Of a stretch of 64,000 nucleotides of DNA, positions 1-64,000 are shown piece by piece (position 1 is the first letter of the stretch; each line of letters starts with the position of its first letter). The translations under genes were made by a program, and so were the position numbers. Source of the DNA: Anaerolineaceae bacterium (lineage in GTDB: Bacteria > Chloroflexota > Anaerolineae > Aggregatilineales > Phototrophicaceae); assembly GCA_016124855.1 (NCBI GenBank), contig WGMX01000010.1, forward strand, positions 160,756 to 224,755, written 5' to 3'. Below the pieces are notes generated by a model. It ran no database searches and was not told the DNA's origin. It saw only the letters and a program-made list of their open reading frames with translations.

Positions 1-2507
1 GGAGAGCGATTCCTGTTGCATGGCTGTCGCTGGACGAGGATGACAACGATCCAGTTCGTTTTCTGACTTATTTGATATCGGCTGTGGCCAGTGTCAACGA
101 TATAGATCTTGTCGAAATGCTTTCCCTGCTTCGGTCTCCTCAGCCACTGCCACCAAAGGCTGTACTCACAGCGCTCATAAGCCGCTTGGAAGATTTTCCT
201 CAGCATTTCATTCTTGTGCTGGATGACTATCACCTTATCGCCGCAGCACCCATTCACGAAGCATTGACATTTTTGCTTGATCATCTTCCTGCCCGGATGC
301 GTCTTATCATGACTAGTCGGGAAGATCCACTATTACCGCTGGCGCGTCTTCGAGGGCGTGGGCAACTTGCGGAAATTCGTGCTGATGATCTGCGCTTTAC
401 GCCGGATGAAGCCAAGCAATTTTTAGAGCAGATGCTGGGCGTTGAATTAAGTATTGAGCAAATCAACAACTTGGATGTGCGAACTGAAGGCTGGATAGCC
501 GGGCTGCAAATGGCGGCGCTGGCGATGAAAGGGCGCGAAGATGTTGGAGGATTCATTTCGGCCTTCACGGGTAGTCACCGCTTCATACTCGATTATTTGA
601 CCGAAGAAGTATTGAGCAGACAGTCCGAACAAATTCAGAATTTCTTATTGGAAACATCAATACTGAAGCGTATGAGTGGAGCACTCTGTGATGCGCTAAC
701 TGGCAGAATGGATGGACAAGTGGTATTGGAACAGATCGAACGAAATAATCTGTTCTTAATTCCACTTGATCAGGATCGTCACTGGTTCCGTTATCACCAT
801 CTGTTTGGTGACATACTGTATCGGCATTTGCAGCGCACAAAGCCTAATTTAGTTTTAGAACTGCATCGCCGTGCCAGTACGTGGTTTGAAGAACACGGCT
901 GGCTAGGTGAAGCTGTCGGATATGCGCTTGCTGGAAAAGACAATGAACTGGCAGTTCGTCTCGTTGAGCATTACGGTGAACGTTTGCGATTGATAGGGGA
1001 AGTCGATACTGTCTTGCGCTGGTTGGCCGCCCTTCCCGATGAGGCTCGTCGTTCACGTCCAAAACTTGAGTTGAACTATGCTTTCTTACTTGCCAGAAAT
1101 AGCGCGACTGTAGAAGCAGAGCAACGTGTCGAATGGGTAGAACAGAAACTGCTAAAGGAAAAAGGCAGCGCAAATGAACCTGAACGAAAAGCGCTCTTAG
1201 GGCAAGCGGCAGTTGTTCGTGCCACGTTGTCGCTTATCGCAGCATACGAAGGCGATAAAACGATCAGTGCAGGGCGTCATGCGCTTGATCTTCTGCCAGA
1301 CTCAGATCTCCACTGGCGCAGTTGGGTCAACATGATTCTTGGTATTACTTATCTAGAGTCAAAGGGAAACACAACTGAGGCAAAACGCTGGCTAGATGAG
1401 GCCGCCCGAATGGGAGAAAAAATCGGCGATGTTTTTATTCAAATGATTTCAATCTTCCATCTCACAAGGATCGATATTGTTCAAGGAACGCTTCAGCAGG
1501 CTGAAAATAGGTGTAACACATTGCTGCGACTTGCTCACGAGCCTGTCTGGAAAGGTCAGCCGGCCGCCGGCTATGCACGACTGAATCGGGCATGGATACG
1601 TTTTGAGCGAAACGAGTTGGAAGCGGCACATGAAGATGTCGTTGCAGCGCACAACATCATGGAAGCCTATGGACTTACGACCATGTCGCTTGCCGGCGAC
1701 GTTCTTCTAGCGTGGATAAATCATATACAGGGTCACCAAGCCGAAGCCCACGAGTTGATGCAGAACGCGAATGAGACGATTCGTCGAAAAAAACTGACAC
1801 TGGTATTTGTATCCGCCTCAGCTTGGCAGGCGTGGTTGTCACTAAAGCAAGGTGATCTTCTATACCCGATCCAATGGTCTCGGAGTATAGAAGAAACTAT
1901 AAAAGGCAGTCTTGACCCTGCATTGGAATTTGAACACATAACGCTCGCTCGTGTCCTTATAGCTCAGGGGCGTTTAGACGAAGCACAAGAATTGCTAATG
2001 AGCTTGTACTTAACGGCAAACAACAACGGACGGTTGGGAAGGGTTATTGCAATCTGCATCCTTCAAGCGCTTGCCACGTCCATGCAAGGAAACATTGATC
2101 ATGCAATTGATCAATTAATGTATGCACTCTCTCTAGCTGAACCAGAGGGCTATGCTCGTACTTTCTTAGACGAGGGTCCATTGATGTTAGCGCTGCTGCG
2201 CGAAACAAAAACCCGCGGTATCGCGGTGGATTATGTGACGAAACTGCTTGCTGCATCTGACTATGCGGCAGCAGCAGAAAGCAATACTTCTCAACATCCA
2301 AGTGCTGGTGAATTGGAATCGCTGAGTGAACGCGAGTTAGAAGTATTACAGCTTATCGCCGAAGGAGCATCTAATCGTGAAATAGCCAATATGTTGGTGA
2401 TTAGCATCGGCACCGTCAAGAAGCACCTGAACAACATTTTTCTCAAACTTGATTCTCACAGTCGCACTGAGGCCGTTGCCACTGCTCGCAAGCACAACAT
2501 TCTGTAG
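1..2507 (+). CDS. MalT-like ATP-dependent LuxR-family regulator (5' end outside window)
   Basis: The reading frame is open from base 3 to the TAG at 2505-2507, so the gene begins before the window; a TTG at 72 is not a credible start because the upstream codons ([16 protein letters not shown]) match residues about 73-87 of the next gene. Missing from view are roughly the first 70 residues including Walker A. Visible are a Walker B-like LVLDDYH segment, the winged-helix/TPR-like helical middle typical of MalT and LAL regulators, and a C-terminal LuxR helix-turn-helix ([20 protein letters not shown], then [14 protein letters not shown]). By family knowledge such proteins are ATP-dependent transcription activators switched by a small-molecule inducer; the inducer here is unknown. 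It is a close tandem paralogue of the next gene, 78 bp downstream on the same strand. Confidence 0.92.
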
Positions 2508-2585
2508 AATGTAGTATTCAAAAAGTGTCCTTGGAGTAATAAAGGGGTTGTTAGTGGCTAAATTGAATAGGGCTGGTAATACCGC

Positions 2586-5267
2586 ATGGCAGTCCTAGAA
2601 ACAGACATCCTACAAACGAAACTGTCCCCTCCCTTCGTTCGCAGCGATCTTGTTCTGCGTGCCCGCCTTACACAGCGGTTCAGCGCCAGTTTAGAACGCC
2701 CATTTATGCTGATCTGTGCACCTGCTGGGTATGGCAAAACCACCTTATTGGGCGAGTGGCTTTCTGCTGATGGAGCAAGCACTGCGCCTGTCGCTTGGCT
2801 GTCGCTGGATGAAGATGACAATGACCCCATCCGCTTTCTGATCTACTTGGTTTCCGCGCTCACCAAGATCGGCCACTCAGGCATGGACGAGGTACTGTCT
2901 CTGCTGCGTTCGCCACAGCCACCGCCAGCCAAGGTCGTGCTGACCGGACTCATCAGTCGCTTGGAAGCCTATCCCGGTCAGTTTGTGCTGGTGTTGGACG
3001 ACTATCACCTCATTACCGCTGTGCCCATTCATGAAGCGATGACCTTTCTGCTAGACCATCTTCCTACACAGATGCATTTGGTAATCATCAGTCGTGAAGA
3101 CCCACCGTTCCCGCTGGCTCGTTTACGCGGTCGCGGACAAGTCTCCGAAATTCGTGCGGATGAATTGCGCTTCACACTGGATGAAGCCGGACGATTTCTG
3201 TCGCAGATGTTGGGCATTGAGTTAAGTGTCGATCAATTACACGATTTGGACACACGGACGGAGGGCTGGGTCGCAGGGCTCCAGATGGCGGCGCTGGCGA
3301 TGAAAGGGCGCGAAGATGTCGGCAGATTCATCGCAGCATTTACGGGCAGCCACCGCTTTATCCTCGATTATCTAATGGAAGAAGTGCTGAACCGCCAGTC
3401 AGCTGATATTCAGGAATTTCTGCTGCACTCGTCCGTGCTGGATCGTTTGAGCGGTTCGCTATGCGATAGGGTAACAGGGCGTAGCGACAGCCAGTTCATA
3501 CTGGAGCAGATTGAGCATGGCAATCTGTTCTTGATTGCCTTGGATGACGAGCGTCACTGGTATCGCTATCACCACCTGTTTGGCGAGATGTTGCAGCGTC
3601 ACCTACAGCTGGTCAATGGGAACATTGTGCCGGAACTGCACAACCTCGCCAGTGAGTGGTTTGAGCAGAATGGGTGGTACAGCGAGGCGATAGAGCATGC
3701 CCTCACGGGACATAATGAACGCAGGGCGGTGCAGTTGATTGCCCAATATGGCGCACAAGTACGTATGCGCGGTGAACTGGCCACCGTCCTGCGTTGGCTG
3801 AAATCGCTACCCGACGCAGTTCTCCGGTTGTTCCCGGAACTTGAGTTAGATTACGCATTCATGCTGACCATGACCGACTCTGACACAGAAGCGGAAAAAC
3901 ACGTATTGGAAGTTGAGCAAGCGCTTCTTAATCAGAATTTGGTTGAAGATGAAGCCAAGCGGACAACTCTACTGGGACGTGCAGCTGCTATTCGCACCAC
4001 GTTGTCTCTCTTACTGGGTTACGAAGGTGATATAACCATTGCTACAGGTAGAAAGGCGCATAACCTATTACCCGAAAGCGATGTGTTTTGGCGTGCGTGG
4101 GTCTATTTCAATATGGGAGTCGCTTACTACATTTCAAAGGGCGAAGTACGTAACGCTGAACATTGCCTTCAAGAGGCGATTCACTTGTGCGAACACTTGA
4201 ATGACACCTTTACGATAATGGTCTCGCTTTCCCAATTGTCAAGAATGTATATCATTTGTGGACGCCTGCGACAGGCCGATGCAGTTATTGATCAGTTGTT
4301 ACAAACGAAGATGGCACCAAGAGCGTGGGGGCAGGCATGGTTTGACCGCAGTCAAATACGTTATGAGCGAAATGATATTGCGGGCGCCCTTGAAGATGTA
4401 ATAGAGGCTCGTCGCATTTTCGCAGGCTATGAATTAAAACGGTTTTCCATTGATGGATGTGCGAAAATGGCGCGTCTCAAATGGGCGATGGGAGATGAAG
4501 TCGAAGCCAATAAACTAATGAAGCAGGCTGTCGAGATAGCCCGTGCATCGAACTTGACATTGACTCTTGTCGATGAAGATGTATGGCAGGCATGGTTGTG
4601 GCTTAAGACCGGTAATCTTTCATTAGCAGTCAAATGGGCCGAGGCTATTGAACCGACTACGCGCGAACACCTCAATCCTGCCATGGAGTTCAAGCATATA
4701 ATGCTCGCTCGGGTCTGGTTCGCAAAGGGCCGTTATGAAGAAGCCGAAGAGCTTCTGGGGCGTCTGATGCTGTCAGCTGATGGCGCCGGACGCATGGGAC
4801 GGATCATTGAAATTTGTATACTTCAGGCCTTGACGTTCAGTTTGCGCGGCAATCTTGACAGGGCGTTGGAAAAACTTGCACGCGCCCTAACTTTGGGTGA
4901 ACCTGAGGGCTACGTGCGCACATTCGTAGATGAAGGACCTCCAATGATCGCGCTGTTGCAGGATGCACAGAAGCGTGGCATTGCGGTGGAGTACGTCACA
5001 CGACTGCTGGCGGCCTTTGACTGGAAGTTGCCAGTCGAAAGCGTGCTTGATGACCACGGCATCAGGAGTGAAATCGAGCCACTCACCGACCGCGAACTTG
5101 ATGTGCTGCGCTTAATCACCGATGGGGCATCTAACCGCGAGATCGCTGATGCTCTGTTCATCAGTATCGGTACCGTCAAGAAACACTTGAACAATATTTT
5201 CCTCAAACTTGATGTCCATAGCCGCACACAACTGATTGCTAGTGCAAGGAAATACAATCTTCTGTAG
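2586..5267 (+). CDS. MalT-like ATP-dependent LuxR-family transcriptional regulator
   Basis: This 893-residue protein has the full MalT/LAL layout: Walker A (APAGYGKTT, residues about 45-53), Walker B (LVLDDYH, near 135), a long alpha-helical TPR-like sensor region, and a LuxR helix-turn-helix in the last 65 residues ([40 protein letters not shown]). Length fits the family (about 850-900). ATG at 2586 gives an N-terminus ([20 protein letters not shown]) typical of these proteins. The preceding gene is a diverged duplicate; the ATPase and HTH parts are most alike and the sensor region least, suggesting separate inducers. By family knowledge it should activate a target operon when ATP and an inducer bind; neither target nor inducer can be read from the sequence. 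Confidence 0.93.
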
Positions 5268-5427
5268 CCTGCGGCAGAATTCGAACAATCTAAACATTGA
5301 ATATCCAGCTCTGACTCAACGGAAACCACTAAATTTTACTCATACCCCGACCAAATCCATATCGCTAGGTACGTACAAAGTGTTCAAAACCGTCTTTGTA
5401 CTATGTTTATTCTGCTTGGGATATAGA

Positions 5428-5619
5428 AGTTTCAACGGTACTTTCCGCAGCGAATGTTTGGATCGCTGGCTCTTTGCTGATGGTCAGCAGGCTCAAACCG
5501 TTATTGAACAGTGGCGTCTGGAGTACAATCATCATCGTCCGCACAGCAGCTTAGGTTATCTGCCTCCCGCAGTATCCCCATCAATTCATCCATTATCTGC
5601 AAGCCCTCAAAGTGCTTAA
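5428..5619 (+). pseudogene. IS3-type transposase C-terminal remnant
   Basis: About 64 codons ending at 5619 encode the last part of an IS3-family OrfB integrase core: SFNGTFRSECLDRWLF, then IEQWRLEYNHHRPHSSLGYLPPA. The final catalytic Glu region and the YNxxRPHSSLGYLxPA signature are recognisable. The DDE residues further upstream are absent, and the codons before 5428 in the same frame (from the end of the MalT-like gene) show no transposase similarity. No inverted repeat or target duplication was seen. It is a dead tail left by an old insertion between two regulator genes. The rest of 5268-5778 shows nothing recognisable. Confidence 0.8.
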
Positions 5620-5778
5620 AAGGGTCAGCGTTGCCTTCCACTTCTCAGCAATCATTATGAGTTTGAGAAAATGGATCGGTACCAATCACATGTGTTTTAT
5701 AGCGTGAGATGCATGTCACTCAACGCGCAGGTACAATACGGTGACACCATAAGCATCAAACCATGAGGCTAAGGTATT

Positions 5779-8700
5779 ATGCATCTGCCGCAAAGCGACA
5801 TCCAGCTTGTCGGACGATCTCGCGAAATGAATGATTTACACACGCTGCTCAAGCGAACCGCACAGGTGCAGGGACACGTTGTCTTGTTAAGCGGCGAAGC
5901 GGGGATCGGGAAAACGCAGCTGCTCACGTCGTTGACCGGCCTTGCAAAGCAATACAAATTTGAAGTTGTACGCGGCGAATGTAATGAGCTGGATCAAGAT
6001 TTCCCTTATGCGCCAATCATTGATGGACTCCGCACCCATTTTTCGGGAATCACCGCAGAGGAATTGCAGCGTATCATCGGACCATTTCAATCAGAAATTC
6101 TCCGTTTGTTTCCGGAACTGTCACTTCAATTTGACATCCTCACGCATCCCGGTTGGCTCGATCCCGAAGCAGAGAAACGCCGTCTTTTTGAGGTATTGGT
6201 ACAGATCTACCAGCGGATTGCGACATCCGGGCTGCTGCTGATTTTTGAGGACATTCACTGGTCTGATGACACCAGTTTGGAGTTCTTGCGGATCCTGACG
6301 CGGCGCGTCAGCAAGCTGCCCATCATGGTCGCCCTCAGCAGCCGGAATGTGCCACCGGAAAGCGAGGTTGCGAAACTACAATCCTATCTCGACCGGTCAG
6401 AGAATGCCCAGACCACCACGCTGCACTTACTGACTGAAGTCGAGACAGAGTCTCTGCTCAAAACCGTCTTGAAGACGACTGAAGCAATCCACCCTTCCCT
6501 CTTTCAGCGGCTCTACAGCCTGACGCAGGGCAATCCACTCTATGCGCAGCAGATCGTTCACATGCTGCAGCAGAACCGGCAAATTAATCTGGTGAACGGT
6601 GTCTGGATTGTGACGGATGTCAACAGTGAAGTTGAAATCCCGCAATCCATCAGGCAGACCATTCAGCAGCAGTTAGCCATGCTAACTGATGAAGACGTGC
6701 GATTGTTGCAGGTGGCGGGGGTTGCCGGACGGGAGTTCAGCCTCACACTTTTGCAAACGCTGCTGCACTTCGACGATGCCCTGTTGCTCAAGTTGATCAA
6801 GAAATTGACCAAACTACATTTTTTCAACGAAATCTCGCGGGATCGTTTCGCCTTCCGCCATGCGGTCATACGGCAGGTGATATACGACAGCCTGCTCATC
6901 CGCGAACGCCAGTCCATCCATCAAGCGATTCTGCGTTATCTCCAAAACTTGTACGAACCCGTGAGTCTGGTGGATTTATCGCATCACGCTTACAACGCTG
7001 AAGACTGGGAGGCGGCATTTAATTACGGATTTCAGGCGGGGCAACATGCTTTGGCGCTGCATTCCTCACAAGCGGCGGTTGAGCAGTTTACGCACGCGAT
7101 ACAGGCTGCCAGTCGTCTAGGGAAACGTGATATTGCGAAACTGTCTATGTTGAGGGGCGACGCCTTCAGCAACCTGAGCCGGTTTCAAGCCGCACATGCG
7201 GATTATGAGACGGCTTTACAAATCGCAGAAGCAGCGGGTGACCGCATATCGGCGTGGCAAGCCATGATTGCGCTGGCAAAACTCTGGACAGCGCAGGATT
7301 ATCGACGGGTGAAAGACTATTGTGAACGTGCTCTGGTGTTAGCGCGCGAGATGGATGATGTGGCAAGCATTGCCCACAGCCTAAATCGGCTTGGGAACTG
7401 GCACTTGAATGACGGTCAGGTTGATTTAGCTCTACAACACTACGAGGACGCGCTCACGATTTTTGATGGCAGCAGTGATCTGGCGGGCAAGGCTGAAACC
7501 TTCGGCCTGATCGGCATGGCGGCCAATGCCAATTTCTACTTCAGTAAATCGGCTGACTATTATCGTCGTGCTATCGAACTTTACCGTCATCTTGATAATC
7601 GCCAAGCGCTGGCTTGGACACTGGCAAATATGGGACTGATAACGTCTGACGCGGAGATGATCCATGAGTCCATCGACATTGCCCGCGAAATCGGTTTCTA
7701 CAGCGCTGAAGCCTATGGCTGCATCTGTGTAGGCAATATCTATTCGTATCGCGGTGACTACAGTTCGGCGCTTGCCTATGTGGATCGAGCCGTCGATCTG
7801 GCGCAATCGATTAACCACACAGAGTGGCTGGCTGCTGCCCATCTGCGATTGGGACTAATCTATCGTGATCTGTTTGATCTGGATAAGGCGACAGAACATG
7901 CCGTGACAGGTACCGCGCTGGCGAAACAGTCAGGGTCGCATTGGTTCATTGCACGTGCGATCGGCTTGAATGTTAGCATTTTAGTTGCAAACAATCAGTT
8001 CGCCGAAGCCGAAGCGTTGCTCGCGGAGTATCACGCGCCCCCCAAGCCGATCCTCCAGCAGTTCGAGATTACGTTGGCTCGTGCAGAACTTGCTAGAGCA
8101 CGGGCGCAGCCTGAAAAGATCCTCGAAATTGCCGAAGCGATGGCGAATGTTTCCCATGACACCGAAGAGGACTTACCTTTAGTTCCCTACTTCACCTTTT
8201 ATAGGCTGTTGATTGCTGAAGCATATTTGCGTCTTGATGAGCAAGAACAAGCATTCATCACGCTTGAAATCGCCAAACGCGACTGTGAGCACTTCCATCT
8301 GCTGTCACTGCTTTGGCAAATCGATGCGATGTTAGCGAAGATATATTCTCAGGATCATGAAACCACCGCACATGAGTACTATCAATCCGCGCAGGATACG
8401 ATTAATCAAATTGCACAGACCGTGCCGGAAGACCTGCGGACGAATTTTCTAAAACATACCTTGGCCGCAATTCCAGCAAGCAACATGCTTGGTGTGACAA
8501 AAGTCGAAGACCACGATTTAACCCGACGTGAAACGGAAATCGTCCATGAAATTGCGCTTGGGAAAAACAATCAGCAAATCGCAGGTGACTTACACATTAC
8601 CATCAAGACAGTCGAAGCCCACATTACCCGAATTCTCTCGAAGCTTGATATGACCTCGCGTACGCAGATCGCATTATGGGCCGTTGATAAGGATCTCTGA
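5779..8700 (+). CDS. AAA ATPase / TPR / LuxR-HTH regulator (LAL type)
   Basis: This 973-residue protein starts with a VGRSREMNDLHTLL segment (an orc1/AAA_16-type entry motif), Walker A GEAGIGKT at residues about 39-46, and a Walker B-like LLIFEDIHW near 155-163. A long TPR-rich region follows (repeated A-x-x-x-Y-x-x-A-L patterns between about 450 and 850). It ends in a LuxR-type helix-turn-helix (LTRRETEIVHEIALGKNNQQ, TVEAHITRILSKL). It is a large ATP-dependent regulator but of a different subfamily from the two MalT-like genes upstream. ATG at 5779 begins the conserved N-terminus. The next gene starts 130 bp downstream on the same strand. Ligand and targets are unknown. Confidence 0.92.
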   Translation: MHLPQSDIQLVGRSREMNDLHTLLKRTAQVQGHVVLLSGEAGIGKTQLLTSLTGLAKQYKFEVVRGECNELDQDFPYAPIIDGLRTHFSGITAEELQRIIGPFQSEILRLFPELSLQFDILTHPGWLDPEAEKRRLFEVLVQIYQRIATSGLLLIFEDIHWSDDTSLEFLRILTRRVSKLPIMVALSSRNVPPESEVAKLQSYLDRSENAQTTTLHLLTEVETESLLKTVLKTTEAIHPSLFQRLYSLTQGNPLYAQQIVHMLQQNRQINLVNGVWIVTDVNSEVEIPQSIRQTIQQQLAMLTDEDVRLLQVAGVAGREFSLTLLQTLLHFDDALLLKLIKKLTKLHFFNEISRDRFAFRHAVIRQVIYDSLLIRERQSIHQAILRYLQNLYEPVSLVDLSHHAYNAEDWEAAFNYGFQAGQHALALHSSQAAVEQFTHAIQAASRLGKRDIAKLSMLRGDAFSNLSRFQAAHADYETALQIAEAAGDRISAWQAMIALAKLWTAQDYRRVKDYCERALVLAREMDDVASIAHSLNRLGNWHLNDGQVDLALQHYEDALTIFDGSSDLAGKAETFGLIGMAANANFYFSKSADYYRRAIELYRHLDNRQALAWTLANMGLITSDAEMIHESIDIAREIGFYSAEAYGCICVGNIYSYRGDYSSALAYVDRAVDLAQSINHTEWLAAAHLRLGLIYRDLFDLDKATEHAVTGTALAKQSGSHWFIARAIGLNVSILVANNQFAEAEALLAEYHAPPKPILQQFEITLARAELARARAQPEKILEIAEAMANVSHDTEEDLPLVPYFTFYRLLIAEAYLRLDEQEQAFITLEIAKRDCEHFHLLSLLWQIDAMLAKIYSQDHETTAHEYYQSAQDTINQIAQTVPEDLRTNFLKHTLAAIPASNMLGVTKVEDHDLTRRETEIVHEIALGKNNQQIAGDLHITIKTVEAHITRILSKLDMTSRTQIALWAVDKDL

Positions 8701-8830
8701 CGTTCCACCACTGACATTAGGGTAAACCCTATATTTTGCATACCGGGCATTTTGTGGGGTTAGCTCTGACGACACCACTCCTGAATGAGTCTATCCTCAA
8801 GACATCATCTTATTCATATAGGAGTGCAAA

Positions 8831-9247
8831 ATGAATACCACCAAAGAAGGTCAGATTATCGGTGTGATGAATGAGTTTCTAAACGTCTGGGCGTCCCGCG
8901 ATATGGATACGATCATGTCCTACTGGTCGCCCAATGTGACGCTGTACGGAACGGGAATGGACGAAAAACGCGTCGGCAAGGACGAGGTTCAATTCCAGAT
9001 CGAACGTGACTTCGCCCAATCGGAAGAGTTCTCATGCACGCTGGACTGGAATCAGGTTGGCACGAACGGTAATGTGGCATGGATTGCGTCTGATGTCACA
9101 GTCATGGTCAAGGTGCCCGGTGCGCAAGAAATGTCATTCCCGGCGCGCCTGAGTACCGTCATGCAAAACTACGATGGGCGCTGGTTGTTCGAGCATTTTC
9201 ATCTGTCGGTCGCAGCCGCAGGACAGGATGAGGGCGACTCATTCTAA
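8831..9247 (+). CDS. SnoaL/NTF2-like small protein
   Basis: The 138-residue protein has the pattern of SnoaL-like/DUF4440 members of the NTF2 fold: an N-terminal helix (FLNVWASRDMDTIMSYWSPNVTLYG), a central region with the recurring W-x-x-x-G-N-V-A-W strand, and a closing strand pair (GRWLFEHFHLSV). Members are small cone-shaped barrels that act as isomerases, hydrolases or ligand binders; the sequence does not say which. GGAG at 8821-8824 lies six bases before the ATG and supports this start. No signal peptide is visible. It stands between a regulator and an acetyltransferase, with 125 bp to the next gene. Confidence 0.8.
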   Translation: MNTTKEGQIIGVMNEFLNVWASRDMDTIMSYWSPNVTLYGTGMDEKRVGKDEVQFQIERDFAQSEEFSCTLDWNQVGTNGNVAWIASDVTVMVKVPGAQEMSFPARLSTVMQNYDGRWLFEHFHLSVAAAGQDEGDSF

Positions 9248-9372
9248 GCCAAATCGAAATTGACGCCACGTTGAATCAGCAAGTAATTTCAATCGTATGC
9301 TGTTGTATACAAATGTGATGCTGCTGGTTCACGCCATTGTCCGGTTTCAAGTCATAGTGAGAGGCACAAAAC

Positions 9373-10212
9373 ATGATGATCTACCAGACCCAAGAACTCA
9401 GCAAGCATGAGATCGCCACCGTCGTGGAAACAGCAGAGCAGACGATGTGGACGGTTTCGTGGAATAGTACACCCCCCGAAATGCAGCAGGCGTTAAGTAT
9501 GCACTTCGCTTCGGTTGGCGGCGCATCCGCAACCGTCATCGAGAAGTTTCCGATCCCGTTCTTCAACCGGGTCATCGGTCTCGGCATCCATCAACCCGCC
9601 ACAGAAGCCTTAGTAGATGAACTCATTTCGATCTATCAGCAGTATGACGTACCGTGGGAAATCTCGCTAAGTCCCCTCGCGCTGCCGTCCGACACAGCCG
9701 AGTGGTTAACGGCACGGGGTTTCAAACACACGTCCAATCTCGCCAAGATGATTCGCGGCAATGAGCCGCCACCGATAATTGCAACCGATCTGCGAATCGA
9801 GCGGGTTGGAGCGCATAATGCGTCGGTGTTTGCTGAAATCAACCAACGCGCTTTCGAGATGCCCGATTGGTACCCTGTAATGGTGCAGCACTTACTCAAA
9901 CAGGACAACGTCTATGGCTATATCGCCTACGATGGCGATTCGCCAGCAGGGTCTGGTCTCCTGATGGTTTCTGGCGATGTCGGTGGACTTTTCAGCGGGG
10001 CGACACTTCCGGAATATCGGCGGCGTGGGGCGCAGAGGGCAATAATGACCCAGCGCGTCCGTGATGGGCTTGATCTCGGCTGTCGCTGGTTCAGCACCGA
10101 AACAGGCGAAGAGTCACCGCAAAACCCCAACCCATCGTATCACAACATGCTGCGTACAGGCTTTGAACTCGCCTATCTACGCCCGAATTATACCTATCAA
10201 CCCGCGAACTAA
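9373..10212 (+). CDS. GNAT-family N-acetyltransferase
   Basis: The 279-residue protein carries a C-terminal GNAT domain (about residues 135-275): a core strand (AGSGLLMVSGDVGGLFSGAT) followed by the acetyl-CoA-binding loop and helix PEYRRRGAQRAIMTQRVRDG, which matches the R/Q-x-x-G-x-G/A motif in a slightly altered form (RRRGAQ), and a final strand/helix with YHNMLRTGFELAY. The N-terminal 130 residues resemble the partial second GNAT-like half common in two-domain members. A GAGAGG stretch before the ATG at 9373 can serve as ribosome binding site (ATG at 9376 is an alternative). Substrate is unknown. It may be co-transcribed with the following methyltransferase gene, 44 bp downstream of its stop. 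Confidence 0.85.
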   Translation: MMIYQTQELSKHEIATVVETAEQTMWTVSWNSTPPEMQQALSMHFASVGGASATVIEKFPIPFFNRVIGLGIHQPATEALVDELISIYQQYDVPWEISLSPLALPSDTAEWLTARGFKHTSNLAKMIRGNEPPPIIATDLRIERVGAHNASVFAEINQRAFEMPDWYPVMVQHLLKQDNVYGYIAYDGDSPAGSGLLMVSGDVGGLFSGATLPEYRRRGAQRAIMTQRVRDGLDLGCRWFSTETGEESPQNPNPSYHNMLRTGFELAYLRPNYTYQPAN

Positions 10213-10256
10213 TCGTTGTCAGATTCAGAATGAAGCAAGCAAGAGGGCAAACGGTC

Positions 10257-11294
10257 ATGGAAAAGAACGGCTCTATTCTGGAAAACCTCAACTCGTATTC
10301 CGATGCCTATGCCGTCATAGCGCCGCTCATTTTCCATACCCAACTCTTGGGCTTGCTTCAAGGCGCGTATGCCACGGGCATCCTGAATGCCGCCTTGAAT
10401 CCCACTTCTGTGGAAGCAATGGCAGTCGAGACAGGGATGAGTATGGCTCGTACTCAGGATATGTGCCGGGCACTGGATGCCTATGGCATTTTCATCAAAG
10501 CGAACGAGGGTTACCGCTTAGATGAGCAGTGGGCCTTACTCGTGACCTCCGATTTGATCAGAACGTTTCAGGTGACAGTCAGTGACGCATTTGCCAAAGC
10601 ACGGATGTTTTCACACCCCGGCGCCAGTTATGGGCAGTTGTCCTCAGAAGAGCGGCTCGCGCTGGCTAAAGGAGTGACCTTTAATCCGTTTTCGTCCAGC
10701 ACGCCTGATTTCTACGAAATGCTGTTTCAGGATATGCTGCCCGAAGTTGTAGACAGGCTAACCCATCAGGAAATCCACTATCTTGAACTGGGTTGTGGCG
10801 TAGGCGGTGGTCTTAATGGCCTGTTACGCACCTATCCGCGGGTAACGGCTGTGGCGGTCGATCTTGCCGGAGATGTGCTTGCCGAAGCACAGGCGACCGC
10901 TGAAACACTCGGGCACAGGGATCGTGTGACGTTCATCCATGCTGATGCGCGCAGCTTTGATGCCCGTGATGCCTTCGATCTGGTCTATTGGAGCCAATTC
11001 TTCTTTCCTCAAGCCGGTCGTGCTGAAGTGCTTCAGGTGGCATATGCGGCACTGAAACCGTCCGGTTACCTGATCGCCCCCCTGCTCACAGACCCAATAG
11101 CCGAAGATCATATTCACACCGCCGAAGGCAGACAATATGCCATGTCCCAATTGATGTATGGTGGTTGGGAAATTCCGAGATTGAGCGCAGACAAGGTCAA
11201 AGCAGAGATTGAAGCAGCCGGTTTCATCAATGTGCAAGTCAGGAAGCGGCCGTTCTTGAGATTGATAGTCGCGCAGCGTCCGAACATAGCCTAG
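10257..11294 (+). CDS. Class I SAM-dependent methyltransferase
   Basis: The protein has an N-terminal helical region resembling the winged-helix dimerisation part of O-methyltransferases (VEAMAVETGMSMARTQDMCRA) followed by a Rossmann-type methyltransferase fold: motif I YLELGCGVGGG, an acidic strand end AVAVDLAGDV, HADARSF, and motif IV-like FDLVYWSQFFF. I start at ATG 10257 (MEKNGSILE), which has AGAGG 13 bases upstream; an in-frame ATG at 10230 would add nine residues with no clear ribosome binding site. Length (345 residues) fits small-molecule methyltransferases. The substrate cannot be inferred. It follows the acetyltransferase closely, so the two may act on one small molecule, but that is speculation. 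Confidence 0.85.
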   Translation: MEKNGSILENLNSYSDAYAVIAPLIFHTQLLGLLQGAYATGILNAALNPTSVEAMAVETGMSMARTQDMCRALDAYGIFIKANEGYRLDEQWALLVTSDLIRTFQVTVSDAFAKARMFSHPGASYGQLSSEERLALAKGVTFNPFSSSTPDFYEMLFQDMLPEVVDRLTHQEIHYLELGCGVGGGLNGLLRTYPRVTAVAVDLAGDVLAEAQATAETLGHRDRVTFIHADARSFDARDAFDLVYWSQFFFPQAGRAEVLQVAYAALKPSGYLIAPLLTDPIAEDHIHTAEGRQYAMSQLMYGGWEIPRLSADKVKAEIEAAGFINVQVRKRPFLRLIVAQRPNIA

Positions 11295-11615
11295 ATGTCA
11301 ATCGTAGCTTTATGACCATCTTAACGAGATACTTCCAGCTCGGGAATCCACGGTTCAAAATTGGTTCGCTATTCTCCGGTTGATAATATTCATGGAGCGC
11401 GCCGAATCGTTCTAAATCGCATCCAAAAAGAGTAATTGTCTTTTAAGCCAACGAACGCGCATCCGCATCCAAGCCATATTTCACGAGACCTCAACAAGTC
11501 ATATAGTTAATAATTCCCAAATAGAGCCCAACCAAAATGAAGCATCCTCAATCAAAAAGGTTGGGATGAACAAACCATTCGGTCGCTAACTGCCCGAATC
11601 TACGGCAAAGTGTAA
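11295..11615. other. Intergenic stretch without recognisable gene
   Basis: No reading frame with family features, RNA gene or terminator was recognised between the methyltransferase stop and the DUF1537 remnant. Part of it could be the more decayed upstream portion of that remnant, but no matching residues were seen. Confidence 0.5.
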
Positions 11616-11873
11616 GGACAATCGGCTCGAAAGGCCTTAGAAGATGTTCCCGTTAAACGGCTGATAATTGCCGGTGGTGATACTTCCAGCTTCGTCGCAA
11701 GAGAGTTGAAAATCGATGCCGTTGAAATGATTGCACCACTCGTTACAGGCGCACCCATATGTCGGGCATAGGCCTCAGGATCGCCAGTTGACGGCATTCA
11801 AGTCAACATAAAAGGCGGACAAGTGGGTGATCAAAACTATTTTGGGGTATTACAAAACGGAACAGCGATATGA
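11616..11873 (+). pseudogene. Degenerate C-terminus of a DUF1537 four-carbon sugar-acid kinase
   Basis: Translating from 11616 gives a stretch with the nucleotide-binding signature of the DUF1537/OtnK-like kinase C-terminal domain: KRLIIAGGDTSSFVAREL, then AVEMIAPLVTGAPICRA, a TAG stop in frame at 11769-11771, and then ASGSPVDGIQVNIKGGQVGD followed by QNYFGVLQ to a TGA at 11871. The GGDTSS and KGGQVG motifs are intact on both sides of the single nonsense codon, and another stop (TAA 11613-11615) precedes it. The N-terminal two thirds of the gene are absent. This family phosphorylates sugar acids such as erythronate or threonate. The remnant lies beside a SorC-type sugar regulator, suggesting a lost sugar-acid pathway. 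Confidence 0.78.
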
Positions 11874-11934
11874 AAGAAACACCCGACAAAATTTGTTCGG
11901 TGCAGACGAATCGATAAACTCCTACTTGGATATC

Positions 11935-12906
11935 CTATTGATTCATCAGACGAAGTGCGGTCAGGTGGTCAGTAATCAGGACATTGATCCAACGGCCTGC
12001 AATCGCCCCACGGATGGCATTTATTTTACGTGCTCCACCAGCAATCCCGACCGAGCGTCGAGCGAGCCGGAGCTGTTCCAAGTGCATACTGATAACCCGC
12101 TCATTAAGCGGCGTGAGAACCGGTTCGCCATTCACATCGTAAAAACGCAGGCAGATATCCCCGACTGCACCGCGCTCATTGAGCATGGTGAGTTCGTCTT
12201 TTGTGAACACGTTACCGCTGCTCATCAGCAGCCGCGATGGTTCTACGCAGCCGATGCCAACCAATGCCAAAGTGATCTGGTCAAACAATTCAATCGCATG
12301 ATGCACAAACGGATTAATCATCAGTTCGTCGTGCATCTGGATCGAACTGGCGACGCCGGGAGCAGGCAGATAGATGGCTTCCCCATGTACCAGCGCCGCA
12401 AACTGCTCGGTAATTCGCGAGGCGTAAATCTTAGCGGAGGGATTTCCTACACCTCCGAGAACCTGAACGACTTTTGCATTGGAAGCCTTCGCCAGAGGAT
12501 GCATGGAATTGACCATCGCCAGCAGCGAAGAACTCCACGAAGACAAACCAACCACTTCATCTGATCCGAGCGTCGTTTCAACATAATAGGCTGCCGCACT
12601 GCCGATATGGTCAAATATGGCCTCATCACTCTCATCATCACAATGAACGACAATCGCTGCTTTCAGACCATAACGCTCGCACAAATCACTTTCGAGCTGT
12701 GTATAGACTCCTGTCGGCATATTCACTGTGATGCGAACAACATCTTCTTTTTCTGCCCGTTTGAGGGCACGGGAAACCGTTGCCTGTGAAATATCAAGCT
12801 GCGCCGCAATATCAGACTGTTTCTGATGCTGCATGTAATACAGATAAGCTACCTTACTGATCAGCCGTAATTCTTCGGTCAGATTATTCTTGATGTGTTT
12901 TGGCAT
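11935..12906 (-). CDS. SorC/DeoR-type sugar-binding transcriptional regulator
   Basis: The 323-residue protein has the SorC layout: an N-terminal helix-turn-helix (YYMQHQKQSDIAAQLDISQA then TVSRALKRAEKEDVV, residues about 24-55) and a C-terminal phosphosugar-binding domain related to glucosamine-6-phosphate isomerase (VGLSSWSSSLLAMVNSM, KVVQVLGGVGNPSAK, YLPAPGVA, ALVGIGCVEPSRLL, GDICLRFYDVNGEP, AGGARKINAIRGAI). Length fits (about 315-330). Such regulators repress or activate sugar operons and are relieved by a phosphorylated sugar. It reads away from the glycosidase-like gene at 13000-14484 only in the sense that both are on the minus strand, and its promoter lies in 12907-12999. Confidence 0.92.
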   Translation of the reverse strand: MPKHIKNNLTEELRLISKVAYLYYMQHQKQSDIAAQLDISQATVSRALKRAEKEDVVRITVNMPTGVYTQLESDLCERYGLKAAIVVHCDDESDEAIFDHIGSAAAYYVETTLGSDEVVGLSSWSSSLLAMVNSMHPLAKASNAKVVQVLGGVGNPSAKIYASRITEQFAALVHGEAIYLPAPGVASSIQMHDELMINPFVHHAIELFDQITLALVGIGCVEPSRLLMSSGNVFTKDELTMLNERGAVGDICLRFYDVNGEPVLTPLNERVISMHLEQLRLARRSVGIAGGARKINAIRGAIAGRWINVLITDHLTALRLMNQ

Positions 12907-12999
12907 GAATGTTAATACTGCATGGCATATATATCGGGCAAAAAATAACGCGCACGTTCTCGATTGTCAATATACCATATCATCATCATCATGAAAATT

Positions 13000-14484
13000 T
13001 CACCGCTTACGAATTCGTACCGCCTGAAACGGTTTTCCGGGTAGAATAAGCTCATAGCGCGGCGGTTCAGGGTTCGCTCCGGTGATGGCCTTGAACGGTT
13101 TCATGATACGACGTGTTCCCGGCCTAATGGTCATCTCCCAAGTGTCGATGATGTCAATTTCGTAGTCTGGGCTATCCGGCAAGCCTTCGATCCACGAAAG
13201 CGGCTGATGTTCCCCAAAGTAGATCAGACGGTAATCACCATTCTTGCCGCCCGATACCCGAGTCCAGACCCAAGAATCTTCCATGGGGGTTAATCCGCCG
13301 ACGGGCCCTTCTTCCATTAGTTTCCTCAGGAATGCAACCCGCCGCCAGCTCTCACCGTGCAAGACGCCGCCTTTCGACCACCACAGAATATCTTGGGGAT
13401 GCATATACGTTTCACCATGTCCGGCATATCCCCCGTTCGTAACCATAATCCAGATGCGGTGTACTTCTTCCCGTGCGCTAATATTCCCCCACGGAAAAAC
13501 AATATCGCCCTCATACTCCAGTTCATCATTGATAATCGGCTTCTGGTAATCCCTGCGCCAGCGTTTGACCTGTTTGGTATCCCAGTTTTGAATGCACACA
13601 TGGGTTACCCCAACTTTCGTATGGTCATAATTTTTCTCGGTGTCACCGTTGTGGATGGAACGCAGATGGTTGTAGGGATCTTTTGCCAGCAAAATGCGAA
13701 AATATTCGTCCCACTGTTCCATCGGTTTTCGGTCAAGCATGAAGTCATATTCATTTGCCAGTGACCACCACACGTTGCGATAAGCGGCCAAACGAGCGAT
13801 TAAGTAACGCAGATAACGATAGTCGCTTTCCGCATCCATTCTCGAGTATCCCCAGTGGTCATATGGATGAAACACGATAATATCCGCTTCGATACCCATC
13901 TGGCAGAGTTCGCCCACCCGTTGTTCGAAATGGCGGAAAAATTCCGGATTAAAGCGTGTGAAATCATGCTCGCCGGCTGCATTCCGTTCAAACGGATAAT
14001 AGACAGGTTCGTTTTCGTTAAACGGGTAAAACTTTGGGAAAACGCACATGCGCATCTTGTTGAAAGAGGCCTCTTTCAGCGTTTTGAGCGTTTGTTCCTC
14101 AAGCGCCTCGCCCTGATGTGTCCAAGCATAGCAGGTTGTGCCGAACGGGTAATATGGCGTGCCATCGTCATAGCTAAAATGGAAGGTATTCGTGACATGT
14201 ACCGGACCATGATTGCCTTTGCTGGCAGGCGTGCAAATAAACTCACCCGTCTGACCATTCAGTGCATCAAGATTGCTAACAGTCACATATCGCCAATCGC
14301 CTTCAACATCGGGCATGAAGCGCACACGAAAGGTGTTGTCCCCATCATAAAAACCGCTGACTTTTAATGAACGGTGTTGGTGTGTGAACTCCGCTTCAAA
14401 AGTAACATCTAGGAATGGATTACCTGATGTGTGGGCATTAAGTGTCAATTCAAAATAATCCCACTTTTCAATGGAATCAGGCAT
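13000..14484 (-). CDS. DUF5060/DUF4038-type putative glycoside hydrolase
   Basis: The N-terminal 95 residues look like a DUF5060 beta-sandwich (EKWDYFELTLNAHTSGNPFL, VRFMPDVEGDWRYVT). The remainder resembles the TIM-barrel DUF4038/apiosidase-like glycosidases: DGTPYYPFGTTCYAWTHQ, FNKMRMCVFPKFY, FHPYDHWGYSRM, WWSLANEYDFM (candidate acid/base Glu) and PIINDELEYEGD (candidate second Glu). The start is ATG at 14484, preceded by a strong GGAGG (complement of 14491-14495); the longer frame to 14532 has no such site. No signal peptide is seen, so it probably acts inside the cell on imported oligosaccharides. It is divergent from the GH3 gene across a regulatory region with palindromes. The precise substrate is not readable. 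Confidence 0.82.
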   Translation of the reverse strand: MPDSIEKWDYFELTLNAHTSGNPFLDVTFEAEFTHQHRSLKVSGFYDGDNTFRVRFMPDVEGDWRYVTVSNLDALNGQTGEFICTPASKGNHGPVHVTNTFHFSYDDGTPYYPFGTTCYAWTHQGEALEEQTLKTLKEASFNKMRMCVFPKFYPFNENEPVYYPFERNAAGEHDFTRFNPEFFRHFEQRVGELCQMGIEADIIVFHPYDHWGYSRMDAESDYRYLRYLIARLAAYRNVWWSLANEYDFMLDRKPMEQWDEYFRILLAKDPYNHLRSIHNGDTEKNYDHTKVGVTHVCIQNWDTKQVKRWRRDYQKPIINDELEYEGDIVFPWGNISAREEVHRIWIMVTNGGYAGHGETYMHPQDILWWSKGGVLHGESWRRVAFLRKLMEEGPVGGLTPMEDSWVWTRVSGGKNGDYRLIYFGEHQPLSWIEGLPDSPDYEIDIIDTWEMTIRPGTRRIMKPFKAITGANPEPPRYELILPGKPFQAVRIRKR

Positions 14485-14911
14485 GAGTTTCCTCCGAAAT
14501 ATGAACAGGGTGATGCTGTACAGGGTATACACAAGAATTTAGGGCTATAGAGAATCGCGCGACTCGGAATGTCGCCGGTGTGGTGAAGGTTCCTAGATGC
14601 GAACCAAGATGACTAATGCTGGAAATAAAATCAAAATTGAACATCAGATTTTTTGTGAATATTTATTCAATAACTGTATTATATTCTGAATTTAGCGTGT
14701 ATTCTTAACCTTGTCAAGTGCTCGCATGATGATTTCACAATTGCGAATGTGCTGATAAACGACGGCTTTTCAGCTAGCACGGGCTGTGCTTCAGTAATTA
14801 TGTCCAACAAAGGTTTATACTGCGGGACAACAACAAATCGTTACGATATAATCGTACACACATTTTTGCGGTCAAGTATCCGCATCCTGTGCAGCAAGGA
14901 TATTACACATT
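14485..14911. promoter_or_regulatory. Divergent promoter region with two palindromes
   Basis: This AT-rich region separates the minus-strand glycosidase-like gene from the plus-strand GH3 gene. It holds a 14-bp palindrome TGAATATTTATTCA at 14656-14669, and TACGATATAATCGTA at 14842-14856, whose arms flank and overlap a TATAAT box (14847-14852) that would serve the GH3 gene. A good -35 for that box was not seen, which fits an activated promoter. The palindromes are candidate operators for the neighbouring SorC or LacI regulators; that link is inference. Confidence 0.5.
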
Positions 14912-17068
14912 ATGGCCGAATCGACTTCCACTCAGCCGGGCCAACCGCCGAATATTTATTTAGATCCTTCATATCAAACACCCGAGCGAGTCAAAGATTT
15001 GCTTTCACGCATGACACTAACCGAGAAAATTGGTCAAATGCGCAATCCTGCTCAGGCTATACCCCATCTAAATATTCCGGCATATGATTTCTGGAGTGAA
15101 GCGCTGCACGGAGTAGCCCGGAATGGGCGCGCCACAGTCTTTCCTCAAGCCATTGGTATGGCAGCTACATGGGACCCCGCACTTATCCAAAAAGTAGCAT
15201 CGGCAGTCGGTGACGAGGCGCGAGCCAAATATCATGAAGCGCTGCGGCGCAAAGGTTCTACTGCAATTTATCAAGGGTTGACCATGTGGTCACCAAACAT
15301 CAATATCTTTCGCGACCCACGCTGGGGACGAGGTCAGGAAACATGGGGAGAAGATCCGTTTCTGACCGGCGAAATGGGTTCTGCATATGTACGCGGACTT
15401 CAAGGGGATGATCCTAAGTATCTCAAAACGGCGGCATGTGCCAAACACTTCGCGGTACACAGCGGGCCGGAAAAACTGCGCCATACCTTCAATGCAAAGG
15501 TTTCTCTACGTGATCTCAACGCGACCTATCTACCGGCGTTTAAAAAGTTGGTCACCGAAGCTAACGTTGAAGCGGTCATGGGCGCATACAACCGTACCAA
15601 CGACGAACCGTGCTGCGGCAGCTCATTTTTACTCGTCAAGACTCTGCGCGGCGACTGGGCGTTTCAAGGTCATGTGGTCTCCGATTGCGGCGCATTGACT
15701 GATTTCCACGCAGGTCACAAAGTGACTAATGATGCCGTAGAAAGTGCCGCTCTCGCTCTTAAGGCAGGTTGTGATCTGAGCTGTATTTGCACCTATGACC
15801 GCTTAGGCGAAGCGATTGATCGTGGGCTTATTACTGAAGCCGACATTGATCGCTCATTGGAGCGAACCCTTACCACCCGTTTCAAGCTGGGCATGTTCGA
15901 TCCGCCTGCTGACGTACCATATACCAACATCCCGCTTAGCGTAGTAAACAGCACCGAGCATCGTCAGTTAGCTTACGAAGCAGCCGTGAAATCGATTGTG
16001 CTGCTGAAAAACAAGAATAATATCCTGCCGATCCGTGAAGAGACGCGAAAAATTTTACTGGTCGGACCAAATGCCGCCAGCATTGATGTATTGCTTGGCA
16101 ACTACTATGGCCTGAATGATTCACTCACGACACTCATGCAGGGCATTGTTGCCCGTGTGCCCGAAGGCGTTGAAATGGAATACCGGCCCGGATGTCCGCT
16201 CACCCAACCCTCAGAGTTGAAAGACTGGTCTCTAGTCATGGCTCCGGGAGCCGACGTGACTATTGCTTGTATGGGTCTCTCGCCACTGTTAGAAGGCGAA
16301 GAAGGTGATGCAAGTATGTCGGAGGATCAGGGTGATCGTAAAGAGATTACATTACCAGCAGTACAAACTGAATACCTTCGCAAGCTTGCACTCAGTGGTG
16401 CCAAGGTCGTACTTGTCCTAACTGGCGGCAGTCCTATCGCGTTAGGCGACCTAGAAGATTTGATGGAAGCCATTGTATACGTCTGGTACCCCGGTCAAGA
16501 AGGTGGCAAAGCCGCAGCCGCCGTACTGTTCGGAGATGTGGTTCCTTCGGGGAAGCTACCGCTTACGTTTCCCAAATCCTTGGATCAACTTCCGCCATTT
16601 GAAGATTACAGTATGACAGGAAGAACCTACCGGTACGCTACCGAAGAACCCCTCTATCCATTTGGCTTCGGCCTGAGCTACACGCATTTTGATTATAGCG
16701 ATCTAGCGCTGGACAAAAGCACAGTCCGTGCAGGCGAATCGCTGTCAATTCACTTTACCCTGACCAATACCGGATCAACAGAAGCCGAAGAAGTTGCACA
16801 AATTTACCTGAGCGACCTTGAAGCCTCTACCATCGTGCCACTTCACAGCTTGATTGGCTTCCAGCGTGTCCATCTCAAATCGGGTGCGCGAACGGATATC
16901 ACGTTCACCATTACGCCTGAGATGATGCAGATGGTAGATGATGCCGGAGAGCGCATCTTAGAACATGGTGAATTTCGAGTGACAGTCGGTGGTTGTTCAC
17001 CTAGTGAGCGCGGGGTTCAGTTGGGCGCTTCTGCACCCGTCAGTACGCGCTTTACGGTTGTCGAATAA
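14912..17068 (+). CDS. Glycoside hydrolase family 3 (beta-xylosidase/beta-glucosidase type)
   Basis: The 718-residue enzyme shows all three GH3 parts: the N-terminal barrel (residues about 20-310) with RWGRGQETWGEDPFLTGEMG, AKHFAVHSG and the nucleophile motif VVSDCGA (Asp258); the C-terminal alpha/beta sandwich (about 355-600); and a fibronectin type III-like domain (about 630-705, QIYLSDLEAS, LIGFQRVHLKSGA). The WSEALHG and DPRWGRGQETWGEDP pattern is typical of beta-xylosidase/alpha-arabinosidase-like GH3 enzymes. No signal peptide is present, so the enzyme is probably cytoplasmic and splits imported oligosaccharides to monosaccharides. The ATG at 14912 is preceded by AAGGAT. It sits beside a LacI regulator and an oligosaccharide/peptide-type importer, which fits import followed by intracellular hydrolysis. 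Confidence 0.93.
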   Translation: MAESTSTQPGQPPNIYLDPSYQTPERVKDLLSRMTLTEKIGQMRNPAQAIPHLNIPAYDFWSEALHGVARNGRATVFPQAIGMAATWDPALIQKVASAVGDEARAKYHEALRRKGSTAIYQGLTMWSPNINIFRDPRWGRGQETWGEDPFLTGEMGSAYVRGLQGDDPKYLKTAACAKHFAVHSGPEKLRHTFNAKVSLRDLNATYLPAFKKLVTEANVEAVMGAYNRTNDEPCCGSSFLLVKTLRGDWAFQGHVVSDCGALTDFHAGHKVTNDAVESAALALKAGCDLSCICTYDRLGEAIDRGLITEADIDRSLERTLTTRFKLGMFDPPADVPYTNIPLSVVNSTEHRQLAYEAAVKSIVLLKNKNNILPIREETRKILLVGPNAASIDVLLGNYYGLNDSLTTLMQGIVARVPEGVEMEYRPGCPLTQPSELKDWSLVMAPGADVTIACMGLSPLLEGEEGDASMSEDQGDRKEITLPAVQTEYLRKLALSGAKVVLVLTGGSPIALGDLEDLMEAIVYVWYPGQEGGKAAAAVLFGDVVPSGKLPLTFPKSLDQLPPFEDYSMTGRTYRYATEEPLYPFGFGLSYTHFDYSDLALDKSTVRAGESLSIHFTLTNTGSTEAEEVAQIYLSDLEASTIVPLHSLIGFQRVHLKSGARTDITFTITPEMMQMVDDAGERILEHGEFRVTVGGCSPSERGVQLGASAPVSTRFTVVE

Positions 17069-17271
17069 AATCTCGGAGTTTGCGTAACACCAAAACAGTG
17101 GCTATACTTTTTTAAACATCATATCATCAGACTGATAACTGTTCGAGGCATAACAAAAATTCTCGGCACTCATATTGTTGTTTTGTAGGTCTTAAGCGGT
17201 ATCATCACTTAGAAGAATTTCTTTAAAAGATTCAACATGACGGTTTCTTCCGTCAATTTTTTGACAAGATT

Positions 17272-17287
17272 TTGCAAACGTTTACAA
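17272..17287. promoter_or_regulatory. LacI-type operator at the start of the lacI-like gene
   Basis: TTGCAAACGTTTACAA is a 16-bp near-perfect palindrome (one mismatch) with the central CG and the AAACGTTT core typical of LacI-family operators. It ends five bases before the ATG of the LacI-type gene, where bound repressor would block transcription or translation initiation, so autoregulation is the simplest reading. No second copy was noticed. Confidence 0.65.
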
Positions 17288-17291
17288 TTTG

Positions 17292-18392
17292 ATGAATAAC
17301 GAGAGCAATCCCCCCCAAAAAAAGAAACGCGGCGTTACCATTATCGACGTAGCGCGCGCTTCAGACGTTTCATATGCGACGGTATCACGTGTCCTCAGCG
17401 GGTACGAGTTTGTCAGGGAATCCACACGTAACCGCGTGATGGAAGCAGTTGAACGCCTCGGTTATGTCGCCAATTTGCAGGCTCGCAGTTTGAAAGGTGG
17501 GCGTTCCCGGATCGTCGGCCTACTTGCGCCGAATTTGGACAATGGCTATGTCGGGACAATCGCACGGGGCATCGACGGTGAGCTAGCAGGTAACAACTAT
17601 GACCTGATGCTCTATACAAGCCACAGCCACCGTGGCAAAGAAGCCTTTTATGTCGGCGCTATCATGAATGGATTGGCAGACGGCCTGCTGCTAATCGCTC
17701 CGTTGGTTCCGATGACGTATCTAAACGAGCTGCGCGAGCAAAATTTCCCCTACGCCCTGATCGACCAAGCAGACCCCACAGAAAACAGCAGTGTTGTTGA
17801 AGCAACCAATTGGCAAGGCGCGTATGAAGCCACGCGCTACCTGAACCAGTTAGGCCATACGCGGATCGCTTTTATTACGGGCTTGCTCGCCGTCCGAAGC
17901 GCCGTCGACCGGATGCAGGGCTATAAAGCAGCTTTGACTGACTGCAACATTCCTGTTCGAGAAGAACTGATTATCGAAGGCAATTACCAGCAGCAAACCG
18001 GCTATGAAGCCACCAAAAAGCTGTTACAGAGCGTAAATCCCCCACCAACAGCCATTTTCGCATCAAATGACTTATCCGCTTTTGGCGCGATGGACGCCGC
18101 ACGCGAAAGTGGTTTACGTATCCCTGAAGACATCTCCATCATTGGTTTTGACGATGTTCCTCAGGCCTCTTTCGTTTATCCCAAGCTCACCACGGTTCGC
18201 CAACCGCTCGAAGAAATGGGACGAGTCGCCGCTAAGATGTTGTTGGCACAAATAGAAGATCGAAGCCATCCTCCGCAACGAATTACGCTGCCAACAGAAC
18301 TAGTCATCCGCGACTCATGCGGGCCGAACCGACGGCGTGAGCACGAAGACCTAGTTGAAAAGGACAGGAGGCCGCCTATTGAGAACCCATAA
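17292..18392 (+). CDS. LacI-family transcriptional regulator
   Basis: The 366-residue protein begins with a LacI helix-turn-helix and hinge ([20 protein letters not shown], residues about 14-33, then [20 protein letters not shown]), followed by a periplasmic-binding-protein-like sensor ([71 protein letters not shown]). The start is ATG 17292; a TTG directly before it is less likely. It precedes the importer operon by 68 bp and lies just after the GH3 gene, so both are likely targets. The operator at 17272-17287 suggests it represses itself. The effector is presumably a sugar from the substrate of this cluster (inference). Confidence 0.93.
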
Positions 18393-18460
18393 CACGTTTC
18401 TCGCTGTAAACCGAATAAATAAGTCATTTTGCAGTTGTTTGGAAAATATTGGAGGAAGAC

Positions 18461-20404
18461 ATGTCAAAAGAAATTAGTCGCCGCGATTTTATGAAGCTGC
18501 TATCCGCCAGTACCGGCGCTTTTGTACTTGCGCCATCCGGAATACTCTCTTTGCCACAGGGAAGCCCCGAAGCCAAGGCAGCGATGGCTCAAGTACCGGG
18601 TACTTTCCCACGAGAGGAAACACTAATTGCAAGAATCCTTACCGGTCGCGTAGGTACACCCGACAATTTCAACCAGTGGGTTGGCTGGAAATGGCAGGAT
18701 CGCGGCTTGCAAAACTTAGCCGACGAACCGATGTGGTCAGTCGATTTTGCTACCGGTAATATCATCAACGGGGTCGCAGATGGCGACGCGAAATATAATG
18801 CAGACTTCACCAGCGTCACTATTCCACTGCGCAAGGGCGTCGCTTGGTCAGACGGTGAAGCTTTTACCTCTGCCGATGTGGTCTACACAGTTGAGAGCCT
18901 CATCAAATATGAGGGATTCAACGCCCACAGCTTCTTTGTGGATAACGTCGAATCGGTGACTGCACCCGATGATTACACGGTTGAATTCAAACTTAAGCAG
19001 TCTAACTCTCGCTTCCACACCACCTTCCTCGACCGTTGGGGCTGCACCCGTTTCTTCCCCAAGCACATCTTCGAGAAGGAAGCCGATCCGGTGCAGTTTA
19101 CTTTTAATCCTTATGTAGGCTGCGGCCCTTACAAACTGCACAGCTTTGACCCGCAGGGAAGCTGGACAGCTTGGGAAAAACGTGCAGATTGGGATAAAAG
19201 CCCGACGGGTATTATGTATGGCGAGCCTAAACCCAAGTACATCATCTACCAGTACTTCGCGGATGAAGGCGCTCAAATCCTCGCACAACTGACACACCAA
19301 CTGGATGTGGCAGAACTTTCAGCCGATGGTCTTAAGGCACTTTTGGCTCAGTCAACTTCTTCTCGCGCCTACCAGCCAACATTCCCCTTCGTCGTGAATA
19401 ACGACCCGGCTATCACGGGCGTTCTCTTTAATACCGCCCGTCCACCATTTGACAACGTCGATGTCCGCTGGGCGCTGACCCTTGCCATTGACATCGTTGA
19501 GTACACCAGCATCGCCGTCGATTCCTCCGGAACTTTAAGCCCGGTACACATTCCGCACCTTGGGCCGTATCCGGCGGACTACATCGGGCCAATGCAAGAC
19601 TGGCTGAAATCCTTCACGATTGATGTTGGCAATGGTGAGACCTTTGCACCTTATGATCCCACTGCGCCAAGACGGGTTGCAGACTATGCCAAGAGTCGCG
19701 GGTATGCCTTCCCGGACGATCAGGCGTTTATTGATAAGACATTTGGACTAGGCTGGTACAAATTTGCCCCCGACATCGCAGAAAAACTGCTGGTCAAGAA
19801 CGGCTTCTCGAAGAACGGCGATGGCAAGTGGCTGCTGCCCGATGGCACGCCTTGGAAGATCTCGTTCATGGCTGGCACGGTTCTTTCCAACCATGATGCA
19901 CGAAATGGTGCTGCTGCTGTTCAGCAGTGGAAGAAGTTCGGCATCGATGCTGAAGTCTATAACACCGAAAACGGTGACGGCTTAGGAGCTACGGGCGACT
20001 TCGATGTCAGCGGCGCATGGCCTGCACAGGAGCCTTGGGGCGCTGGACCCGATCTGTACCGTGTACTCGACCGTTGGAACTCGGCCTACAAGAAACCCGT
20101 AGGTGAGCGCACACAGGGTATCTACTCGCGTTGGTCAAGCGATGATATGGACGGCATAATCAAGAAGCTGCGGGAAACAGATCCCTTCAGCACTGATAAA
20201 GTCATTGAAATCGGTATCGAGGGTCTCAAAGAAGCCGTCAAGAATATGCCCGGTATCCCAACCTATGGCTACATCGGCTTTGTCGGTTGGGACGAAACCT
20301 ACTGGACTAATTGGCCCGGCAGCGAAAATGCTTACAACGAGCCATACACTCACTGGCCCAACTTTAAGTACACCACTCCATTCCTGAAACCTGTCAGCAA
20401 GTAA
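18461..20404 (+). CDS. ABC transporter substrate-binding protein, family 5 (Tat-exported)
   Basis: The 647-residue protein starts with a twin-arginine signal (SRRDFMKLLSASTGAFVLA) and continues as a family-5 extracellular binding protein (ITSV-type core: VTIPLRKGVAWSDGEAFTSA, DVVYTVESL, CGPYKLHSFDPQGSW, VRWALTLAIDI, AEKLLVKNGF). It is longer than the usual 530-600. GGAGGA at 18451-18456 fixes ATG 18461 over the upstream TTG. No lipobox Cys follows the signal, so it is probably free or membrane-tethered by its Tat signal. Family 5 binds peptides but also oligosaccharides; the LacI, GH3 and kinase neighbours favour a sugar ligand. It heads an importer operon with two permeases and two ATPases. 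Confidence 0.92.
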   Translation: MSKEISRRDFMKLLSASTGAFVLAPSGILSLPQGSPEAKAAMAQVPGTFPREETLIARILTGRVGTPDNFNQWVGWKWQDRGLQNLADEPMWSVDFATGNIINGVADGDAKYNADFTSVTIPLRKGVAWSDGEAFTSADVVYTVESLIKYEGFNAHSFFVDNVESVTAPDDYTVEFKLKQSNSRFHTTFLDRWGCTRFFPKHIFEKEADPVQFTFNPYVGCGPYKLHSFDPQGSWTAWEKRADWDKSPTGIMYGEPKPKYIIYQYFADEGAQILAQLTHQLDVAELSADGLKALLAQSTSSRAYQPTFPFVVNNDPAITGVLFNTARPPFDNVDVRWALTLAIDIVEYTSIAVDSSGTLSPVHIPHLGPYPADYIGPMQDWLKSFTIDVGNGETFAPYDPTAPRRVADYAKSRGYAFPDDQAFIDKTFGLGWYKFAPDIAEKLLVKNGFSKNGDGKWLLPDGTPWKISFMAGTVLSNHDARNGAAAVQQWKKFGIDAEVYNTENGDGLGATGDFDVSGAWPAQEPWGAGPDLYRVLDRWNSAYKKPVGERTQGIYSRWSSDDMDGIIKKLRETDPFSTDKVIEIGIEGLKEAVKNMPGIPTYGYIGFVGWDETYWTNWPGSENAYNEPYTHWPNFKYTTPFLKPVSK

Positions 20405-20440
20405 GGAAAATTGGGCTTAGATCGAATAGGATTTGAATTG

Positions 20441-20466
20441 CTTCTGGGCGGATTCCCGCCCAGAAG
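20441..20466 (+). terminator. Intra-operon hairpin after the binding-protein gene
   Basis: CTTCTGGGCGG and CCGCCCAGAAG form a perfect 11-bp stem with a 4-base loop between the binding-protein stop and the first permease. There is only a loose T-rich tail (tgtatttctctatttt), so it probably acts as a partial terminator or 3'-end stabiliser giving more binding protein than permease. Confidence 0.7.
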
Positions 20467-20529
20467 TGTATTTCTCTATTTTAGAGTTGCAGGTACTTAT
20501 AAGGGGTATAGACGCAAGAGGGCAATACC

Positions 20530-21537
20530 GTGACATTTGTAAAACGTTATCTTATCCCCCGTCTGATTTCGTACTTTTTAGTTATCTGGATAGGGATCAC
20601 CGTTGTCTTCCTGATTCCCAGACTCACACCGAATGACCCTGTCATGCGCATGATCGGTGAGATGCGGGGACGCGGTTCAACATTAGAACCGGGCGCTATG
20701 GATGGCATCATCCATGACCTGACGGAAATGTATGGACTAGAAGGCTCTTGGCTTGATCAATACGGCGCTTTTTGGGGGCGGCTGGTTCATGGTGACTTCG
20801 GCGTTTCGTTCTTCCAATTTCCCGCACGGGTCAGCGATCTCATTGCCAACGCTTTGCCATGGACTTTGGGACTGCTGCTGACCACAACCGCCATTTCGTG
20901 GATATTGGGAAATATTATTGGCGGCCTAGCAGGCTATTACACGCGCAGGCGATGGTCAAGAACGTTGGATACCGTCGCGATGGTCATTCGTCCACTGCCT
21001 TACTACATCTTTGCGTTTGGATTGCTATTACTATTCGCTTATGTCGTGCGATGGTTCCCGATTACCGGTGGCGCGTCTTTGGGCGCTGTGCCGACTTTCA
21101 CTTGGGATTATATCAAAGATGTTATCTGGCATTCGATTTTGCCTGCTCTCTCTCTGACCGTCTTGGGTGGTTGTGTGACGTTCCAAACGATGAAACTCCT
21201 TGTCCAAAACGTCAATGCGGAAAGTTTTGTTCAATATGCCAAGCTCGGCGGCGTGACCGAAAACCGCATTGTGGGCAAGTACATCATTCGCAATGCCATG
21301 CTGCCGCAAATTACTGGACTAGCACTTTCGCTTGGGCAAATCTTTAGTGGGGCTCTAATCACAGAGATTGTTTTCGGATATCCCGGATTGGGTGGATTAC
21401 TGTTTAGGGCCATCCTCAATGGCGATTACAATCTGATTATGGGGATCACCATTCTCTCTATCGTCGGCATCACCACGGCGATCTTGGTTGTCGACTTGAC
21501 CTATCCCCTGTTTGACCCAAGAGTTCGATATATTTAA
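20530..21537 (+). CDS. ABC transporter permease (DppB/OppB type)
   Basis: A 335-residue inner-membrane protein with six hydrophobic segments and the DppB/OppB features: N-terminal YFLVIWIGITVVFLIPRLTP, then the binding-protein-dependent transport (EAA) region YAKLGGVTENRIVGKYIIRN and the closing ITEIVFGYPGLGGLLF. GTG at 20530 is the start, preceded by AAGAGG. It follows the family-5 binding protein after a stem-loop and precedes the second permease, forming the pore half of the importer. Confidence 0.92.
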   Translation: MTFVKRYLIPRLISYFLVIWIGITVVFLIPRLTPNDPVMRMIGEMRGRGSTLEPGAMDGIIHDLTEMYGLEGSWLDQYGAFWGRLVHGDFGVSFFQFPARVSDLIANALPWTLGLLLTTTAISWILGNIIGGLAGYYTRRRWSRTLDTVAMVIRPLPYYIFAFGLLLLFAYVVRWFPITGGASLGAVPTFTWDYIKDVIWHSILPALSLTVLGGCVTFQTMKLLVQNVNAESFVQYAKLGGVTENRIVGKYIIRNAMLPQITGLALSLGQIFSGALITEIVFGYPGLGGLLFRAILNGDYNLIMGITILSIVGITTAILVVDLTYPLFDPRVRYI

Positions 21538-21550
21538 GAAAGTTAGCTTC

Positions 21551-22402
21551 ATGAAAATTTTCAAAGATTTATTTAAAGACTATCGCTTTGCCTTCAGCTT
21601 CATCGTACTTGTGATCATCGTCATTATGGCGCTGCTTTCTGCTTTTTCGCCATATGACCCCACACTGTGGAATGTTGTTCCGCGAGATATGAAACCGTCC
21701 GCTGAATACATATTGGGAACCGATTCAAACGGACAGGATATCTTCTGGCAGGCCACATTTGCCGTACGTAACTCCCTGATCATATCACTCATATCTGGAC
21801 TGGTTTCTAGGGTGATCGCCATCCTGATTGGAATGGTTGCCGGATACAAAGGCGGTTCAATCGACCGTATACTGATGTTCATAGGCGATAGCCTGCTGGT
21901 TATTCCACTCTTTTTAATCTTCGTCATGATTGCCATGATGGTGCGAGATCGGATGAACCTTGTCGTATTAGGACTGATGCTGGCCGTCTTCGGTTGGGCA
22001 TGGGACGCCCGCTTAATCCGTTCGATGGTTCTCAGTCTGCGCGAACGGGAATTCACGGCGACTGCCATCCTATCGGGCACAGGAACTGTCAAACTGGTAC
22101 TCAAAGAATACATCCCATTTACAATGCCGCTGATTTTTTCGACATTGATCAATAACATGTCGTGGGCCATTGGGCTAGAGATCACGCTTGCCATCCTCGG
22201 ATTAGTTAATCTTAACATTCCCACGCTTGGCACGATGCTAAACTGGGCGCTTTTTTACCAGTCGATACTGCTAGGGCGGCTGTGGTGGATTTTGACCCCT
22301 GTGGTTCTTTCACTCTTTATGTTTATTGCTCTCTACTGGCTTTCAGTCAGCATTAGTGAATACCTCGATCCTCGCACGCGCATCCAGCGAGTTGGAGCTT
22401 AG
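21551..22402 (+). CDS. ABC transporter permease (DppC/OppC type)
   Basis: This 283-residue membrane protein has the DppC pattern: a first hydrophobic helix (FSFIVLVIIVIMALLSAFSP), the YILGTDSNGQDIFW motif (usual LGTDxxGRDxxSR), and an EAA loop (REREFTATAILSGTGTVKLV). ATG 21551 is chosen because the frame extension to TTG 21512 would overlap the preceding permease by 26 bases and lacks a ribosome binding site; AAGAAAG lies before 21551. The RD of the usual GRD motif is QD here, a small deviation. It partners with the DppB-type permease. Confidence 0.9.
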   Translation: MKIFKDLFKDYRFAFSFIVLVIIVIMALLSAFSPYDPTLWNVVPRDMKPSAEYILGTDSNGQDIFWQATFAVRNSLIISLISGLVSRVIAILIGMVAGYKGGSIDRILMFIGDSLLVIPLFLIFVMIAMMVRDRMNLVVLGLMLAVFGWAWDARLIRSMVLSLREREFTATAILSGTGTVKLVLKEYIPFTMPLIFSTLINNMSWAIGLEITLAILGLVNLNIPTLGTMLNWALFYQSILLGRLWWILTPVVLSLFMFIALYWLSVSISEYLDPRTRIQRVGA

Positions 22403-22414
22403 GGAGAAGCAAAC

Positions 22415-23422
22415 ATGGCAGCACAAAAGCAAATCGTCTTAAGAACCGAACATCTGAAGGCTTTCTACATTCTTGAGGTGCAGGGCACCCAGAAGACAGT
22501 AAAAGCCGTTAATGACGTGGACTTACAAATTTATGAGGACGAAATCTATGGAATTGCAGGTGAAAGCGGCTGTGGTAAGACCACGCTTTTGAAAACACTT
22601 TTCAATGAGGTCGTCCCTCCGCTGCGGCTGATTGATGGCAAACTCTACTATCGCATCGGCGCTCAAGAAACAGATGTCACCAATATGAGCGCGGAAGAAA
22701 AGCGCAAGCTGCGAATGGAATACATCGCTTACATTCCACAGGGTTCAATGAGCGTCTTCAATCCAGTTCTCAAAATAAAAGGAACCTATGAAGATTTCAT
22801 TGGCAGCCACGTCAGCGGTCAAAGCCGTGCGGAAATCTTTCAAACAGCCCACAAGCGTATTTTGGAACTCGGCTTACCCAAGAACGTCCTTGATGTCTAT
22901 CCCCATCAATTATCCGGCGGAATGCGGCAGCGTGTGACCATCGCTCTAGCCTCCTCCTTGAACCCGCGCATCATGATTGGTGACGAGCCGACGACCGCGC
23001 TCGACGTGGTGGTACAGCGTGGCGTAATCCAGATGTTGAAAGACATCCAAAAGAGTCTCAAAAACACAATCATCTTAGTCACGCATGATATGGGCGTGCA
23101 CGCCAACGTCGCTGACCGTATAGGCATCATGTACGCTGGAAAGATTGTGGAAGAAGCGACCACCGAGCAAATCTTTGCCGAGCCGGTACATCCCTACACC
23201 CAATTTTTGATCAACTCACTGCCCAAGTTTGGTGATAAAAGTGTACGAACCAGCGTACCCGGCAGCCCGCCCTCCTTGGCGGATTTGCCGAGTGGCTGTC
23301 CTTTTCATCCGCGCTGCCCACACGTCAAAGATATTTGCCGCCAGCAAATGCCAGACTTTACACAACTGGATAAGGATCATAAAGTCGCCTGCTGGTTAGT
23401 CGGGGAAGGACAACATGGATAA
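22415..23422 (+). CDS. ABC transporter ATP-binding protein (DppD/OppD type)
   Basis: The 335-residue ATPase has Walker A GESGCGKTT (residues about 49-57), a Q-loop (YIPQGSMSVFNPVLKI), signature LSGGMRQRV, Walker B MIGDEPTTALD, switch His in LVTHDMGVHA, and the C-terminal oligopeptide-transporter extension with four cysteines (CPFHPRCPHVKDICRQQMP), which in relatives may hold an iron-sulfur cluster. It drives the importer together with the OppF-type ATPase, whose start overlaps its stop by eight bases, implying translational coupling. Confidence 0.94.
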   Translation: MAAQKQIVLRTEHLKAFYILEVQGTQKTVKAVNDVDLQIYEDEIYGIAGESGCGKTTLLKTLFNEVVPPLRLIDGKLYYRIGAQETDVTNMSAEEKRKLRMEYIAYIPQGSMSVFNPVLKIKGTYEDFIGSHVSGQSRAEIFQTAHKRILELGLPKNVLDVYPHQLSGGMRQRVTIALASSLNPRIMIGDEPTTALDVVVQRGVIQMLKDIQKSLKNTIILVTHDMGVHANVADRIGIMYAGKIVEEATTEQIFAEPVHPYTQFLINSLPKFGDKSVRTSVPGSPPSLADLPSGCPFHPRCPHVKDICRQQMPDFTQLDKDHKVACWLVGEGQHG

Positions 23423-24371
23423 ACTACTTGAAATTAACGACCTGACCAAACAGTATTCGCAGGGCAATGTCATCGCAAGGGTTACGCTTACGGCAGTTGA
23501 CCACATCAGTTTCTACATCAAACCCGCCGAAATCTTCACCTTAGCTGGCGAAAGTGGCTGTGGAAAAACCACGACTGCCAAAGTGATTATCGGTTTTGAA
23601 GAAGCGACCACCGGTGCGATTCTCCATAACGGAAAATTGCAGACGCGTCATGAAAAGCCATGGATTACCGAAGGCGTGCAAGCCATCTTTCAAGATCCGT
23701 TCAGCACCTTTAACCCCATGCGTACCGTCGATTCCTATTTCTTTGAAACCGTGCAAAACTACCGGTTGGCCAACTCAAAACAGGATGCCATTGATCGAAT
23801 CGATAAAACATTACGCTTGGTGGGACTGACTTATAAAGAATTTGCAGGCAAATACCCCAATGAGTTTTCCGGTGGACAGCTTCAACGAATCTCCATCGCG
23901 CGGGCATTGGTCACGAATCCCAAGCTGATTGTCGCGGATGAACCAGTTTCAATGGTCGATGCTTCTTTGCGCATGTCGATTGTCAACTTATTCAAACAGC
24001 TCAGGGACGAACTAGGTGTGAGCATCCTCTACATTACGCATGATCTGGCAACCGCCTACTACGTCAGCGACCGAATTGCGATTATGTTCCGTGGCAATAT
24101 CGTTGAAATGGGTACAGTAGAAAAGGTGCTGATGAATCCAAGGCATCCCTATTCAAGGCTGCTTCGCGATTCTATCCCACAAGCAGATCCTCAAAAACGC
24201 TGGACTTCAACCGTCACTCTCGCGGAGTTGGAACACGAAGAATACCTGCGGCGCGGCTGCAAATTTGCGGGTAGATGCCCCGATGTCATGGACATTTGCA
24301 AGGGCGTTGTACCAGCCGATATAACGGTGGATGACGTACTCGTGAAATGCCATAAATATACTGACGAGTGA
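23415..24371 (+). CDS. ABC transporter ATP-binding protein (DppF/OppF type)
   Basis: This 318-residue ATPase has Walker A GESGCGKTTT (about 45-54), Q-loop AIFQDPFSTFNP, signature FSGGQLQRI, Walker B LIVADEPVSMVD, switch His in YITHDLATAYY and a shorter C-terminal cysteine extension (RRGCKFAGRCPDVMDICKGV). PVSMVDASLR in place of the usual PTSALDVS is seen in oligosaccharide importers of this class. It overlaps the upstream OppD-type gene by eight bases and ends the five-gene importer operon, which is closed by the terminator at 24461. Confidence 0.94.
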   Translation: MDKLLEINDLTKQYSQGNVIARVTLTAVDHISFYIKPAEIFTLAGESGCGKTTTAKVIIGFEEATTGAILHNGKLQTRHEKPWITEGVQAIFQDPFSTFNPMRTVDSYFFETVQNYRLANSKQDAIDRIDKTLRLVGLTYKEFAGKYPNEFSGGQLQRISIARALVTNPKLIVADEPVSMVDASLRMSIVNLFKQLRDELGVSILYITHDLATAYYVSDRIAIMFRGNIVEMGTVEKVLMNPRHPYSRLLRDSIPQADPQKRWTSTVTLAELEHEEYLRRGCKFAGRCPDVMDICKGVVPADITVDDVLVKCHKYTDE

Positions 24372-24460
24372 TGCCAAAAATTGGATTATGCCTATGCTGC
24401 TGGTACGAAGCTTACAAAGATGTAATTTAAGCGTGTCACAAACTTAACAACAGGTTTGCT

Positions 24461-24489
24461 AAAAGGCGCTTTAACAGCGCTTTTTGTGC
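24461..24489 (+). terminator. Rho-independent terminator after the importer operon
   Basis: AAAAGGCGCT (24461-24470) pairs with AGCGCTTTTT (24476-24485) around a TTAAC loop with one mismatch, and the 3' arm is itself a T run. It lies 90 bp after the OppF-type stop and 115 bp before the aldolase-like gene, separating the two units. Confidence 0.8.
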
Positions 24490-24604
24490 TGCGCTGTGTT
24501 TTGGACCTGAACAAACGGACTTTCGGTGTTGAATTATTTGGCTTAAACGGAATTCATGACCGAGCTGCCCCGAAACACTCGCTGGCAAGTTGGAGAAGAT
24601 ATTT

Positions 24605-25570
24605 ATGACCATCATCACACGCCGCGAAGAAGCGCTCGAATACACCGAACTTTTTCGGAATTGCAAAGCCAGCATGGCGATTTTCTGCACCGCCGCACAT
24701 TGGAATACCGAAGCGATTCTTCTAGCCGGACAACGCATTGCCGAAAAGTATCATTTAGCAAAGGTGCCGCTGTCTGTGGCGATGACCTTCACTTACCCCT
24801 ATATGCCACAGGCCAAACGCATCACCTACAGCGGAAACCCTCAAGCCGGTTTTCTTTCCAACATGGCACACTTGAAAGCGCTGTGTGCTGCTCCGGATTC
24901 GCCCTATGCCAACGTGGTCGTGCTGCCTCATCTCGATCATGCCGACCCCAAGCGCGATCAATGGGCGTTGACCGAGGGTTTACCTTATCTGGCAACTGTC
25001 ATGTTCGATGCTCAGAAATACCCGCTGGCAGATAACCTTGAATGGACGCGCGATTATGTAGCCAGCTACGGCAAGCGGGTTCTAGTCGAGGGGATTATGG
25101 AGCAGTTGAGCGTAGCCGGACGCACGCAGGCTGTGCAGCACGATTCTTACATCGAGCAGGCTGTGAACTATATGGCAGAAACCAAAGTTGATCTCTTGGT
25201 CGCTGACTTAGGCACCGAACAGCAATCCGATCACATCGGCGGTGTGCAGTATTTGAAAGCGCGGGCACAGGCCATTACCGAACAATTAGGGGATGCACGG
25301 CTTGTTCTCCATGGCACATCCAGCCTGAGCGTTGACCAGATGCAGGGTCTAGCCAACGATGGTGTAATCCGTGTGAACATGTGGACGCGCATCGTCAGGG
25401 AAGCCGGACAGCACGCCGCCAGAAACCTTATTGCCCGTCATGAAGAAATTGAAGCGGGCGACTTTGAAGCTGCTGAATCACACCGGTACTTACAGGACTC
25501 GACCGAAGCTGCCGCCGATGTAATGGTTGAAGTCATGGAGCAAATCGGCTATCCGAAACTGCGGTTGTAA
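24605..25570 (+). CDS. Class II aldolase-like protein
   Basis: The 321-residue protein is laid out like a class II (zinc) fructose-bisphosphate/tagatose-bisphosphate aldolase: a region resembling the metal site (VVVLPHLDHAD, residues about 104-114, where the usual motif is xLHLDH), VEGIMEQLS in the place of the usual VExE helix, LVADLGTEQQSDH in place of the usual A-x-GT-x-HG loop, and the phosphate loop RLVLHGTSSLSVDQMQGLA. The altered motifs suggest a distinct substrate. ATG 24605 has GGAGAAG just upstream; a TTG at 24590 is less likely. It stands alone after a terminator and directly before a FGGY kinase, so the pair may phosphorylate and split a sugar imported by the preceding transporter. 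Confidence 0.8.
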   Translation: MTIITRREEALEYTELFRNCKASMAIFCTAAHWNTEAILLAGQRIAEKYHLAKVPLSVAMTFTYPYMPQAKRITYSGNPQAGFLSNMAHLKALCAAPDSPYANVVVLPHLDHADPKRDQWALTEGLPYLATVMFDAQKYPLADNLEWTRDYVASYGKRVLVEGIMEQLSVAGRTQAVQHDSYIEQAVNYMAETKVDLLVADLGTEQQSDHIGGVQYLKARAQAITEQLGDARLVLHGTSSLSVDQMQGLANDGVIRVNMWTRIVREAGQHAARNLIARHEEIEAGDFEAAESHRYLQDSTEAAADVMVEVMEQIGYPKLRL

Positions 25571-25618
25571 ACAGCAAACTAAATTTATTTTTCTTCAATA
25601 GACGATGGCAAAATCCCA

Positions 25619-27126
25619 ATGAGCTTATTAGGCATCGACATCGGCACGACGGGTTGTAAAGCGATGGCGCTTTCCGTTGATGGCACAATTCTTGCTACAT
25701 CGCATCGAGAATATGATGTGATTCGTCCTCAGCCGGATTGGGCAGAGCTTGACAGCCAATTGGTCTGGGAAAAGATTCAAGAGGTCATCGCCCAAGTGGC
25801 GGCGCGAACATCGCATGATCCGATTGCGGCTATCTGCGTTTCGTCAATGGGTGAAGCGATGACACCCGTTTCGCAGGATCGAAAGATATTGAGCAACTGT
25901 CTGCTCGGATTTGATACGCGTGGTGCCGAAACAACCGCCAAACTAGGACAACTTGACCCAATCATGTTTTTCGAGCGCAGCGGTAATGTCGTCAGCACCA
26001 TCTACGGCGGTCAGAAGTTGATCTGGATGCGTGATCACCGCCCCGAACTTTTCCACAAAACCTATAAATGGCTGTCATGGGCGGATATTGTGGCCTACCT
26101 TTTAGGTGGTGATCCGGTCACCGATTATTCGCTGGCAAATCGCAGTTTGTTTTTCGATCTTCGTCGTCAAGAATGGTCGTTAGAAACTTTGAACCATGTG
26201 GGGATGCCAATCGAAAAGTTACCGGATTTGGTTCAAGCGGGAACAGTAGTTGGAACGGTTTCGTCCCACATCGCCAAACAGTTGAATTTGCAATCCGGAG
26301 TGCGCATTGTAATTGGCGCACACGACCAATGTGTAAATGCAGTCGGTGTCGGTGCGCTCCGTCCCGGAATCGCGGCTTACAGTTTAGGCACTTATTTCTG
26401 TATCACCCCGATTTATGACCACATTCCACCTGCCGCAATGATGATCCAGTCCAAGCTGAATGTGGAACATCATGCGCTGCCGAATTTATACGTCAGCTTC
26501 TACTACAATCTCAGCGGTGGTGCGCTGCTGAAATGGTTCAGAAACACTTTTGCTTGGGCAGAACACGCAGCAGCTCAGGCCAGCGGCAAAGATGTATACG
26601 ATCAACTGCTGGCTGAAATACCATCCGGGCCAACCAATCTGCTGGTGCTGCCGCACTTCGCGCCAACCGGGCCGCCTTACTATGACGACAATCCCAACGG
26701 GCTGATTTCTGGCCTTACGTTGGCAACCAGTCGTGGTGAATTTCTAAAAGGCTTGCTTGAAGGCGCGATCTATTACTTTAGAGCCGGACTGGCTGATCTG
26801 GCTGAAGCTGGATCGTGATCGAAGAGTTTCGGGTCAGCGGAGGCGCAGCGCGTTCGGATGTATGGCTTCAGATTATGGCGGATATTTTGGGTCGTCCCTT
26901 ATTCCGTCCGACCATAACAGAAGCGGGAGCGCTCGGTGCAGCCATATTGGCTGGTGTGGGTGGTGACGTATTCAGTTCGGCTGAAGAAGCTGTTAACGCG
27001 CTGGTAAAAGTGGAGAACGTTTTTGAACCAGACCCTCATCGACAGCCCATCTATGACGAACACTTTGCCCGCTACAGCTTACTCTACCCATTCGCTAAGC
27101 AGTTATCGCATCATAAACCGAACTGA
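25619..27126 (+). pseudogene. FGGY-family carbohydrate kinase, interrupted by a one-base frameshift
   Basis: The first frame (25619-26818) holds the N-terminal two thirds of a FGGY kinase: LLGIDIGTTGCKAMALSVDG, GWAEL-like DWAELDSQLVW, KWLSWADIVAYLL, VIGAHDQCVNAVGVGAL. It then stops right where the family continues. A second frame from about 26812 to 27126 supplies the rest: EEFRVSGGAARSDVWLQIMA, DILGRPLFRP, GALGAAILAGVG. Inserting one base within the GG codon near 26810 (...LAEAG-IVIEEFRVSGG...) restores one 502-codon frame, the normal family length. Both parts are otherwise well preserved, so this is either a very recent mutation or an assembly error. The sugar is unknown (xylulose- or gluconate-type kinases are nearest in feel). 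Confidence 0.85.
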
Positions 27127-27143
27127 ATCAAAGCAGTATGGTG

Positions 27144-27166
27144 GCTTCAACTAGGCAAGTTGAAGC
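27144..27166 (+). terminator. Hairpin downstream of the FGGY kinase
   Basis: GCTTCAACT and AGTTGAAGC form a perfect 9-bp stem with loop AGGCA, 17 bp after the kinase stop. A clear T run is missing, so termination is plausible rather than certain. Confidence 0.5.
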
Positions 27167-27765
27167 AGCGCATATACTTTAATGAACAAAATCTTTAAAT
27201 TGTTACAGTAAATGGTTATTTAGTTTAAAGCGCATTTGTCTTTTTAGTTATATAATTAAGAGAGGGAGTCAGAGTAAATCAAGTCTAATTATTGCATCCC
27301 ATCCATCGCAGCACTTCATTCATCTTCGCAGCTAAATATTGAATTTTTTGACTGAATAAATAGTCATTTTTCAAAACTTGTCTAGTACTCTTGTTATCTC
27401 CTGCTGGCTATTGCCAAATTACATACAACGGACTGAATTAGAAACCCAATAATTCTGTCCGTGTGGCGGATTGAGAAAGCCGGGGTCATCAGTGCGAGCC
27501 CCACAGTGCTGTCACATGAAGCCTACCGCGTTTCCTCATTATTGCATTTTGGGAAATGAAGGGCAGCATTTTCAATGGCTGACCAACTTGCAACATGAGA
27601 ACGTTCACAGTTGTTAACTCTGTAGATGGGCGATCATCGCCATCTATAAAGTTGAAGTGATTTATATTCTATCAGAGGAGGTAGACGTATAAGTTCACTC
27701 TAGTCCAATGAAGTTCCATAACTATATGCATTGTCGAATTGTTTTTAGTATTAGGAGAAAATAGG
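27167..27765. other. Long AT-rich leader of the second sugar-import operon
   Basis: No gene is seen. A TATAAT box lies at 27251-27256 without a good -35. TGACT (27349-27353) and AGTCA (27362-27366) form an inverted repeat with an 8-base gap within TTTTTGACT...AGTCATTTTT, a candidate operator. AGGAGAAAATAGG just before 27766 is the ribosome binding site of the next gene. A regulatory RNA cannot be excluded but no known class was recognised. Confidence 0.45.
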
Positions 27766-29475
27766 ATGTTAAAGTCCAGATTTCGTTTCTTAACATTGCT
27801 GCTTATCTTTGTTCTTAGCCTCAATATGCTTACTTTCGCTCCCATAGCAACTGCACAAGGGGATACCTTCTTTGGCAAGACGGCTGAAGAATTATTCCCG
27901 GATGATGCTTTCCCAACCAGTTCACCAGAAGTTATTCAGGCCGAACGAGCCGCCGCATTCAAAGGGCTTATGGCCGCCAATATTCCAGATGGACACGCGC
28001 TCGGTGAAGGTAAGACAATTACCGTAGCCACGTTGGGGCAAGGCTCCACCGGCGGTATTTCCGGCACAATCTATTTCTGGCGACCGGCCTTTGAAGCGGC
28101 CACCGGCGCAAAGCTGGAAATCGCTGAAATTCCATTCGGTCAGCTTCAGACAACCATCCCCACCGACTTCCTGACCGGTCAAAACACCTATGATGCGCTT
28201 GTCAGCGGATCATGGTTCTATGGCGATTATGTGACCAACGGTTGGATTCAGCCGATTGACCAATATATCGGTGACAAGCGCTTCCCGCAGTGGGATCCTT
28301 CCGCCACAGCCGCATCCATTCATGAACTCTATAGTTGGGGTGGCAAGCAGTACGGCACGCAGATGGACTCCGATGCTCAACTGCTTTATTACCGTCGAGA
28401 CATTTTGGGTGACCCCAAGTGGCAAGAGCAGTACAAGAAAGATACCGGTGAAGACCTACCCAACCCACCAAAGACATGGCAAGAACTGTTGAAAGTCACC
28501 ACTTACTTCAATGGTAAAGACTACAATGGCGATGGCAAACCCGGTGACGGTATCAGCCTTCACTTGAAGGTTGGCGGTCAGGGTATGTTCCATTTCATGA
28601 CGCTTTCGGCTCCTTTCTCGATTATTCCCGATCCCGGCAGCGATCCGCGCAAAGTCACCAAGACCCACAATATCTATTGGTTTGACCCCGACACAATGGA
28701 ACCGCTCATCAACCAACCGGGGCAGGTAGCAGCGCTCGAATTCCTGCAAAAACTGGCGGCGACCGGTCAGCAAGCCCAGTTCGGTTGGGAACTCGGTGAG
28801 GCATGGCAAAACTTCTTTGATGGCAACGCAATTGCCACCTTCTCTTGGGGCGATGTCGGTTCACTTTCACAAAACCCCGATAAGTCCAAGATCAAGGGAA
28901 AATTGGGCGCGACGACCATCCCCTGCTCCGACACTTGGTATGACCCCGATAAGAAGGAGATGGTTACCGATACCATGCATCCAAACTGTGTTGGTAACAC
29001 AACCGGTGGCAGCTGGCATCCGACGCTCTCAGCCTTCAGCAAGGAACCGGAACTCACCTACTTCTTTATGGCGATGATTGCTACACAAAGTATCAATTTC
29101 TTCGACTCGACCACCGGTTGGCAAGGTATTGATCCGTGCTGCAGCTATCAGCTTTTCCCGCCGAAGGGCAGTGCCACCATTGAAGATTACACCGCTTCTG
29201 GCTTTAATGCGGATGACTTCAAATCCTACATTCCGGCATACGCTGCCAACGTACTGGACATGCCCATCTACGAAACCTACCTGCGTATTCCGGGTACACC
29301 TGCTTACTGGACAGCGCTCGATACGCGGCTTTCAGAAGCCATGACAGGGCAGAAGTCCGCGAAACAAGCCCTTGATGACACGGCTGCTGACTGGAATAAG
29401 ATCACCGCAGATGCCGGTGGGCCGGATGTTTTGTTGAAGGTCTATCAGGAGTCTATCGGCTACACACCGCAGTAA
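27766..29475 (+). CDS. ABC transporter sugar-binding protein, family 1
   Basis: The 569-residue protein has a classic Sec signal peptide (residues 1 to about 25, ending ATAQG) and the family-1 extracellular binding fold: TFFGKTAEELFPDD, TITVATLGQGSTGG, YDALVSGSWFYGDYVTNGWI, GTQMDSDAQLLYYRRDILGD, ATFSWGDVGSLSQN. It is longer than the usual 420-450 residues, with extra segments typical of binding proteins for larger glycans. ATG 27766 has AGGAG upstream; the TTG at 27739 is rejected. It heads an operon with four permeases and no ATPase. The ligand is probably a sugar or oligosaccharide. Confidence 0.9.
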   Translation: MLKSRFRFLTLLLIFVLSLNMLTFAPIATAQGDTFFGKTAEELFPDDAFPTSSPEVIQAERAAAFKGLMAANIPDGHALGEGKTITVATLGQGSTGGISGTIYFWRPAFEAATGAKLEIAEIPFGQLQTTIPTDFLTGQNTYDALVSGSWFYGDYVTNGWIQPIDQYIGDKRFPQWDPSATAASIHELYSWGGKQYGTQMDSDAQLLYYRRDILGDPKWQEQYKKDTGEDLPNPPKTWQELLKVTTYFNGKDYNGDGKPGDGISLHLKVGGQGMFHFMTLSAPFSIIPDPGSDPRKVTKTHNIYWFDPDTMEPLINQPGQVAALEFLQKLAATGQQAQFGWELGEAWQNFFDGNAIATFSWGDVGSLSQNPDKSKIKGKLGATTIPCSDTWYDPDKKEMVTDTMHPNCVGNTTGGSWHPTLSAFSKEPELTYFFMAMIATQSINFFDSTTGWQGIDPCCSYQLFPPKGSATIEDYTASGFNADDFKSYIPAYAANVLDMPIYETYLRIPGTPAYWTALDTRLSEAMTGQKSAKQALDDTAADWNKITADAGGPDVLLKVYQESIGYTPQ

Positions 29476-29503
29476 ACATTTCAGATACGATCTTTAGTGG
29501 AGT

Positions 29504-29523
29504 GGGAGTCACATCCTACTCCC
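29504..29523 (+). terminator. Intra-operon hairpin after the family-1 binding protein
   Basis: GGGAGT (29504-29509) pairs with ACTCCC (29518-29523) around an 8-base loop, between the binding-protein stop and the first permease, followed by TCTTGTT. It is weaker than the hairpin at 20441 but in the same position relative to its operon. Confidence 0.4.
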
Positions 29524-29558
29524 TCTTGTTCGGTTTCGTTAGGGAGCAAAAGTTTTTC

Positions 29559-30416
29559 ATGAAAAGTCGAGCGAAATATTACTTTCTTATGCCCGGAGTG
29601 ACTTGGGTTTTACTGTTTACCCTCTTTCCCCTCTTGTATTCTCTCTATCTGAGCTTCACCAACGCCCGTCTCGGCAAGCCAACCCAGTTCATCGGCTTCC
29701 AGAATTACATCAATATTTTTTCGGATCAAAAAGCCGGTGAAGTTGCCTCAGTCAGTTTATTTTTGACGATAGGCAGCCTGTTTCTCACCATGGCCTTTGG
29801 CACATTTGCCGCGTGGCTCTTTAATCATGATTTACCCGGCTTGAAAAGCTTCCGTGCCATTTTGACCATGCCGCTGTTTGCCGCACCGATTGCCGTTGGC
29901 TATATGGGTGTGGTGATCTTTAATGAACAGCATGGCCCGATCAACAATTTGATTTCTTCCTTCGGTGGTACGCCTGTAAACTGGATCACAGAGTCTTGGG
30001 CGGCACGTTTTGCTGTGCTGCTTACGGATACATGGCAGTGGACTCCATTTGTCTTTATTGTGGCGCTGGCAGCCATGCAAAGTGTGCCGGACGAACTCAT
30101 CGAAGCCGCGCGGCTGGACACCAATTCAGGTTGGCGTATCTTCCGCTACATCACCTTCCCGCTGATTGCACCGGCACTCGGAACAGTGTCACTGCTGCGG
30201 CTGGTTGAAACCTTTAAAATCCTTGATGTGCCGCTCACGTTAACGGGCGGCGGCCCCGGACAAGCCACACAAACCTATACCTTTTACGCCTATTTACAAG
30301 GTCTGCGTTCACCCTTCCAGCAGGGTTATGCTTCAGCGATGGCCTATCTGGTTGTCATCCTCGCCATCATTATCAGTTCAATTTACTTCTGGCGTGTCCG
30401 CGCCCGCTTCGAGTAG
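29559..30416 (+). CDS. ABC sugar transporter permease (MalF type), first pair
   Basis: A 285-residue membrane protein with the pattern of MalF-type permeases: YYFLMPGVTWVLLFTLFPLL at the N-terminus, LYLSFTNARLGKPTQFIGFQ, and the EAA loop EAARLDTNSGWRIFRYITFP. ATG 29559 is preferred over GTG 29502, whose extra codons form no membrane or signal feature; AGGGAG lies 13 bases before it. It follows the binding protein and is paired with the MalG-type gene 22 bp downstream. Confidence 0.88.
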   Translation: MKSRAKYYFLMPGVTWVLLFTLFPLLYSLYLSFTNARLGKPTQFIGFQNYINIFSDQKAGEVASVSLFLTIGSLFLTMAFGTFAAWLFNHDLPGLKSFRAILTMPLFAAPIAVGYMGVVIFNEQHGPINNLISSFGGTPVNWITESWAARFAVLLTDTWQWTPFVFIVALAAMQSVPDELIEAARLDTNSGWRIFRYITFPLIAPALGTVSLLRLVETFKILDVPLTLTGGGPGQATQTYTFYAYLQGLRSPFQQGYASAMAYLVVILAIIISSIYFWRVRARFE

Positions 30417-30438
30417 CGCTTTGTCGCAGGAGGCTTCC

Positions 30439-31338
30439 ATGACATCAATCACTTCACCCATCAGCGCCGAAACACGCAAAGTTGCACACGGCCCATCTAT
30501 GCTGCGCATATGGTCAGGAAGAGTTGCGCTGTGGGCGGCGGTCATCATCGTCACGCTGATTGCACTCTTTCCATTTTTGTACGCCTTGACCACGTCTCTA
30601 AAATCTCAGCGTGATTCGTACAATGGCACGTTAATCCCGTGGCTGCAATACGAACCAACCGCCTCCAACTGGCAAGCTGAGTTTGGTTCCGGTGGGCCAG
30701 AAACTTTTAGAGCGCTCACCAACAGCGCTATTATCGCTTCCGGTGCAACGATTTTAGCCACAACGCTGGGTACCCTTTCCGGTTATGCGCTCGGTCGTTT
30801 TAAGTACGGCATCGGCAACCGCAACTTGGTCTCTTGGTTTTTGTCACAGCGCTTCTTGCCACCTATCGCGACGGTGATTCCCTTTGTGCTGCTGTTCAAG
30901 AATCTGGGACTTATCGACAACGTATTCGGCTTAATCATCGTCAATGCCACTTTTACCTTGCCCTTCGCGGTGCTCATCATGCGGGACTTTTTTGCCGACT
31001 TCCCGACTGATCTGCGAGATGCCGCGATGGTCGACGGCGCAAATGAGTTCGGGGTATTTTGGCGGGTCGCCCTGCCACTGGCAGCCCCATCGCTGATCGC
31101 GGCGATAATTATTTGTTTTGCCTTCTCATGGAACGAATTCCTATTTGCCAGCGTACTGGCGCTGCGTAATGCAAAACCCTATCCATTGATGGTCGCCGGC
31201 TCGGATACGGTTCGCGGCATTGTGTTTGGTTTTGTTTCGACCCGTATGCTCATCGCCATCACACTTCCGGTCGTTCTCTCGCTGCTCGTTCAGCGTTATA
31301 TCGTTCGTGGGCTTGCACTTGGGGCAGTCAAAGGCTAA
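30439..31338 (+). CDS. ABC sugar transporter permease (MalG type), first pair
   Basis: The 299-residue membrane protein shows the MalG pattern: ALWAAVIIVTLIALFPFLYA, TTSLKSQRDSYNGT, and the EAA loop DAAMVDGANEFGVFWRVALP followed by PLAAPSLIAA and FAFSWNEFLFA. GGAGG directly before ATG 30439 decides this start over a longer frame from 30328 that overlaps the previous gene. Together with the MalF-type gene it forms the channel for the family-1 binding protein. Confidence 0.9.
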   Translation: MTSITSPISAETRKVAHGPSMLRIWSGRVALWAAVIIVTLIALFPFLYALTTSLKSQRDSYNGTLIPWLQYEPTASNWQAEFGSGGPETFRALTNSAIIASGATILATTLGTLSGYALGRFKYGIGNRNLVSWFLSQRFLPPIATVIPFVLLFKNLGLIDNVFGLIIVNATFTLPFAVLIMRDFFADFPTDLRDAAMVDGANEFGVFWRVALPLAAPSLIAAIIICFAFSWNEFLFASVLALRNAKPYPLMVAGSDTVRGIVFGFVSTRMLIAITLPVVLSLLVQRYIVRGLALGAVKG

Positions 31339-31343
31339 TGCAA

Positions 31344-31361
31344 GGCGGGCTTAGGCTCGCC
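31344..31361 (+). terminator. Small hairpin between the two permease pairs
   Basis: GGCGGGC (31344-31350) and GCTCGCC (31355-31361) form a 7-bp stem with one G-T pair and a TTAG loop, between the first MalG-type stop and the second MalF-type start. No T run follows, so it more likely affects RNA stability than ends transcription. Confidence 0.35.
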
Positions 31362-31369
31362 TGATTCAC

Positions 31370-32233
31370 ATGCTTACTCCTCGCCAACGTCTGCTGCTTT
31401 TAGCGCCACTGGCGTTGTTGATGTTTCCATTCTTACTGTGGCCTGTTGCCTACGGCTTTGCGTTGACATTCACCAATGCTGGCCCTTTCCAGCCAAATCC
31501 CCGTTTTATCGGCCTCAGCAATTATCTGAATATGCTGTCCGATAACATCTTTCGTACCGCACTCGTCAACATGGTCGTGTTCTCAGCCTTGACCGTACTG
31601 GTTGAAATGATTATCGGAACAGCGGCTGCTTTTGCCTTGCGCGAACCTTTTCGCGGACGGGCGCTGCTGCGTGTAGTACTCTTGCTGCCGTGGCTGCTGA
31701 GTCCCTCAGCCAGCGGTGTAATGTGGCACAATTTGTTGAACAATCAAAGTGGTTTATTAGTCTATTGGACGACTTTGTTTCGGCTTCCACCGCCACCGTA
31801 TCTGCTCGGCCTCGATACTTCCTATTGGACGGTGATGGCAGCCGAAATATGGCGAAAAACGCCGCTGGTTACATTTCTAGTCCTGCCCGGTATGTTGTCT
31901 ATCCCAAAGGTACATTGGGATCAAGTAACGCTCGAAGGACTCTCCTTACCTAACCAATTTCGCCACATTGTTCTGCCGCAGCTTGATCTATTGTTTTTGA
32001 CCGTTGCATTTTTGATGCTTGCTGATGCATTTGGCATGTCCGAGAGCGTCTTTTTTCTGACAGGTGGTGGGCCGGGTTCAACAACCATGACACCCGGCCT
32101 CTACAGCTATAATCAAGCGATTGTCGCCCAAAACTGGACAGCAGGTGGTACACCGGGTTGGTTTATCGCCGGAAGTGTTTTGATGCTGGGACTAGCCTAT
32201 CTACGACTTTCAAATCGGTCGAAAGTGTCATAG
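31370..32233 (+). CDS. ABC sugar transporter permease (MalF type), second pair
   Basis: A 287-residue membrane protein: LLLLAPLALLMFPFLLWPVA at the N-terminus, FALTFTNAGPFQPNPRFIGL, several hydrophobic segments, and an EAA-like loop VTLEGLSLPNQFRHIVLPQL that replaces the usual EAA-x-x-DGA with LEGLSLPNQ. It lies 31 bp after the first MalG-type gene and nearly abuts the next permease. It is a diverged second MalF-type subunit; no second binding protein accompanies it. Confidence 0.88.
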   Translation: MLTPRQRLLLLAPLALLMFPFLLWPVAYGFALTFTNAGPFQPNPRFIGLSNYLNMLSDNIFRTALVNMVVFSALTVLVEMIIGTAAAFALREPFRGRALLRVVLLLPWLLSPSASGVMWHNLLNNQSGLLVYWTTLFRLPPPPYLLGLDTSYWTVMAAEIWRKTPLVTFLVLPGMLSIPKVHWDQVTLEGLSLPNQFRHIVLPQLDLLFLTVAFLMLADAFGMSESVFFLTGGGPGSTTMTPGLYSYNQAIVAQNWTAGGTPGWFIAGSVLMLGLAYLRLSNRSKVS

Positions 32234-32235
32234 AG

Positions 32236-33075
32236 ATGGTGACAAAGCCGCGGCATATCCACTTAGGACGAACGACATTCTTAGCCATATTGCTGCTTGT
32301 GTCCCTGCTGCCTATCCTCTGGACAACATTGATTTCGTTGAATGTTCAACCGGATAACAGCCAATCGCCACCCATTTGGTCTTGGCCGCCTTCGCTGCAA
32401 AATTACATTGAAGTCCACGACATGCAGACCTATTTCTGGCAAGAACTGGCGACAAGCCTTGTCATTTCCGGTACGGTCACTATCCTGACAGGATGTGTCT
32501 CATTATTAGCGGCCTATGCCCTTGCCAATACCGCCTTTCGCGGGCGTAATCTGCTCATCCACAGCTTCTTAATTCTGGCGAGTCTGCCAGCAATTTCTTA
32601 TGCGATTCCGTTGGGTTTGTCGCTGCGTCAATGGCATCTTTTCGATACGGCGGGTGGCGTGATCCTTGCAGAGTCGGCTGGATTAGCGCCACTTGCCGTC
32701 TTCATCTTAATCGGCTTCGTATCCCAAGTGCCGCGTGATTTGGAATCTGAAGCACGGCTCAATGGTGCGGAGTTGCAGCAAATCTTGAGATATGTTGTCT
32801 TGCCCGCCGTTGCGCCCGGATTGCTGGCAACCTGCGCCTTAATCTTTGTGTTAAGCTGGAATCAATATGTCGTGCCGCTGGTTCTTTCCGGCACGCATAT
32901 TCGCGTAATTCCGGTTATGCTGCGCGATTTTTTCGCCCTAGAACGTGATTTTGAATGGCCTGCCGCGGCAGCCGTAATCCTCATTTCACTACTGCCAGTG
33001 GGTTCATTTGTTGCGGCTGTTCATCGTATTCTTGAGCACTTCAGTTTGGTGACGATTATCGATCCTCAAGCCTAA
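32236..33075 (+). CDS. ABC sugar transporter permease (MalG type), second pair
   Basis: The 279-residue membrane protein has the MalG pattern: FLAILLLVSLLPILWTTLIS, ASLPAISYAIPLGLSLRQWH, and an EAA loop SEARLNGAELQQILRYVVLP, followed by FVLSWNQYVVPLVLS. ATG 32236 comes two bases after the previous stop, so the two are surely co-translated; the longer frame from 32158 overlaps the previous gene and is rejected. It ends 18 bp before the convergent transketolase stop. Confidence 0.88.
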   Translation: MVTKPRHIHLGRTTFLAILLLVSLLPILWTTLISLNVQPDNSQSPPIWSWPPSLQNYIEVHDMQTYFWQELATSLVISGTVTILTGCVSLLAAYALANTAFRGRNLLIHSFLILASLPAISYAIPLGLSLRQWHLFDTAGGVILAESAGLAPLAVFILIGFVSQVPRDLESEARLNGAELQQILRYVVLPAVAPGLLATCALIFVLSWNQYVVPLVLSGTHIRVIPVMLRDFFALERDFEWPAAAAVILISLLPVGSFVAAVHRILEHFSLVTIIDPQA

Positions 33076-33093
33076 GACGCGGCACGCAAAAAC

Positions 33094-35124
33094 TCATCTC
33101 GCCAAAACGGTGAGTGCCGCCTCAACAACTCGCTCAGTCGTCATCCCTAAATAGGCCAGCACATCAGATGCCTTTCCTGATTCACCGAAGCGATTAATAC
33201 CGATGCTGATGCCTGATACTCCTGCGTACCGCTCCCACCCCAAAGTTACGCCCGCTTCTACCGTGACTCGGGCAGTAATGGCCTCTGGCAAAACCTGCTC
33301 ACGGTAGACCAAATCCTGTTCCTCGAATAATTCCCAACAGGGCATACTCACTACGCGCACTTTATAGCCTTGTTTTTCAAGTTGCTCACGAGCTTCCATA
33401 ACGATAGCAACTTCTGATCCGGCTCCGATTAAAATGACATCGGGTTTTCCATCTTCTGCATCCACCACGATATATGCCCCGCGCCCTAAACCCATCTCAG
33501 GCTCCAGTTTGGGTAAAATCGGCACATTATGACGAGCCAGCAGCAAAGCCATTGGACGATCACGACGAGTCAGGGCATATCGCCAAGCGTCAACTGTTTC
33601 ATGAGCATCCGCCGGACGCACGACCAGTAAATCAGGGATGCAGCGCAGCGCCATAATTTGTTCAATCGGTTGATGTGTTGGACCATCTTCACCCACGCTG
33701 ACCGTGTCATGAGTCAAAACGAAGATCGTTGGCATTTTCATCAGGGCAGCGACTCGAATTGCGGCGCGCATATAATCCGAAAATACCAGATACGTTCCGG
33801 CATAAGGAAAGAGTCCACCGTGAAGAGTCATCCCGTTAAGCGCTGCTGCCATCGCATGTTCGCGAATCCCAAAGCGGATATACTGTCCGTGAAAGTCATC
33901 GTCCTGAATATCCCGCATATTGGCAGGGCGTGTTTGATTGGAAATGCTCAAATCCGCCGAACCGCCAATCAACGTCGGAATCCGGGATGCCAACGCCGTT
34001 AACACTTTACCGGATGCCGCACGTGGAGAGACAGCACTCCCCTGTTCCCAAGTAGGTAGTTCGGCATCCCATCCGTCTGGAAGTTCTCCCGCCAACACTT
34101 TTTGGAACATGTTCGCTAAATTGGGATATGCATCTTTGTAATGCCCTACATGTGCTTCCCATTCTTTCTCCTGCTGCGCTCCGCGCGTTAAGGCTGTACG
34201 CCAATAACTCAGTACTTCGTCGGGAACCCAAAATGACTCATCTGGCGGCAAATTCAACGCCTGTTTAGTCAGCCGAATTTCTTCCGCGCCCAGCGGTGAG
34301 CCGTGTGCATCAGACGTATTTTCCTTATTCGGACTGCCATAGCCGATACGTGTCTTACAAACGATCATCGTCGGTTGGTTCGAAACCGCTTGTGCCATTT
34401 GGATGGCGGTTTCAATGGCGGTCATATCGTAGCCATCCACAGTCTGTACATGCCAACCATAAGCCTCGAACCGCTGCGGAACATTCTCTGTAAAGGATAT
34501 GGATGTCGGCCCATCAATCGTCATCTGGTTGTCGTCATACAGACAGATCAATTTGCCGAGCTGCAAATGTCCGGCTAGGGATGCCGCCTCATGACCAATG
34601 CCTTCCTCAAGGTCGCCATCGCTGACAATGACATACGTATAATGATCAACGACCGACAAGTCGGGTTGGTTAAATTTCGCCGCCAATATTGCTTCGGCAA
34701 GCGCCATACCCACAGCATTTCCCAACCCTTGACCCAGAGGCCCGGTAGTGGTTTCAACGCCCGGTGTTCGCCTGTATTCAGGATGTCCCGGCGTCAGACT
34801 ATGAAGTTGACGATGCAGCTTGAGTTGTTCCAGTGGTAAATCATATCCACTTAAATACAATAAACTGTACAGCAGCATCGAACCGTGTCCCGCTGAAAGA
34901 ACAAAACGATCCCGGTTGAACCAGTTTGGATTGGCTGGATTGTGACGCAGAAAACGCGTCCACAGCACAGCAGCGACATTCGCCATCCCCATTGGCATAC
35001 CGGGATGACCAACACCCGCCTTTTGGACGGCATCAATCACCAATCCCCGGATCACGTTGGCAGATAAGACATCGAGCTTATTTTGGTCGGATGGAATAGC
35101 CAAATCATCATTATTTGATTGCAT
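33094..35124 (-). CDS. tkt: Transketolase
   Basis: The 676-residue enzyme is of normal transketolase length and shows the thiamine-diphosphate features: GHPGMPMG (about 39-46), [20 protein letters not shown] and [11 protein letters not shown] (about 111-141), the metal/ThDP motif [13 protein letters not shown] (168-180) with [11 protein letters not shown], the pyrimidine-domain [17 protein letters not shown] with its catalytic Glu, and [20 protein letters not shown]. It transfers two-carbon units between pentose- and heptose-phosphates in the pentose phosphate pathway. Its position beside sugar importers, an aldolase-like protein and a FGGY kinase fits pentose use. It is convergent with the importer operon. 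Confidence 0.97.
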
Positions 35125-35327
35125 AAAACTTTTCCAATAAGGTATCTAATCGATCACAAGTACAGCCCATTTCTTGATGTGGGCCTCAGACATTTGGCAA
35201 TGTCGGAGGCCAATTTCGAACGTAGTCAGTTGAACATTCGGCATCACCCGAAGATCAGTAATAGGTCTATCCCGCATAGTATTTCACAAGTCTGCGCTTT
35301 TACCAACGAATCCATACTGATCTTCAC

Positions 35328-36086
35328 CTAAACTTTGACACGCCGCGTCAGCTTGGAAGCCAGTTCCCGCACACGCGCGTCGGGGTCATCTAATGCAGAC
35401 TCAATCGCTGCTTTCACGCCGACCGCACGCATATGTCCCAAAGCGGTAAGCGCCGCGAAACGCACTTGCCACACCTCGTCCTTGAGTGTTTCGATTAATA
35501 CTGGTAAGGCTGCTTTATCGCCAATCACGCCTAAAATATCCGCTGCTTGTTCGCGCACCTGCCAGCGTGTACTGGTCATCAAGGCGATCAATGGCTGTAC
35601 AGGAACCGTATCAAACCGTTCCAACACATTCATCAACATGGTTTGGAGATCGTGGTTTTCATGCCCGACCAAACCAATTAATGCAGGTATCGCCCGCTCA
35701 TCACCGATTTGGGCTAAGCCAAAAGCCGCCTTTGAGATGACGGACGGCTCGGTATCACGCAGCGCGTGAATCAACGGATCAACGACTTCTTGACTACCGA
35801 TCTTGGTCAGCACATGCGTCGCCACATGACGTGTTGAAGGGTTAGCGTCATCCAACAAGTGAATAAGCAATTGTAGGGCTGTGTCCTTCACTCGTACCAA
35901 CGCCCACGTAATATCCTCACGCACATACAAATCCGGCTCAGTGATGAGCGCTTCGATTAAGCTGTTCACCGAGTTTGGATCATCCAATTTGCCAATGCCC
36001 ACGGCAGCTTGGCTGCGTACATTTTTGTCTGGATGATGCAGTTCATCAACCAGTTTTTGGAAGTTTGTGTTCATTGTTTCTATCAC
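35328..36086 (-). CDS. HEAT-repeat (PBS-lyase type) protein
   Basis: The 252-residue protein is built almost wholly of about seven HEAT/PBS-lyase-type repeats of 31 residues: DKNVRSQAAVGIGKLDDPNS, DLYVREDITWALVRV, NPSTRHVATHVLTKIG, EPSVISKAAFGLAQIG, HDLQTMLMNVLERF, RWQVREQAADILGVIGD, VWQVRFAALTALGHM, DARVRELASKL. Such proteins are protein-interaction scaffolds. No signal peptide or catalytic residues are seen. AAGG six bases before GTG 36086 supports that start; ATG 36074 is an alternative. Function cannot be assigned. Confidence 0.88.
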   Translation of the reverse strand: MIETMNTNFQKLVDELHHPDKNVRSQAAVGIGKLDDPNSVNSLIEALITEPDLYVREDITWALVRVKDTALQLLIHLLDDANPSTRHVATHVLTKIGSQEVVDPLIHALRDTEPSVISKAAFGLAQIGDERAIPALIGLVGHENHDLQTMLMNVLERFDTVPVQPLIALMTSTRWQVREQAADILGVIGDKAALPVLIETLKDEVWQVRFAALTALGHMRAVGVKAAIESALDDPDARVRELASKLTRRVKV

Positions 36087-36190
36087 GAACTGCCTTGATT
36101 ATTAGCATTTTCACCCATTAATAGGGTATACATCATATCAAGCACTGATGGGTTCACAAAGGGTCAAATTGTTAGTAAAAGGTCAATATC

Positions 36191-36574
36191 ATGATGACAC
36201 CTATCCGTCATTTCAATAAACACTTCTTGAATAAACTGCTGCGCCAATTTGTTAATCTGCCATTTGGGCCGTTCGCGCTGGTCAAACATGTTGGGCGGAA
36301 AAGCGGCAAAGCCTATGAGACACCCATTATGGCCTTTCCGATTCAGGGCGGTTTCATGATCGCGCTGACTTACGGCCCGAAGACCGATTGGTATCAAAAC
36401 GCGCTGGCTGCCGGAAATTGCAAGTTGGTCTGGCATCAAAAAGAATATGCCATTAATCGATTTGAACCGATTGAGCCAGCAGCAGCCGTGCCACTATTCC
36501 CGCAGCCGCAGCGCACCATATTGAAGTCACTGGGTTTGGTTCACGACTTCGTGAAGATGATGGTCGCGGATTAA
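36191..36574 (+). CDS. Nitroreductase-family F420(deazaflavin)-type protein
   Basis: The 127-residue protein resembles the Ddn-like split-barrel family (PF04075 type): GPFALVKHVGRKSGKAYETP, IMAFPIQGGFMIALTYG, then KTDWYQNALAAGNCKLVWHQ. In that family the HxGRKSG-x-x-R/Y-x-TP segment and the DWYxNL/A-A-x-P/N segment contact the deazaflavin F420. Members reduce nitro compounds or quinones with F420H2, and some bind flavins or haem instead. It is slightly short at the C-terminus. It stands alone between a HEAT-repeat protein and a sugar kinase on the opposite strand. Confidence 0.82.
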   Translation: MMTPIRHFNKHFLNKLLRQFVNLPFGPFALVKHVGRKSGKAYETPIMAFPIQGGFMIALTYGPKTDWYQNALAAGNCKLVWHQKEYAINRFEPIEPAAAVPLFPQPQRTILKSLGLVHDFVKMMVAD

Positions 36575-36584
36575 TGAAACTTTC

Positions 36585-37565
36585 TTAACGTGCGATCCCA
36601 CCAGCCGCGCCACCTTTCGCCACCACCGCTTGAACTTCACTCGGCTCGATCAGTGGCATATCGCCGGTGATGCCGTATTTGAGCGCAGCCATTGCCGCGC
36701 CGTAACGCAGCGCCATTGGTAGATCGTTGGGGTCTGAAAGCCAACGGTAGATAAAACCGGCTGTAAAAGCGTCACCGCGACCTAAGCGACAAACGGCTGC
36801 GGCTGGAAAAGCTTCCTGACGTGCGGTTACGCTGTTTGCTCCGCTGGCGATTGCGCCTTCTGCACCCAGCGTCATGACAATGGTGGCCTGTGGATATAAC
36901 TGGCGCAGTTCGCCCATAACATCATCGGCAGTCATGGAGTCACCGAGTTTGAATAGTGGTTTAGCATCGCGCAGGGGCATGAATAACACGTCGGCGGCTT
37001 GCATGAATGGTTGGCATCCGGCCCGCGCCGTATCCATTGACCACAATTTGCCGCGATAATTGACATCAAAACTCAAACGCCAACCGGCGGCTTTTGCTAG
37101 TTCCATTGCCCGCTGTGCCGTTTCATATGCCGTCGGACTCAACGCCAAAGTAATGCCCGTTAAGTGCAGCAGTTGACCCTCACCTGCTTTGAAAATATTC
37201 ACGGGCAAGTGATCGGGCTGCATCCGGCTGATAGCACTGTCGCGGCGGTCGTAAATCACGCGGCTTTCGCGCGGCGTGGCGGCTTCTTCAAGAAAGTACA
37301 AGCCAACGCGGTCAGTTTCCGTCCAGATAACATGGGAAATATCCACGCCTTGCGCCCGAATGGCATTGGTGATGACATGTCCCATCGGGTTATCAGTCAT
37401 TCGGGACAACCAGCAGACCCGCAGCCCTAACCGTGCCAAACCCACCGCCGTATTCGACTCGCTGCCTCCGACATACACCTCTAGTGCTTGTGCTTGCTCT
37501 AACCGGAGCGTTCCCGGCGGCGTAAACCGCACCATTGTTTCGCCCAACGTCACCACGTCGTACAT
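36585..37565 (-). CDS. kdgK: PfkB-family sugar kinase, 2-keto-3-deoxygluconate kinase type
   Basis: The 326-residue protein has the PfkB/ribokinase layout: VVTLGETMVRFTPPG (N-terminal substrate strand), YVGGSESNTAVGLARLGL (PfkB signature 1), DRVGLYFLEEAATPRESRVI, YDRR-DSAISRMQPD (typical of KDG kinases), FDVNYRGKLW, and the anion-hole region CRLGRGDAFTAGF. The catalytic GxGD Asp is present, but the usual DRLGAGD reads CRLGRGD, an unusual Cys and Arg. KDG kinases phosphorylate 2-keto-3-deoxygluconate before its cleavage; fructokinase is the alternative. Start ATG 37565 gives the conserved N-terminus. Confidence 0.85.
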   Translation of the reverse strand: MYDVVTLGETMVRFTPPGTLRLEQAQALEVYVGGSESNTAVGLARLGLRVCWLSRMTDNPMGHVITNAIRAQGVDISHVIWTETDRVGLYFLEEAATPRESRVIYDRRDSAISRMQPDHLPVNIFKAGEGQLLHLTGITLALSPTAYETAQRAMELAKAAGWRLSFDVNYRGKLWSMDTARAGCQPFMQAADVLFMPLRDAKPLFKLGDSMTADDVMGELRQLYPQATIVMTLGAEGAIASGANSVTARQEAFPAAAVCRLGRGDAFTAGFIYRWLSDPNDLPMALRYGAAMAALKYGITGDMPLIEPSEVQAVVAKGGAAGGIAR

Positions 37566-37683
37566 TCGTCATGCCTTTGTTGAATTGATTCGCACTCACC
37601 AGTATAAATACAAATAGGAATGACCTCCAAATCGCAATCTGTGTACAATCAAAATCAGGTCGTTCACGAAGCAAAGGAAAATC

Positions 37684-39024
37684 ATGATGCGCTCAAGAAC
37701 CCTTTTTCGAACACCCATAATGATCTTGTTATGCATATCCAGCCTTTTGTTGATCGTCGGAACTGTGACCGTTCAGGCATGGCAGGGCAGCGGCGGCGAA
37801 TTGGTCACCGGACAACCTGCCTTCGGTAACATCTCGACGGCAGGCGCTACGCTGACTTATACCTACAGCCTGAGCGATTCGCGAGCTGTTACTCTACAGG
37901 TTATTGGCGAAGTGGCTCAACCAACCATCACCGTGCTTAAAGCTGGACAGGTGGTAGCAAACCAGCCCAACGCCGAGGGCAGCAAAATTGTTTCGCTGAC
38001 GGCTTTGCTGGACGCAGGCACATATACCGTTCAAGTGGGAACGGTCAATAACTCTGTTGGCAGCCTGATCGTGGTCGTACAAAGTGCGACACCCGTCACC
38101 ACCGGACAGTTACCGATTGCCAGCGTGGTGAGTGGTCAGGTTACGGCAGATGCGGCCACTGCCACTTACAACTTCACGGCACTGCCTGAACCCGTATTCC
38201 TGTACTTCGAAAGCACACTGCCGACAGGCGGCGCAACTGTTCACTTGAAAAATATGGCTGCTGGCACGGAGAGCGTCATCAACGGCGCGGATGTCAGCGG
38301 GACACGCTTCCGCATTCCGGCGGGCAGCACAGCTTATGAGGTCGATGTGTCTTTTACCGGAACCGATCAACCACAGACCTTTACATTGTGCCTAACTCTG
38401 GTGAGTGCCAGTTCGTGCGAGGCAGGCAGCGTCCCAACAACCGATACAACTGGTGATATACCCATTAGTACACCTGATGCATCAAATCCCTCTGCCTGTA
38501 CAGTCACGCCATTGAATACCAACGGCGCCAACATCCGTAAATACGCGGATACCGCTTCACCAGTAGTGATTGGCCTACCCAACGGTGATGTGGCTTCGGT
38601 GATAGGTATATCACCGGCAGGCAACTTCTTTAAAGTCAGCTACAAGAATGCGGGCGGTTGGGTCGCTGCGATTGCGGTCGGCACGAACGGCGATTGCGGC
38701 GGCGTTCCGGTGGTCAATCCACCTGTCTTCGTCCCAACGCCAACCCCCACGCCTATCCCACCGACCAAACAACCGGAGCCAACCGGGCCGTGCTTGATTA
38801 CGATGGCAGATAAGGCCTTTGTTTATACCCGACCGGATGCCAAACCGGACTACCTCTCTGACCAAGTGCAAAAGAATTACCAACTCATTCCGGTTGGGCG
38901 GCTGAAAGATAATTCGTGGTGGAAAACCAATTACCTCAACTCTTGGATTCAGACCAAATATCTGGGACATGAGGCGAAGGTCAGCGGCAACTGTAACCAT
39001 CTGCCGGTTGTCTCGTACCCGTAA
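37684..39024 (+). CDS. Secreted protein with bacterial SH3-type domains and PT-rich linker
   Basis: The 446-residue protein has a Sec signal peptide (hydrophobic IMILLCISSLLLIVGTVTVQ, cleavage near AWQ), two tandem beta-rich pre-peptidase-like repeats (residues about 35-125 and 130-240, each with GTYTV/AYEVDVS-type strands), a bacterial SH3 domain (about 275-340: NTNGANIRKYADTASPVVIG, GGWVAA), a PTPTPTPIPPTKQPEPTGP linker, and a C-terminal second SH3-like segment ending WIQTKYLGHEAK. Such proteins bind cell-wall or surface ligands; no enzyme domain is visible. AAAGGAA before ATG 37684 supports the start. Confidence 0.8.
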   Translation: MMRSRTLFRTPIMILLCISSLLLIVGTVTVQAWQGSGGELVTGQPAFGNISTAGATLTYTYSLSDSRAVTLQVIGEVAQPTITVLKAGQVVANQPNAEGSKIVSLTALLDAGTYTVQVGTVNNSVGSLIVVVQSATPVTTGQLPIASVVSGQVTADAATATYNFTALPEPVFLYFESTLPTGGATVHLKNMAAGTESVINGADVSGTRFRIPAGSTAYEVDVSFTGTDQPQTFTLCLTLVSASSCEAGSVPTTDTTGDIPISTPDASNPSACTVTPLNTNGANIRKYADTASPVVIGLPNGDVASVIGISPAGNFFKVSYKNAGGWVAAIAVGTNGDCGGVPVVNPPVFVPTPTPTPIPPTKQPEPTGPCLITMADKAFVYTRPDAKPDYLSDQVQKNYQLIPVGRLKDNSWWKTNYLNSWIQTKYLGHEAKVSGNCNHLPVVSYP

Positions 39025-39045
39025 TTTCGCATCGCTTCAAAGTAG

Positions 39046-39078
39046 CAGGGCCTATCAAGGCGGATATGCCCTGTTTAT
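39046..39078 (+). terminator. Likely terminator after the SH3 protein
   Basis: CAGGGC (39046-39051) and GCCCTG (39068-39073) pair, extended by TAT/ATA after one mismatch, and are followed by TTTATCC. Moderate terminator. Confidence 0.5.
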
Positions 39079-39160
39079 CCCAATTATCCAGTTCTTGAGC
39101 TTAGCTATGCTATACTCTAAAACAAGATTGTAGATGGTTTGATAGGGAAGATTATTTAAC

Positions 39161-39454
39161 ATGAGCAGTCAGAGCTATGTTCCCCTACTGGTCGATTTAC
39201 GGAAATACATTGAAACGCGTCTATTTGGCGACCGCCCACATATTCGGGGCAAACGTATTCCGGTAGCCCTCATTGCCCAACGCCTCGCGACCAATAATTG
39301 GACAATTGCTGAAACGGCTTATGATTTCACCTTATCCGAAGCAGAAGTTCTGGCAGCATTGCTTTACTACGAAGAACACCTTGATGAGATACGGCAGCAA
39401 GAGCAGAAAGAAGAGACACTTTTCAATGAAGTAAAACGCCAACAAAATGGTTAG
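39161..39454 (+). CDS. DUF433-domain protein (antitoxin-like)
   Basis: The 97-residue protein has the DUF433/VapB45-like pattern: PHIRGKRIPVALIAQRLATN, NWTIAETAYDFTLSEAEVLA, ALLYYEEHLDEI. This family is a small winged/helix-turn-helix DNA binder that is usually followed by a DUF5615 PIN-like toxin. No such toxin follows here; the next gene is a phosphatase on the other strand. It may be an orphan antitoxin. Confidence 0.85.
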   Translation: MSSQSYVPLLVDLRKYIETRLFGDRPHIRGKRIPVALIAQRLATNNWTIAETAYDFTLSEAEVLAALLYYEEHLDEIRQQEQKEETLFNEVKRQQNG

Positions 39455-39534
39455 CTTTTACTTTAGATACAGAAGATGCGGCTGGAAACGTATTTTGGTT
39501 ATCCTAGCCGCACATCTGGCTTTACGCCTTATCG

Positions 39535-40266
39535 TTAGCTCATTTCTTCGGGCAGGAGATGCGCAACGCGGTTCATGTAGCGCGGGATCATTTTGCCGTC
39601 ACGCCGCCAATCAAGGCGGGTGATGCCGGTGTTATACATCGAGAAGTAGATTTCATGGTTAGGCAGCATATTCATCAGGGCTTTGACCAGCGCATCGGCA
39701 AATGCACCGTGAATGACCAGCGCGATACGCTGTTGGCTGTTGGATTGCGATTTGATGACAGCAGCCACCCGAATGGCGCGTGCCATTGCGCCGGCGATGT
39801 CTTCAACACCGCGCGAGAAGTCGTACCAGCCTTCCTCTTTAATGCTGTCCGGCAAGATAAAACCGGGGAACTGCTCTAACATTGCGCTGCGTCCGAGGCC
39901 GGGAAAGCCTTCGATGCCGCGTTCGTCCCTATGATCGAGGTGCAGGCCGCCATGTTCATGTAAATCCGGCCAGACTTCGGCGGGCATATTCAACGCTTTA
40001 CTGATGGGAAGCGCGGTTTGTAAGGTGCGGAGCATGGGGCTGCAATACAAGCGGGTGATGCCGAAGCCCTCCGTAACTTGACGATCCTCGACTTTGCGTT
40101 CGATCCAATGGTCGAAGTTAGGCGCGGTGGCGAGATAATGGGCGACTTTAGCGGCCTGTTGTTGGCCTAATTCAGTCAGCGGAGGATCAGCCTCGCGGTC
40201 TTTGGCATCGTAGATCATTGAAACGTTGTTGGTCGATTGTCCGTGCCGGATGATAAACAGTTCCAT
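39535..40266 (-). CDS. Histidine phosphatase family protein (phosphoglycerate mutase-like)
   Basis: The 243-residue protein starts with the phosphohistidine motif LFIIRHGQSTNN (His8 in RHG). It carries LTELGQQQAAKVAHYL, LYCSPMLRTLQTA (second catalytic region), LHEHGG with the acid residue, and ALVIHGAFADALVKAL with the late catalytic His. The family removes phosphate from small molecules or proteins or moves it between positions of phosphoglycerate; specificity cannot be read. The C-terminus has an extra TRLDWRRDG segment. Start is ATG 40266. Confidence 0.9.
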   Translation of the reverse strand: MELFIIRHGQSTNNVSMIYDAKDREADPPLTELGQQQAAKVAHYLATAPNFDHWIERKVEDRQVTEGFGITRLYCSPMLRTLQTALPISKALNMPAEVWPDLHEHGGLHLDHRDERGIEGFPGLGRSAMLEQFPGFILPDSIKEEGWYDFSRGVEDIAGAMARAIRVAAVIKSQSNSQQRIALVIHGAFADALVKALMNMLPNHEIYFSMYNTGITRLDWRRDGKMIPRYMNRVAHLLPEEMS

Positions 40267-40377
40267 GTGGGGTTGTTGTCCTCAATAGTGGTTTTCAAGT
40301 TTGTCATTCTACTGAGGATTATCGGTTTATGCCCATACCACAACCTAAAATTGGCACTTGGCATTCCGCCAAAACAA

Positions 40378-40500
40378 TCCGCTGAATTGACTGGCGGATG
40401 TGAGGGAGCAAGGCGCTGAATGGACAATTTTGCGACGCGGCTGGCTCGGCTGATGCCGCTGAAATGACACAAGTGCCGCGAATCGCTCCCGTAATGCCAC
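40378..40500. repeat. Dispersed intergenic repeat (GCTGAAATGACA/GCTCGGCT type)
   Basis: Contains several copies of short units such as CGCTGAATTGAC, GCGCTGAATGGACA, GGCTCGGCTGATGCC and CCGCTGAAATGACA. The same units recur at 63541-63665 (GCTCGGCTAAGGCC twice, CGCTGAAATGACA, CGCTGAATTGACA). It carries no gene of its own. Confidence 0.65.
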
Positions 40501-40542
40501 CGCCTGCCATTTGGGATGTCCGTCGCCAAGAGTGCCATACGA

Positions 40543-40626
40543 TTTACCACAAAGGCACAAAGAACACGGAGAAAATACAAAGAAGAGATTTAACACAAAG
40601 ACTCCAAGACTCAGAGGCACAGAGAT
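40543..40626. repeat. CACAAAGA-type intergenic repeat
   Basis: TACCACAAAGGCACAAAGAACACGG and ACACAAAGACTCCAAGACTCAGAGGC belong to a degenerate repeat that recurs inverted at 54106-54131 and 54268-54293 and in weaker form at 63712-63745. Neighbouring sequence 40655-40710 (CGAATGGGTTACC, TTTTGAGGGAG) is also found inverted near 54410-54485. Confidence 0.6.
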
Positions 40627-40810
40627 AGATATAGCATAGCACAAAAGTTCGTCGAATGGGTTACCAAAATGTAACTCTTTCGCGACCAATTTACCAACGG
40701 TTTTGAGGGAGAAATTGGGTGGTCGAGGTTGACGGAGGGTTGGGAATTAGTTTGGTGTAAAATTTAAGTGTGTAACAACTGCGAAAAGTTATCCATTGTG
40801 GCGGTCAATT

Positions 40811-41737
40811 ATGGTCAAAGCAATTTCACTGTACGGAACAGGTGAGTTACGGCAAGCGATTAAACGTACTGACCTAACGCTACTTGAGAGTTTCATTCGG
40901 TTTCTTGAAAATGATCCAATCGAGTTTGGTTCAGGTTATAGCAAAGAGATCGTTTGGCGATACATCAGACGTTACCCGCTGAATGACGAGCAAATTCACC
41001 GTCTTGAGGAAGCGGCTTTCAAATGTTTAGCGCGACCAATGACTCCTGAATTTAAGTTCATGTGCTTAACTATGTCGCATCTTGCTACGGATGCTTTCTG
41101 GAAACGGGTTGAAGGGATATTAGAAGCCGACAATCCTATTGTGCAAATCAACGCTTATTGTTTATTTGCTTACTCGAAGGGGATTTATGCCGGAGAAAAA
41201 CAACGTCTAGAAATGAAAAAGGTTAAATTTCAATTATTTGTAGCCTACTATACCTACCATCACGCTTATTCGGTTGAGGATTTAGTCGCCCTGATACAGG
41301 CTGCTGAAAATTGGCCTGATGGTGAAGTTCGTTATCGACAACCTGTTGAAGTGTATATGCCGATCTTTAATTTTGACAATGATTTGATTGCAACATTCGA
41401 CTTATCGATGAGCAAAAAAGATGTCGTATTCAGAAATTTGGGTGAAATATTATCAACAGGCGTTTTACATCCTGAGACAGTAGATGCATGGGTATATGCG
41501 ATTTTCCTGTTAGGACAATTGGATTATCCTGAAGCTGTTGGCTTATTGATTGATTTCATGAACCAGAAACTCGATTTTATGCCCAATAGCTATTACAAAA
41601 AAATGCCGGCACATATGCTTCAAAGGGTGCTGAATTATTATGGAACACCAGAGGCACTTGAGGCAGTCAAACAACTGGAAAGCATAACTCAGAATCATTG
41701 CTATGCTAGGATAGAAGTAGATCACACAAACAGATGA
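40811..41737 (+). CDS. Uncharacterised helical protein upstream of the tRNA-like unit
   Basis: The 308-residue protein is not recognised. It is soluble, rich in helices with amphipathic spacing, and has a W/Y-rich middle (FWKRVEGILEADNPIVQINA, LFVAYYTYHHAYSVEDLVAL), which gives a HEAT- or ARM-like feel without a clear repeat consensus. No signal peptide, membrane segment or catalytic motif was seen. ATG 40811 is chosen; TTG 40796 would add five residues. Its stop is nine bases before the next start, so the two genes are probably co-transcribed, and they lie just upstream of the permuted tRNA-like RNAs. It also uses more A/T-ending codons than its neighbours, a hint of transfer. Confidence 0.75.
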   Translation: MVKAISLYGTGELRQAIKRTDLTLLESFIRFLENDPIEFGSGYSKEIVWRYIRRYPLNDEQIHRLEEAAFKCLARPMTPEFKFMCLTMSHLATDAFWKRVEGILEADNPIVQINAYCLFAYSKGIYAGEKQRLEMKKVKFQLFVAYYTYHHAYSVEDLVALIQAAENWPDGEVRYRQPVEVYMPIFNFDNDLIATFDLSMSKKDVVFRNLGEILSTGVLHPETVDAWVYAIFLLGQLDYPEAVGLLIDFMNQKLDFMPNSYYKKMPAHMLQRVLNYYGTPEALEAVKQLESITQNHCYARIEVDHTNR

Positions 41738-41746
41738 GGCAACATT

Positions 41747-42478
41747 ATGGCAAAACTGAACCAGATTATTGCGGTTGAAAAAGGCATAAAGAGCGAATCG
41801 CTTCGGGATTTGACGGATGCGCATCAACTCCTCCAGAAACCGGCTTTACTATCCGGTATATCACGCACCTATCGCCCGAAAGATGAAGAAGGCGAACAAC
41901 TGCCACCGGAATCGACCAAAGTACAGGTCAAGGCGCAGGAAGTCATTCGGACGACAGTGGGCGTATTGACCAAGTTGTTCGATGTGACCGCCACTAAAGA
42001 TTGGGCGAACGGTCTCGCTAAAGCCGATGTCACCGTCGATGGCAATGTATTGCTATCACAAGTTCCGGTGAGTTATTTACTGTTCCTCGAAAAGCAGCTT
42101 GCCGATCTGCACACCTTCGTCAAGAAGCTGCCGACATTGGATGCTTCAGAAACATGGACATTCGATACCTCAACCGATAGTTGGGCAACCGAGCCGATGC
42201 AAACCAGTAAGACCAAGAAAATCCCGCGCAACCATGTGAAGGCCGAAGCCACCGAGCATCATCCCGCACAGGTCGAGGTTTATTATGAGGATGTGGTGGT
42301 CGGTTATTGGAGAACAGTCAAGTTCTCCGGTGCGCTGCCTGCTACCCGCGTGAATGAACTCTTGGAACGCGTCGAAAAGTTGCAGCAAGCCGTGAAGTTC
42401 GCCCGCGAAGAAGCCAACAGCATCGAAGTCGCTGACCAGAAAATTGGCGACAAGGTGTTCGGGTATTTGTTTGCGTGA
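41747..42478 (+). CDS. Conserved protein of unknown function, adjacent to tRNA-like RNAs
   Basis: The 243-residue protein looks like a strongly constrained family member (from memory a DUF family shared with actinobacteria; not checked): N-terminus LNQIIAVEKGIKSESLRDLT, the block LLSGISRTYRPKDEEGEQLP, LFDVTATKDWANGLAKADV, a leucine-rich LLFLEKQLADLHTFVKKLP, RNHVKAEATEHHPAQVEVYY, and a C-terminal coiled-coil-like helix NELLERVEKLQQAVKFAREE. It has no signal, membrane segment or familiar catalytic motif. The stop is only three bases before the promoter of the permuted tRNA-like unit, and an unknown gene lies nine bases upstream. A role in binding or handling those RNAs is a guess from position. 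Confidence 0.85.
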   Translation: MAKLNQIIAVEKGIKSESLRDLTDAHQLLQKPALLSGISRTYRPKDEEGEQLPPESTKVQVKAQEVIRTTVGVLTKLFDVTATKDWANGLAKADVTVDGNVLLSQVPVSYLLFLEKQLADLHTFVKKLPTLDASETWTFDTSTDSWATEPMQTSKTKKIPRNHVKAEATEHHPAQVEVYYEDVVVGYWRTVKFSGALPATRVNELLERVEKLQQAVKFAREEANSIEVADQKIGDKVFGYLFA

Positions 42479-42481
42479 TGA

Positions 42482-42509
42482 TTGACGGTACTTAAACCTC
42501 GATTATAAT
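42482..42509 (+). promoter_or_regulatory. Sigma70-type promoter of the tRNA-like RNA unit
   Basis: TTGACG (42482-42487) and a perfect TATAAT (42504-42509) are 16 bases apart. The predicted transcript start is about 42515-42518, upstream of the first tRNA-like half and after the stop of the preceding gene. No open frame of credible coding character follows before the terminator at 42857. Confidence 0.8.
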
Positions 42510-42536
42510 CGGAGATGGAGTGCAAGCTGAAACTCA

Positions 42537-42662
42537 AGCTCTTTATGACGGTTGAAGCGTGAACAGTGTGGGTTCGAATCCTACCTCCGCCACCATTTAA
42601 GACACATGGCGGAGTAGCCCAATTGGCAGAGGCAAGCGCCAATACCACCCGAAATTAAAGCT
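42537..42662 (+). ncRNA. Permuted tRNA-like RNA, unit A (3' half before 5' half)
   Basis: The 3' half comes first: anticodon-stem strand GCGTG (42557-42561), six-base variable region, T stem GTGGG/CCTAC around a canonical TTCGAAT loop (42568-42584), acceptor strand CTCCGCC (42585-42591) and encoded ACCA (42592-42595). After a 12-base connector comes the 5' half: acceptor GGCGGAG (42608-42614), TA, D arm GCCC-AATTGGCAGA-GGC with the usual GG (42617-42633), A, and AGCGC (42635-42639). The acceptor strands pair perfectly over 7 bp; AGCGC/GCGTG gives four pairs with one G-U. Beyond, a 4x4 internal loop and ACC/GGT, TAAA/TTTA and GCT/AGC pairs extend the anticodon arm. A linear tRNA reading is impossible in this order. 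The anticodon cannot be fixed. Confidence 0.75.
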
Positions 42663-42694
42663 ATGGCTCCAGCTTCAGCATTCGCCGTCGAACG

Positions 42695-42832
42695 CCAAAT
42701 CAAATGTTTGGGGTCGTGATATTGTCGGATATGGGCGCACCTCCCATCTGCCCCTCTCACTTACATGGGGCGGTAGTTTAATAGAAAAACACGACAGTCT
42801 AAGGACTGAACCCCTGACTTAAACGCCGTTGG
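42695..42832 (+). ncRNA. Permuted tRNA-like RNA, unit B (3' half before 5' half)
   Basis: The 3' half: TGTCG (42723-42727), GAT, T-arm stem ATGGG/CCCAT with a non-canonical seven-base loop CGCACCT (42731-42747), acceptor strand CTGCCCC (42748-42754), with no CCA. After a 12-base connector, the 5' half: GGGGCGG (42767-42773), TA, D stem GTTT/AAAC with a seven-base loop lacking GG (42776-42790), A, and CGACA (42792-42796). Acceptor pairing is 7/7 with one G-U, D stem 4/4, anticodon stem CGACA/TGTCG 5/5 and T stem 5/5. Further pairs ACCCC/GGGGT (42810-42814 with 42710-42714), AAAC/GTTT and TTGG/CCAA lengthen the anticodon arm. CAGTC/GACTG could form a competing small hairpin. Elbow loops are degenerate, so this unit may not be a working tRNA. 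Confidence 0.65.
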
Positions 42833-42856
42833 TGTGTGCAAATGGGCGGCAACCTT

Positions 42857-42889
42857 AAACCCGGAAGATGGATACTCTTCCGGGTTTTT
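42857..42889 (+). terminator. Strong Rho-independent terminator of the tRNA-like unit
   Basis: AAACCCGGAAGA (42857-42868) pairs perfectly with TCTTCCGGGTTT (42876-42887) around a TGGATAC loop, followed by a T run. It closes the transcript begun at about 42516, giving a primary RNA of about 370 bases. Confidence 0.92.
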
Positions 42890-42936
42890 CCTTTTAGAAA
42901 GGCGTTAACAAATAGTCATATTGTGAGAAATAAATC

Positions 42937-42997
42937 GGACGCGATGTATCGCGTCCCTACAAAAAAGCTATTCGTAGGGACGGCATACATGCCGTCC
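42937..42997. repeat. REP-like GTAGGGAC palindromic repeat pair
   Basis: Two facing copies: GGACGCGATGTATCGCGTCC then CTAC, and GTAGGGACGGCATACATGCC then GTCC. Each is itself a palindrome and they are inverted with respect to each other around a short A-rich spacer. A related element is at 46284-46314. These are short mobile-type intergenic palindromes, seen in many genomes. Confidence 0.7.
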
Positions 42998-43024
42998 GAG
43001 AACTTTGGAATATTCGAGGGCTTC

Positions 43025-43543
43025 TTACGCGTCCCGATGTTCAGCGGGTGGCTTGTCATTCACCTCGTGCATCATTTCGTCGATGGCAACGGTCAGGGCG
43101 ATCATAAGGGCGCTTTGGGGTTCGTCAAAGACTTCCACACCATACGTTTCGCGGATAGTGAACCAGCGCTTAGAAATATGCGCCACCGACTGTCCGCCGC
43201 GTGTGATGGCGTACTCATGGTCGAGCAAATCACCCTGCGCCACCAATTCCTCGCCGCCGGGAATTTCAATATTAAACTTGTCACGCAAAATCGTCAGCCA
43301 TGCCTTCTGCACTTGGGCAATCACCCGCCCTTGATGCTCAACGGTGATGGTTTTGTGCAAATGGAAGGGCTGGCTCTGGATTTTCAGCACTTCGTTATGC
43401 TGCATATCGTACATGATATAGGTTTTACGCAGCGCAACCGTTTTGTTGTCGATCAGGAAAATTTTCTCGTTTCGTTCGTCCATCACCCATGAGTCGTGAC
43501 CGAGCGCAAAAATGATCTGTTGCAGCATGAAACGACGCGACAT
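43025..43543 (-). CDS. LURP-one-related (tubby C-like) protein
   Basis: The 172-residue protein has the features of the LOR/DUF567 family: LQQIIFALGHDSWVMDERNE, KIFLIDNKTVALRKTYIMYD, HNEVLKIQSQPFHLHKTITV, AQVQKAWLTILRDKFNIEIP, then SKRWFTIRETYGVEV. The fold is a 12-stranded barrel around a central helix, related to tubby and scramblases; the role in bacteria is not settled. AAGGAG before ATG 43543 supports the start. It is the last gene of a minus-strand set with an anti-sigma factor and ECF sigma factor, 21 bp after the anti-sigma stop, so it may be co-transcribed with them. Confidence 0.88.
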   Translation of the reverse strand: MSRRFMLQQIIFALGHDSWVMDERNEKIFLIDNKTVALRKTYIMYDMQHNEVLKIQSQPFHLHKTITVEHQGRVIAQVQKAWLTILRDKFNIEIPGGEELVAQGDLLDHEYAITRGGQSVAHISKRWFTIRETYGVEVFDEPQSALMIALTVAIDEMMHEVNDKPPAEHRDA

Positions 43544-43564
43544 GGCGATGCTCCTTGGTTGAGT

Positions 43565-44359
43565 TTAGGTTGAGAGTTTGCCGATGACCACAATCGGGCC
43601 GGTAGGCTGTGGACTTCCATCTGCCGGTTCGTCAGTGATACGCGCCCATGTGAATTCATCAATGGGAGTTTCACTCTTAAAGAGGAAAGCGCCTTTGCCT
43701 TCTTCATCGACAGTGAATGTGCCAACACTGTTACGGGTTTCGCCGCGCGTCAGCCACAGTTGATAGGTTTTACCGACGGCTAACTTGGGGAAACCATGCG
43801 CGTAGAGCAAACCGATTTTGCTCTCGGCGTTCCACATCAAGAAGGCGGAAGTATCGGCGGCTTCTTCGGCAGGAGGCAGGCGTACCCAGCGTAAGCCGCT
43901 GGTGCTGGTGAGTACGAAAGCCGATGTATCCGGTGTTTGTTCAATCTGATTCTGGTTGAGTTCGTTGACGCGCAGCAGCCAATAGCCATTGGTGAGCAGC
44001 AGCACGATGATGGCAGCCGCAGCAACCAACCAAGCAGCAGAAAGCGAACGGCGGCGTGGTGGATTAACGGGTGTTGATGCAGCAGTTTTAGATGTGGGAA
44101 CTGCGATAGGTTCGGCAATCGCCGCCATGAGTTTGCTTTCGAGAGAAAGCGGTGGTTCGATCTGGGCAACGTCGGCGCGCATTTCTTCCTGTATGCGTTG
44201 GAAGTCCGCCAGTTCGGCAGCGGCTTCGGCGCAGTGTTGTAGATTGGCTTCAACAAAGCGCGTTTGTTCCGGATCAGTCAGTCCGAAAGCGTATTCTGGA
44301 ATTAACTCTCGAATGGCATCGCAGCGGTTAGCCGATACGACGGTGATCTTAGAACTCAT
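43565..44359 (-). CDS. Anti-sigma factor (RskA/anti-sigma-K type)
   Basis: The 264-residue protein has an N-terminal anti-sigma region (CDAIRELIPEYAFGLTDPEQ, then RFVEANLQHCAEAAAELADF), a single transmembrane helix (SAAWLVAAAAIIVLLLTNGY, near residues 108-127), and an extracytoplasmic RskA-like domain (TSGLRWVRLP, FLMWNAESKIGLLYAHGFPK, YQLWLTRGETRNSVGTFTVD, FTWARITDEPADGSPQPTGP). This is the usual membrane-bound partner of a SigK-type ECF sigma factor, which here lies directly upstream. By family knowledge it holds the sigma factor until a signal triggers proteolysis. The GYWLL and L-x-V-x motifs follow the family. Confidence 0.9.
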   Translation of the reverse strand: MSSKITVVSANRCDAIRELIPEYAFGLTDPEQTRFVEANLQHCAEAAAELADFQRIQEEMRADVAQIEPPLSLESKLMAAIAEPIAVPTSKTAASTPVNPPRRRSLSAAWLVAAAAIIVLLLTNGYWLLRVNELNQNQIEQTPDTSAFVLTSTSGLRWVRLPPAEEAADTSAFLMWNAESKIGLLYAHGFPKLAVGKTYQLWLTRGETRNSVGTFTVDEEGKGAFLFKSETPIDEFTWARITDEPADGSPQPTGPIVVIGKLST

Positions 44360-44402
44360 ACAGCCCTACTCGAACTCACTTCCTAAAGTATTATACGACC
44401 GT

Positions 44403-44972
44403 TTACCCTGATTTAGATGTTTGATGAACCGACTCTAACCATAATTCACGCAGTTTTTGAATTCCCGTGCGCAAGCGTGTCTTCACCGTGCCTAACGGGA
44501 TGTGCGTCACTTCGGCAATGTCACCATGACTCAGTCCGCGAAAAAAAGCCAGACCGATCAGCGTGGCCTGTTCTTCGGGAAGCTGCTGCACCAACATGCG
44601 TAAGGTCGTCCCATCCCGCCATAACGATTCACTGGCGTAAGCCGGAATTTCCTCCGCCATCTCTTCAATCGAGTCGGGATGAACATCCGGCTGGCGGCGT
44701 TCTTGTCGCAGACGGTCAATAGCCGTGAACTGGGTAATGGTCAGCAGCCAGTTTTTGAGTTTCCCTTTGGCAGGGTCCCACTGGCTTTTACTCTGCCAGA
44801 CTTTGACAAACGCATCCTGCGTCACCTCTTCAGCGAGGGTGGAATTTTGCAGCATATGATAGGCCAGACTGTAAACAGCCTTCCCATATTCTTGATACAA
44901 CGCCCGAAAAGCCTGCTGGTCGCGGGCGGCAATTCGTTTCATGATGTCCAGATCGTCAAATTGAAACTGCAT
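44403..44972 (-). CDS. ECF sigma factor (sigma-70 family, SigK-like)
   Basis: The 189-residue protein has sigma region 2 (DQQAFRALYQEYGKAVYSLA, then AEEVTQDAFVKVWQSKSQWD) and region 4 (LPEEQATLIGLAFFRGLSHG, DIAEVTHIPLGTVKTRLRTG), with no region 1.1 or 3, as in ECF factors. ATG 44972 is preferred over GTG 44987, as GGAG precedes it. It precedes its anti-sigma factor by 43 bp on the same strand and faces, across a short promoter region, a gene for a triple-repeat secreted protein. By family knowledge it directs RNA polymerase to a small regulon that usually includes such neighbours. Confidence 0.93.
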   Translation of the reverse strand: MQFQFDDLDIMKRIAARDQQAFRALYQEYGKAVYSLAYHMLQNSTLAEEVTQDAFVKVWQSKSQWDPAKGKLKNWLLTITQFTAIDRLRQERRQPDVHPDSIEEMAEEIPAYASESLWRDGTTLRMLVQQLPEEQATLIGLAFFRGLSHGDIAEVTHIPLGTVKTRLRTGIQKLRELWLESVHQTSKSG

Positions 44973-45128
44973 GTGTCTACGCTCCACCCCCTCAGTCTAG
45001 CAGTTTCAGCCTCTACCTGTAAAGTGATTTGCAATCCGCCGCAATCCAAAATGCAAAATATGAACGATTAACACAATAGGTGGGTGACAAACAACTCACA
45101 ATCGCATATCCGTTAGGGAGGGTAAAAA

Positions 45129-46205
45129 ATGGTTAAGTCTCGACGTTTCGTTTTGTTTTTACTGGCCGTGTTTTTGATCAGCGTCATTCCGGCGATGGCG
45201 CAGGATTCAGAATATACCGTTACATTGGGTAAGACAGATGCATTGGGTTCATTTTTGGTCGGGCCAAACGGCATGACCCTCTACACCTATCCACCTGACC
45301 CGCTGAACAAGAGCGTTTGTAATGACAAGTGCGCCGAAGCATGGCCGCCCCTGACCGTCGACAGCGCCGATGCCATCAAGGTTGACGAAGCCGTTCCCGG
45401 CACCGTTGGCACCGCTACCCGCGATGACGGCAAACTTCAGGTGACCTACAACGGTCAACCCCTGTACTACTGGTACAAGGATGAAAAACCCGGCGACACC
45501 ACCGGTGACCGCGTCGGTCATATCTGGTGGATTGTCCCGCCGTCAACCGTTGCGGCTCAACATCTGCCCACCGTTGGCAATGTACTGGTTGGCCCGAAGG
45601 GTATGACCCTCTACATGTTCAAGAAAGATACGATGGATGCCAGCACCTGCGTCGATCAATGTGCCACCAATTGGCCTCCACTGACCGTCGAAAGTGCCGA
45701 TGCCATTGTCCCCGGTGTCAACCTTCAGGGCAAGTGGGGTACTTTCACCCGTGCCGATGGGTCGATTCAAGTGACCTACAACGGTTGGCCGCTGTATTAC
45801 TTCGCTAAAGATGCCGCGATTGGTGATGCGACCGGCGAAGGCGTCGGCGAAAATTGGTACACGGTCGCGCCTGAAACGGTTGCAATCGGCAAGACCGATG
45901 CTCTGGGCGAGTTCCTCGTCTCGAATGATGGCGGCACTCTCTACACCTTCAGCAAGGATACGGCTGGTGTCAATAACTGTTCCGGTGACTGCGCCAAGAA
46001 CTGGCCTGTATACACCGTTGGCCCGAATGATAAGTTGGTCGCGGGTGCAGGCATTGAAGGCAAGCTCGGCACGATTAAGCTGGAAAACGGCAGGCTTCAG
46101 GTGACCTACAACGATATGCCGCTGTACTACTTTGCTAAGGACGCAGCCGTCGGTGATACCACCGGTGAAGGCGTGGGCGGTGTGTGGACTGTCGCTAAGA
46201 AGTAA
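45129..46205 (+). CDS. Secreted triple-repeat protein (COG4315-type, YxFxxD motif)
   Basis: The 358-residue protein has a Sec signal (VLFLLAVFLISVIPAMA, cut before QDSEY) and three copies of a repeat of about 105 residues, each with G-x-TLY-x-F/Y, a CxDxCAxxWPPLTV-type pair of cysteines (CNDKCAEAWPPL, CVDQCATNWPPL, CSGDCAKNWPVY) and a closing QVTYNxxPLYYFxKD. This is the predicted secreted repeat family of COG4315. The paired cysteines probably bridge; the function is unproven. GGGAGGGT precedes ATG 45129. It is divergent from the ECF sigma gene, which suggests ECF control. Confidence 0.9.
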   Translation: MVKSRRFVLFLLAVFLISVIPAMAQDSEYTVTLGKTDALGSFLVGPNGMTLYTYPPDPLNKSVCNDKCAEAWPPLTVDSADAIKVDEAVPGTVGTATRDDGKLQVTYNGQPLYYWYKDEKPGDTTGDRVGHIWWIVPPSTVAAQHLPTVGNVLVGPKGMTLYMFKKDTMDASTCVDQCATNWPPLTVESADAIVPGVNLQGKWGTFTRADGSIQVTYNGWPLYYFAKDAAIGDATGEGVGENWYTVAPETVAIGKTDALGEFLVSNDGGTLYTFSKDTAGVNNCSGDCAKNWPVYTVGPNDKLVAGAGIEGKLGTIKLENGRLQVTYNDMPLYYFAKDAAVGDTTGEGVGGVWTVAKK

Positions 46206-46245
46206 AACAGTCGATAGTCGGTAGTCATTCGTCTATAGAAAATGC

Positions 46246-46276
46246 AAAACGGGGTGAGCAGTCACCCCGTTTTGAT
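46246..46276 (+). terminator. Rho-independent terminator after the COG4315-type gene
   Basis: AAAACGGGGTGA (46246-46257) and TCACCCCGTTTT (46262-46273) form a perfect 12-bp stem with a GCAG loop; the T-rich 3' arm completes it. Its symmetry lets it also end transcripts coming from the other strand. Confidence 0.9.
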
Positions 46277-46283
46277 TCTTCTC

Positions 46284-46314
46284 GTAGGGGCGCACGGCTG
46301 TGCGCCCTGCGACC
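46284..46314. repeat. REP-like GTAGGGGCGCAC palindromic repeat
   Basis: GTAGGGGCGCACGGCTGTGC followed by GCCC and TGCGACC forms a palindrome of the same type as that at 42937-42997, placed just after a terminator. Confidence 0.6.
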
Positions 46315-46390
46315 CCACACAAAAAACATTCAATCGAACATATTGCGCGTGAAGCACCACTTTCACGCAGGCATGGCGATTCGTAAGGCT

Positions 46391-46636
46391 TTAGGCCTTA
46401 TCCTTTTGCAGATTATAAGCGGCAGCACACACGGGGCAGGCGAGAACTTCTCTGACGATTTCGTATCCGGCGGGGTTCGGCAGATCAGACCAATCCTTCT
46501 TGATCTTAATCCACTTATTTTTGTAGAAGCGGGTTTCGGGCGGCTTCTTATAGGTGCGCCGTCTCGTTTCCAAGACGATACGCTGGGCTTTGGTTCTAGC
46601 GGGTGTAACCTGTTTGCAGAGTTGACATGTAAACAT
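46391..46636 (-). CDS. Small zinc-ribbon-like protein
   Basis: An 81-residue protein with two cysteine pairs: MFTCQLCKQV at the start and VLACPVCAAAY near the end, spaced as for one zinc site; between them lie many basic residues (RIVLETRRRTYKKPPETRFY, KNKWIKIKKDW). A near-ideal AAAGGAG precedes ATG 46636. No homologue was recognised. The basic, zinc-ribbon form suggests nucleic-acid binding, but this is inference. It was called because of the motif and the strong ribosome binding site. Confidence 0.7.
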   Translation of the reverse strand: MFTCQLCKQVTPARTKAQRIVLETRRRTYKKPPETRFYKNKWIKIKKDWSDLPNPAGYEIVREVLACPVCAAAYNLQKDKA

Positions 46637-47112
46637 CGTCTCCTTTCAGCCAATTTGGGTTGTCTTCCGCGTCGGCTTCAACCACGGAAGGATAAACGCT
46701 CGCTTGACCCGATCGCGGGTGATGAATGAGCGTATTCGTACAGAAATGAAATCAAAAGTGATTCATCGGTAAACGACAAAGAACAGTTAGCAAAATTAAA
46801 AAGGGTGGCGCACGGATTCGAGGATAAAAATGAGGTTTTTGCAATACTTACAGCCAGTTTGGTGGAAGTTCCCCCTAACCTCCAGTTCGGCTTGGACTGG
46901 AGAAGCTATTTGGACGAAAAGTTGTACTCATTATAGCCTATCTCTGGCGGTCGAGAAACTGTCGATTTGGTTGTCACCCTAAACGCCCTTGTTGAGATGT
47001 CCCCTCCTTGTTCCCTCCCTATTTCCCTCCCTGCCGCACGGTGATGAGAAGTGCGCTTCGGAATACAGTAAGGGTATAGGGATAAAACATTATTCAAACA
47101 GGGGAGAACATC
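46637..47112. other. Intergenic region with no recognised gene
   Basis: This 476-base stretch shows no credible frame or RNA. It should hold the promoter of the TPR protein at 47113 (GGGGAGA lies just before that start) and of the zinc-ribbon gene at its other end. Confidence 0.45.
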
Positions 47113-47682
47113 ATGTACGACATTAACCAGTATGAAAAAGATAACCTACATCGTGCGCAAATGCTGCGCGAAGCCGAACATATCCGCTTAGAGAAAATAG
47201 CACAGCCCAGTCCCACATTACATTCAGGTTTGGTTTTGCATATTGGGCATCGGGGGGTCATCGCCTTTGTCGTTATACTCCTTGTTCTGGCTTATCTGCT
47301 GCTGGTGCCACAGACCAGCTACGCGCAAGATAAAGTCGATGCGGACAAATCTGACGCTTATTGCGAGCAAATGATTGCCTTCCGTTTGGGACATTATTAT
47401 TATGTCACTGGCGACTATGAACGCGCGATTGGTTATTACGACACGGCCATCGCGGGAATCCCGGAAGCCGTTTTAGGCCATATCGCTTCGCTGCGGGATA
47501 TTTACTGGTACAAGGGCGACGCCCAATTGATGGCCGGACAAATGGAAAAAGCGCTGGCCTCGTACCGTCATTATGTAGCGTTAGCGGGTAACGACGCGCA
47601 AAGTCAAGAACTAGCTTTCGTGAAGGCGCTCGAAGACAATCTCGCGGCGGGTATCATGGTCATGGAGCCGCTGGAACTGTAA
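47113..47682 (+). CDS. Membrane-anchored TPR protein
   Basis: The 189-residue protein has a cytoplasmic N-terminus (residues 1-55), one hydrophobic helix (VIAFVVILLVLAYLLLVPQT, about 56-75, followed by SYAQDK, which could also be a late signal-peptide cut), and two TPR-like helix pairs (YCEQMIAFRLGHYYYVTGDY, ERAIGYYDTAIAGIP and WYKGDAQLMAGQMEKALASY). It is a protein-interaction module on the outer face of the membrane. GGGGAGA precedes ATG 47113. Its partner is unknown. Confidence 0.8.
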   Translation: MYDINQYEKDNLHRAQMLREAEHIRLEKIAQPSPTLHSGLVLHIGHRGVIAFVVILLVLAYLLLVPQTSYAQDKVDADKSDAYCEQMIAFRLGHYYYVTGDYERAIGYYDTAIAGIPEAVLGHIASLRDIYWYKGDAQLMAGQMEKALASYRHYVALAGNDAQSQELAFVKALEDNLAAGIMVMEPLEL

Positions 47683-47709
47683 ATGAAACCACAAGCTCTA
47701 AAGTGATGA

Positions 47710-47743
47710 GGCAAGTTGCGCACGGCAGCTTGCCTTTATTTTT
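47710..47743. terminator. Bidirectional terminator between convergent genes
   Basis: GGCAAGTT (47710-47717) pairs with AGCTTGCC (47727-47734), with one G-U, around a 9-base loop, and TTTATTTTT follows. It ends the TPR gene and partly overlaps the stop of the LuxR-type gene read from the other strand. Confidence 0.8.
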
Positions 47744-50483
47744 GCTTGACAGCCTCAGCCATCGTATTTTCCAGCACCGTGTCAAAATCCTGTGCTTTTC
47801 CACGTTCCCAGATTTCGGCATACACATCCGGTGGCAGCACATGACGAAGATCAGCCAGCAGACGGACGGTGAGCGGTTCCTCGGTCGCCCACCAAGCAGG
47901 CGACAACGGGCTGTTCACAATCACAGATAGACGCTCAAGCGCCCGTTCCGCTTGGCCTGAGCAAACATCGGAACAGGCCAAACCCGTAAGAACATAGCGA
48001 GACGAAACATTATCCGCGGGCGCACCGCTGGCATACGGCAAACCAGCCATCAGATGTGGCAGCGCCACCTCACAATTGCCTGAGCCGTGCATGGCACATC
48101 CGAGCGCGACACGGGGATAGAGCGCTTCGAATTGATCACTGGTGACCATTCGCAGCGCTTCGATATTGGCTTCTTCCGCGAAAGCGCGGGCTTCATCGTA
48201 ATTGCCCTGCAGCAGACGCAGCAAACTGGTTTCATACAAGATGGCAACCGTGTTATTACGATGACCCGCTTGCCGCGCCAGCGTTAATCCCTCCCGAATA
48301 TGATCTTCGGCGGCCACCAAATCATGGCGAAAGAGTAATTGGGCGATTCGATTGCGCAGCCCCATGCCGATGCCGTGAATCGCGCCGGCCTCCCGATGCA
48401 AATCCAGACATTCGAGGACATATCGTTCGGCGTCGTCCCATTTGCCCATGCGTTGATGCGCATCGGCGAGGTTATTGAGCGAAATCGCTAAGCCAACCGA
48501 GTCGCCAATTTCGCGGCGAATATCCCTAGCTTCGGTGGTCATCCGGATATAGGCTTCGGTATCATCATTCGCCAGAAAATTAATCACAGCGAGGGTGTTG
48601 AGACAATAAGCAGCCATATAAAGATCATTCAGTTCCCGGCTAATGGCTAGGGCTTCCGTCACCGTCGCCCCAATGGCGAATTTGACCATATCAAACCCAT
48701 AACGGTGCAAACAGAAAGCTTCCAGCGAACGGTCGCCTTGTTCGCGGGCAATCGCCAAGCTGCGAGAGAGAACGGCTCGCGCTGCGTCGTACTGTGAGAG
48801 CAGCATCAAATGATTGGCGTACCACGCCAGCACCCAACCTAAAAGCAGGGGGGAAGGTGTTCGGGAACGCTGTTCGAGCAGGCCGAGCGCTTCCGAAAGG
48901 ATGTCCACCGCCTCTTGATAGCGGCTGCGGATGTGATAAAAAAGCCCGACGGATCTGGCGTATTGCAGTGCCGTGTCATCGTCGGCTTGTTGGAGCGACC
49001 AGAACCAACCAGCCAGCACATTATCAAGATCGTCGGTGATGTCGGACAGGGCTTGAAGCTGACGGCCATCCTTGAGATGGGCTTCCCGCTCCGCCATCGC
49101 CGCGCCGTAATATTGACTGTGTGCCGTGCGAACCGCAGCCGCCTCACCAGTTTTTTCCAACGCTTCGGCGGCGTATTGGCGCAGCAGTTCATGAACGCTG
49201 TAACGTTCGGTCACGGCAGACCATGCGATCAGCGCTTTATCGGCCAAATCGGTGAGCGACCGTAATCCGACGCCAGCAACCGTTTGTGCCGCACGGCGCG
49301 TACAGCCCCCACGAAAGACCGACAGCTTCATAAAAGCACGGCGTTCCTGCTCATCCAGACGTCGCCATGTGGAGTCGAAAACGGCGCGAACACTGCGCTG
49401 CCGTTCGGGTATGTCCCGCAAAGTCGAACTGAGAAAATCGAGACTGGCAGTAATTTCCGTCACGATTTCAGCCGGTGTTAGAACCTCTACCCATGCGGCG
49501 GCCAGTTCAATCGCCAGCGGCAGACCTTCTACAAGGCGGCAAATTTGAATGACGTCATCCCGACTTGTGAGCAGATCAAAGGACGGGTGAATGCGACAGG
49601 CACACTGTTCAAAAAGTTCAACGGCACTGTAGGTTACATTTTCATCATCCTGCGCATCGGGATAGTGCAAGCCAGCGAGGGTATAGACTGTTTCGCCGGT
49701 CACGCTTAATTTTTCACGCGAGGTCACGAGGATGGAAAGATCCGGCGCGGCCTTTAAGAGATCAACCACCAGCGCGGCACCGTCCAGCAGATTCTCGAAG
49801 TTATCCAGCACGAGAAGGGCTTTTTTGCTGCTGAAAAATTCCGCCAGCTGCTGCTGCGGAAGCTGTCCATTTCGCTGGAACTGATAACCGGCGTGGGTGG
49901 CGATGGTCGAGACAATTTCGGCAGATGACTCCAGCGCGGCCAGTGGAACAAAGGTGACGCCATCCGGAAAATTAGGAAGCAGTTTTTCGGCAGCGGCGAG
50001 GCTCAGGCGCGTTTTGCCCATGCCTCCGGAAGCCAGAATCGTGACCAAGCGCGTGCCTTGAGCGCGCAAAAGGTGAACGACTTCCCGCAGTTCGGTTTCA
50101 CGCCCGACGAAGGGGGTGATCTGGGAAGGCAGATTGTGATGGGCAAGGATTGGAGCCTCTTGCTCAGGCAGGAGGTTGAGACTGCGGGCGGCTTCGATGG
50201 CTTCGTGACGGTTATTGACACCCAGCTTATTAAAGATCTGGCGGTTGTACCATTTGACGGTGGTATAGGCCACTACCAAATTTTCGGCAATGACCCGATC
50301 CGACAAATCCTGTGCCATCAGCGCAAGAATTTCGAGTTCACGCTTGCTCAGCGGTTCATAAGCTGTATTAGTCGGTTGAACTGTGTTAGGTGACATCAGA
50401 CTGTCTTTCGTACACCTCGCCGTTGAATCGTCTTCGTTTGTCTGGCCTCCCCAGACCAAACGGGATGATCTGTTCACCTCCAT
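47736..50483 (-). CDS. LuxR-HTH / NB-ARC-type ATPase / TPR regulator
   Basis: The 915-residue regulator places its LuxR helix-turn-helix at the N-terminus (LSKRELEILALMAQDLSDRV, TVKWYNRQIFNKLGVNNR, about 45-105), unlike the other three large regulators in this window, which have it at the C-terminus. It then has TPFVGRETELREVVHLL, Walker A ASGGMGKT (about 151-158), Walker B LLVLDNFENLLDGA, PLAIELAAAW (GLPLA motif of NB-ARC/AP-ATPases), a winged-helix part (YSVHELLRQYAAEALEKTG) and a TPR-like helical C-terminus. ATG 50483 has no clear ribosome binding site; ATG 50396 (MSPNTVQ) is an equally possible start. Such proteins are ATP-dependent switches; the signal is unknown. Confidence 0.92.
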   Translation of the reverse strand: MEVNRSSRLVWGGQTNEDDSTARCTKDSLMSPNTVQPTNTAYEPLSKRELEILALMAQDLSDRVIAENLVVAYTTVKWYNRQIFNKLGVNNRHEAIEAARSLNLLPEQEAPILAHHNLPSQITPFVGRETELREVVHLLRAQGTRLVTILASGGMGKTRLSLAAAEKLLPNFPDGVTFVPLAALESSAEIVSTIATHAGYQFQRNGQLPQQQLAEFFSSKKALLVLDNFENLLDGAALVVDLLKAAPDLSILVTSREKLSVTGETVYTLAGLHYPDAQDDENVTYSAVELFEQCACRIHPSFDLLTSRDDVIQICRLVEGLPLAIELAAAWVEVLTPAEIVTEITASLDFLSSTLRDIPERQRSVRAVFDSTWRRLDEQERRAFMKLSVFRGGCTRRAAQTVAGVGLRSLTDLADKALIAWSAVTERYSVHELLRQYAAEALEKTGEAAAVRTAHSQYYGAAMAEREAHLKDGRQLQALSDITDDLDNVLAGWFWSLQQADDDTALQYARSVGLFYHIRSRYQEAVDILSEALGLLEQRSRTPSPLLLGWVLAWYANHLMLLSQYDAARAVLSRSLAIAREQGDRSLEAFCLHRYGFDMVKFAIGATVTEALAISRELNDLYMAAYCLNTLAVINFLANDDTEAYIRMTTEARDIRREIGDSVGLAISLNNLADAHQRMGKWDDAERYVLECLDLHREAGAIHGIGMGLRNRIAQLLFRHDLVAAEDHIREGLTLARQAGHRNNTVAILYETSLLRLLQGNYDEARAFAEEANIEALRMVTSDQFEALYPRVALGCAMHGSGNCEVALPHLMAGLPYASGAPADNVSSRYVLTGLACSDVCSGQAERALERLSVIVNSPLSPAWWATEEPLTVRLLADLRHVLPPDVYAEIWERGKAQDFDTVLENTMAEAVKQK

Positions 50484-50546
50484 TATGGCGTATTATGACG
50501 CGATTTGATAACTTTTGTTTCGGAACTATTCGAGCATGACAAGCTG

Positions 50547-51386
50547 CTACGGTTTCCACGTCGGCACATAGACTTTGCCATCAATGTCGGTGAAGCCATA
50601 TTCGTTCGCCAAATCCGATACCCACCACGACCGACCGGATTTGCTCAGCACGTCAGGATCAACAGCCAGCGCTGCAACCGCCCGACCGGTGAATTGAGCC
50701 GACTCACTGTTGGAAAGATCCATATATTTTTCATGGAGCATGATGCCTTCAGTACGAACCAGCCCCGGCCACAACGAAACAACCGTGACATGATTACCGC
50801 GCAGTTCATCGGCAAGGTCTGCCGTTAAGAGATGCAGACTATTCTTAGAATTGAAGTAAGCGGCGTTACGATCCCCTTCCTGCCGTTTATCGACATTATT
50901 AGAAATGTTGACGATTAAACCGCTCTCCTGCTTGACCATGATGCGGGCAGCAAGTGCGCTGGCAATATAAGCGGCACGGGTAGAAAACAGATTGTCGTCC
51001 CAATAACTCAATCGCCGTTCCCAGAAGGGTTGGTTAAAAGGAAAATCCGACATATCGTGCAGTCCTTCGTAGCCCGCCCATGCCGAATTGACCAGAATAT
51101 CCAGCCGACCTTGTTCATCACTGACTCGCTGAAAGAGGGCTTCAGTTTGCGAGTCGTCGCGCAGATCAGCTCGGGCAGCGATGCCGATGCCGCCCATTTG
51201 GGTAACTTCGTTGACGGTATCCTCGACCGTTCCCGTGAGCGGCACGGTCGCCTTATGAGTGGCATCCGTGCGCCCGACCACGTAAACCGTCGCCCCCGCT
51301 TCACCTAAGCTCAGCGCAATCCCTTTGCCAACTCCACGACTTGATCCGGTTACAACAGCGACCTTACCTTTTAAATCAGCGCCCAT
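50547..51386 (-). CDS. Short-chain dehydrogenase/reductase
   Basis: The 279-residue protein has the SDR features: nucleotide-binding TGSSRGVGKG (residues about 13-22), the strand end VGRTDA, ARADLRDD, LVNSAWAGYE in place of the usual NNAG, and the catalytic YFNSK (Y-x-x-x-K). The long C-terminal tail ending YGFTDIDGKVYVPTW resembles the DHRS1-like group. Substrate unknown; probable cofactor NADP, since VGRT carries an Arg after the second strand. ATG 51386 is preceded by AAAGGGGG. It stands alone. Confidence 0.9.
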   Translation of the reverse strand: MGADLKGKVAVVTGSSRGVGKGIALSLGEAGATVYVVGRTDATHKATVPLTGTVEDTVNEVTQMGGIGIAARADLRDDSQTEALFQRVSDEQGRLDILVNSAWAGYEGLHDMSDFPFNQPFWERRLSYWDDNLFSTRAAYIASALAARIMVKQESGLIVNISNNVDKRQEGDRNAAYFNSKNSLHLLTADLADELRGNHVTVVSLWPGLVRTEGIMLHEKYMDLSNSESAQFTGRAVAALAVDPDVLSKSGRSWWVSDLANEYGFTDIDGKVYVPTWKP

Positions 51387-51645
51387 CTTTACCCCCTTTT
51401 CGAGATGTGTTGATTTGCAAACGGATGCCTATTGTCGCAGCTTATAGGTAAAACAACTCCCCCAATTTGTGGCGCGTTGGCAAGACCCGCGATATAATAT
51501 CTTTCTTGAATATAAGCATTACTGATTCATGCGTGAGCCTACCACCTTCTCGGTTTTATCCCGACGAAATCCCTTTCCTGCTTCCCTAAATTGAAATAAA
51601 ATATTCATGATTGATCTCGTGATTCGATCAGCGAAAGGATAAACC

Positions 51646-51855
51646 ATGCGCCAAGTCATTCTCATTCCTGATCCTGAAGTCGGCGGTTATACGGTCGAAG
51701 TTCCGAGCCTTCCCGGATGCATCAGCGAAGGCGATACTGTTGATGAAGCACTCGCCAACATCAAGGAAGCCATTGAACTGCATATTGAAAGTATGATCGC
51801 CCACGGTGAAGAAGTACCGGAGGATTTTGCCCCTATACAATTGATGGCGGTATGA
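51646..51855 (+). CDS. hicB: HicB-like antitoxin
   Basis: The 69-residue protein matches the small HicB fold: VILIPDPEVGGYTVEVPSLP, GCISEGDTVDEALANIKEAI, ELHIESMIAHGEEVPED. It lacks a separate DNA-binding C-terminal domain, as in short HicB forms. AAAGGA precedes ATG 51646. Its stop overlaps the ATG of the next gene (ATGA), the usual antitoxin-first layout for this subgroup. It should neutralise the HicA-like RNase and may act in autorepression. Confidence 0.92.
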   Translation: MRQVILIPDPEVGGYTVEVPSLPGCISEGDTVDEALANIKEAIELHIESMIAHGEEVPEDFAPIQLMAV

Positions 51856-52184
51856 CCAAACTCCCCGTCGTCAAAGGACGTGAATGTATCAATGCGCTGC
51901 AACGTGGCGGTTTTGTCATTGATCGTCAAAAAGGCAGTCATATCACCCTCATACGTGATGACCCATTTGCCCGTGCCACCGTTCCCAACCACAACAAACC
52001 GCTGAAACCCGGAACACCCCGTTCCATCATCCGCCAAGCTGGTCTGACCGTTGATGAGTTCGTTGAGTTTCTTCACAGGCTCATAAACGTCCCACAACCC
52101 ACCTTTTTGCGCCTTTCCACCGCACGGACTTGTTCCCCTCCCTGTGTTTTGGCTATCAGCGGAGTGAGCCTGCGAACGTGCTGA
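51852..52184 (+). CDS. hicA: HicA-like mRNA interferase toxin with repeat-encoded tail
   Basis: Residues 1 to about 78 are a complete HicA toxin: KLPVVKGRECINALQRGGFV, DRQKGSHITLIRDDP with the catalytic His in GSH, VPNHNKPLKPGTPRSIIRQA, LTVDEFVEFL. By family knowledge it is a small double-stranded-RNA-binding fold that cuts mRNA. The last 30 residues (after HRLIN) are encoded by a 245-bp intergenic repeat that begins at 52091, so the original stop was replaced by read-through into the repeat. It may still be active or may be impaired. Confidence 0.88.
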   Translation: MTKLPVVKGRECINALQRGGFVIDRQKGSHITLIRDDPFARATVPNHNKPLKPGTPRSIIRQAGLTVDEFVEFLHRLINVPQPTFLRLSTARTCSPPCVLAISGVSLRTC

Positions 52185-52334
52185 TGTGGGGCTAGGGGTG
52201 GGGTAGTCCCAACCCTCACCCCAACACCGACCCGCTTTGCCCTGCTTGCTGCATCTCTCGCCTGATAGTCGCGCTTCATGCACAAACGACTTGAGTTGAG
52301 GCCGAACAAAAATGAAAGAGCCTGCGGTATGCAG
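52091..52334 (+). repeat. 245-bp interspersed repeat, copy 1
   Basis: Begins CCCACAACCCACCTTTTTGC and ends near TGAAAGAGCCTGCGGTATGC. It is nearly identical to copy 2 at 52858-53102, differing by a few substitutions and short indels. It contains the GGCTATCAGCGGAGTGAGCC segment found inverted at 63908-63985. It encodes the tail of the HicA-like protein and lies 5' of a DUF4258/DUF2283 pair. Confidence 0.92.
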
Positions 52335-52348
52335 GCGCTCAAAGCTGG

Positions 52349-52377
52349 TTGCAACACCCATGCTGTTTGCTTATAAT
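52349..52377 (+). promoter_or_regulatory. Sigma70-type promoter giving a probable leaderless transcript
   Basis: TTGCAA (52349-52354) and TATAAT (52372-52377) are 17 bases apart, and the ATG of the DUF4258 gene begins seven bases after the -10, where transcription should start. A ribosome binding site therefore would not be on the mRNA. Confidence 0.7.
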
Positions 52378-52383
52378 GAGGTG

Positions 52384-52650
52384 ATGGAGTTTACATTTTT
52401 GCCACACGCCGTTGAGGAAATGCAAGAACGTGACATACCGCTGCAAGTGGTATTAGAGGTTCTTCATCATCCCCAAGAAATCACGGTTGCTAAAAAAGGA
52501 CGTAGTGCCTATCAAAGTGTGGTTGAAATTAATGGCAAGCCCTATATTGTCAGGGTCATTGTAGAACCCAACGGCGAAGTCGTTACCCTTTATCGTTCCA
52601 GTAAGGTGAGCAAGTATCAGGGTGAAAGTCATGAAGAGAACACCGATTGA
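52384..52650 (+). CDS. DUF4258-domain protein (toxin-like)
   Basis: The 88-residue protein has the DUF4258 pattern: FTFLPHAVEEMQERDIPLQV (the H-A-x-x-x-M-x-E/R-R-x-I motif), LEVLHHPQEITVAKKGRSAY, then PYIVRVIVEPNGEVVTLYRS. This family is related to BrnT/RelE-like small toxins and is often followed by a DUF2283 gene. The start ATG 52384 follows a promoter so closely that the message is likely leaderless; the frame continues upstream to 52312 but those codons belong to the repeat copy. Its end overlaps the DUF2283 gene by 20 bases. Confidence 0.85.
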   Translation: MEFTFLPHAVEEMQERDIPLQVVLEVLHHPQEITVAKKGRSAYQSVVEINGKPYIVRVIVEPNGEVVTLYRSSKVSKYQGESHEENTD

Positions 52651-52834
52651 ATATGATGCCCAAAGCGATACCCTACAAGTGTATCTCTCCGATGCTCCGA
52701 TTGAGGAAAGCGCTGAACTGCAACCCGGCTTGATCGTGGATTACGACGCGGCAGGGAACATTGTGGGGATTGAACTGTTGGATGCTTCTGAAATCGTCAA
52801 ACAGACTCCTGAACCTATAGTTGTTGGTAAATAG
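52631..52834 (+). CDS. DUF2283-domain protein (antitoxin-like)
   Basis: The 67-residue protein matches DUF2283: IEYDAQSDTLQVYLSDAPIE, ESAELQPGLIVDYDAAGNIV, GIELLDASE. Members form a small beta-rich fold and are often paired with a DUF4258 gene. ATG 52631 is chosen over GTG 52622. The overlap with the upstream gene suggests coupled translation. An antitoxin role is inferred from the pairing, not shown. Confidence 0.85.
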   Translation: MKRTPIEYDAQSDTLQVYLSDAPIEESAELQPGLIVDYDAAGNIVGIELLDASEIVKQTPEPIVVGK

Positions 52835-52857
52835 CCTAACCTACAGGCTCTCAAATG

Positions 52858-53102
52858 CCCCACAACCCACCTTTTTGCGCCTTTCCACCGCACGGACTTT
52901 TCCCCTCCCTGTGTTTTGGCTATCAGCGGAGTGAGCCTGCGAACGTGCTGATGTGGGGCTAGGGGTGGGGTAGTCCCAACCCTCACCCCAACACCGACCC
53001 GCTTTGCCCTGCTTGCTGCATCTCTCGCCTTAATGCGCTTCATGCACGAACGAATTGAGTTGAGTGAGGCCGAACGAGAATGAAAGCGCCTGCGAAGTAC
53101 AG
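52858..53102 (+). repeat. 245-bp interspersed repeat, copy 2
   Basis: Direct repeat of 52091-52334, starting CCCACAACCCACCTTTTTGC and ending near TGAAAGCGCCTGCGAAGTAC. Together the two copies flank the DUF4258/DUF2283 pair in the same orientation. No inverted terminal repeat or target duplication was recognised. Confidence 0.92.
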
Positions 53103-53108
53103 TCCTCA

Positions 53109-53930
53109 TTAGCCTGATTTCAGGCTCAGGTCAGTTGCAGATTTAGGGCTGAGAAGAGTGGGAACAGCAGTTAAAACAACAGGTGTAGCTATGGGATAGG
53201 AGGCTTTATCACTGATCAGTAATGCTCCTAGACCGGGCCATTCGGGGTAAATGTGTTTACTATAAAAATCGTTTGCCTGATCGCTGCTGTAATTCGGATA
53301 GATTGAAGCGATAAAAGTCTGTAAATCAGACTGTGGTGTATTTAAGCTAAACCGTTGTCCTTTTGCGGTAGCGTTAATTTCCACAGAATCAACATAATAA
53401 TCCCCTTGTTTCGAATACAACTGAAAGGTGACCGTTAGTCCAAACTTGGGATAATAAGCGTTTAATGTAACATCCACAAAAGGTTGCTCAAGACCTATAT
53501 CATAGTTTAACTTTATGCCTTGTGGCTCGCCGTACAGTTTCAAAATATCGCCTAATGTGAAATCAATATTTGGTGAAATGGAAATATATTCCACAACACC
53601 ATTACTGAAAGAAATACTACTTGGATATAAATTAGTAGGATCTCCCCACCGAATGAGGTGTGTCTCCTTTTGTCCTCCTGTTGAAGGGTAAACATCATCT
53701 TCTGACCATTTTGCGACTGTGAAAAAACTCAAGGTGTTCAATATTTGTCGTACATCAGCAAGCGTTGTTTTACCCGGAATAATGCCTTGCCAACAGGGAA
53801 ACAGACATGGTTTCATTGTAAGGATGCTTTTATCCTCATTATTACTGACGGTGGTTGGTGTGGGTAATGGAATGATAATGTTGGCAGCAAATGACATCAA
53901 TATACATATGGAAACTGCAAGAATTTTCAT
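53109..53930 (-). CDS. Hypothetical exported protein
   Basis: The 273-residue protein begins with a short signal-like stretch (ILAVSICILMSFAANIII) and two cysteines in KPCLFPCWQGIIPGKTTL. The phrase PCWQGIIPGxTTxxDVxxxL is one I recall as common to small exported proteins of Chloroflexota. The rest is beta-rich (VEYISISPNIDFTLGDILKL, YGEPQGIKLNYDIG, AYYPKFGLTVTFQLY). No catalytic motif is visible and I do not recognise a named family. Its codons are more A/T-rich than those of the neighbours. The stop abuts the second 245-bp repeat. Confidence 0.7.
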   Translation of the reverse strand: MKILAVSICILMSFAANIIIPLPTPTTVSNNEDKSILTMKPCLFPCWQGIIPGKTTLADVRQILNTLSFFTVAKWSEDDVYPSTGGQKETHLIRWGDPTNLYPSSISFSNGVVEYISISPNIDFTLGDILKLYGEPQGIKLNYDIGLEQPFVDVTLNAYYPKFGLTVTFQLYSKQGDYYVDSVEINATAKGQRFSLNTPQSDLQTFIASIYPNYSSDQANDFYSKHIYPEWPGLGALLISDKASYPIATPVVLTAVPTLLSPKSATDLSLKSG

Positions 53931-54948
53931 TGATGACCTAACTACAAGTTTTGGAGCTGTGCGTGTAGATTTGACATAAAATCCACGCCCACAGAAGGCC
54001 TGATAAATAAAGTGACATACATTTTAACTGGTTTCTATACCACACAATTTATGAGGTGAAGTACTGAGCCTCATGCGACATAATCCAACCTCTCTGCCTT
54101 GATCTCTGTGTTCTTTGTGTCTTTGTGGTAAAAATGATTTTGTATTTCCGTTGTAGGTGTAGTTGGTAACTGCATTATCGAAGCCGCTTCAGCAGGCTTG
54201 TCTTGCGTAGCAGGTAGCCGCATGGTTTTAACCTGCGGCGAGAAAAACCAAATCCCTCCGCCTTGATCTTGGCGTTCTTTGAGTCTTTGTGGTTCAATCG
54301 CATTGCACTTCTTCTTAACTTGCTGCTTGCAACTTGTTACTAAGTTGGTTTATTTTCGGTTAACCCGACAAACTCATCTCTAACCATCACCCAACCCGCT
54401 TAACAATTCTGCTCCCTCAAAATGGTTAGCGCAAACCTCTGAAAACAGTTACAAAATGTTCTTCCAAAAGGTAACCCATTCGGTTGCGACTTGCCGTAAA
54501 ATAATCAATGGGACAAATCCTTACCGATGTCCACGCACCTTAACAAACATCAATCGTTGTAAATGTGACAAAAACCATCGATTCTCAACAGCAACATTTG
54601 CAACAACAGCATAATTTCACCCGCTGCCAATGTCACTGCCGCCGCCAATGCCGCCACAAAATCCGGTTATGTCGTCGCCGCCATCGCCGACCACGACACA
54701 AAACTGCACTGCGACCGAAGGGAGTCCTGTGGATGAATCTGAAGAATTTGAAGAAATTTGCGAACATTCGGCATCTCGCTCCCTCAAATTCGCCGATAAA
54801 CCATCCCCAATCGATTCAAATTGTGCATTTTGTGAAGATTGGAGTGAATCAAAAAGCGGCAGACACCCGCCTACCGCTAACTGCCTTCGTATTCGACTGG
54901 TGACTGGTGACAGACAAGTGCGAAGCCTCCCGTGGGACTGGAGACTTC
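53931..54948. other. 1-kb gene-free region with degenerate repeats
   Basis: No credible gene. It contains CACAAAGA-type repeats in inverted orientation (CTCTGTGTTCTTTGTGTCTT at 54106-54125, GGCGTTCTTTGAGTCTTTGT at about 54268-54287) and, at about 54410-54485, segments related to the inverse of 40655-40710 (GGTAACCCATTCG, CTCCCTCAAAA). The open frames at 54565-54959 have odd composition (PPPMPPQNPVMSSPPSP) and no start signal and are taken as chance. Confidence 0.6.
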
Positions 54949-56136
54949 TTACGCCTTGACCCGATACCGTTCAATCACAGGCTGCATCCGACGCAAGGCT
55001 TCCTGAAGTTCGTCCATCGATTGCAGCAGCGTAATTCTCAGGTAACCGTCCCATTTATCGCCAAAGCCGGTTCCGGGGAAAATCAACACCCGTCCTTCTT
55101 TAAGCATCAGATAGGAGAGTTCAGTGGCATTGATGCCGGTTGACGAGCTGATCGTCCACAGGAAAAACCCGCCGCGAGGGTCGCTAAAATCCAAACCCAT
55201 GTCGCGCAGTCCGGTCATCATCAGTTGGCGGCGCTCGGTGTAGATGCGTAAAAATTCATTGATCGGTTCTTGCGGGCCATTCAGCGCGGCTAAACCGGCA
55301 TGTTGGGAAATGGTCGCCGCCGGGCCAGTGGTAAAGGTTTTGACCTTGGTCATGGCTTGGATAAAGTCCACCGCAGCCGCCACAAAACCCACTCGGAAAC
55401 CCGTCATGGCATAGGTTTTCGAGAAACCGTTAAGCGTAATCGTCCGTTCTTCCATACCCGGTATCGAGCCAATGCTGAAGTGCTTCCAACCGTCGTAGAG
55501 GAACTTCTCGTAAATCTCGTCGGAGATCACAATCAGGTTGTGTTTGATCGCAATTTCGGCAATCGCCCGCGCCCGTTCTTCAGTAATGATGCCACCTGTG
55601 GGATTGCTCGGAGTTACAATTAGCAAAGCTTTTGTTTTAGGGGTGATGGCCTGTTCTATCGACTCAACCGGCAAATTAAACGCATCATCATGGTCGGTCG
55701 GGATCATAACGATTTTCCCACCCGCCGTTTCAATCGCCTCATCATAGGAGGTGTAACGCGGATCAGGCACAAGCACTTCATCACCGGGGTCAAGCAGCGC
55801 TTGCATAATCAAGAACAAGCCTTCTTGACCGCCAGTGGTCACGATAACATTTTCGGCGCTGACCGACAGCCCATTTTCACGCCGTAATTTTTCGGCAATC
55901 GCGCTGCGGAGTTCGGGCATTCCAGCAACCGGTGTTGGCGCAGTCTGGTTACGTCGAATCGCTTCTTGTGCCGCTAGGATGATGTGCTGTGGTGTATCCA
56001 AGTCAGGATCGCCGCGTCCTAAAGCAATGGTATCTTTTTGTTGGGCGGCCAATTCCATCAAGGCATAGCGCAGTTGGGTTCCGTTGGAGGCTACCGCCCG
56101 AACTGCTTCAGGAATATTCGTATTCAACATGGTCAT
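54949..56136 (-). CDS. PLP-dependent aminotransferase, class I/II
   Basis: The 395-residue enzyme has the fold-type I pattern: IALGRGDPDLDTPQHIILAA, VIVTTGGQEGLFLIMQALLD, VLVPDPRYTSYDEAIETAGG, TPSNPTGGIITEE, LIVISDEIYEKFLYDG and the PLP-lysine motif LNGFSKTYAMTGFRVGF, and a final arginine region (GYLRITLLQSMDELQEAL). It transfers amino groups between an amino acid and a keto acid; the subgroup looks like aspartate/aromatic-type transferases of thermophiles. Its ATG overlaps the stop of the upstream half-size aminotransferase gene (ATGA), so the two are translated together. Confidence 0.94.
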   Translation of the reverse strand: MTMLNTNIPEAVRAVASNGTQLRYALMELAAQQKDTIALGRGDPDLDTPQHIILAAQEAIRRNQTAPTPVAGMPELRSAIAEKLRRENGLSVSAENVIVTTGGQEGLFLIMQALLDPGDEVLVPDPRYTSYDEAIETAGGKIVMIPTDHDDAFNLPVESIEQAITPKTKALLIVTPSNPTGGIITEERARAIAEIAIKHNLIVISDEIYEKFLYDGWKHFSIGSIPGMEERTITLNGFSKTYAMTGFRVGFVAAAVDFIQAMTKVKTFTTGPAATISQHAGLAALNGPQEPINEFLRIYTERRQLMMTGLRDMGLDFSDPRGGFFLWTISSSTGINATELSYLMLKEGRVLIFPGTGFGDKWDGYLRITLLQSMDELQEALRRMQPVIERYRVKA

Positions 56137-56852
56137 GCTTCATCCACCAATCCGAGCGCTGCCCACTGAGAAACATTGGTTGTACATATGGTCATACTTT
56201 GTTTGAAAGCCCGTAACTTGCCCGACTTTTCCGAACCCGCCATCCAGCCGACGCGCCATCCCGGCATCTTGTCGGATAAGCTGCCGAGCGTCACCACCTG
56301 CGCGCTAAGTTTAGGGTTTTGTGCCGGATGGAAATTGTTCTCGCCCGCGCCGCCGCTGATGTCCCAGACAATCCACCATTTATGCTCAGCGGCTTGCTGT
56401 AATAGGGAATCAACCACTTCCCAACTATCTTGCGGGGTTAGATAAATCATGCTCACAGTAGAAGGATCGGTCGCCCGCTGCACAAGGCTGACATTCGCTA
56501 AATGGGCTGCGCCAGCGATGAGTGTGCTGTCACCGGGACATAGAATTTGTGAACCGGGTTTGGTTAACTGCTTAACGGCAACGAAACGTCCCTCTGTCGC
56601 GCCACAGGTAATGGTCACTTCGCCGGGTTGCAGTTCGACGCCGAAATTTTCGCCCACATATTCGGTCACCCATGTGCGTAAGCCGACGATACCGGGGCGG
56701 TCAGTATAGTGGGTTTCACCGTTGTCGAGTGCTTGTACAGCCGCCTCGATAATTGCAGGGTCAGCCGACGAATTCTCGTTGCGCGCTGGCATAGCGGGCA
56801 AGTCCGCAATGCGGCTTGCCAGAGGGCGTGATAATTTTTGGGGTACAGTCAC
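56133..56852 (-). CDS. Half-size aminotransferase-like protein
   Basis: The 239-residue protein resembles the N-terminal and PLP-binding parts of a class I aminotransferase: DNGETHYTDRPGIVGLRTWV, VTITCGATEGRFVAVKQLTK, ILCPGDSTLIAGAAHLANVS, then IVWDISGG, and SLSDKMPGWRVGWMAG, where the Lys of SDK aligns with the PLP lysine. The domain that would follow (about 130 residues) is missing, as is the usual N-x-TG PSNPTG block (TPQDSWEVVD here). It ends in an ATGA overlap with a full-length aminotransferase. It may be a heteromeric partner or a degrading paralogue. Start ATG 56852. Confidence 0.75.
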   Translation of the reverse strand: MTVPQKLSRPLASRIADLPAMPARNENSSADPAIIEAAVQALDNGETHYTDRPGIVGLRTWVTEYVGENFGVELQPGEVTITCGATEGRFVAVKQLTKPGSQILCPGDSTLIAGAAHLANVSLVQRATDPSTVSMIYLTPQDSWEVVDSLLQQAAEHKWWIVWDISGGAGENNFHPAQNPKLSAQVVTLGSLSDKMPGWRVGWMAGSEKSGKLRAFKQSMTICTTNVSQWAALGLVDEA

Positions 56853-56999
56853 GGTTTATACTCTTTCTCGCATTTCTCGCGCTGCCACTCATGCATCGTG
56901 TTCAATTTCAAGATGGATTTGTTGATTATCACATGGCTCCATAACCTAAAATCCTTGTATAATGCGGAGACGAACAAAAGTCGGTCGCTAGCAAGTTCG

Positions 57000-57056
57000 T
57001 TGACACCCATTTATGAGTGTCGTATACTGTATTTCGGTCGATTGTCGACAATCGAC
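57000..57056 (+). promoter_or_regulatory. GntR-gene promoter and operator
   Basis: TTGACA (57000-57005) and TATACT (57023-57028) with a 17-base spacer are followed eight bases later by the perfect 20-bp palindrome GTCGATTGTCGACAATCGAC (57037-57056), just downstream of the expected transcript start. The same palindrome recurs at 57993-58012. Confidence 0.88.
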
Positions 57057-57111
57057 GAGAATGCATGATTATAAGTTTGACCTTTATTGTTGTCAAGAAA
57101 TCTGGTGCTTC

Positions 57112-57792
57112 ATGGCACTTCTATCGCCTATTGCCAATAAATCACTGCGTGCCCATGTCTTAGATGTTTTGCGGGATGCTATCCTCAATGGTGAATTGAA
57201 ACCCGGACACATCCTAATCGAAAGTGACCTCGCCACTCAATTGGGTGTTAGTCGGGCGCCGCTGCGGGAAGCTATCCAGATTTTGAATACCGAAGGCTTG
57301 CTCGAAACGATTCCCTACAAGGGAACGACTGTTAAGCACCTCGAAAAGAAAGATATTGAAGAGCTTTACAGCCTACGCAGCGTACTCGAATCCTTCGCCA
57401 TCCAACTAATCATTGAGCAAAATAATCCCGAACATGTGCAGCACTTGCGCCAGCATTTTGCTGCCATGTTGGAAGCCGCCAAAGCCAATGACCTAAAACT
57501 CCTCAACCAGATTGACCGTGATTTTCACGACACGTTGATCGAGTCAAGCAATCACAGCCTGCTCATGTCAATATGGGTGGTGGTTGCTATGCGTGTGCGT
57601 CAGGTGATGGCGCTCCGTAATAAACGCTTTACCGACATTACCGAAATTGCCTACAACCATCTAGCGATTATTGAAGCCATTGAAGCCTGCGACCAAGGGA
57701 AGGCCGTGTCCCTAATCACCGATCATGTGGCTTCAGTAGGCGATTTGATTGCAGAAGATTGGGACAATAATCAGCATAAAAGCGGCGATTAG
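57112..57792 (+). CDS. GntR-family (FadR/FCD subgroup) transcriptional regulator
   Basis: The 226-residue protein has an N-terminal winged helix-turn-helix (LRAHVLDVLRDAILNGELKP, ESDLATQLGVSRAPLREAIQ, ILNTEGLLETIPYKGTTV) and a C-terminal FCD all-helical ligand domain (ELYSLRSVLESFAIQLIIEQ, DRDFHDTLIESSNHSLLMSI, YNHLAIIEAIEACDQ) with the D, H, H, H positions for a metal. ATG 57112 gives the normal length; the extension to 57013 runs through the operator and is rejected. It is flanked by the operator upstream and an identical site before the next operon, so it should repress itself and that operon until a small carboxylate effector binds (family inference). Confidence 0.94.
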   Translation: MALLSPIANKSLRAHVLDVLRDAILNGELKPGHILIESDLATQLGVSRAPLREAIQILNTEGLLETIPYKGTTVKHLEKKDIEELYSLRSVLESFAIQLIIEQNNPEHVQHLRQHFAAMLEAAKANDLKLLNQIDRDFHDTLIESSNHSLLMSIWVVVAMRVRQVMALRNKRFTDITEIAYNHLAIIEAIEACDQGKAVSLITDHVASVGDLIAEDWDNNQHKSGD

Positions 57793-57953
57793 CTTTTTGC
57801 TAGTAGTTCTCGTTGATTTCAGCATAACCCTCAAAGTTCGATTTAATTACTAAGCCGTTCCACGATTGGAAGATGCGAACTATCTATTTTTACCGGTCAT
57901 ATCTGTAAAACTTTCTCTCCTCGACTGAAATCCCGCCTTCTAAAACAAATTTC
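57793..57953. other. Spacer between the GntR gene and the next promoter
   Basis: No gene or clear terminator is seen. The following operon has its own promoter at 57954. Confidence 0.4.
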
Positions 57954-58012
57954 TTGACAGGTTTCCAAATGCAAAATATAATCCGCCAAACGGTCGATTG
58001 TCGACAATCGAC
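57954..58012 (+). promoter_or_regulatory. Promoter and GntR operator of the VOC/Ldh/ABC operon
   Basis: TTGACA (57954-57959) and TATAAT (57977-57982), 17 bases apart, are followed ten bases later by the palindrome GTCGATTGTCGACAATCGAC (57993-58012), identical to that before the GntR gene. The leader then runs about 130 bases to the VOC gene; nothing else is recognised in it. Confidence 0.9.
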
Positions 58013-58143
58013 TGTTGAAACAAAATTACACAAAAGACTAAACCACCAACTCAAAAAATATCTAGTTGTTCTTCTCGCCTTTTATAAGGTCAATCAGCCG
58101 AAAATTAAATCTTGTGTCTTAGTCCAATATGAGGATTGCAGAG

Positions 58144-58605
58144 ATGGCGAGTTCAATCAAGCACATGGCATTTGCAGTTAAAGATGTGGATAAAACACTC
58201 AAACAATATCAGGATTTAATCGGCGTGGGTTTAGATGCGCGGATCATTGATGCGCCCAAAGCACAAATTCGGGTCGCCATTTTCAATGTGGGTGATGTGG
58301 AATACCAATTAAACCAATCAACCGATGAAAACGGTCGTTTTAGCACTTGGATTAAGCAGCGCGGTTATGAAGGTTTACACCACATTTGCTACACCGTAGA
58401 TGACATCGATAAAGCGCTGAGTGATGCACAGGCCAAAGGCGCAACCCTCAAAGAATGCAGTTCGTGCAAGGTCAAGGGCAGCCATCCACATCCCGAAGGG
58501 TTTGTTGCCTTCTTGGATCAAGAAGCTGGCGGCATCGAAATTGAAATGATGCAGGTCTATACCCCTGCCCAACTTGAAGAATACAAGGCAATCAAAGGAA
58601 TATAG
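58144..58605 (+). CDS. VOC-family protein (methylmalonyl-CoA epimerase-like)
   Basis: The 153-residue protein has two beta-alpha-beta-beta-beta modules of the vicinal oxygen chelate fold: SIKHMAFAVKDVDKTLKQYQ with metal His, RVAIFNVGDVEYQLNQST, then GLHHICYTVDDIDKALSDAQ with the second His, and GIEIEMMQV with the metal Glu. The best fit is methylmalonyl-CoA epimerase, but VOC proteins also include glyoxalases and lyases. ATG 58144 has GAGG upstream; the ATG at 58129 is less likely. It is the first gene under the GntR operator and ends two bases before the dehydrogenase start. Confidence 0.88.
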   Translation: MASSIKHMAFAVKDVDKTLKQYQDLIGVGLDARIIDAPKAQIRVAIFNVGDVEYQLNQSTDENGRFSTWIKQRGYEGLHHICYTVDDIDKALSDAQAKGATLKECSSCKVKGSHPHPEGFVAFLDQEAGGIEIEMMQVYTPAQLEEYKAIKGI

Positions 58606-58607
58606 GC

Positions 58608-59681
58608 ATGACTCTTACCCTGATTAGGGTTCCAGTGGATGAACTAGACGCATTCGTTTATGAGGCGTTCAAGGCGATGGGTATGTCCGATTCGGATGCC
58701 CGCATGTGTGCCAATGGCCTCATGCAAAGTGAACTGCACTGCCATCCGGGACAAGGGCAAGGCGTCGCTGGTTTACTGGGCTATCACCGACGGATTAGCA
58801 ACGGTTGGTATACCCTGAATGCGCCCTTTGAAATCGTGAAAGAGAGTCCGGCGTTGGCATTGGTGGATGCCCACAATGGCCCCGGTTCAGTAGCTAGTCA
58901 ACGTGCCATGCAATTAGCAGTTGATAAAGCCAAGGTCAGTGGCATAGGAACGGTTATCGTTCGTAACAGCACCCATTTTGGGTCATCGGCTGTACATGCC
59001 CGAATTGCTGCCGAACAAGAATGCATCGGTATTGCTATGACCAACGCCGGGCCAGAGATGGCTCCATGGGGTGCAGCCAGCGGCGTGGTTGGCACAAATC
59101 CTTGGGGATTAGCCGCGCCTACGGGTGGTGAATTTCCGGTGGTGCTGGATGTCGCCCTAACCACAGCCGGTAAGGGAATGATGCGCTGGTACGAGCGCAA
59201 AGGCAAGAAGATGCCGCTTGATTGGGCACTCACACCTGAAGGCTATGAAACCGATGATCCGGCGGCAGCGATGGCTGGCGCATTATTGGGCATCGGGCAG
59301 TATAAAGGTTTCGGCCTCGCTATGCTGACCGATGTGTTAACCGGCGTCATCGGTGGCGGTGGATTTGGCCTTGTCCCTTATGCCGACCCGACCAAGTTAG
59401 ACGTTTCGCATACTTTCATTGCGCTTGACATCGCGTGGTTTATGCCTGTCGCGGTTTTTAAACAGCGGATGGATGACTTTATTCACCAAATTAAATCCGC
59501 CAAACTGCGTCCCGGTTTCAGCGAGATTTTGGTTCCCGGAGAAATTGATTATCGCCGCGAGCAGCAGCGCCGCGGCGAGGGAACGCAAATGGATTCAGAA
59601 ATCTTTGACAAACTTCGGGACTTGGCACAAGAACTAAAAATCGATTTCCCGTTCGAACGTGACGTGATCTCCACCGTTTAA
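58608..59681 (+). CDS. Ldh-family oxidoreductase (malate/L-lactate/ureidoglycolate type)
   Basis: The 357-residue protein belongs to the type 2 malate/lactate dehydrogenase family (YlbC/AllD/ComC): FKAMGMSDSDARMCANGLMQ, SELHCHPGQGQGV, NAPFEIVKESPALALVDAHN, GPGSVASQRAMQLAVDKAK, VIVRNSTHFGSSAVHA with the catalytic His, GVVGTNPWGLAAP, then GKGMMRWYERKGKKMPLDWA. It should reduce or oxidise a 2-hydroxy acid using NAD(P). It lies two bases after the VOC gene and before a peptide-type importer, so the operon probably imports and oxidises a hydroxy acid or a related compound. Exact substrate unknown. Confidence 0.93.
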   Translation: MTLTLIRVPVDELDAFVYEAFKAMGMSDSDARMCANGLMQSELHCHPGQGQGVAGLLGYHRRISNGWYTLNAPFEIVKESPALALVDAHNGPGSVASQRAMQLAVDKAKVSGIGTVIVRNSTHFGSSAVHARIAAEQECIGIAMTNAGPEMAPWGAASGVVGTNPWGLAAPTGGEFPVVLDVALTTAGKGMMRWYERKGKKMPLDWALTPEGYETDDPAAAMAGALLGIGQYKGFGLAMLTDVLTGVIGGGGFGLVPYADPTKLDVSHTFIALDIAWFMPVAVFKQRMDDFIHQIKSAKLRPGFSEILVPGEIDYRREQQRRGEGTQMDSEIFDKLRDLAQELKIDFPFERDVISTV

Positions 59682-59886
59682 CTTTTGATTATGTCAGTGA
59701 TGCCCAAGCATTTATCGAAATGCACCGTAATGTAATTCGAAAATTTAGTGATAGTTACCATTATCAGTAATGCAGCCGACATATTATAAGTAATAAGAAG
59801 CTAAAATTCTAAGGAGGCGCTGGCAAAGCAACAAAATGTGTTCTTCTACCTTGAAAATGTAATTAGCTACGGGGAGTTTTCAACAA

Positions 59887-61482
59887 ATGAACAGTAAGGT
59901 TAATTTGCCGGTCAGAGGTTTAGTATTTCTTCTCATTATCCTGTTCACACTACCCTTGGTTGTCGTGAATGCACAGGATAAACCCGACCAAGATACGATT
60001 GTGATTGCAATTGATTCTGATCCCGCGACCCTCGAACCCGCGCAGGTGAGCACACGCGCTGGAGCCAATATTCTGTCGCACGTATTCCTGCAATTGTACG
60101 AAGTCGGACAAGCGGATGGTTCACTCGTGCCGTATCTAGCGAAGGATTCTTCAACCTCCGCCGATGGGCTGGAAACCACCTTCACTCTCAATGAAGGTGT
60201 GATGTGCGAAGACGGCAACGAAATGACGGCTGAAGATGTGGTTTACAGCATTAAACGTGTTGCTGACCCCAAGAACGGATTCAGCGGTAACTCGAACTTT
60301 GATCTGGAAGCCTCCGGTTATGTGGATGTGAGAGCTGACGACAAGTATAAAGTAACAGTGGTCTTCAAAGCGCCACAGGATGACAAACTGCGTCGTGGTT
60401 TGCTCTCGGAAATGTATATGCACTGCAAAGGCGCATACGAAAAGATGAGCCTTGAAGAAGCTTCACAGAATCCGTCAGGCAATGGGCCGTACCGTGTGAT
60501 GGAGTGGGTTAAGGATGACCATGTGACGCTGGAACGTGTGGATAGCTTCCCACTGCGTAAAGGCAACTTTAAGTACATCGTTTGGAAGGTCATTCCTGAA
60601 TCTTCAACCCGCGCGGCTGAGTTGATTGCTGGTAATGTTGATCTGATTAGCAATGTTACCGCCGAACAAATCAAGCCACTCAATGACTCAGGCGTTGCGA
60701 CCGTTCAAATCGTCAACGGAACCAACCGTTTCTATGTCGGCTTCAGCATGGTACCGGGTTTGCCCTTCTCCGATACCCCCGGCGGCAAAGCCATTCTTGA
60801 TCCGAAGGTTCGCGTGGCGCTGCAATATGCGGTTGATCCGCCTGCCATCTGCGAGAACATTCTCGGTGTGGCCTGCGAACGGATGACGGGTATGGTCAAC
60901 AAGCCCAACGACAATCCTGACCTGAAGCCATATCCCTATGATCCAGCTAAAGCGGAAGAACTGCTCGATGCTGCCGGTTATCCAAAAGATTCTGACGGTG
61001 TGCGCTTCGAACTGACCTTACAAGCCCGCAAGCGCTCCGGCCCCGGTGGTTCGGATGTAGCACAGGCTATTGCACAATACCTGTCTGATGTGGGTGTTAA
61101 GACCGAAGTGCAGTTCTTAGAAAATGCCGAGTTCATCAGCCAGATTACCAACCACCAAGCTGGCCCGTTGTTCCTGCTCAGCACGGGCGGCAGCGTGTGG
61201 AGCGCCCAATACGATATGGCTGACTTCCCCGCTCCTAAGGCGACCACCAACTACATTGAGTACAGCAATCCTGAGTACTTCAAGTTGTGGGACAGCCTGC
61301 CATTTGCCAAGTCTGCGGAAGAATCCCGCGCCATCGAATTGAAGATGGAAGAAATCTTCTACAACGATCCTCCGTGGCTGATGCTGTATCAAGGCCCTGA
61401 AGTCTGGGGTGTGAGCAATCGGGTAGACTACCAAGTCCGTCCTGATGGACAAACGATTGTCTACGCGACCAAATTGAAGTAA
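59887..61482 (+). CDS. ABC transporter substrate-binding protein, family 5 (peptide/dipeptide type)
   Basis: The 531-residue protein has a Sec signal (LVFLLIILFTLPLVVVNA, cut before QDKPD) and the family-5 fold: DTIVIAIDSDPATLEPAQVS, FTLNEGVMCEDGNEMTAEDV, VYSIKRVADPKNGFSG, GNGPYRVMEWVKDDHVTLER, PKVRVALQYAVDPPAI, PYPYDPAKAEELLDAAGYP. Length fits. GGGGAG precedes ATG 59887. It is the third binding protein in this window and the second of family 5. Two permeases follow but no ATPase is seen inside the window; they may lie beyond 64000. Confidence 0.93.
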   Translation: MNSKVNLPVRGLVFLLIILFTLPLVVVNAQDKPDQDTIVIAIDSDPATLEPAQVSTRAGANILSHVFLQLYEVGQADGSLVPYLAKDSSTSADGLETTFTLNEGVMCEDGNEMTAEDVVYSIKRVADPKNGFSGNSNFDLEASGYVDVRADDKYKVTVVFKAPQDDKLRRGLLSEMYMHCKGAYEKMSLEEASQNPSGNGPYRVMEWVKDDHVTLERVDSFPLRKGNFKYIVWKVIPESSTRAAELIAGNVDLISNVTAEQIKPLNDSGVATVQIVNGTNRFYVGFSMVPGLPFSDTPGGKAILDPKVRVALQYAVDPPAICENILGVACERMTGMVNKPNDNPDLKPYPYDPAKAEELLDAAGYPKDSDGVRFELTLQARKRSGPGGSDVAQAIAQYLSDVGVKTEVQFLENAEFISQITNHQAGPLFLLSTGGSVWSAQYDMADFPAPKATTNYIEYSNPEYFKLWDSLPFAKSAEESRAIELKMEEIFYNDPPWLMLYQGPEVWGVSNRVDYQVRPDGQTIVYATKLK

Positions 61483-61495
61483 GTTCTGTATGAAA

Positions 61496-61523
61496 AAGGG
61501 TGTGCAATAATATGTACACCCTT
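61496..61523 (+). terminator. Intra-operon hairpin after the family-5 binding protein
   Basis: AAGGGTGT (61496-61503) pairs with ACACCCTT (61516-61523), perfect 8-bp stem with a 12-base loop, between the binding-protein stop and the first permease. There is no T run, so it is likely a partial terminator or stabiliser, as at 20441. Confidence 0.65.
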
Positions 61524-61542
61524 CTAGTGTCGAGAAGAACCC

Positions 61543-62520
61543 ATGTTCAAATATCTGGTGCGGCGGCTCATTCGATCAGGTTTCACTATCTTAGGAGTGA
61601 CCTTTGTTACGTTCATTTCGCTGCACCTCGCCGGCGACCCAACGCTGCTCTACGTCAGCCAGCACGCCAGCGCGACTGAAATCGCAGAAACCAAAGCCAA
61701 ACTCGGTTTCGACCGTCCTATTTTGGAACAATATACCCGTTTTATCAGTGGGATGCTGCGCGGAGATTTAGGCAATTCGTTGGCTGCTCGCTCTCCTGCA
61801 TTACCTTTAGTTTTAGATCGGCTTCCCGCGACCATCGAATTGACGGTTTTTGCCATGATATTGGCGACAGTCATTTCCATACCCATTGGGATTTATGCGG
61901 CTATCCGGCGTGGTACAGCCGCTGATGGCGGCATCATGCTGGTGGCGATTATTGGTCAATCGATGCCCAGTTTTTGGCTAGGGATCATGTTGATTTTATT
62001 CGTTGGCCTCAGTTTGCGTTTACTGCCCATCTCAGGACAAGTGCCCGTCATCAAGCCGATTTTGGAAGGCAACATCGATGAAGCCCTCCACAATATTCCC
62101 GATGCCTTTCTCCATTTGATTATGCCAGCCTTCACCGTGGCTGTTTTTTCAATTTCACGGAATGCCCGTTTAGTCCGTTCAGCGATGCTTGAAGTCCTCA
62201 CACAGGATTACGTCGTCACCGCACGTTCAAAAGGGTTGAGCGAACGGATTATTATCATCCGCCATGCCTTTCGAAATGCGCTGGTTCCAGTCATCACCGT
62301 TCTGGGTTTGGAATTCGGCTTTTTGTTAGGCGGCGTGGTCATCACTGAGACTGTCTTTTCTTGGCCGGGAGTAGGACGCTTACTCTTTAACTCGATTAAC
62401 CAGCGCGATATTCCGGTGGTGTTAGCGGCGGTTTTGCTGTTCGAGTTCCTGTTCATCGGCCTTATTTTCGCGCTTGATATCCTCTACGTCTATCTTGATC
62501 CGCGCATCCGTTTAGATTAA
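61543..62520 (+). CDS. ABC transporter permease (DppB type)
   Basis: A 325-residue permease with N-terminal LVRRLIRSGFTILGVTFVTF, FISLHLAGDPTLLY, the conserved FDRPILEQYTRFISGMLRGD and LGNSLAARSPALPLVLDRLP, and the EAA loop VVTARSKGLSERIIIIRHAF. About six membrane segments. Fourteen bases separate its stop from the next permease start. It serves the family-5 binding protein upstream. Confidence 0.93.
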   Translation: MFKYLVRRLIRSGFTILGVTFVTFISLHLAGDPTLLYVSQHASATEIAETKAKLGFDRPILEQYTRFISGMLRGDLGNSLAARSPALPLVLDRLPATIELTVFAMILATVISIPIGIYAAIRRGTAADGGIMLVAIIGQSMPSFWLGIMLILFVGLSLRLLPISGQVPVIKPILEGNIDEALHNIPDAFLHLIMPAFTVAVFSISRNARLVRSAMLEVLTQDYVVTARSKGLSERIIIIRHAFRNALVPVITVLGLEFGFLLGGVVITETVFSWPGVGRLLFNSINQRDIPVVLAAVLLFEFLFIGLIFALDILYVYLDPRIRLD

Positions 62521-62534
62521 ACCGGCAAAATTCA

Positions 62535-63488
62535 ATGACTTCCTCAACTTCAAATCGTCCGGCTTCGTCTATCGTTACCCTCTCGGAAAATGAGCAGGTT
62601 ACCCCACGATGGTCGCCATGGAAACGTGCGTTTTACAGCATGGTCAAGGGGCGTTGGCCTATACTGGCACTGATCGTTTTGATCCTCATTACTCTGGTTG
62701 CCATCTTTGGGCCGCAGTTCGCCCCGCGTGATCCCAACCGTCAAACGCTGGTTGCCAAGTTTCGAGCACCGCTCCAACCAGATCGTCAGGGTGTAATTCA
62801 ATATGCGTTGGGGACAGATCAACTTGGGCGCGATGTGCTTTCGCGCTTGATTTATGGTGCGCGTATTTCGTTGAGCGTTGGCATTATTGCGGTTGTACTT
62901 GGCGGAACATTTGGCGTGACGTTAGGACTGATTGCCGGTTACTTTGGCGGACGGGTTGATGACTTCATCATGTGGATTGCGGAAATTCAACTGGCCTTTC
63001 CGTTCATCCTGCTGGCGATTATGGTGCTGGTCGTGCTGGGGCCGAGCGTACCTAACCTGATCCTTACATTGGGCATTGGTCAGTGGGAAACCTATGCACT
63101 CATCGCCCGCGCACAGACCAAATCGCAAAAAGAAAAAGAATATATCGAAGCCGCACGGGCAATTGGTGGTCGCCAACTGCACATTATGTTGACCGGAATT
63201 TTGCCCAACATCCTTTCACCGTTGATTGTTATCGCTTCATTCAATGTTGCTGGAGTTATTCTGTCGGAAGCGTCACTGTCGTTCTTGGGGTTGGGTGTAC
63301 CGCCAAGTGTACCGACGTGGGGCGCGATGCTGGCAGACAGCCGGGATTCGCTGATTGGTGGCATATGGTGGCTGGCAGTCCTCCCCGGCTTAGCGATTAT
63401 GGTGACGGTACTCTCACTGAATATTCTAGGTGATTGGGTGCGCGACTTTCTTGATCCGCGTCTGCGTGGCAAAGGCGGCGGACTGTAA
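62535..63488 (+). CDS. ABC transporter permease (DppC type)
   Basis: A 317-residue permease with a long polar N-terminus, the first membrane helix ILALIVLILITLVAIFGPQF, the conserved YALGTDQLGRDVLSRLIYGA, and the EAA loop KEKEYIEAARAIGGRQLHIM. It completes the channel with the preceding DppB-type permease. ATG 62535 starts the frame; no alternative is needed. No terminator was recognised after it before the repeat at 63541. Confidence 0.93.
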   Translation: MTSSTSNRPASSIVTLSENEQVTPRWSPWKRAFYSMVKGRWPILALIVLILITLVAIFGPQFAPRDPNRQTLVAKFRAPLQPDRQGVIQYALGTDQLGRDVLSRLIYGARISLSVGIIAVVLGGTFGVTLGLIAGYFGGRVDDFIMWIAEIQLAFPFILLAIMVLVVLGPSVPNLILTLGIGQWETYALIARAQTKSQKEKEYIEAARAIGGRQLHIMLTGILPNILSPLIVIASFNVAGVILSEASLSFLGLGVPPSVPTWGAMLADSRDSLIGGIWWLAVLPGLAIMVTVLSLNILGDWVRDFLDPRLRGKGGGL

Positions 63489-63534
63489 ACGTGCGAATGA
63501 TGCAATTGATTCGCAAATTTCGCAGAATTTGCAT

Positions 63535-63690
63535 ATTTCCCGCTGAATCGTCCGGCGGGACGCTCGGCTAAGGCCGCTGAAATGACATTTTGGGATCGGC
63601 GGGATGCTCCCTTGATGGCGCTGAATTGACACTTTTGCGGCGGATTGCTCGGCTAAGGCCACCGCTGTGCAATTTGTGCATTGCCGCTGC
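63535..63690. repeat. Dispersed intergenic repeat (GCTCGGCTAAGGCC/GCTGAAATGACA type)
   Basis: Contains GCTCGGCTAAGGCC twice and CGCTGAAATGACA, GGCGCTGAATTGACA; related to 40378-40500 in the same orientation. It is followed at 63712-63745 by a weaker CACAAAGA-type segment (TAAAGACACTGAGAAATACC). Confidence 0.65.
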
Positions 63691-63907
63691 TGTTGTTGCA
63701 ATAGGTTTAGCCATAAAGACACTGAGAAATACCGAGAATAAGAGAAAAGCACATCTCATTTTAGAACAAAAGTTCAGTGAGAGTCAAGTCAAAACGGTTC
63801 GAGTTTTCAAACTATTGTGTCTCTTATTGTGATTGACTAATTGCTGTGGTGATTAAGCAACGGACGGCATGATGATGTTTAACAAATTGGAACGGAGAAA
63901 AAATCAT
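63691..63907. other. Gene-free stretch
   Basis: No gene or terminator recognised; the frame at 63590-63832 crosses repeats and is taken as chance. Confidence 0.4.
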
Positions 63908-63985
63908 ACCCCTAACCCCAGCCCACATCGGCTATCTTCGCAGGCTCAGTCCGCCGATAGCCCGTAGTAACAGGGCAAGGGAGAA
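63908..63985 (-). repeat. Diverged inverted copy of the 245-bp repeat (partial)
   Basis: The reverse complement contains GGGCTATCGGCGGACTGAGC followed by CTGCGAAGATAGCCGATGTG, matching GGCTATCAGCGGAGTGAGCC and TGCGAACGTGCTGATGTG of copies 1 and 2. It is clearly diverged and runs towards the window edge. Confidence 0.65.
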
Positions 63986-64000
63986 ATACGGGAGCACACA

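Follow-up and report, generated by a model that had tools for sequence, protein, structure and literature searches.

Why should a bacterial genome carry, just behind a protein gene of the DUF7873 family, a tRNA-like sequence whose two halves stand in permuted order? We addressed this question in a stretch of 64,000 nucleotides (hereafter the window), which is part of contig C10 in a 7.1-Mb assembly with an estimated contamination of 9%, and whose two closest named relatives at the DUF7873/RNA locus belong to the Anaerolineae. The initial annotation had read the sequence as a circularly permuted tRNA gene. We favor a different reading, to which we give a probability of roughly 0.55: the permuted unit would be one of two such heads on an RNA of ~370 nt lying 3' of the DUF7873 gene, the RNA would scaffold a DUF7873 ribonucleoprotein (RNP), and its heads would dock enzymes that recognize the tRNA elbow, as YrlA links Ro60 to PNPase.

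A permuted tRNA-like head behind the DUF7873 gene

The unit noticed first, here called head A, has the following position and order:

42568-42633, plus strand: head A, comprising T arm, acceptor 3' strand, linker (42592-42607), acceptor 5' strand and D arm (direct reading, permuted-tRNA scan and alignment)

Direct reading and recurrence in homologues confirm the permuted order of the halves at this place, and the pairing reported from the letters was re-read throughout. The acceptor strands CTCCGCC/GGCGGAG form 7/7 pairs, the 3' strand is followed by an encoded ACCA and a 12-base connector (TTTAAGACACAT), and the anticodon-like stem GCGTG/AGCGC (42557-42561/42635-42639) forms 4/5 pairs, one of them G-U. 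The T and D arms had been called normal, which holds for the T arm (stem GTGGG/CCTAC, 5/5 pairs with one G-U; loop TTCGAAT) and for the GG within the D loop, while the D stem, which follows the acceptor 5' strand after TA, pairs at three of four positions. The permuted-tRNA scan that had been suggested as a check proved equivocal: with loose settings it returned five matches in 64 kb against 2.85 expected, and stems of 5/5 and 7/7 together occurred in head A alone. Since 2.85 chance matches are expected per 64 kb, the permuted pattern is not decisive by itself; what marks head A as real is conservation, because the arrangement recurs 3' of DUF7873 homologues in several phyla and in phages. Compensatory changes, named beforehand as a further check, are present in the homologues: in alignment A2, which comprises 43 sequences and to which all row counts out of 43 refer, two-sided changes affect 7/7 acceptor pairs and 4/5 T-stem pairs of the unit.

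A linear tRNA using the same bases, which would compete with the permuted reading, is called by ARAGORN as tRNA-Ile(tat) at 42508-42595 and shares the T arm of head A. We judged this call spurious, as it is absent from the sister locus L020 and as, among 36 homologous loci, only L030 receives a call there (tRNA-???).

Architecture and covariation of the whole RNA

Head A is part of a larger predicted RNA, of which the initial annotation lacked the second head, the adjoining DUF7873 gene, the promoter-like site and the terminator-like hairpin. The features recognized are as follows:

41747-42478, plus strand: DUF7873 protein gene, 243 aa, likely partner of the RNA (Pfam PF25283, 8.7e-118; co-occurrence with the RNA)
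42482-42509, plus strand: sigma-70-like promoter site TTGACG-16-TATAAT (11/12 consensus), from which the transcription start is predicted
42516-42888, plus strand: predicted noncoding RNA of ~370 nt (promoter-like and terminator-like sites, alignment A2, folds)
42517-42522, plus strand: 5' strand of helix P1; its 3' strand is 42665-42670, plus strand (5/6 pairs in the window; 82.9% of alignment cells paired)
42557-42639, plus strand: domain A, bearing head A on an anticodon-arm-like stem, 42557-42560/42636-42639 (own-versus-swapped helix test)
42684-42689, plus strand: 5' strand of helix P3, which encloses domain B; its 3' strand is 42845-42850, plus strand (81.7% of cells paired)
42693-42834, plus strand: domain B, with P4 (42693-42698/42829-42834), P5 (42706-42714/42810-42818), P6 (42721-42727/42792-42798) and head B (alignment; 121 bits with covariance model R1, of which the window is a member)
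42731-42790, plus strand: head B, with T arm 42731-42747, acceptor 42748-42754/42767-42773, linker 42755-42766 and D arm 42776-42790 (alignment; covariation of pair 15-48)
42857-42887, plus strand: terminator-like 3' hairpin with the recurrent loop GGMYA (site scan; alignment rows)

Judging from the flanking sites, transcription would start at about 42516 and end at about 42888. The promoter-like site begins three bases past the DUF7873 stop codon and ends 7 nt before P1, and shuffled versions of the region hold on average 0.6 promoter-like sites at a score of at least 9/12. A site of at least 8/12 before P1 is found in 10/43 alignment rows, so the RNA may be co-transcribed with the gene in many lineages. 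The 3' hairpin is present in 39/43 rows, with the loop GGMYA (e.g. TGGATAC, CGGCTAC) in 26/43; the loop recurs while the stem changes, hence this hairpin may be a bound element.

The RNA has a conserved two-domain fold, in which P1 closes domain A and P3 closes domain B, and its heads contain secondary and tertiary pairs of the tRNA type. RNAalifold applied to A2 gave -76.5 kcal/mol and 54 pairs, 50 of which show at least one two-sided change. When P1, P3 and two tertiary contacts are included, the set comprises 67 pairs, and 91.7% of its cells are paired, compared with 70.4% in shuffled and 40-48% in slid alignments, and two-sided cells number 615, compared with 180 after shuffling. For both closing helices, none of 500 shuffles reached the observed covariation score or the observed numbers of paired and two-sided cells; for the remaining two measures the counts were 8/500 and 130/500 for P1, and 28/500 and 1/500 for P3. 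The earlier proposal that a tRNA-like head with joined acceptor ends sits on a stem is borne out by this covariation among homologues; for the A-side stem below the head the own-versus-swapped test gave 2/2000 permutations over 38 loci (1151/2000 for a control segment), though the window's own top-scoring helix in that test was another one. A candidate pseudoknot between 5' CTGA repeats and the segment after P1, which crosses P1, beats swaps (0/2000) and has weak support in column counts (3, 8 and 15/500 shuffles on three measures; 140 and 161/500 on the others).

In real tRNA the elbow is held by contacts 15-48 and 18-55. With tRNA numbering assigned by position within the arms, the 15-48 pair of the window's head B corresponds to 42781-42730, and it covaries: positions 48-15 of head B are U-A in 29 rows, C-G in 8 and other in 6 (n=43). 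Positions 55-18, which likewise show tRNA-type covariation, are U-G in 43/43 rows of head A, and in head B they are U-G in 32, G-A in 8 and other in 3 (n=43). The window's head B is itself degenerate, with a T loop CGCACCT and a D loop without GG, and is canonical in many relatives.

Downstream of the RNA, positions 42925-43017 hold dense inverted repeats (GGACGCGAT..ATCGCGTCC, CGTAGGGACGGCATACATGCCGTCC) that resemble a repeat element and give weak, false matches to miRNA families.

Distribution of the RNA and co-occurrence with DUF7873

In species genomes, searches with the protein returned at least 573 stretches that encode it, 80 of which were taken; the searches also returned 29 viral contigs, 73 phage records and 4 plasmids. 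A script located both heads, 60-190 bases apart, in 77/121 loci, a set that includes truncated and duplicate loci and in which head B of the window was positioned manually; head A is absent or replaced, by reading, in L099, L108, L110, L119 and L124. The covariance model R1 was built from domain B of 35 sequences, the window included. The RNA lies just 3' of the DUF7873 gene in 73/80 genome loci, where R1 scores at least 95 bits (22 of the 73 are model members), and R1 reaches at least 50 bits in 28/36 viral and phage loci, 11 of which are members and four pairs near-duplicates. Elsewhere in the window's genome, YrlA-like RNAs included, R1 scores at most 41.5 bits. Across several phyla, and in phages as well, DUF7873 and the RNA go together.

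In Chloroflexota, RNA and DUF7873 are partners at the level of the genome, also where gene and RNA are unlinked. DUF7873 occurs in 24/400 genomes of this phylum, and a strictly filtered search (E limit 1e-7) found R1 scores of at least 89 bits in 21/400, all 21 inside the DUF7873-bearing 24 (Fisher p 4e-32, uncorrected for kinship). Gene and RNA are linked in 13 of these genomes and unlinked, on another contig or far off, in 8; three unlinked copies were examined and each has both heads. Six of the eight unlinked cases belong to one genus, which we take to be Herpetosiphon since L033, L037, L047 and L049 show the same behavior. Three DUF7873 genomes give no strong match: in G337 a match of 47 bits lies on another contig, in G259 heads of ~32 bits stand next to the gene, and the third is G445. 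Weaker R1 matches, of 44-56 bits, were seen at 8 sites, and G468, G495 and G507, which lack DUF7873, show nothing beyond matches of this kind.

Several details of the phage loci can be added. None of seven phage records carries an annotated RNA feature at the place of the RNA, and six records (L129, L130, L132-L135) have an unannotated gap of ~400-1160 bases behind the DUF7873 gene. R1 scores in this gap are 98 (L129), 98 (L130), 103 (L132), 52 (L133) and 35 (L134); the gap of L135 has no clear match, and 36.5 bits are found ~2 kb further on. When viral contigs were scanned with a pattern for the 3' motif of the RNA, two records came up, both already known carriers. Positions 5104-5561 of viral contig L109 contain up to three extra head-like matches besides the DUF7873-linked RNA.

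The DUF7873 protein and its neighborhood

The AlphaFold2 model of DUF7873 (pLDDT 90.6, pTM 0.75) shows long helices and long strands, and neither Foldseek nor VIA-align gave a convincing relative in the PDB. A conserved third gene was considered and rejected, as Pfam annotation of 20 neighbor proteins from four genomes revealed no common partner. When five neighbor proteins of the window were compared with 116 loci, matches were limited to L020 and to sigma factors in 13 loci. The latter are distant relatives (25-29% identity) of the sigma factor at window positions 44406-44987 and lie 3' of DUF7873 on the opposite strand; twelve of these loci fall within L030-L089 and one is L025, and the recurrence perhaps reflects chance and shared descent. 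In the sister locus L020, compared with window positions 40796-42852, the DUF7873 protein is 97% identical, the RNA 91.5%, and an upstream protein without a Pfam match 43%.

Proposed role and alternative explanations

RNA and DUF7873 likely form a tRNA-mimicking particle, because many bacteria and phages carry the RNA either beside the DUF7873 gene or at another place in that genome, and the particle's job is probably related to tRNA. By analogy with YrlA, DUF7873 would bind directly and hold the body of the RNA, while enzymes that handle tRNA would dock at the two heads, as PNPase, DusA and TruB act on the YrlA head; the heads keep the features read by elbow-reading enzymes and carry no anticodon. 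With its acceptor ends joined and its anticodon missing, such a head suits docking by mimicry better than decoding as an adaptor. More tentatively, and at somewhat less than even odds, we suggest that DUF7873 and its RNA constitute a previously undescribed RNP machine that has spread horizontally and is shared by bacteria and phages, a tRNA mimic with twin elbow docking heads on a protein-bound RNA, perhaps bridging two tRNA enzymes or filling two tRNA sites at once. The RNA and its partnership with DUF7873 would add a large and widespread class of tRNA-mimicking RNA and would give a first handle on DUF7873 function; they suggest that the permuted tRNA-like module is used repeatedly as a building block, and raise the testable question of what binds two tRNA heads simultaneously.

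The main rival, which we consider rather unlikely, is that the particle is a tRNA decoy, whose uncleavable elbows titrate nucleases directed at tRNA, or tRNA enzymes of the host, to the benefit of phages with tRNA arrays and of bacteria under attack. Some phage copies of the gene and RNA sit in or beside arrays of tRNA genes, with ARAGORN tRNA calls within ~3 kb in 13/30 viral loci scanned, a proportion that has no background control, and a competitive-inhibitor role has been suggested for the YrlA head in the part of PMC7790460 available. However, the neighbors of gene and RNA are ordinary and unshared in four cellular genomes, no nuclease partner was seen among the neighbors examined, and the head offers no anticodon to anticodon nucleases.

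Less probable again is that cleavage within the linkers, of the kind seen in two-piece tmRNA, gives the heads mature CCA 3' ends that can be aminoacylated. NCCA follows the acceptor 3' strand in 38/77 A linkers and 16/76 B linkers, the discriminator position is A in 40/43 heads A, and the permuted tmRNA model matches the window weakly (21.7 bits, gathering score 47). These NCCA counts mean that linker processing may occur in some lineages, yet CCA is missing from half of the A linkers and most B linkers, and the genome has its own separate tmRNA, which scores 154 bits. General aminoacylation is unlikely, since there is no constant identity element: G3-U70, the alanine identity pair, occurs in 1/43 heads A and 4/43 heads B.

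The RNA could also be a cis-acting 3' UTR element or an RNA antitoxin for the DUF7873 gene, an explanation that we regard as improbable. Its position directly 3' of the gene in most genome loci would agree with this, as would the lack of a strong promoter-like site before P1 in 33/43 relatives, but 8/21 Chloroflexota copies are unlinked yet co-occur with the gene, and the window does have a promoter-like site.

There is little to recommend a Y RNA of the YrlA type serving Ro60, even though the permuted head is the same, the RNA cross-matches YrlA at 22-31 bits (window; sub-threshold list for L086), and Ro60 is present in the window's genome. Ro60 (TROVE) occurs in 17/400 Chloroflexota genomes and is enriched among those with DUF7873 (7/24 versus 10/376 without), but six of the seven genomes with both belong to one genus, and TROVE was not found in 17/24 DUF7873 genomes, some of which are incomplete assemblies. 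With TROVE in just 7/24, Ro60 does not serve as the partner in general; the only TROVE match of the window's genome lies on another contig with its own YrlA-like array, and the RNA differs from YrlA in size and end pairing. Within the genus whose RNA is unlinked, two genomes have it ~4.5 kb away from a TROVE-like gene (G503:C1:1095353-1100210 and G318:C8:80088-84990), and in G346, G279, G287 and G339 it is not so placed.

The original proposal of a permuted tRNA gene, whose transcript is circularized and trimmed to a working tRNA, is the weakest of all: despite the order of the halves and the complete acceptor, T and D arms, the 43-sequence alignment shows no conserved anticodon loop, the acceptor sequence of the heads varies, head A is dispensable, and P1 and P3 are conserved around the heads in a larger RNA with a second head.

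Comparison with known permuted RNAs

In the circularly permuted tRNA genes of algae and archaea the 3' half stands ahead of the 5' half, and head A resembles them in this respect. Unlike in such genes, the anticodon is not conserved, the heads lie inside a larger conserved RNA from which head A can be missing, and joining the halves does not restore a conserved anticodon arm in alignment A2, as the stem runs on into the RNA (the available parts of PMC3978253 treat these genes, and those of PMC10085705 give general background on permuted RNAs). Permuted two-piece tmRNA (RF04321) likewise has the acceptor 3' part, often with an encoded CCA, before the acceptor 5' part, whereas the DUF7873 RNA has no conserved G3-U70, a full D arm and two heads.

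No match at the gathering score of any Rfam 15 family was obtained in the window or in 16 homologous loci, and membership in an Rfam family was rejected on this ground. In the open library searched, the scope of which lies outside subscription literature and preprints, no title or abstract start among the matches listed described the RNA, and no paper on DUF7873 or PF25283 was found; the term 'tRNA-like' is absent from the available parts of PMC11109978 and PMC2864571.

The closest known relative is YrlA, a bacterial Y RNA (RF02553) with one permuted head. The initial annotation knew of no bacterial precedent for a permuted tRNA, but YrlA has the same module order, and several YrlA-like RNAs lie at the Ro60 gene of the window's own genome: on the minus strand of L017 (G000:C29), six permuted tRNA-like cores at 4844-7670 surround this gene and form an apparent YrlA RNA array, whose best RF02553 score of 44.8 bits, like the 22.3 bits of the window, also falls below the gathering score of 69. 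The likeness extends to the order of T arm, acceptor and D arm in the RF02553 alignment, to acceptor ends closed by a loop and to a head borne on a stem. According to the accessible part of PMC8394870, which describes the tRNA-like domain of YrlA, PNPase binds to the head, DusA and TruB modify it, and the stem binds Rsr; YrlA works as an RNP, and an RNP is likely for the DUF7873 RNA as well. In the same source YrlA measures 90-150 nt, with a large stem joining its 5' and 3' ends, whereas the DUF7873 RNA is predicted at ~370 nt, bears two heads instead of one, pairs its 5' end in P1 and its 3' region in P3 rather than with each other, and has DUF7873, not Ro60, as its likely partner. The permuted head is therefore common to both, yet two defining features of YrlA fail, namely the association with Ro60 and the length of 90-150 nt with an end-joining stem. 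Because size, end pairing and partner differ from YrlA, no Rfam family matches at gathering level and no paper was found, we regard the RNA as a new class, and likely an RNP, within the tRNA-mimic kind of RNA.
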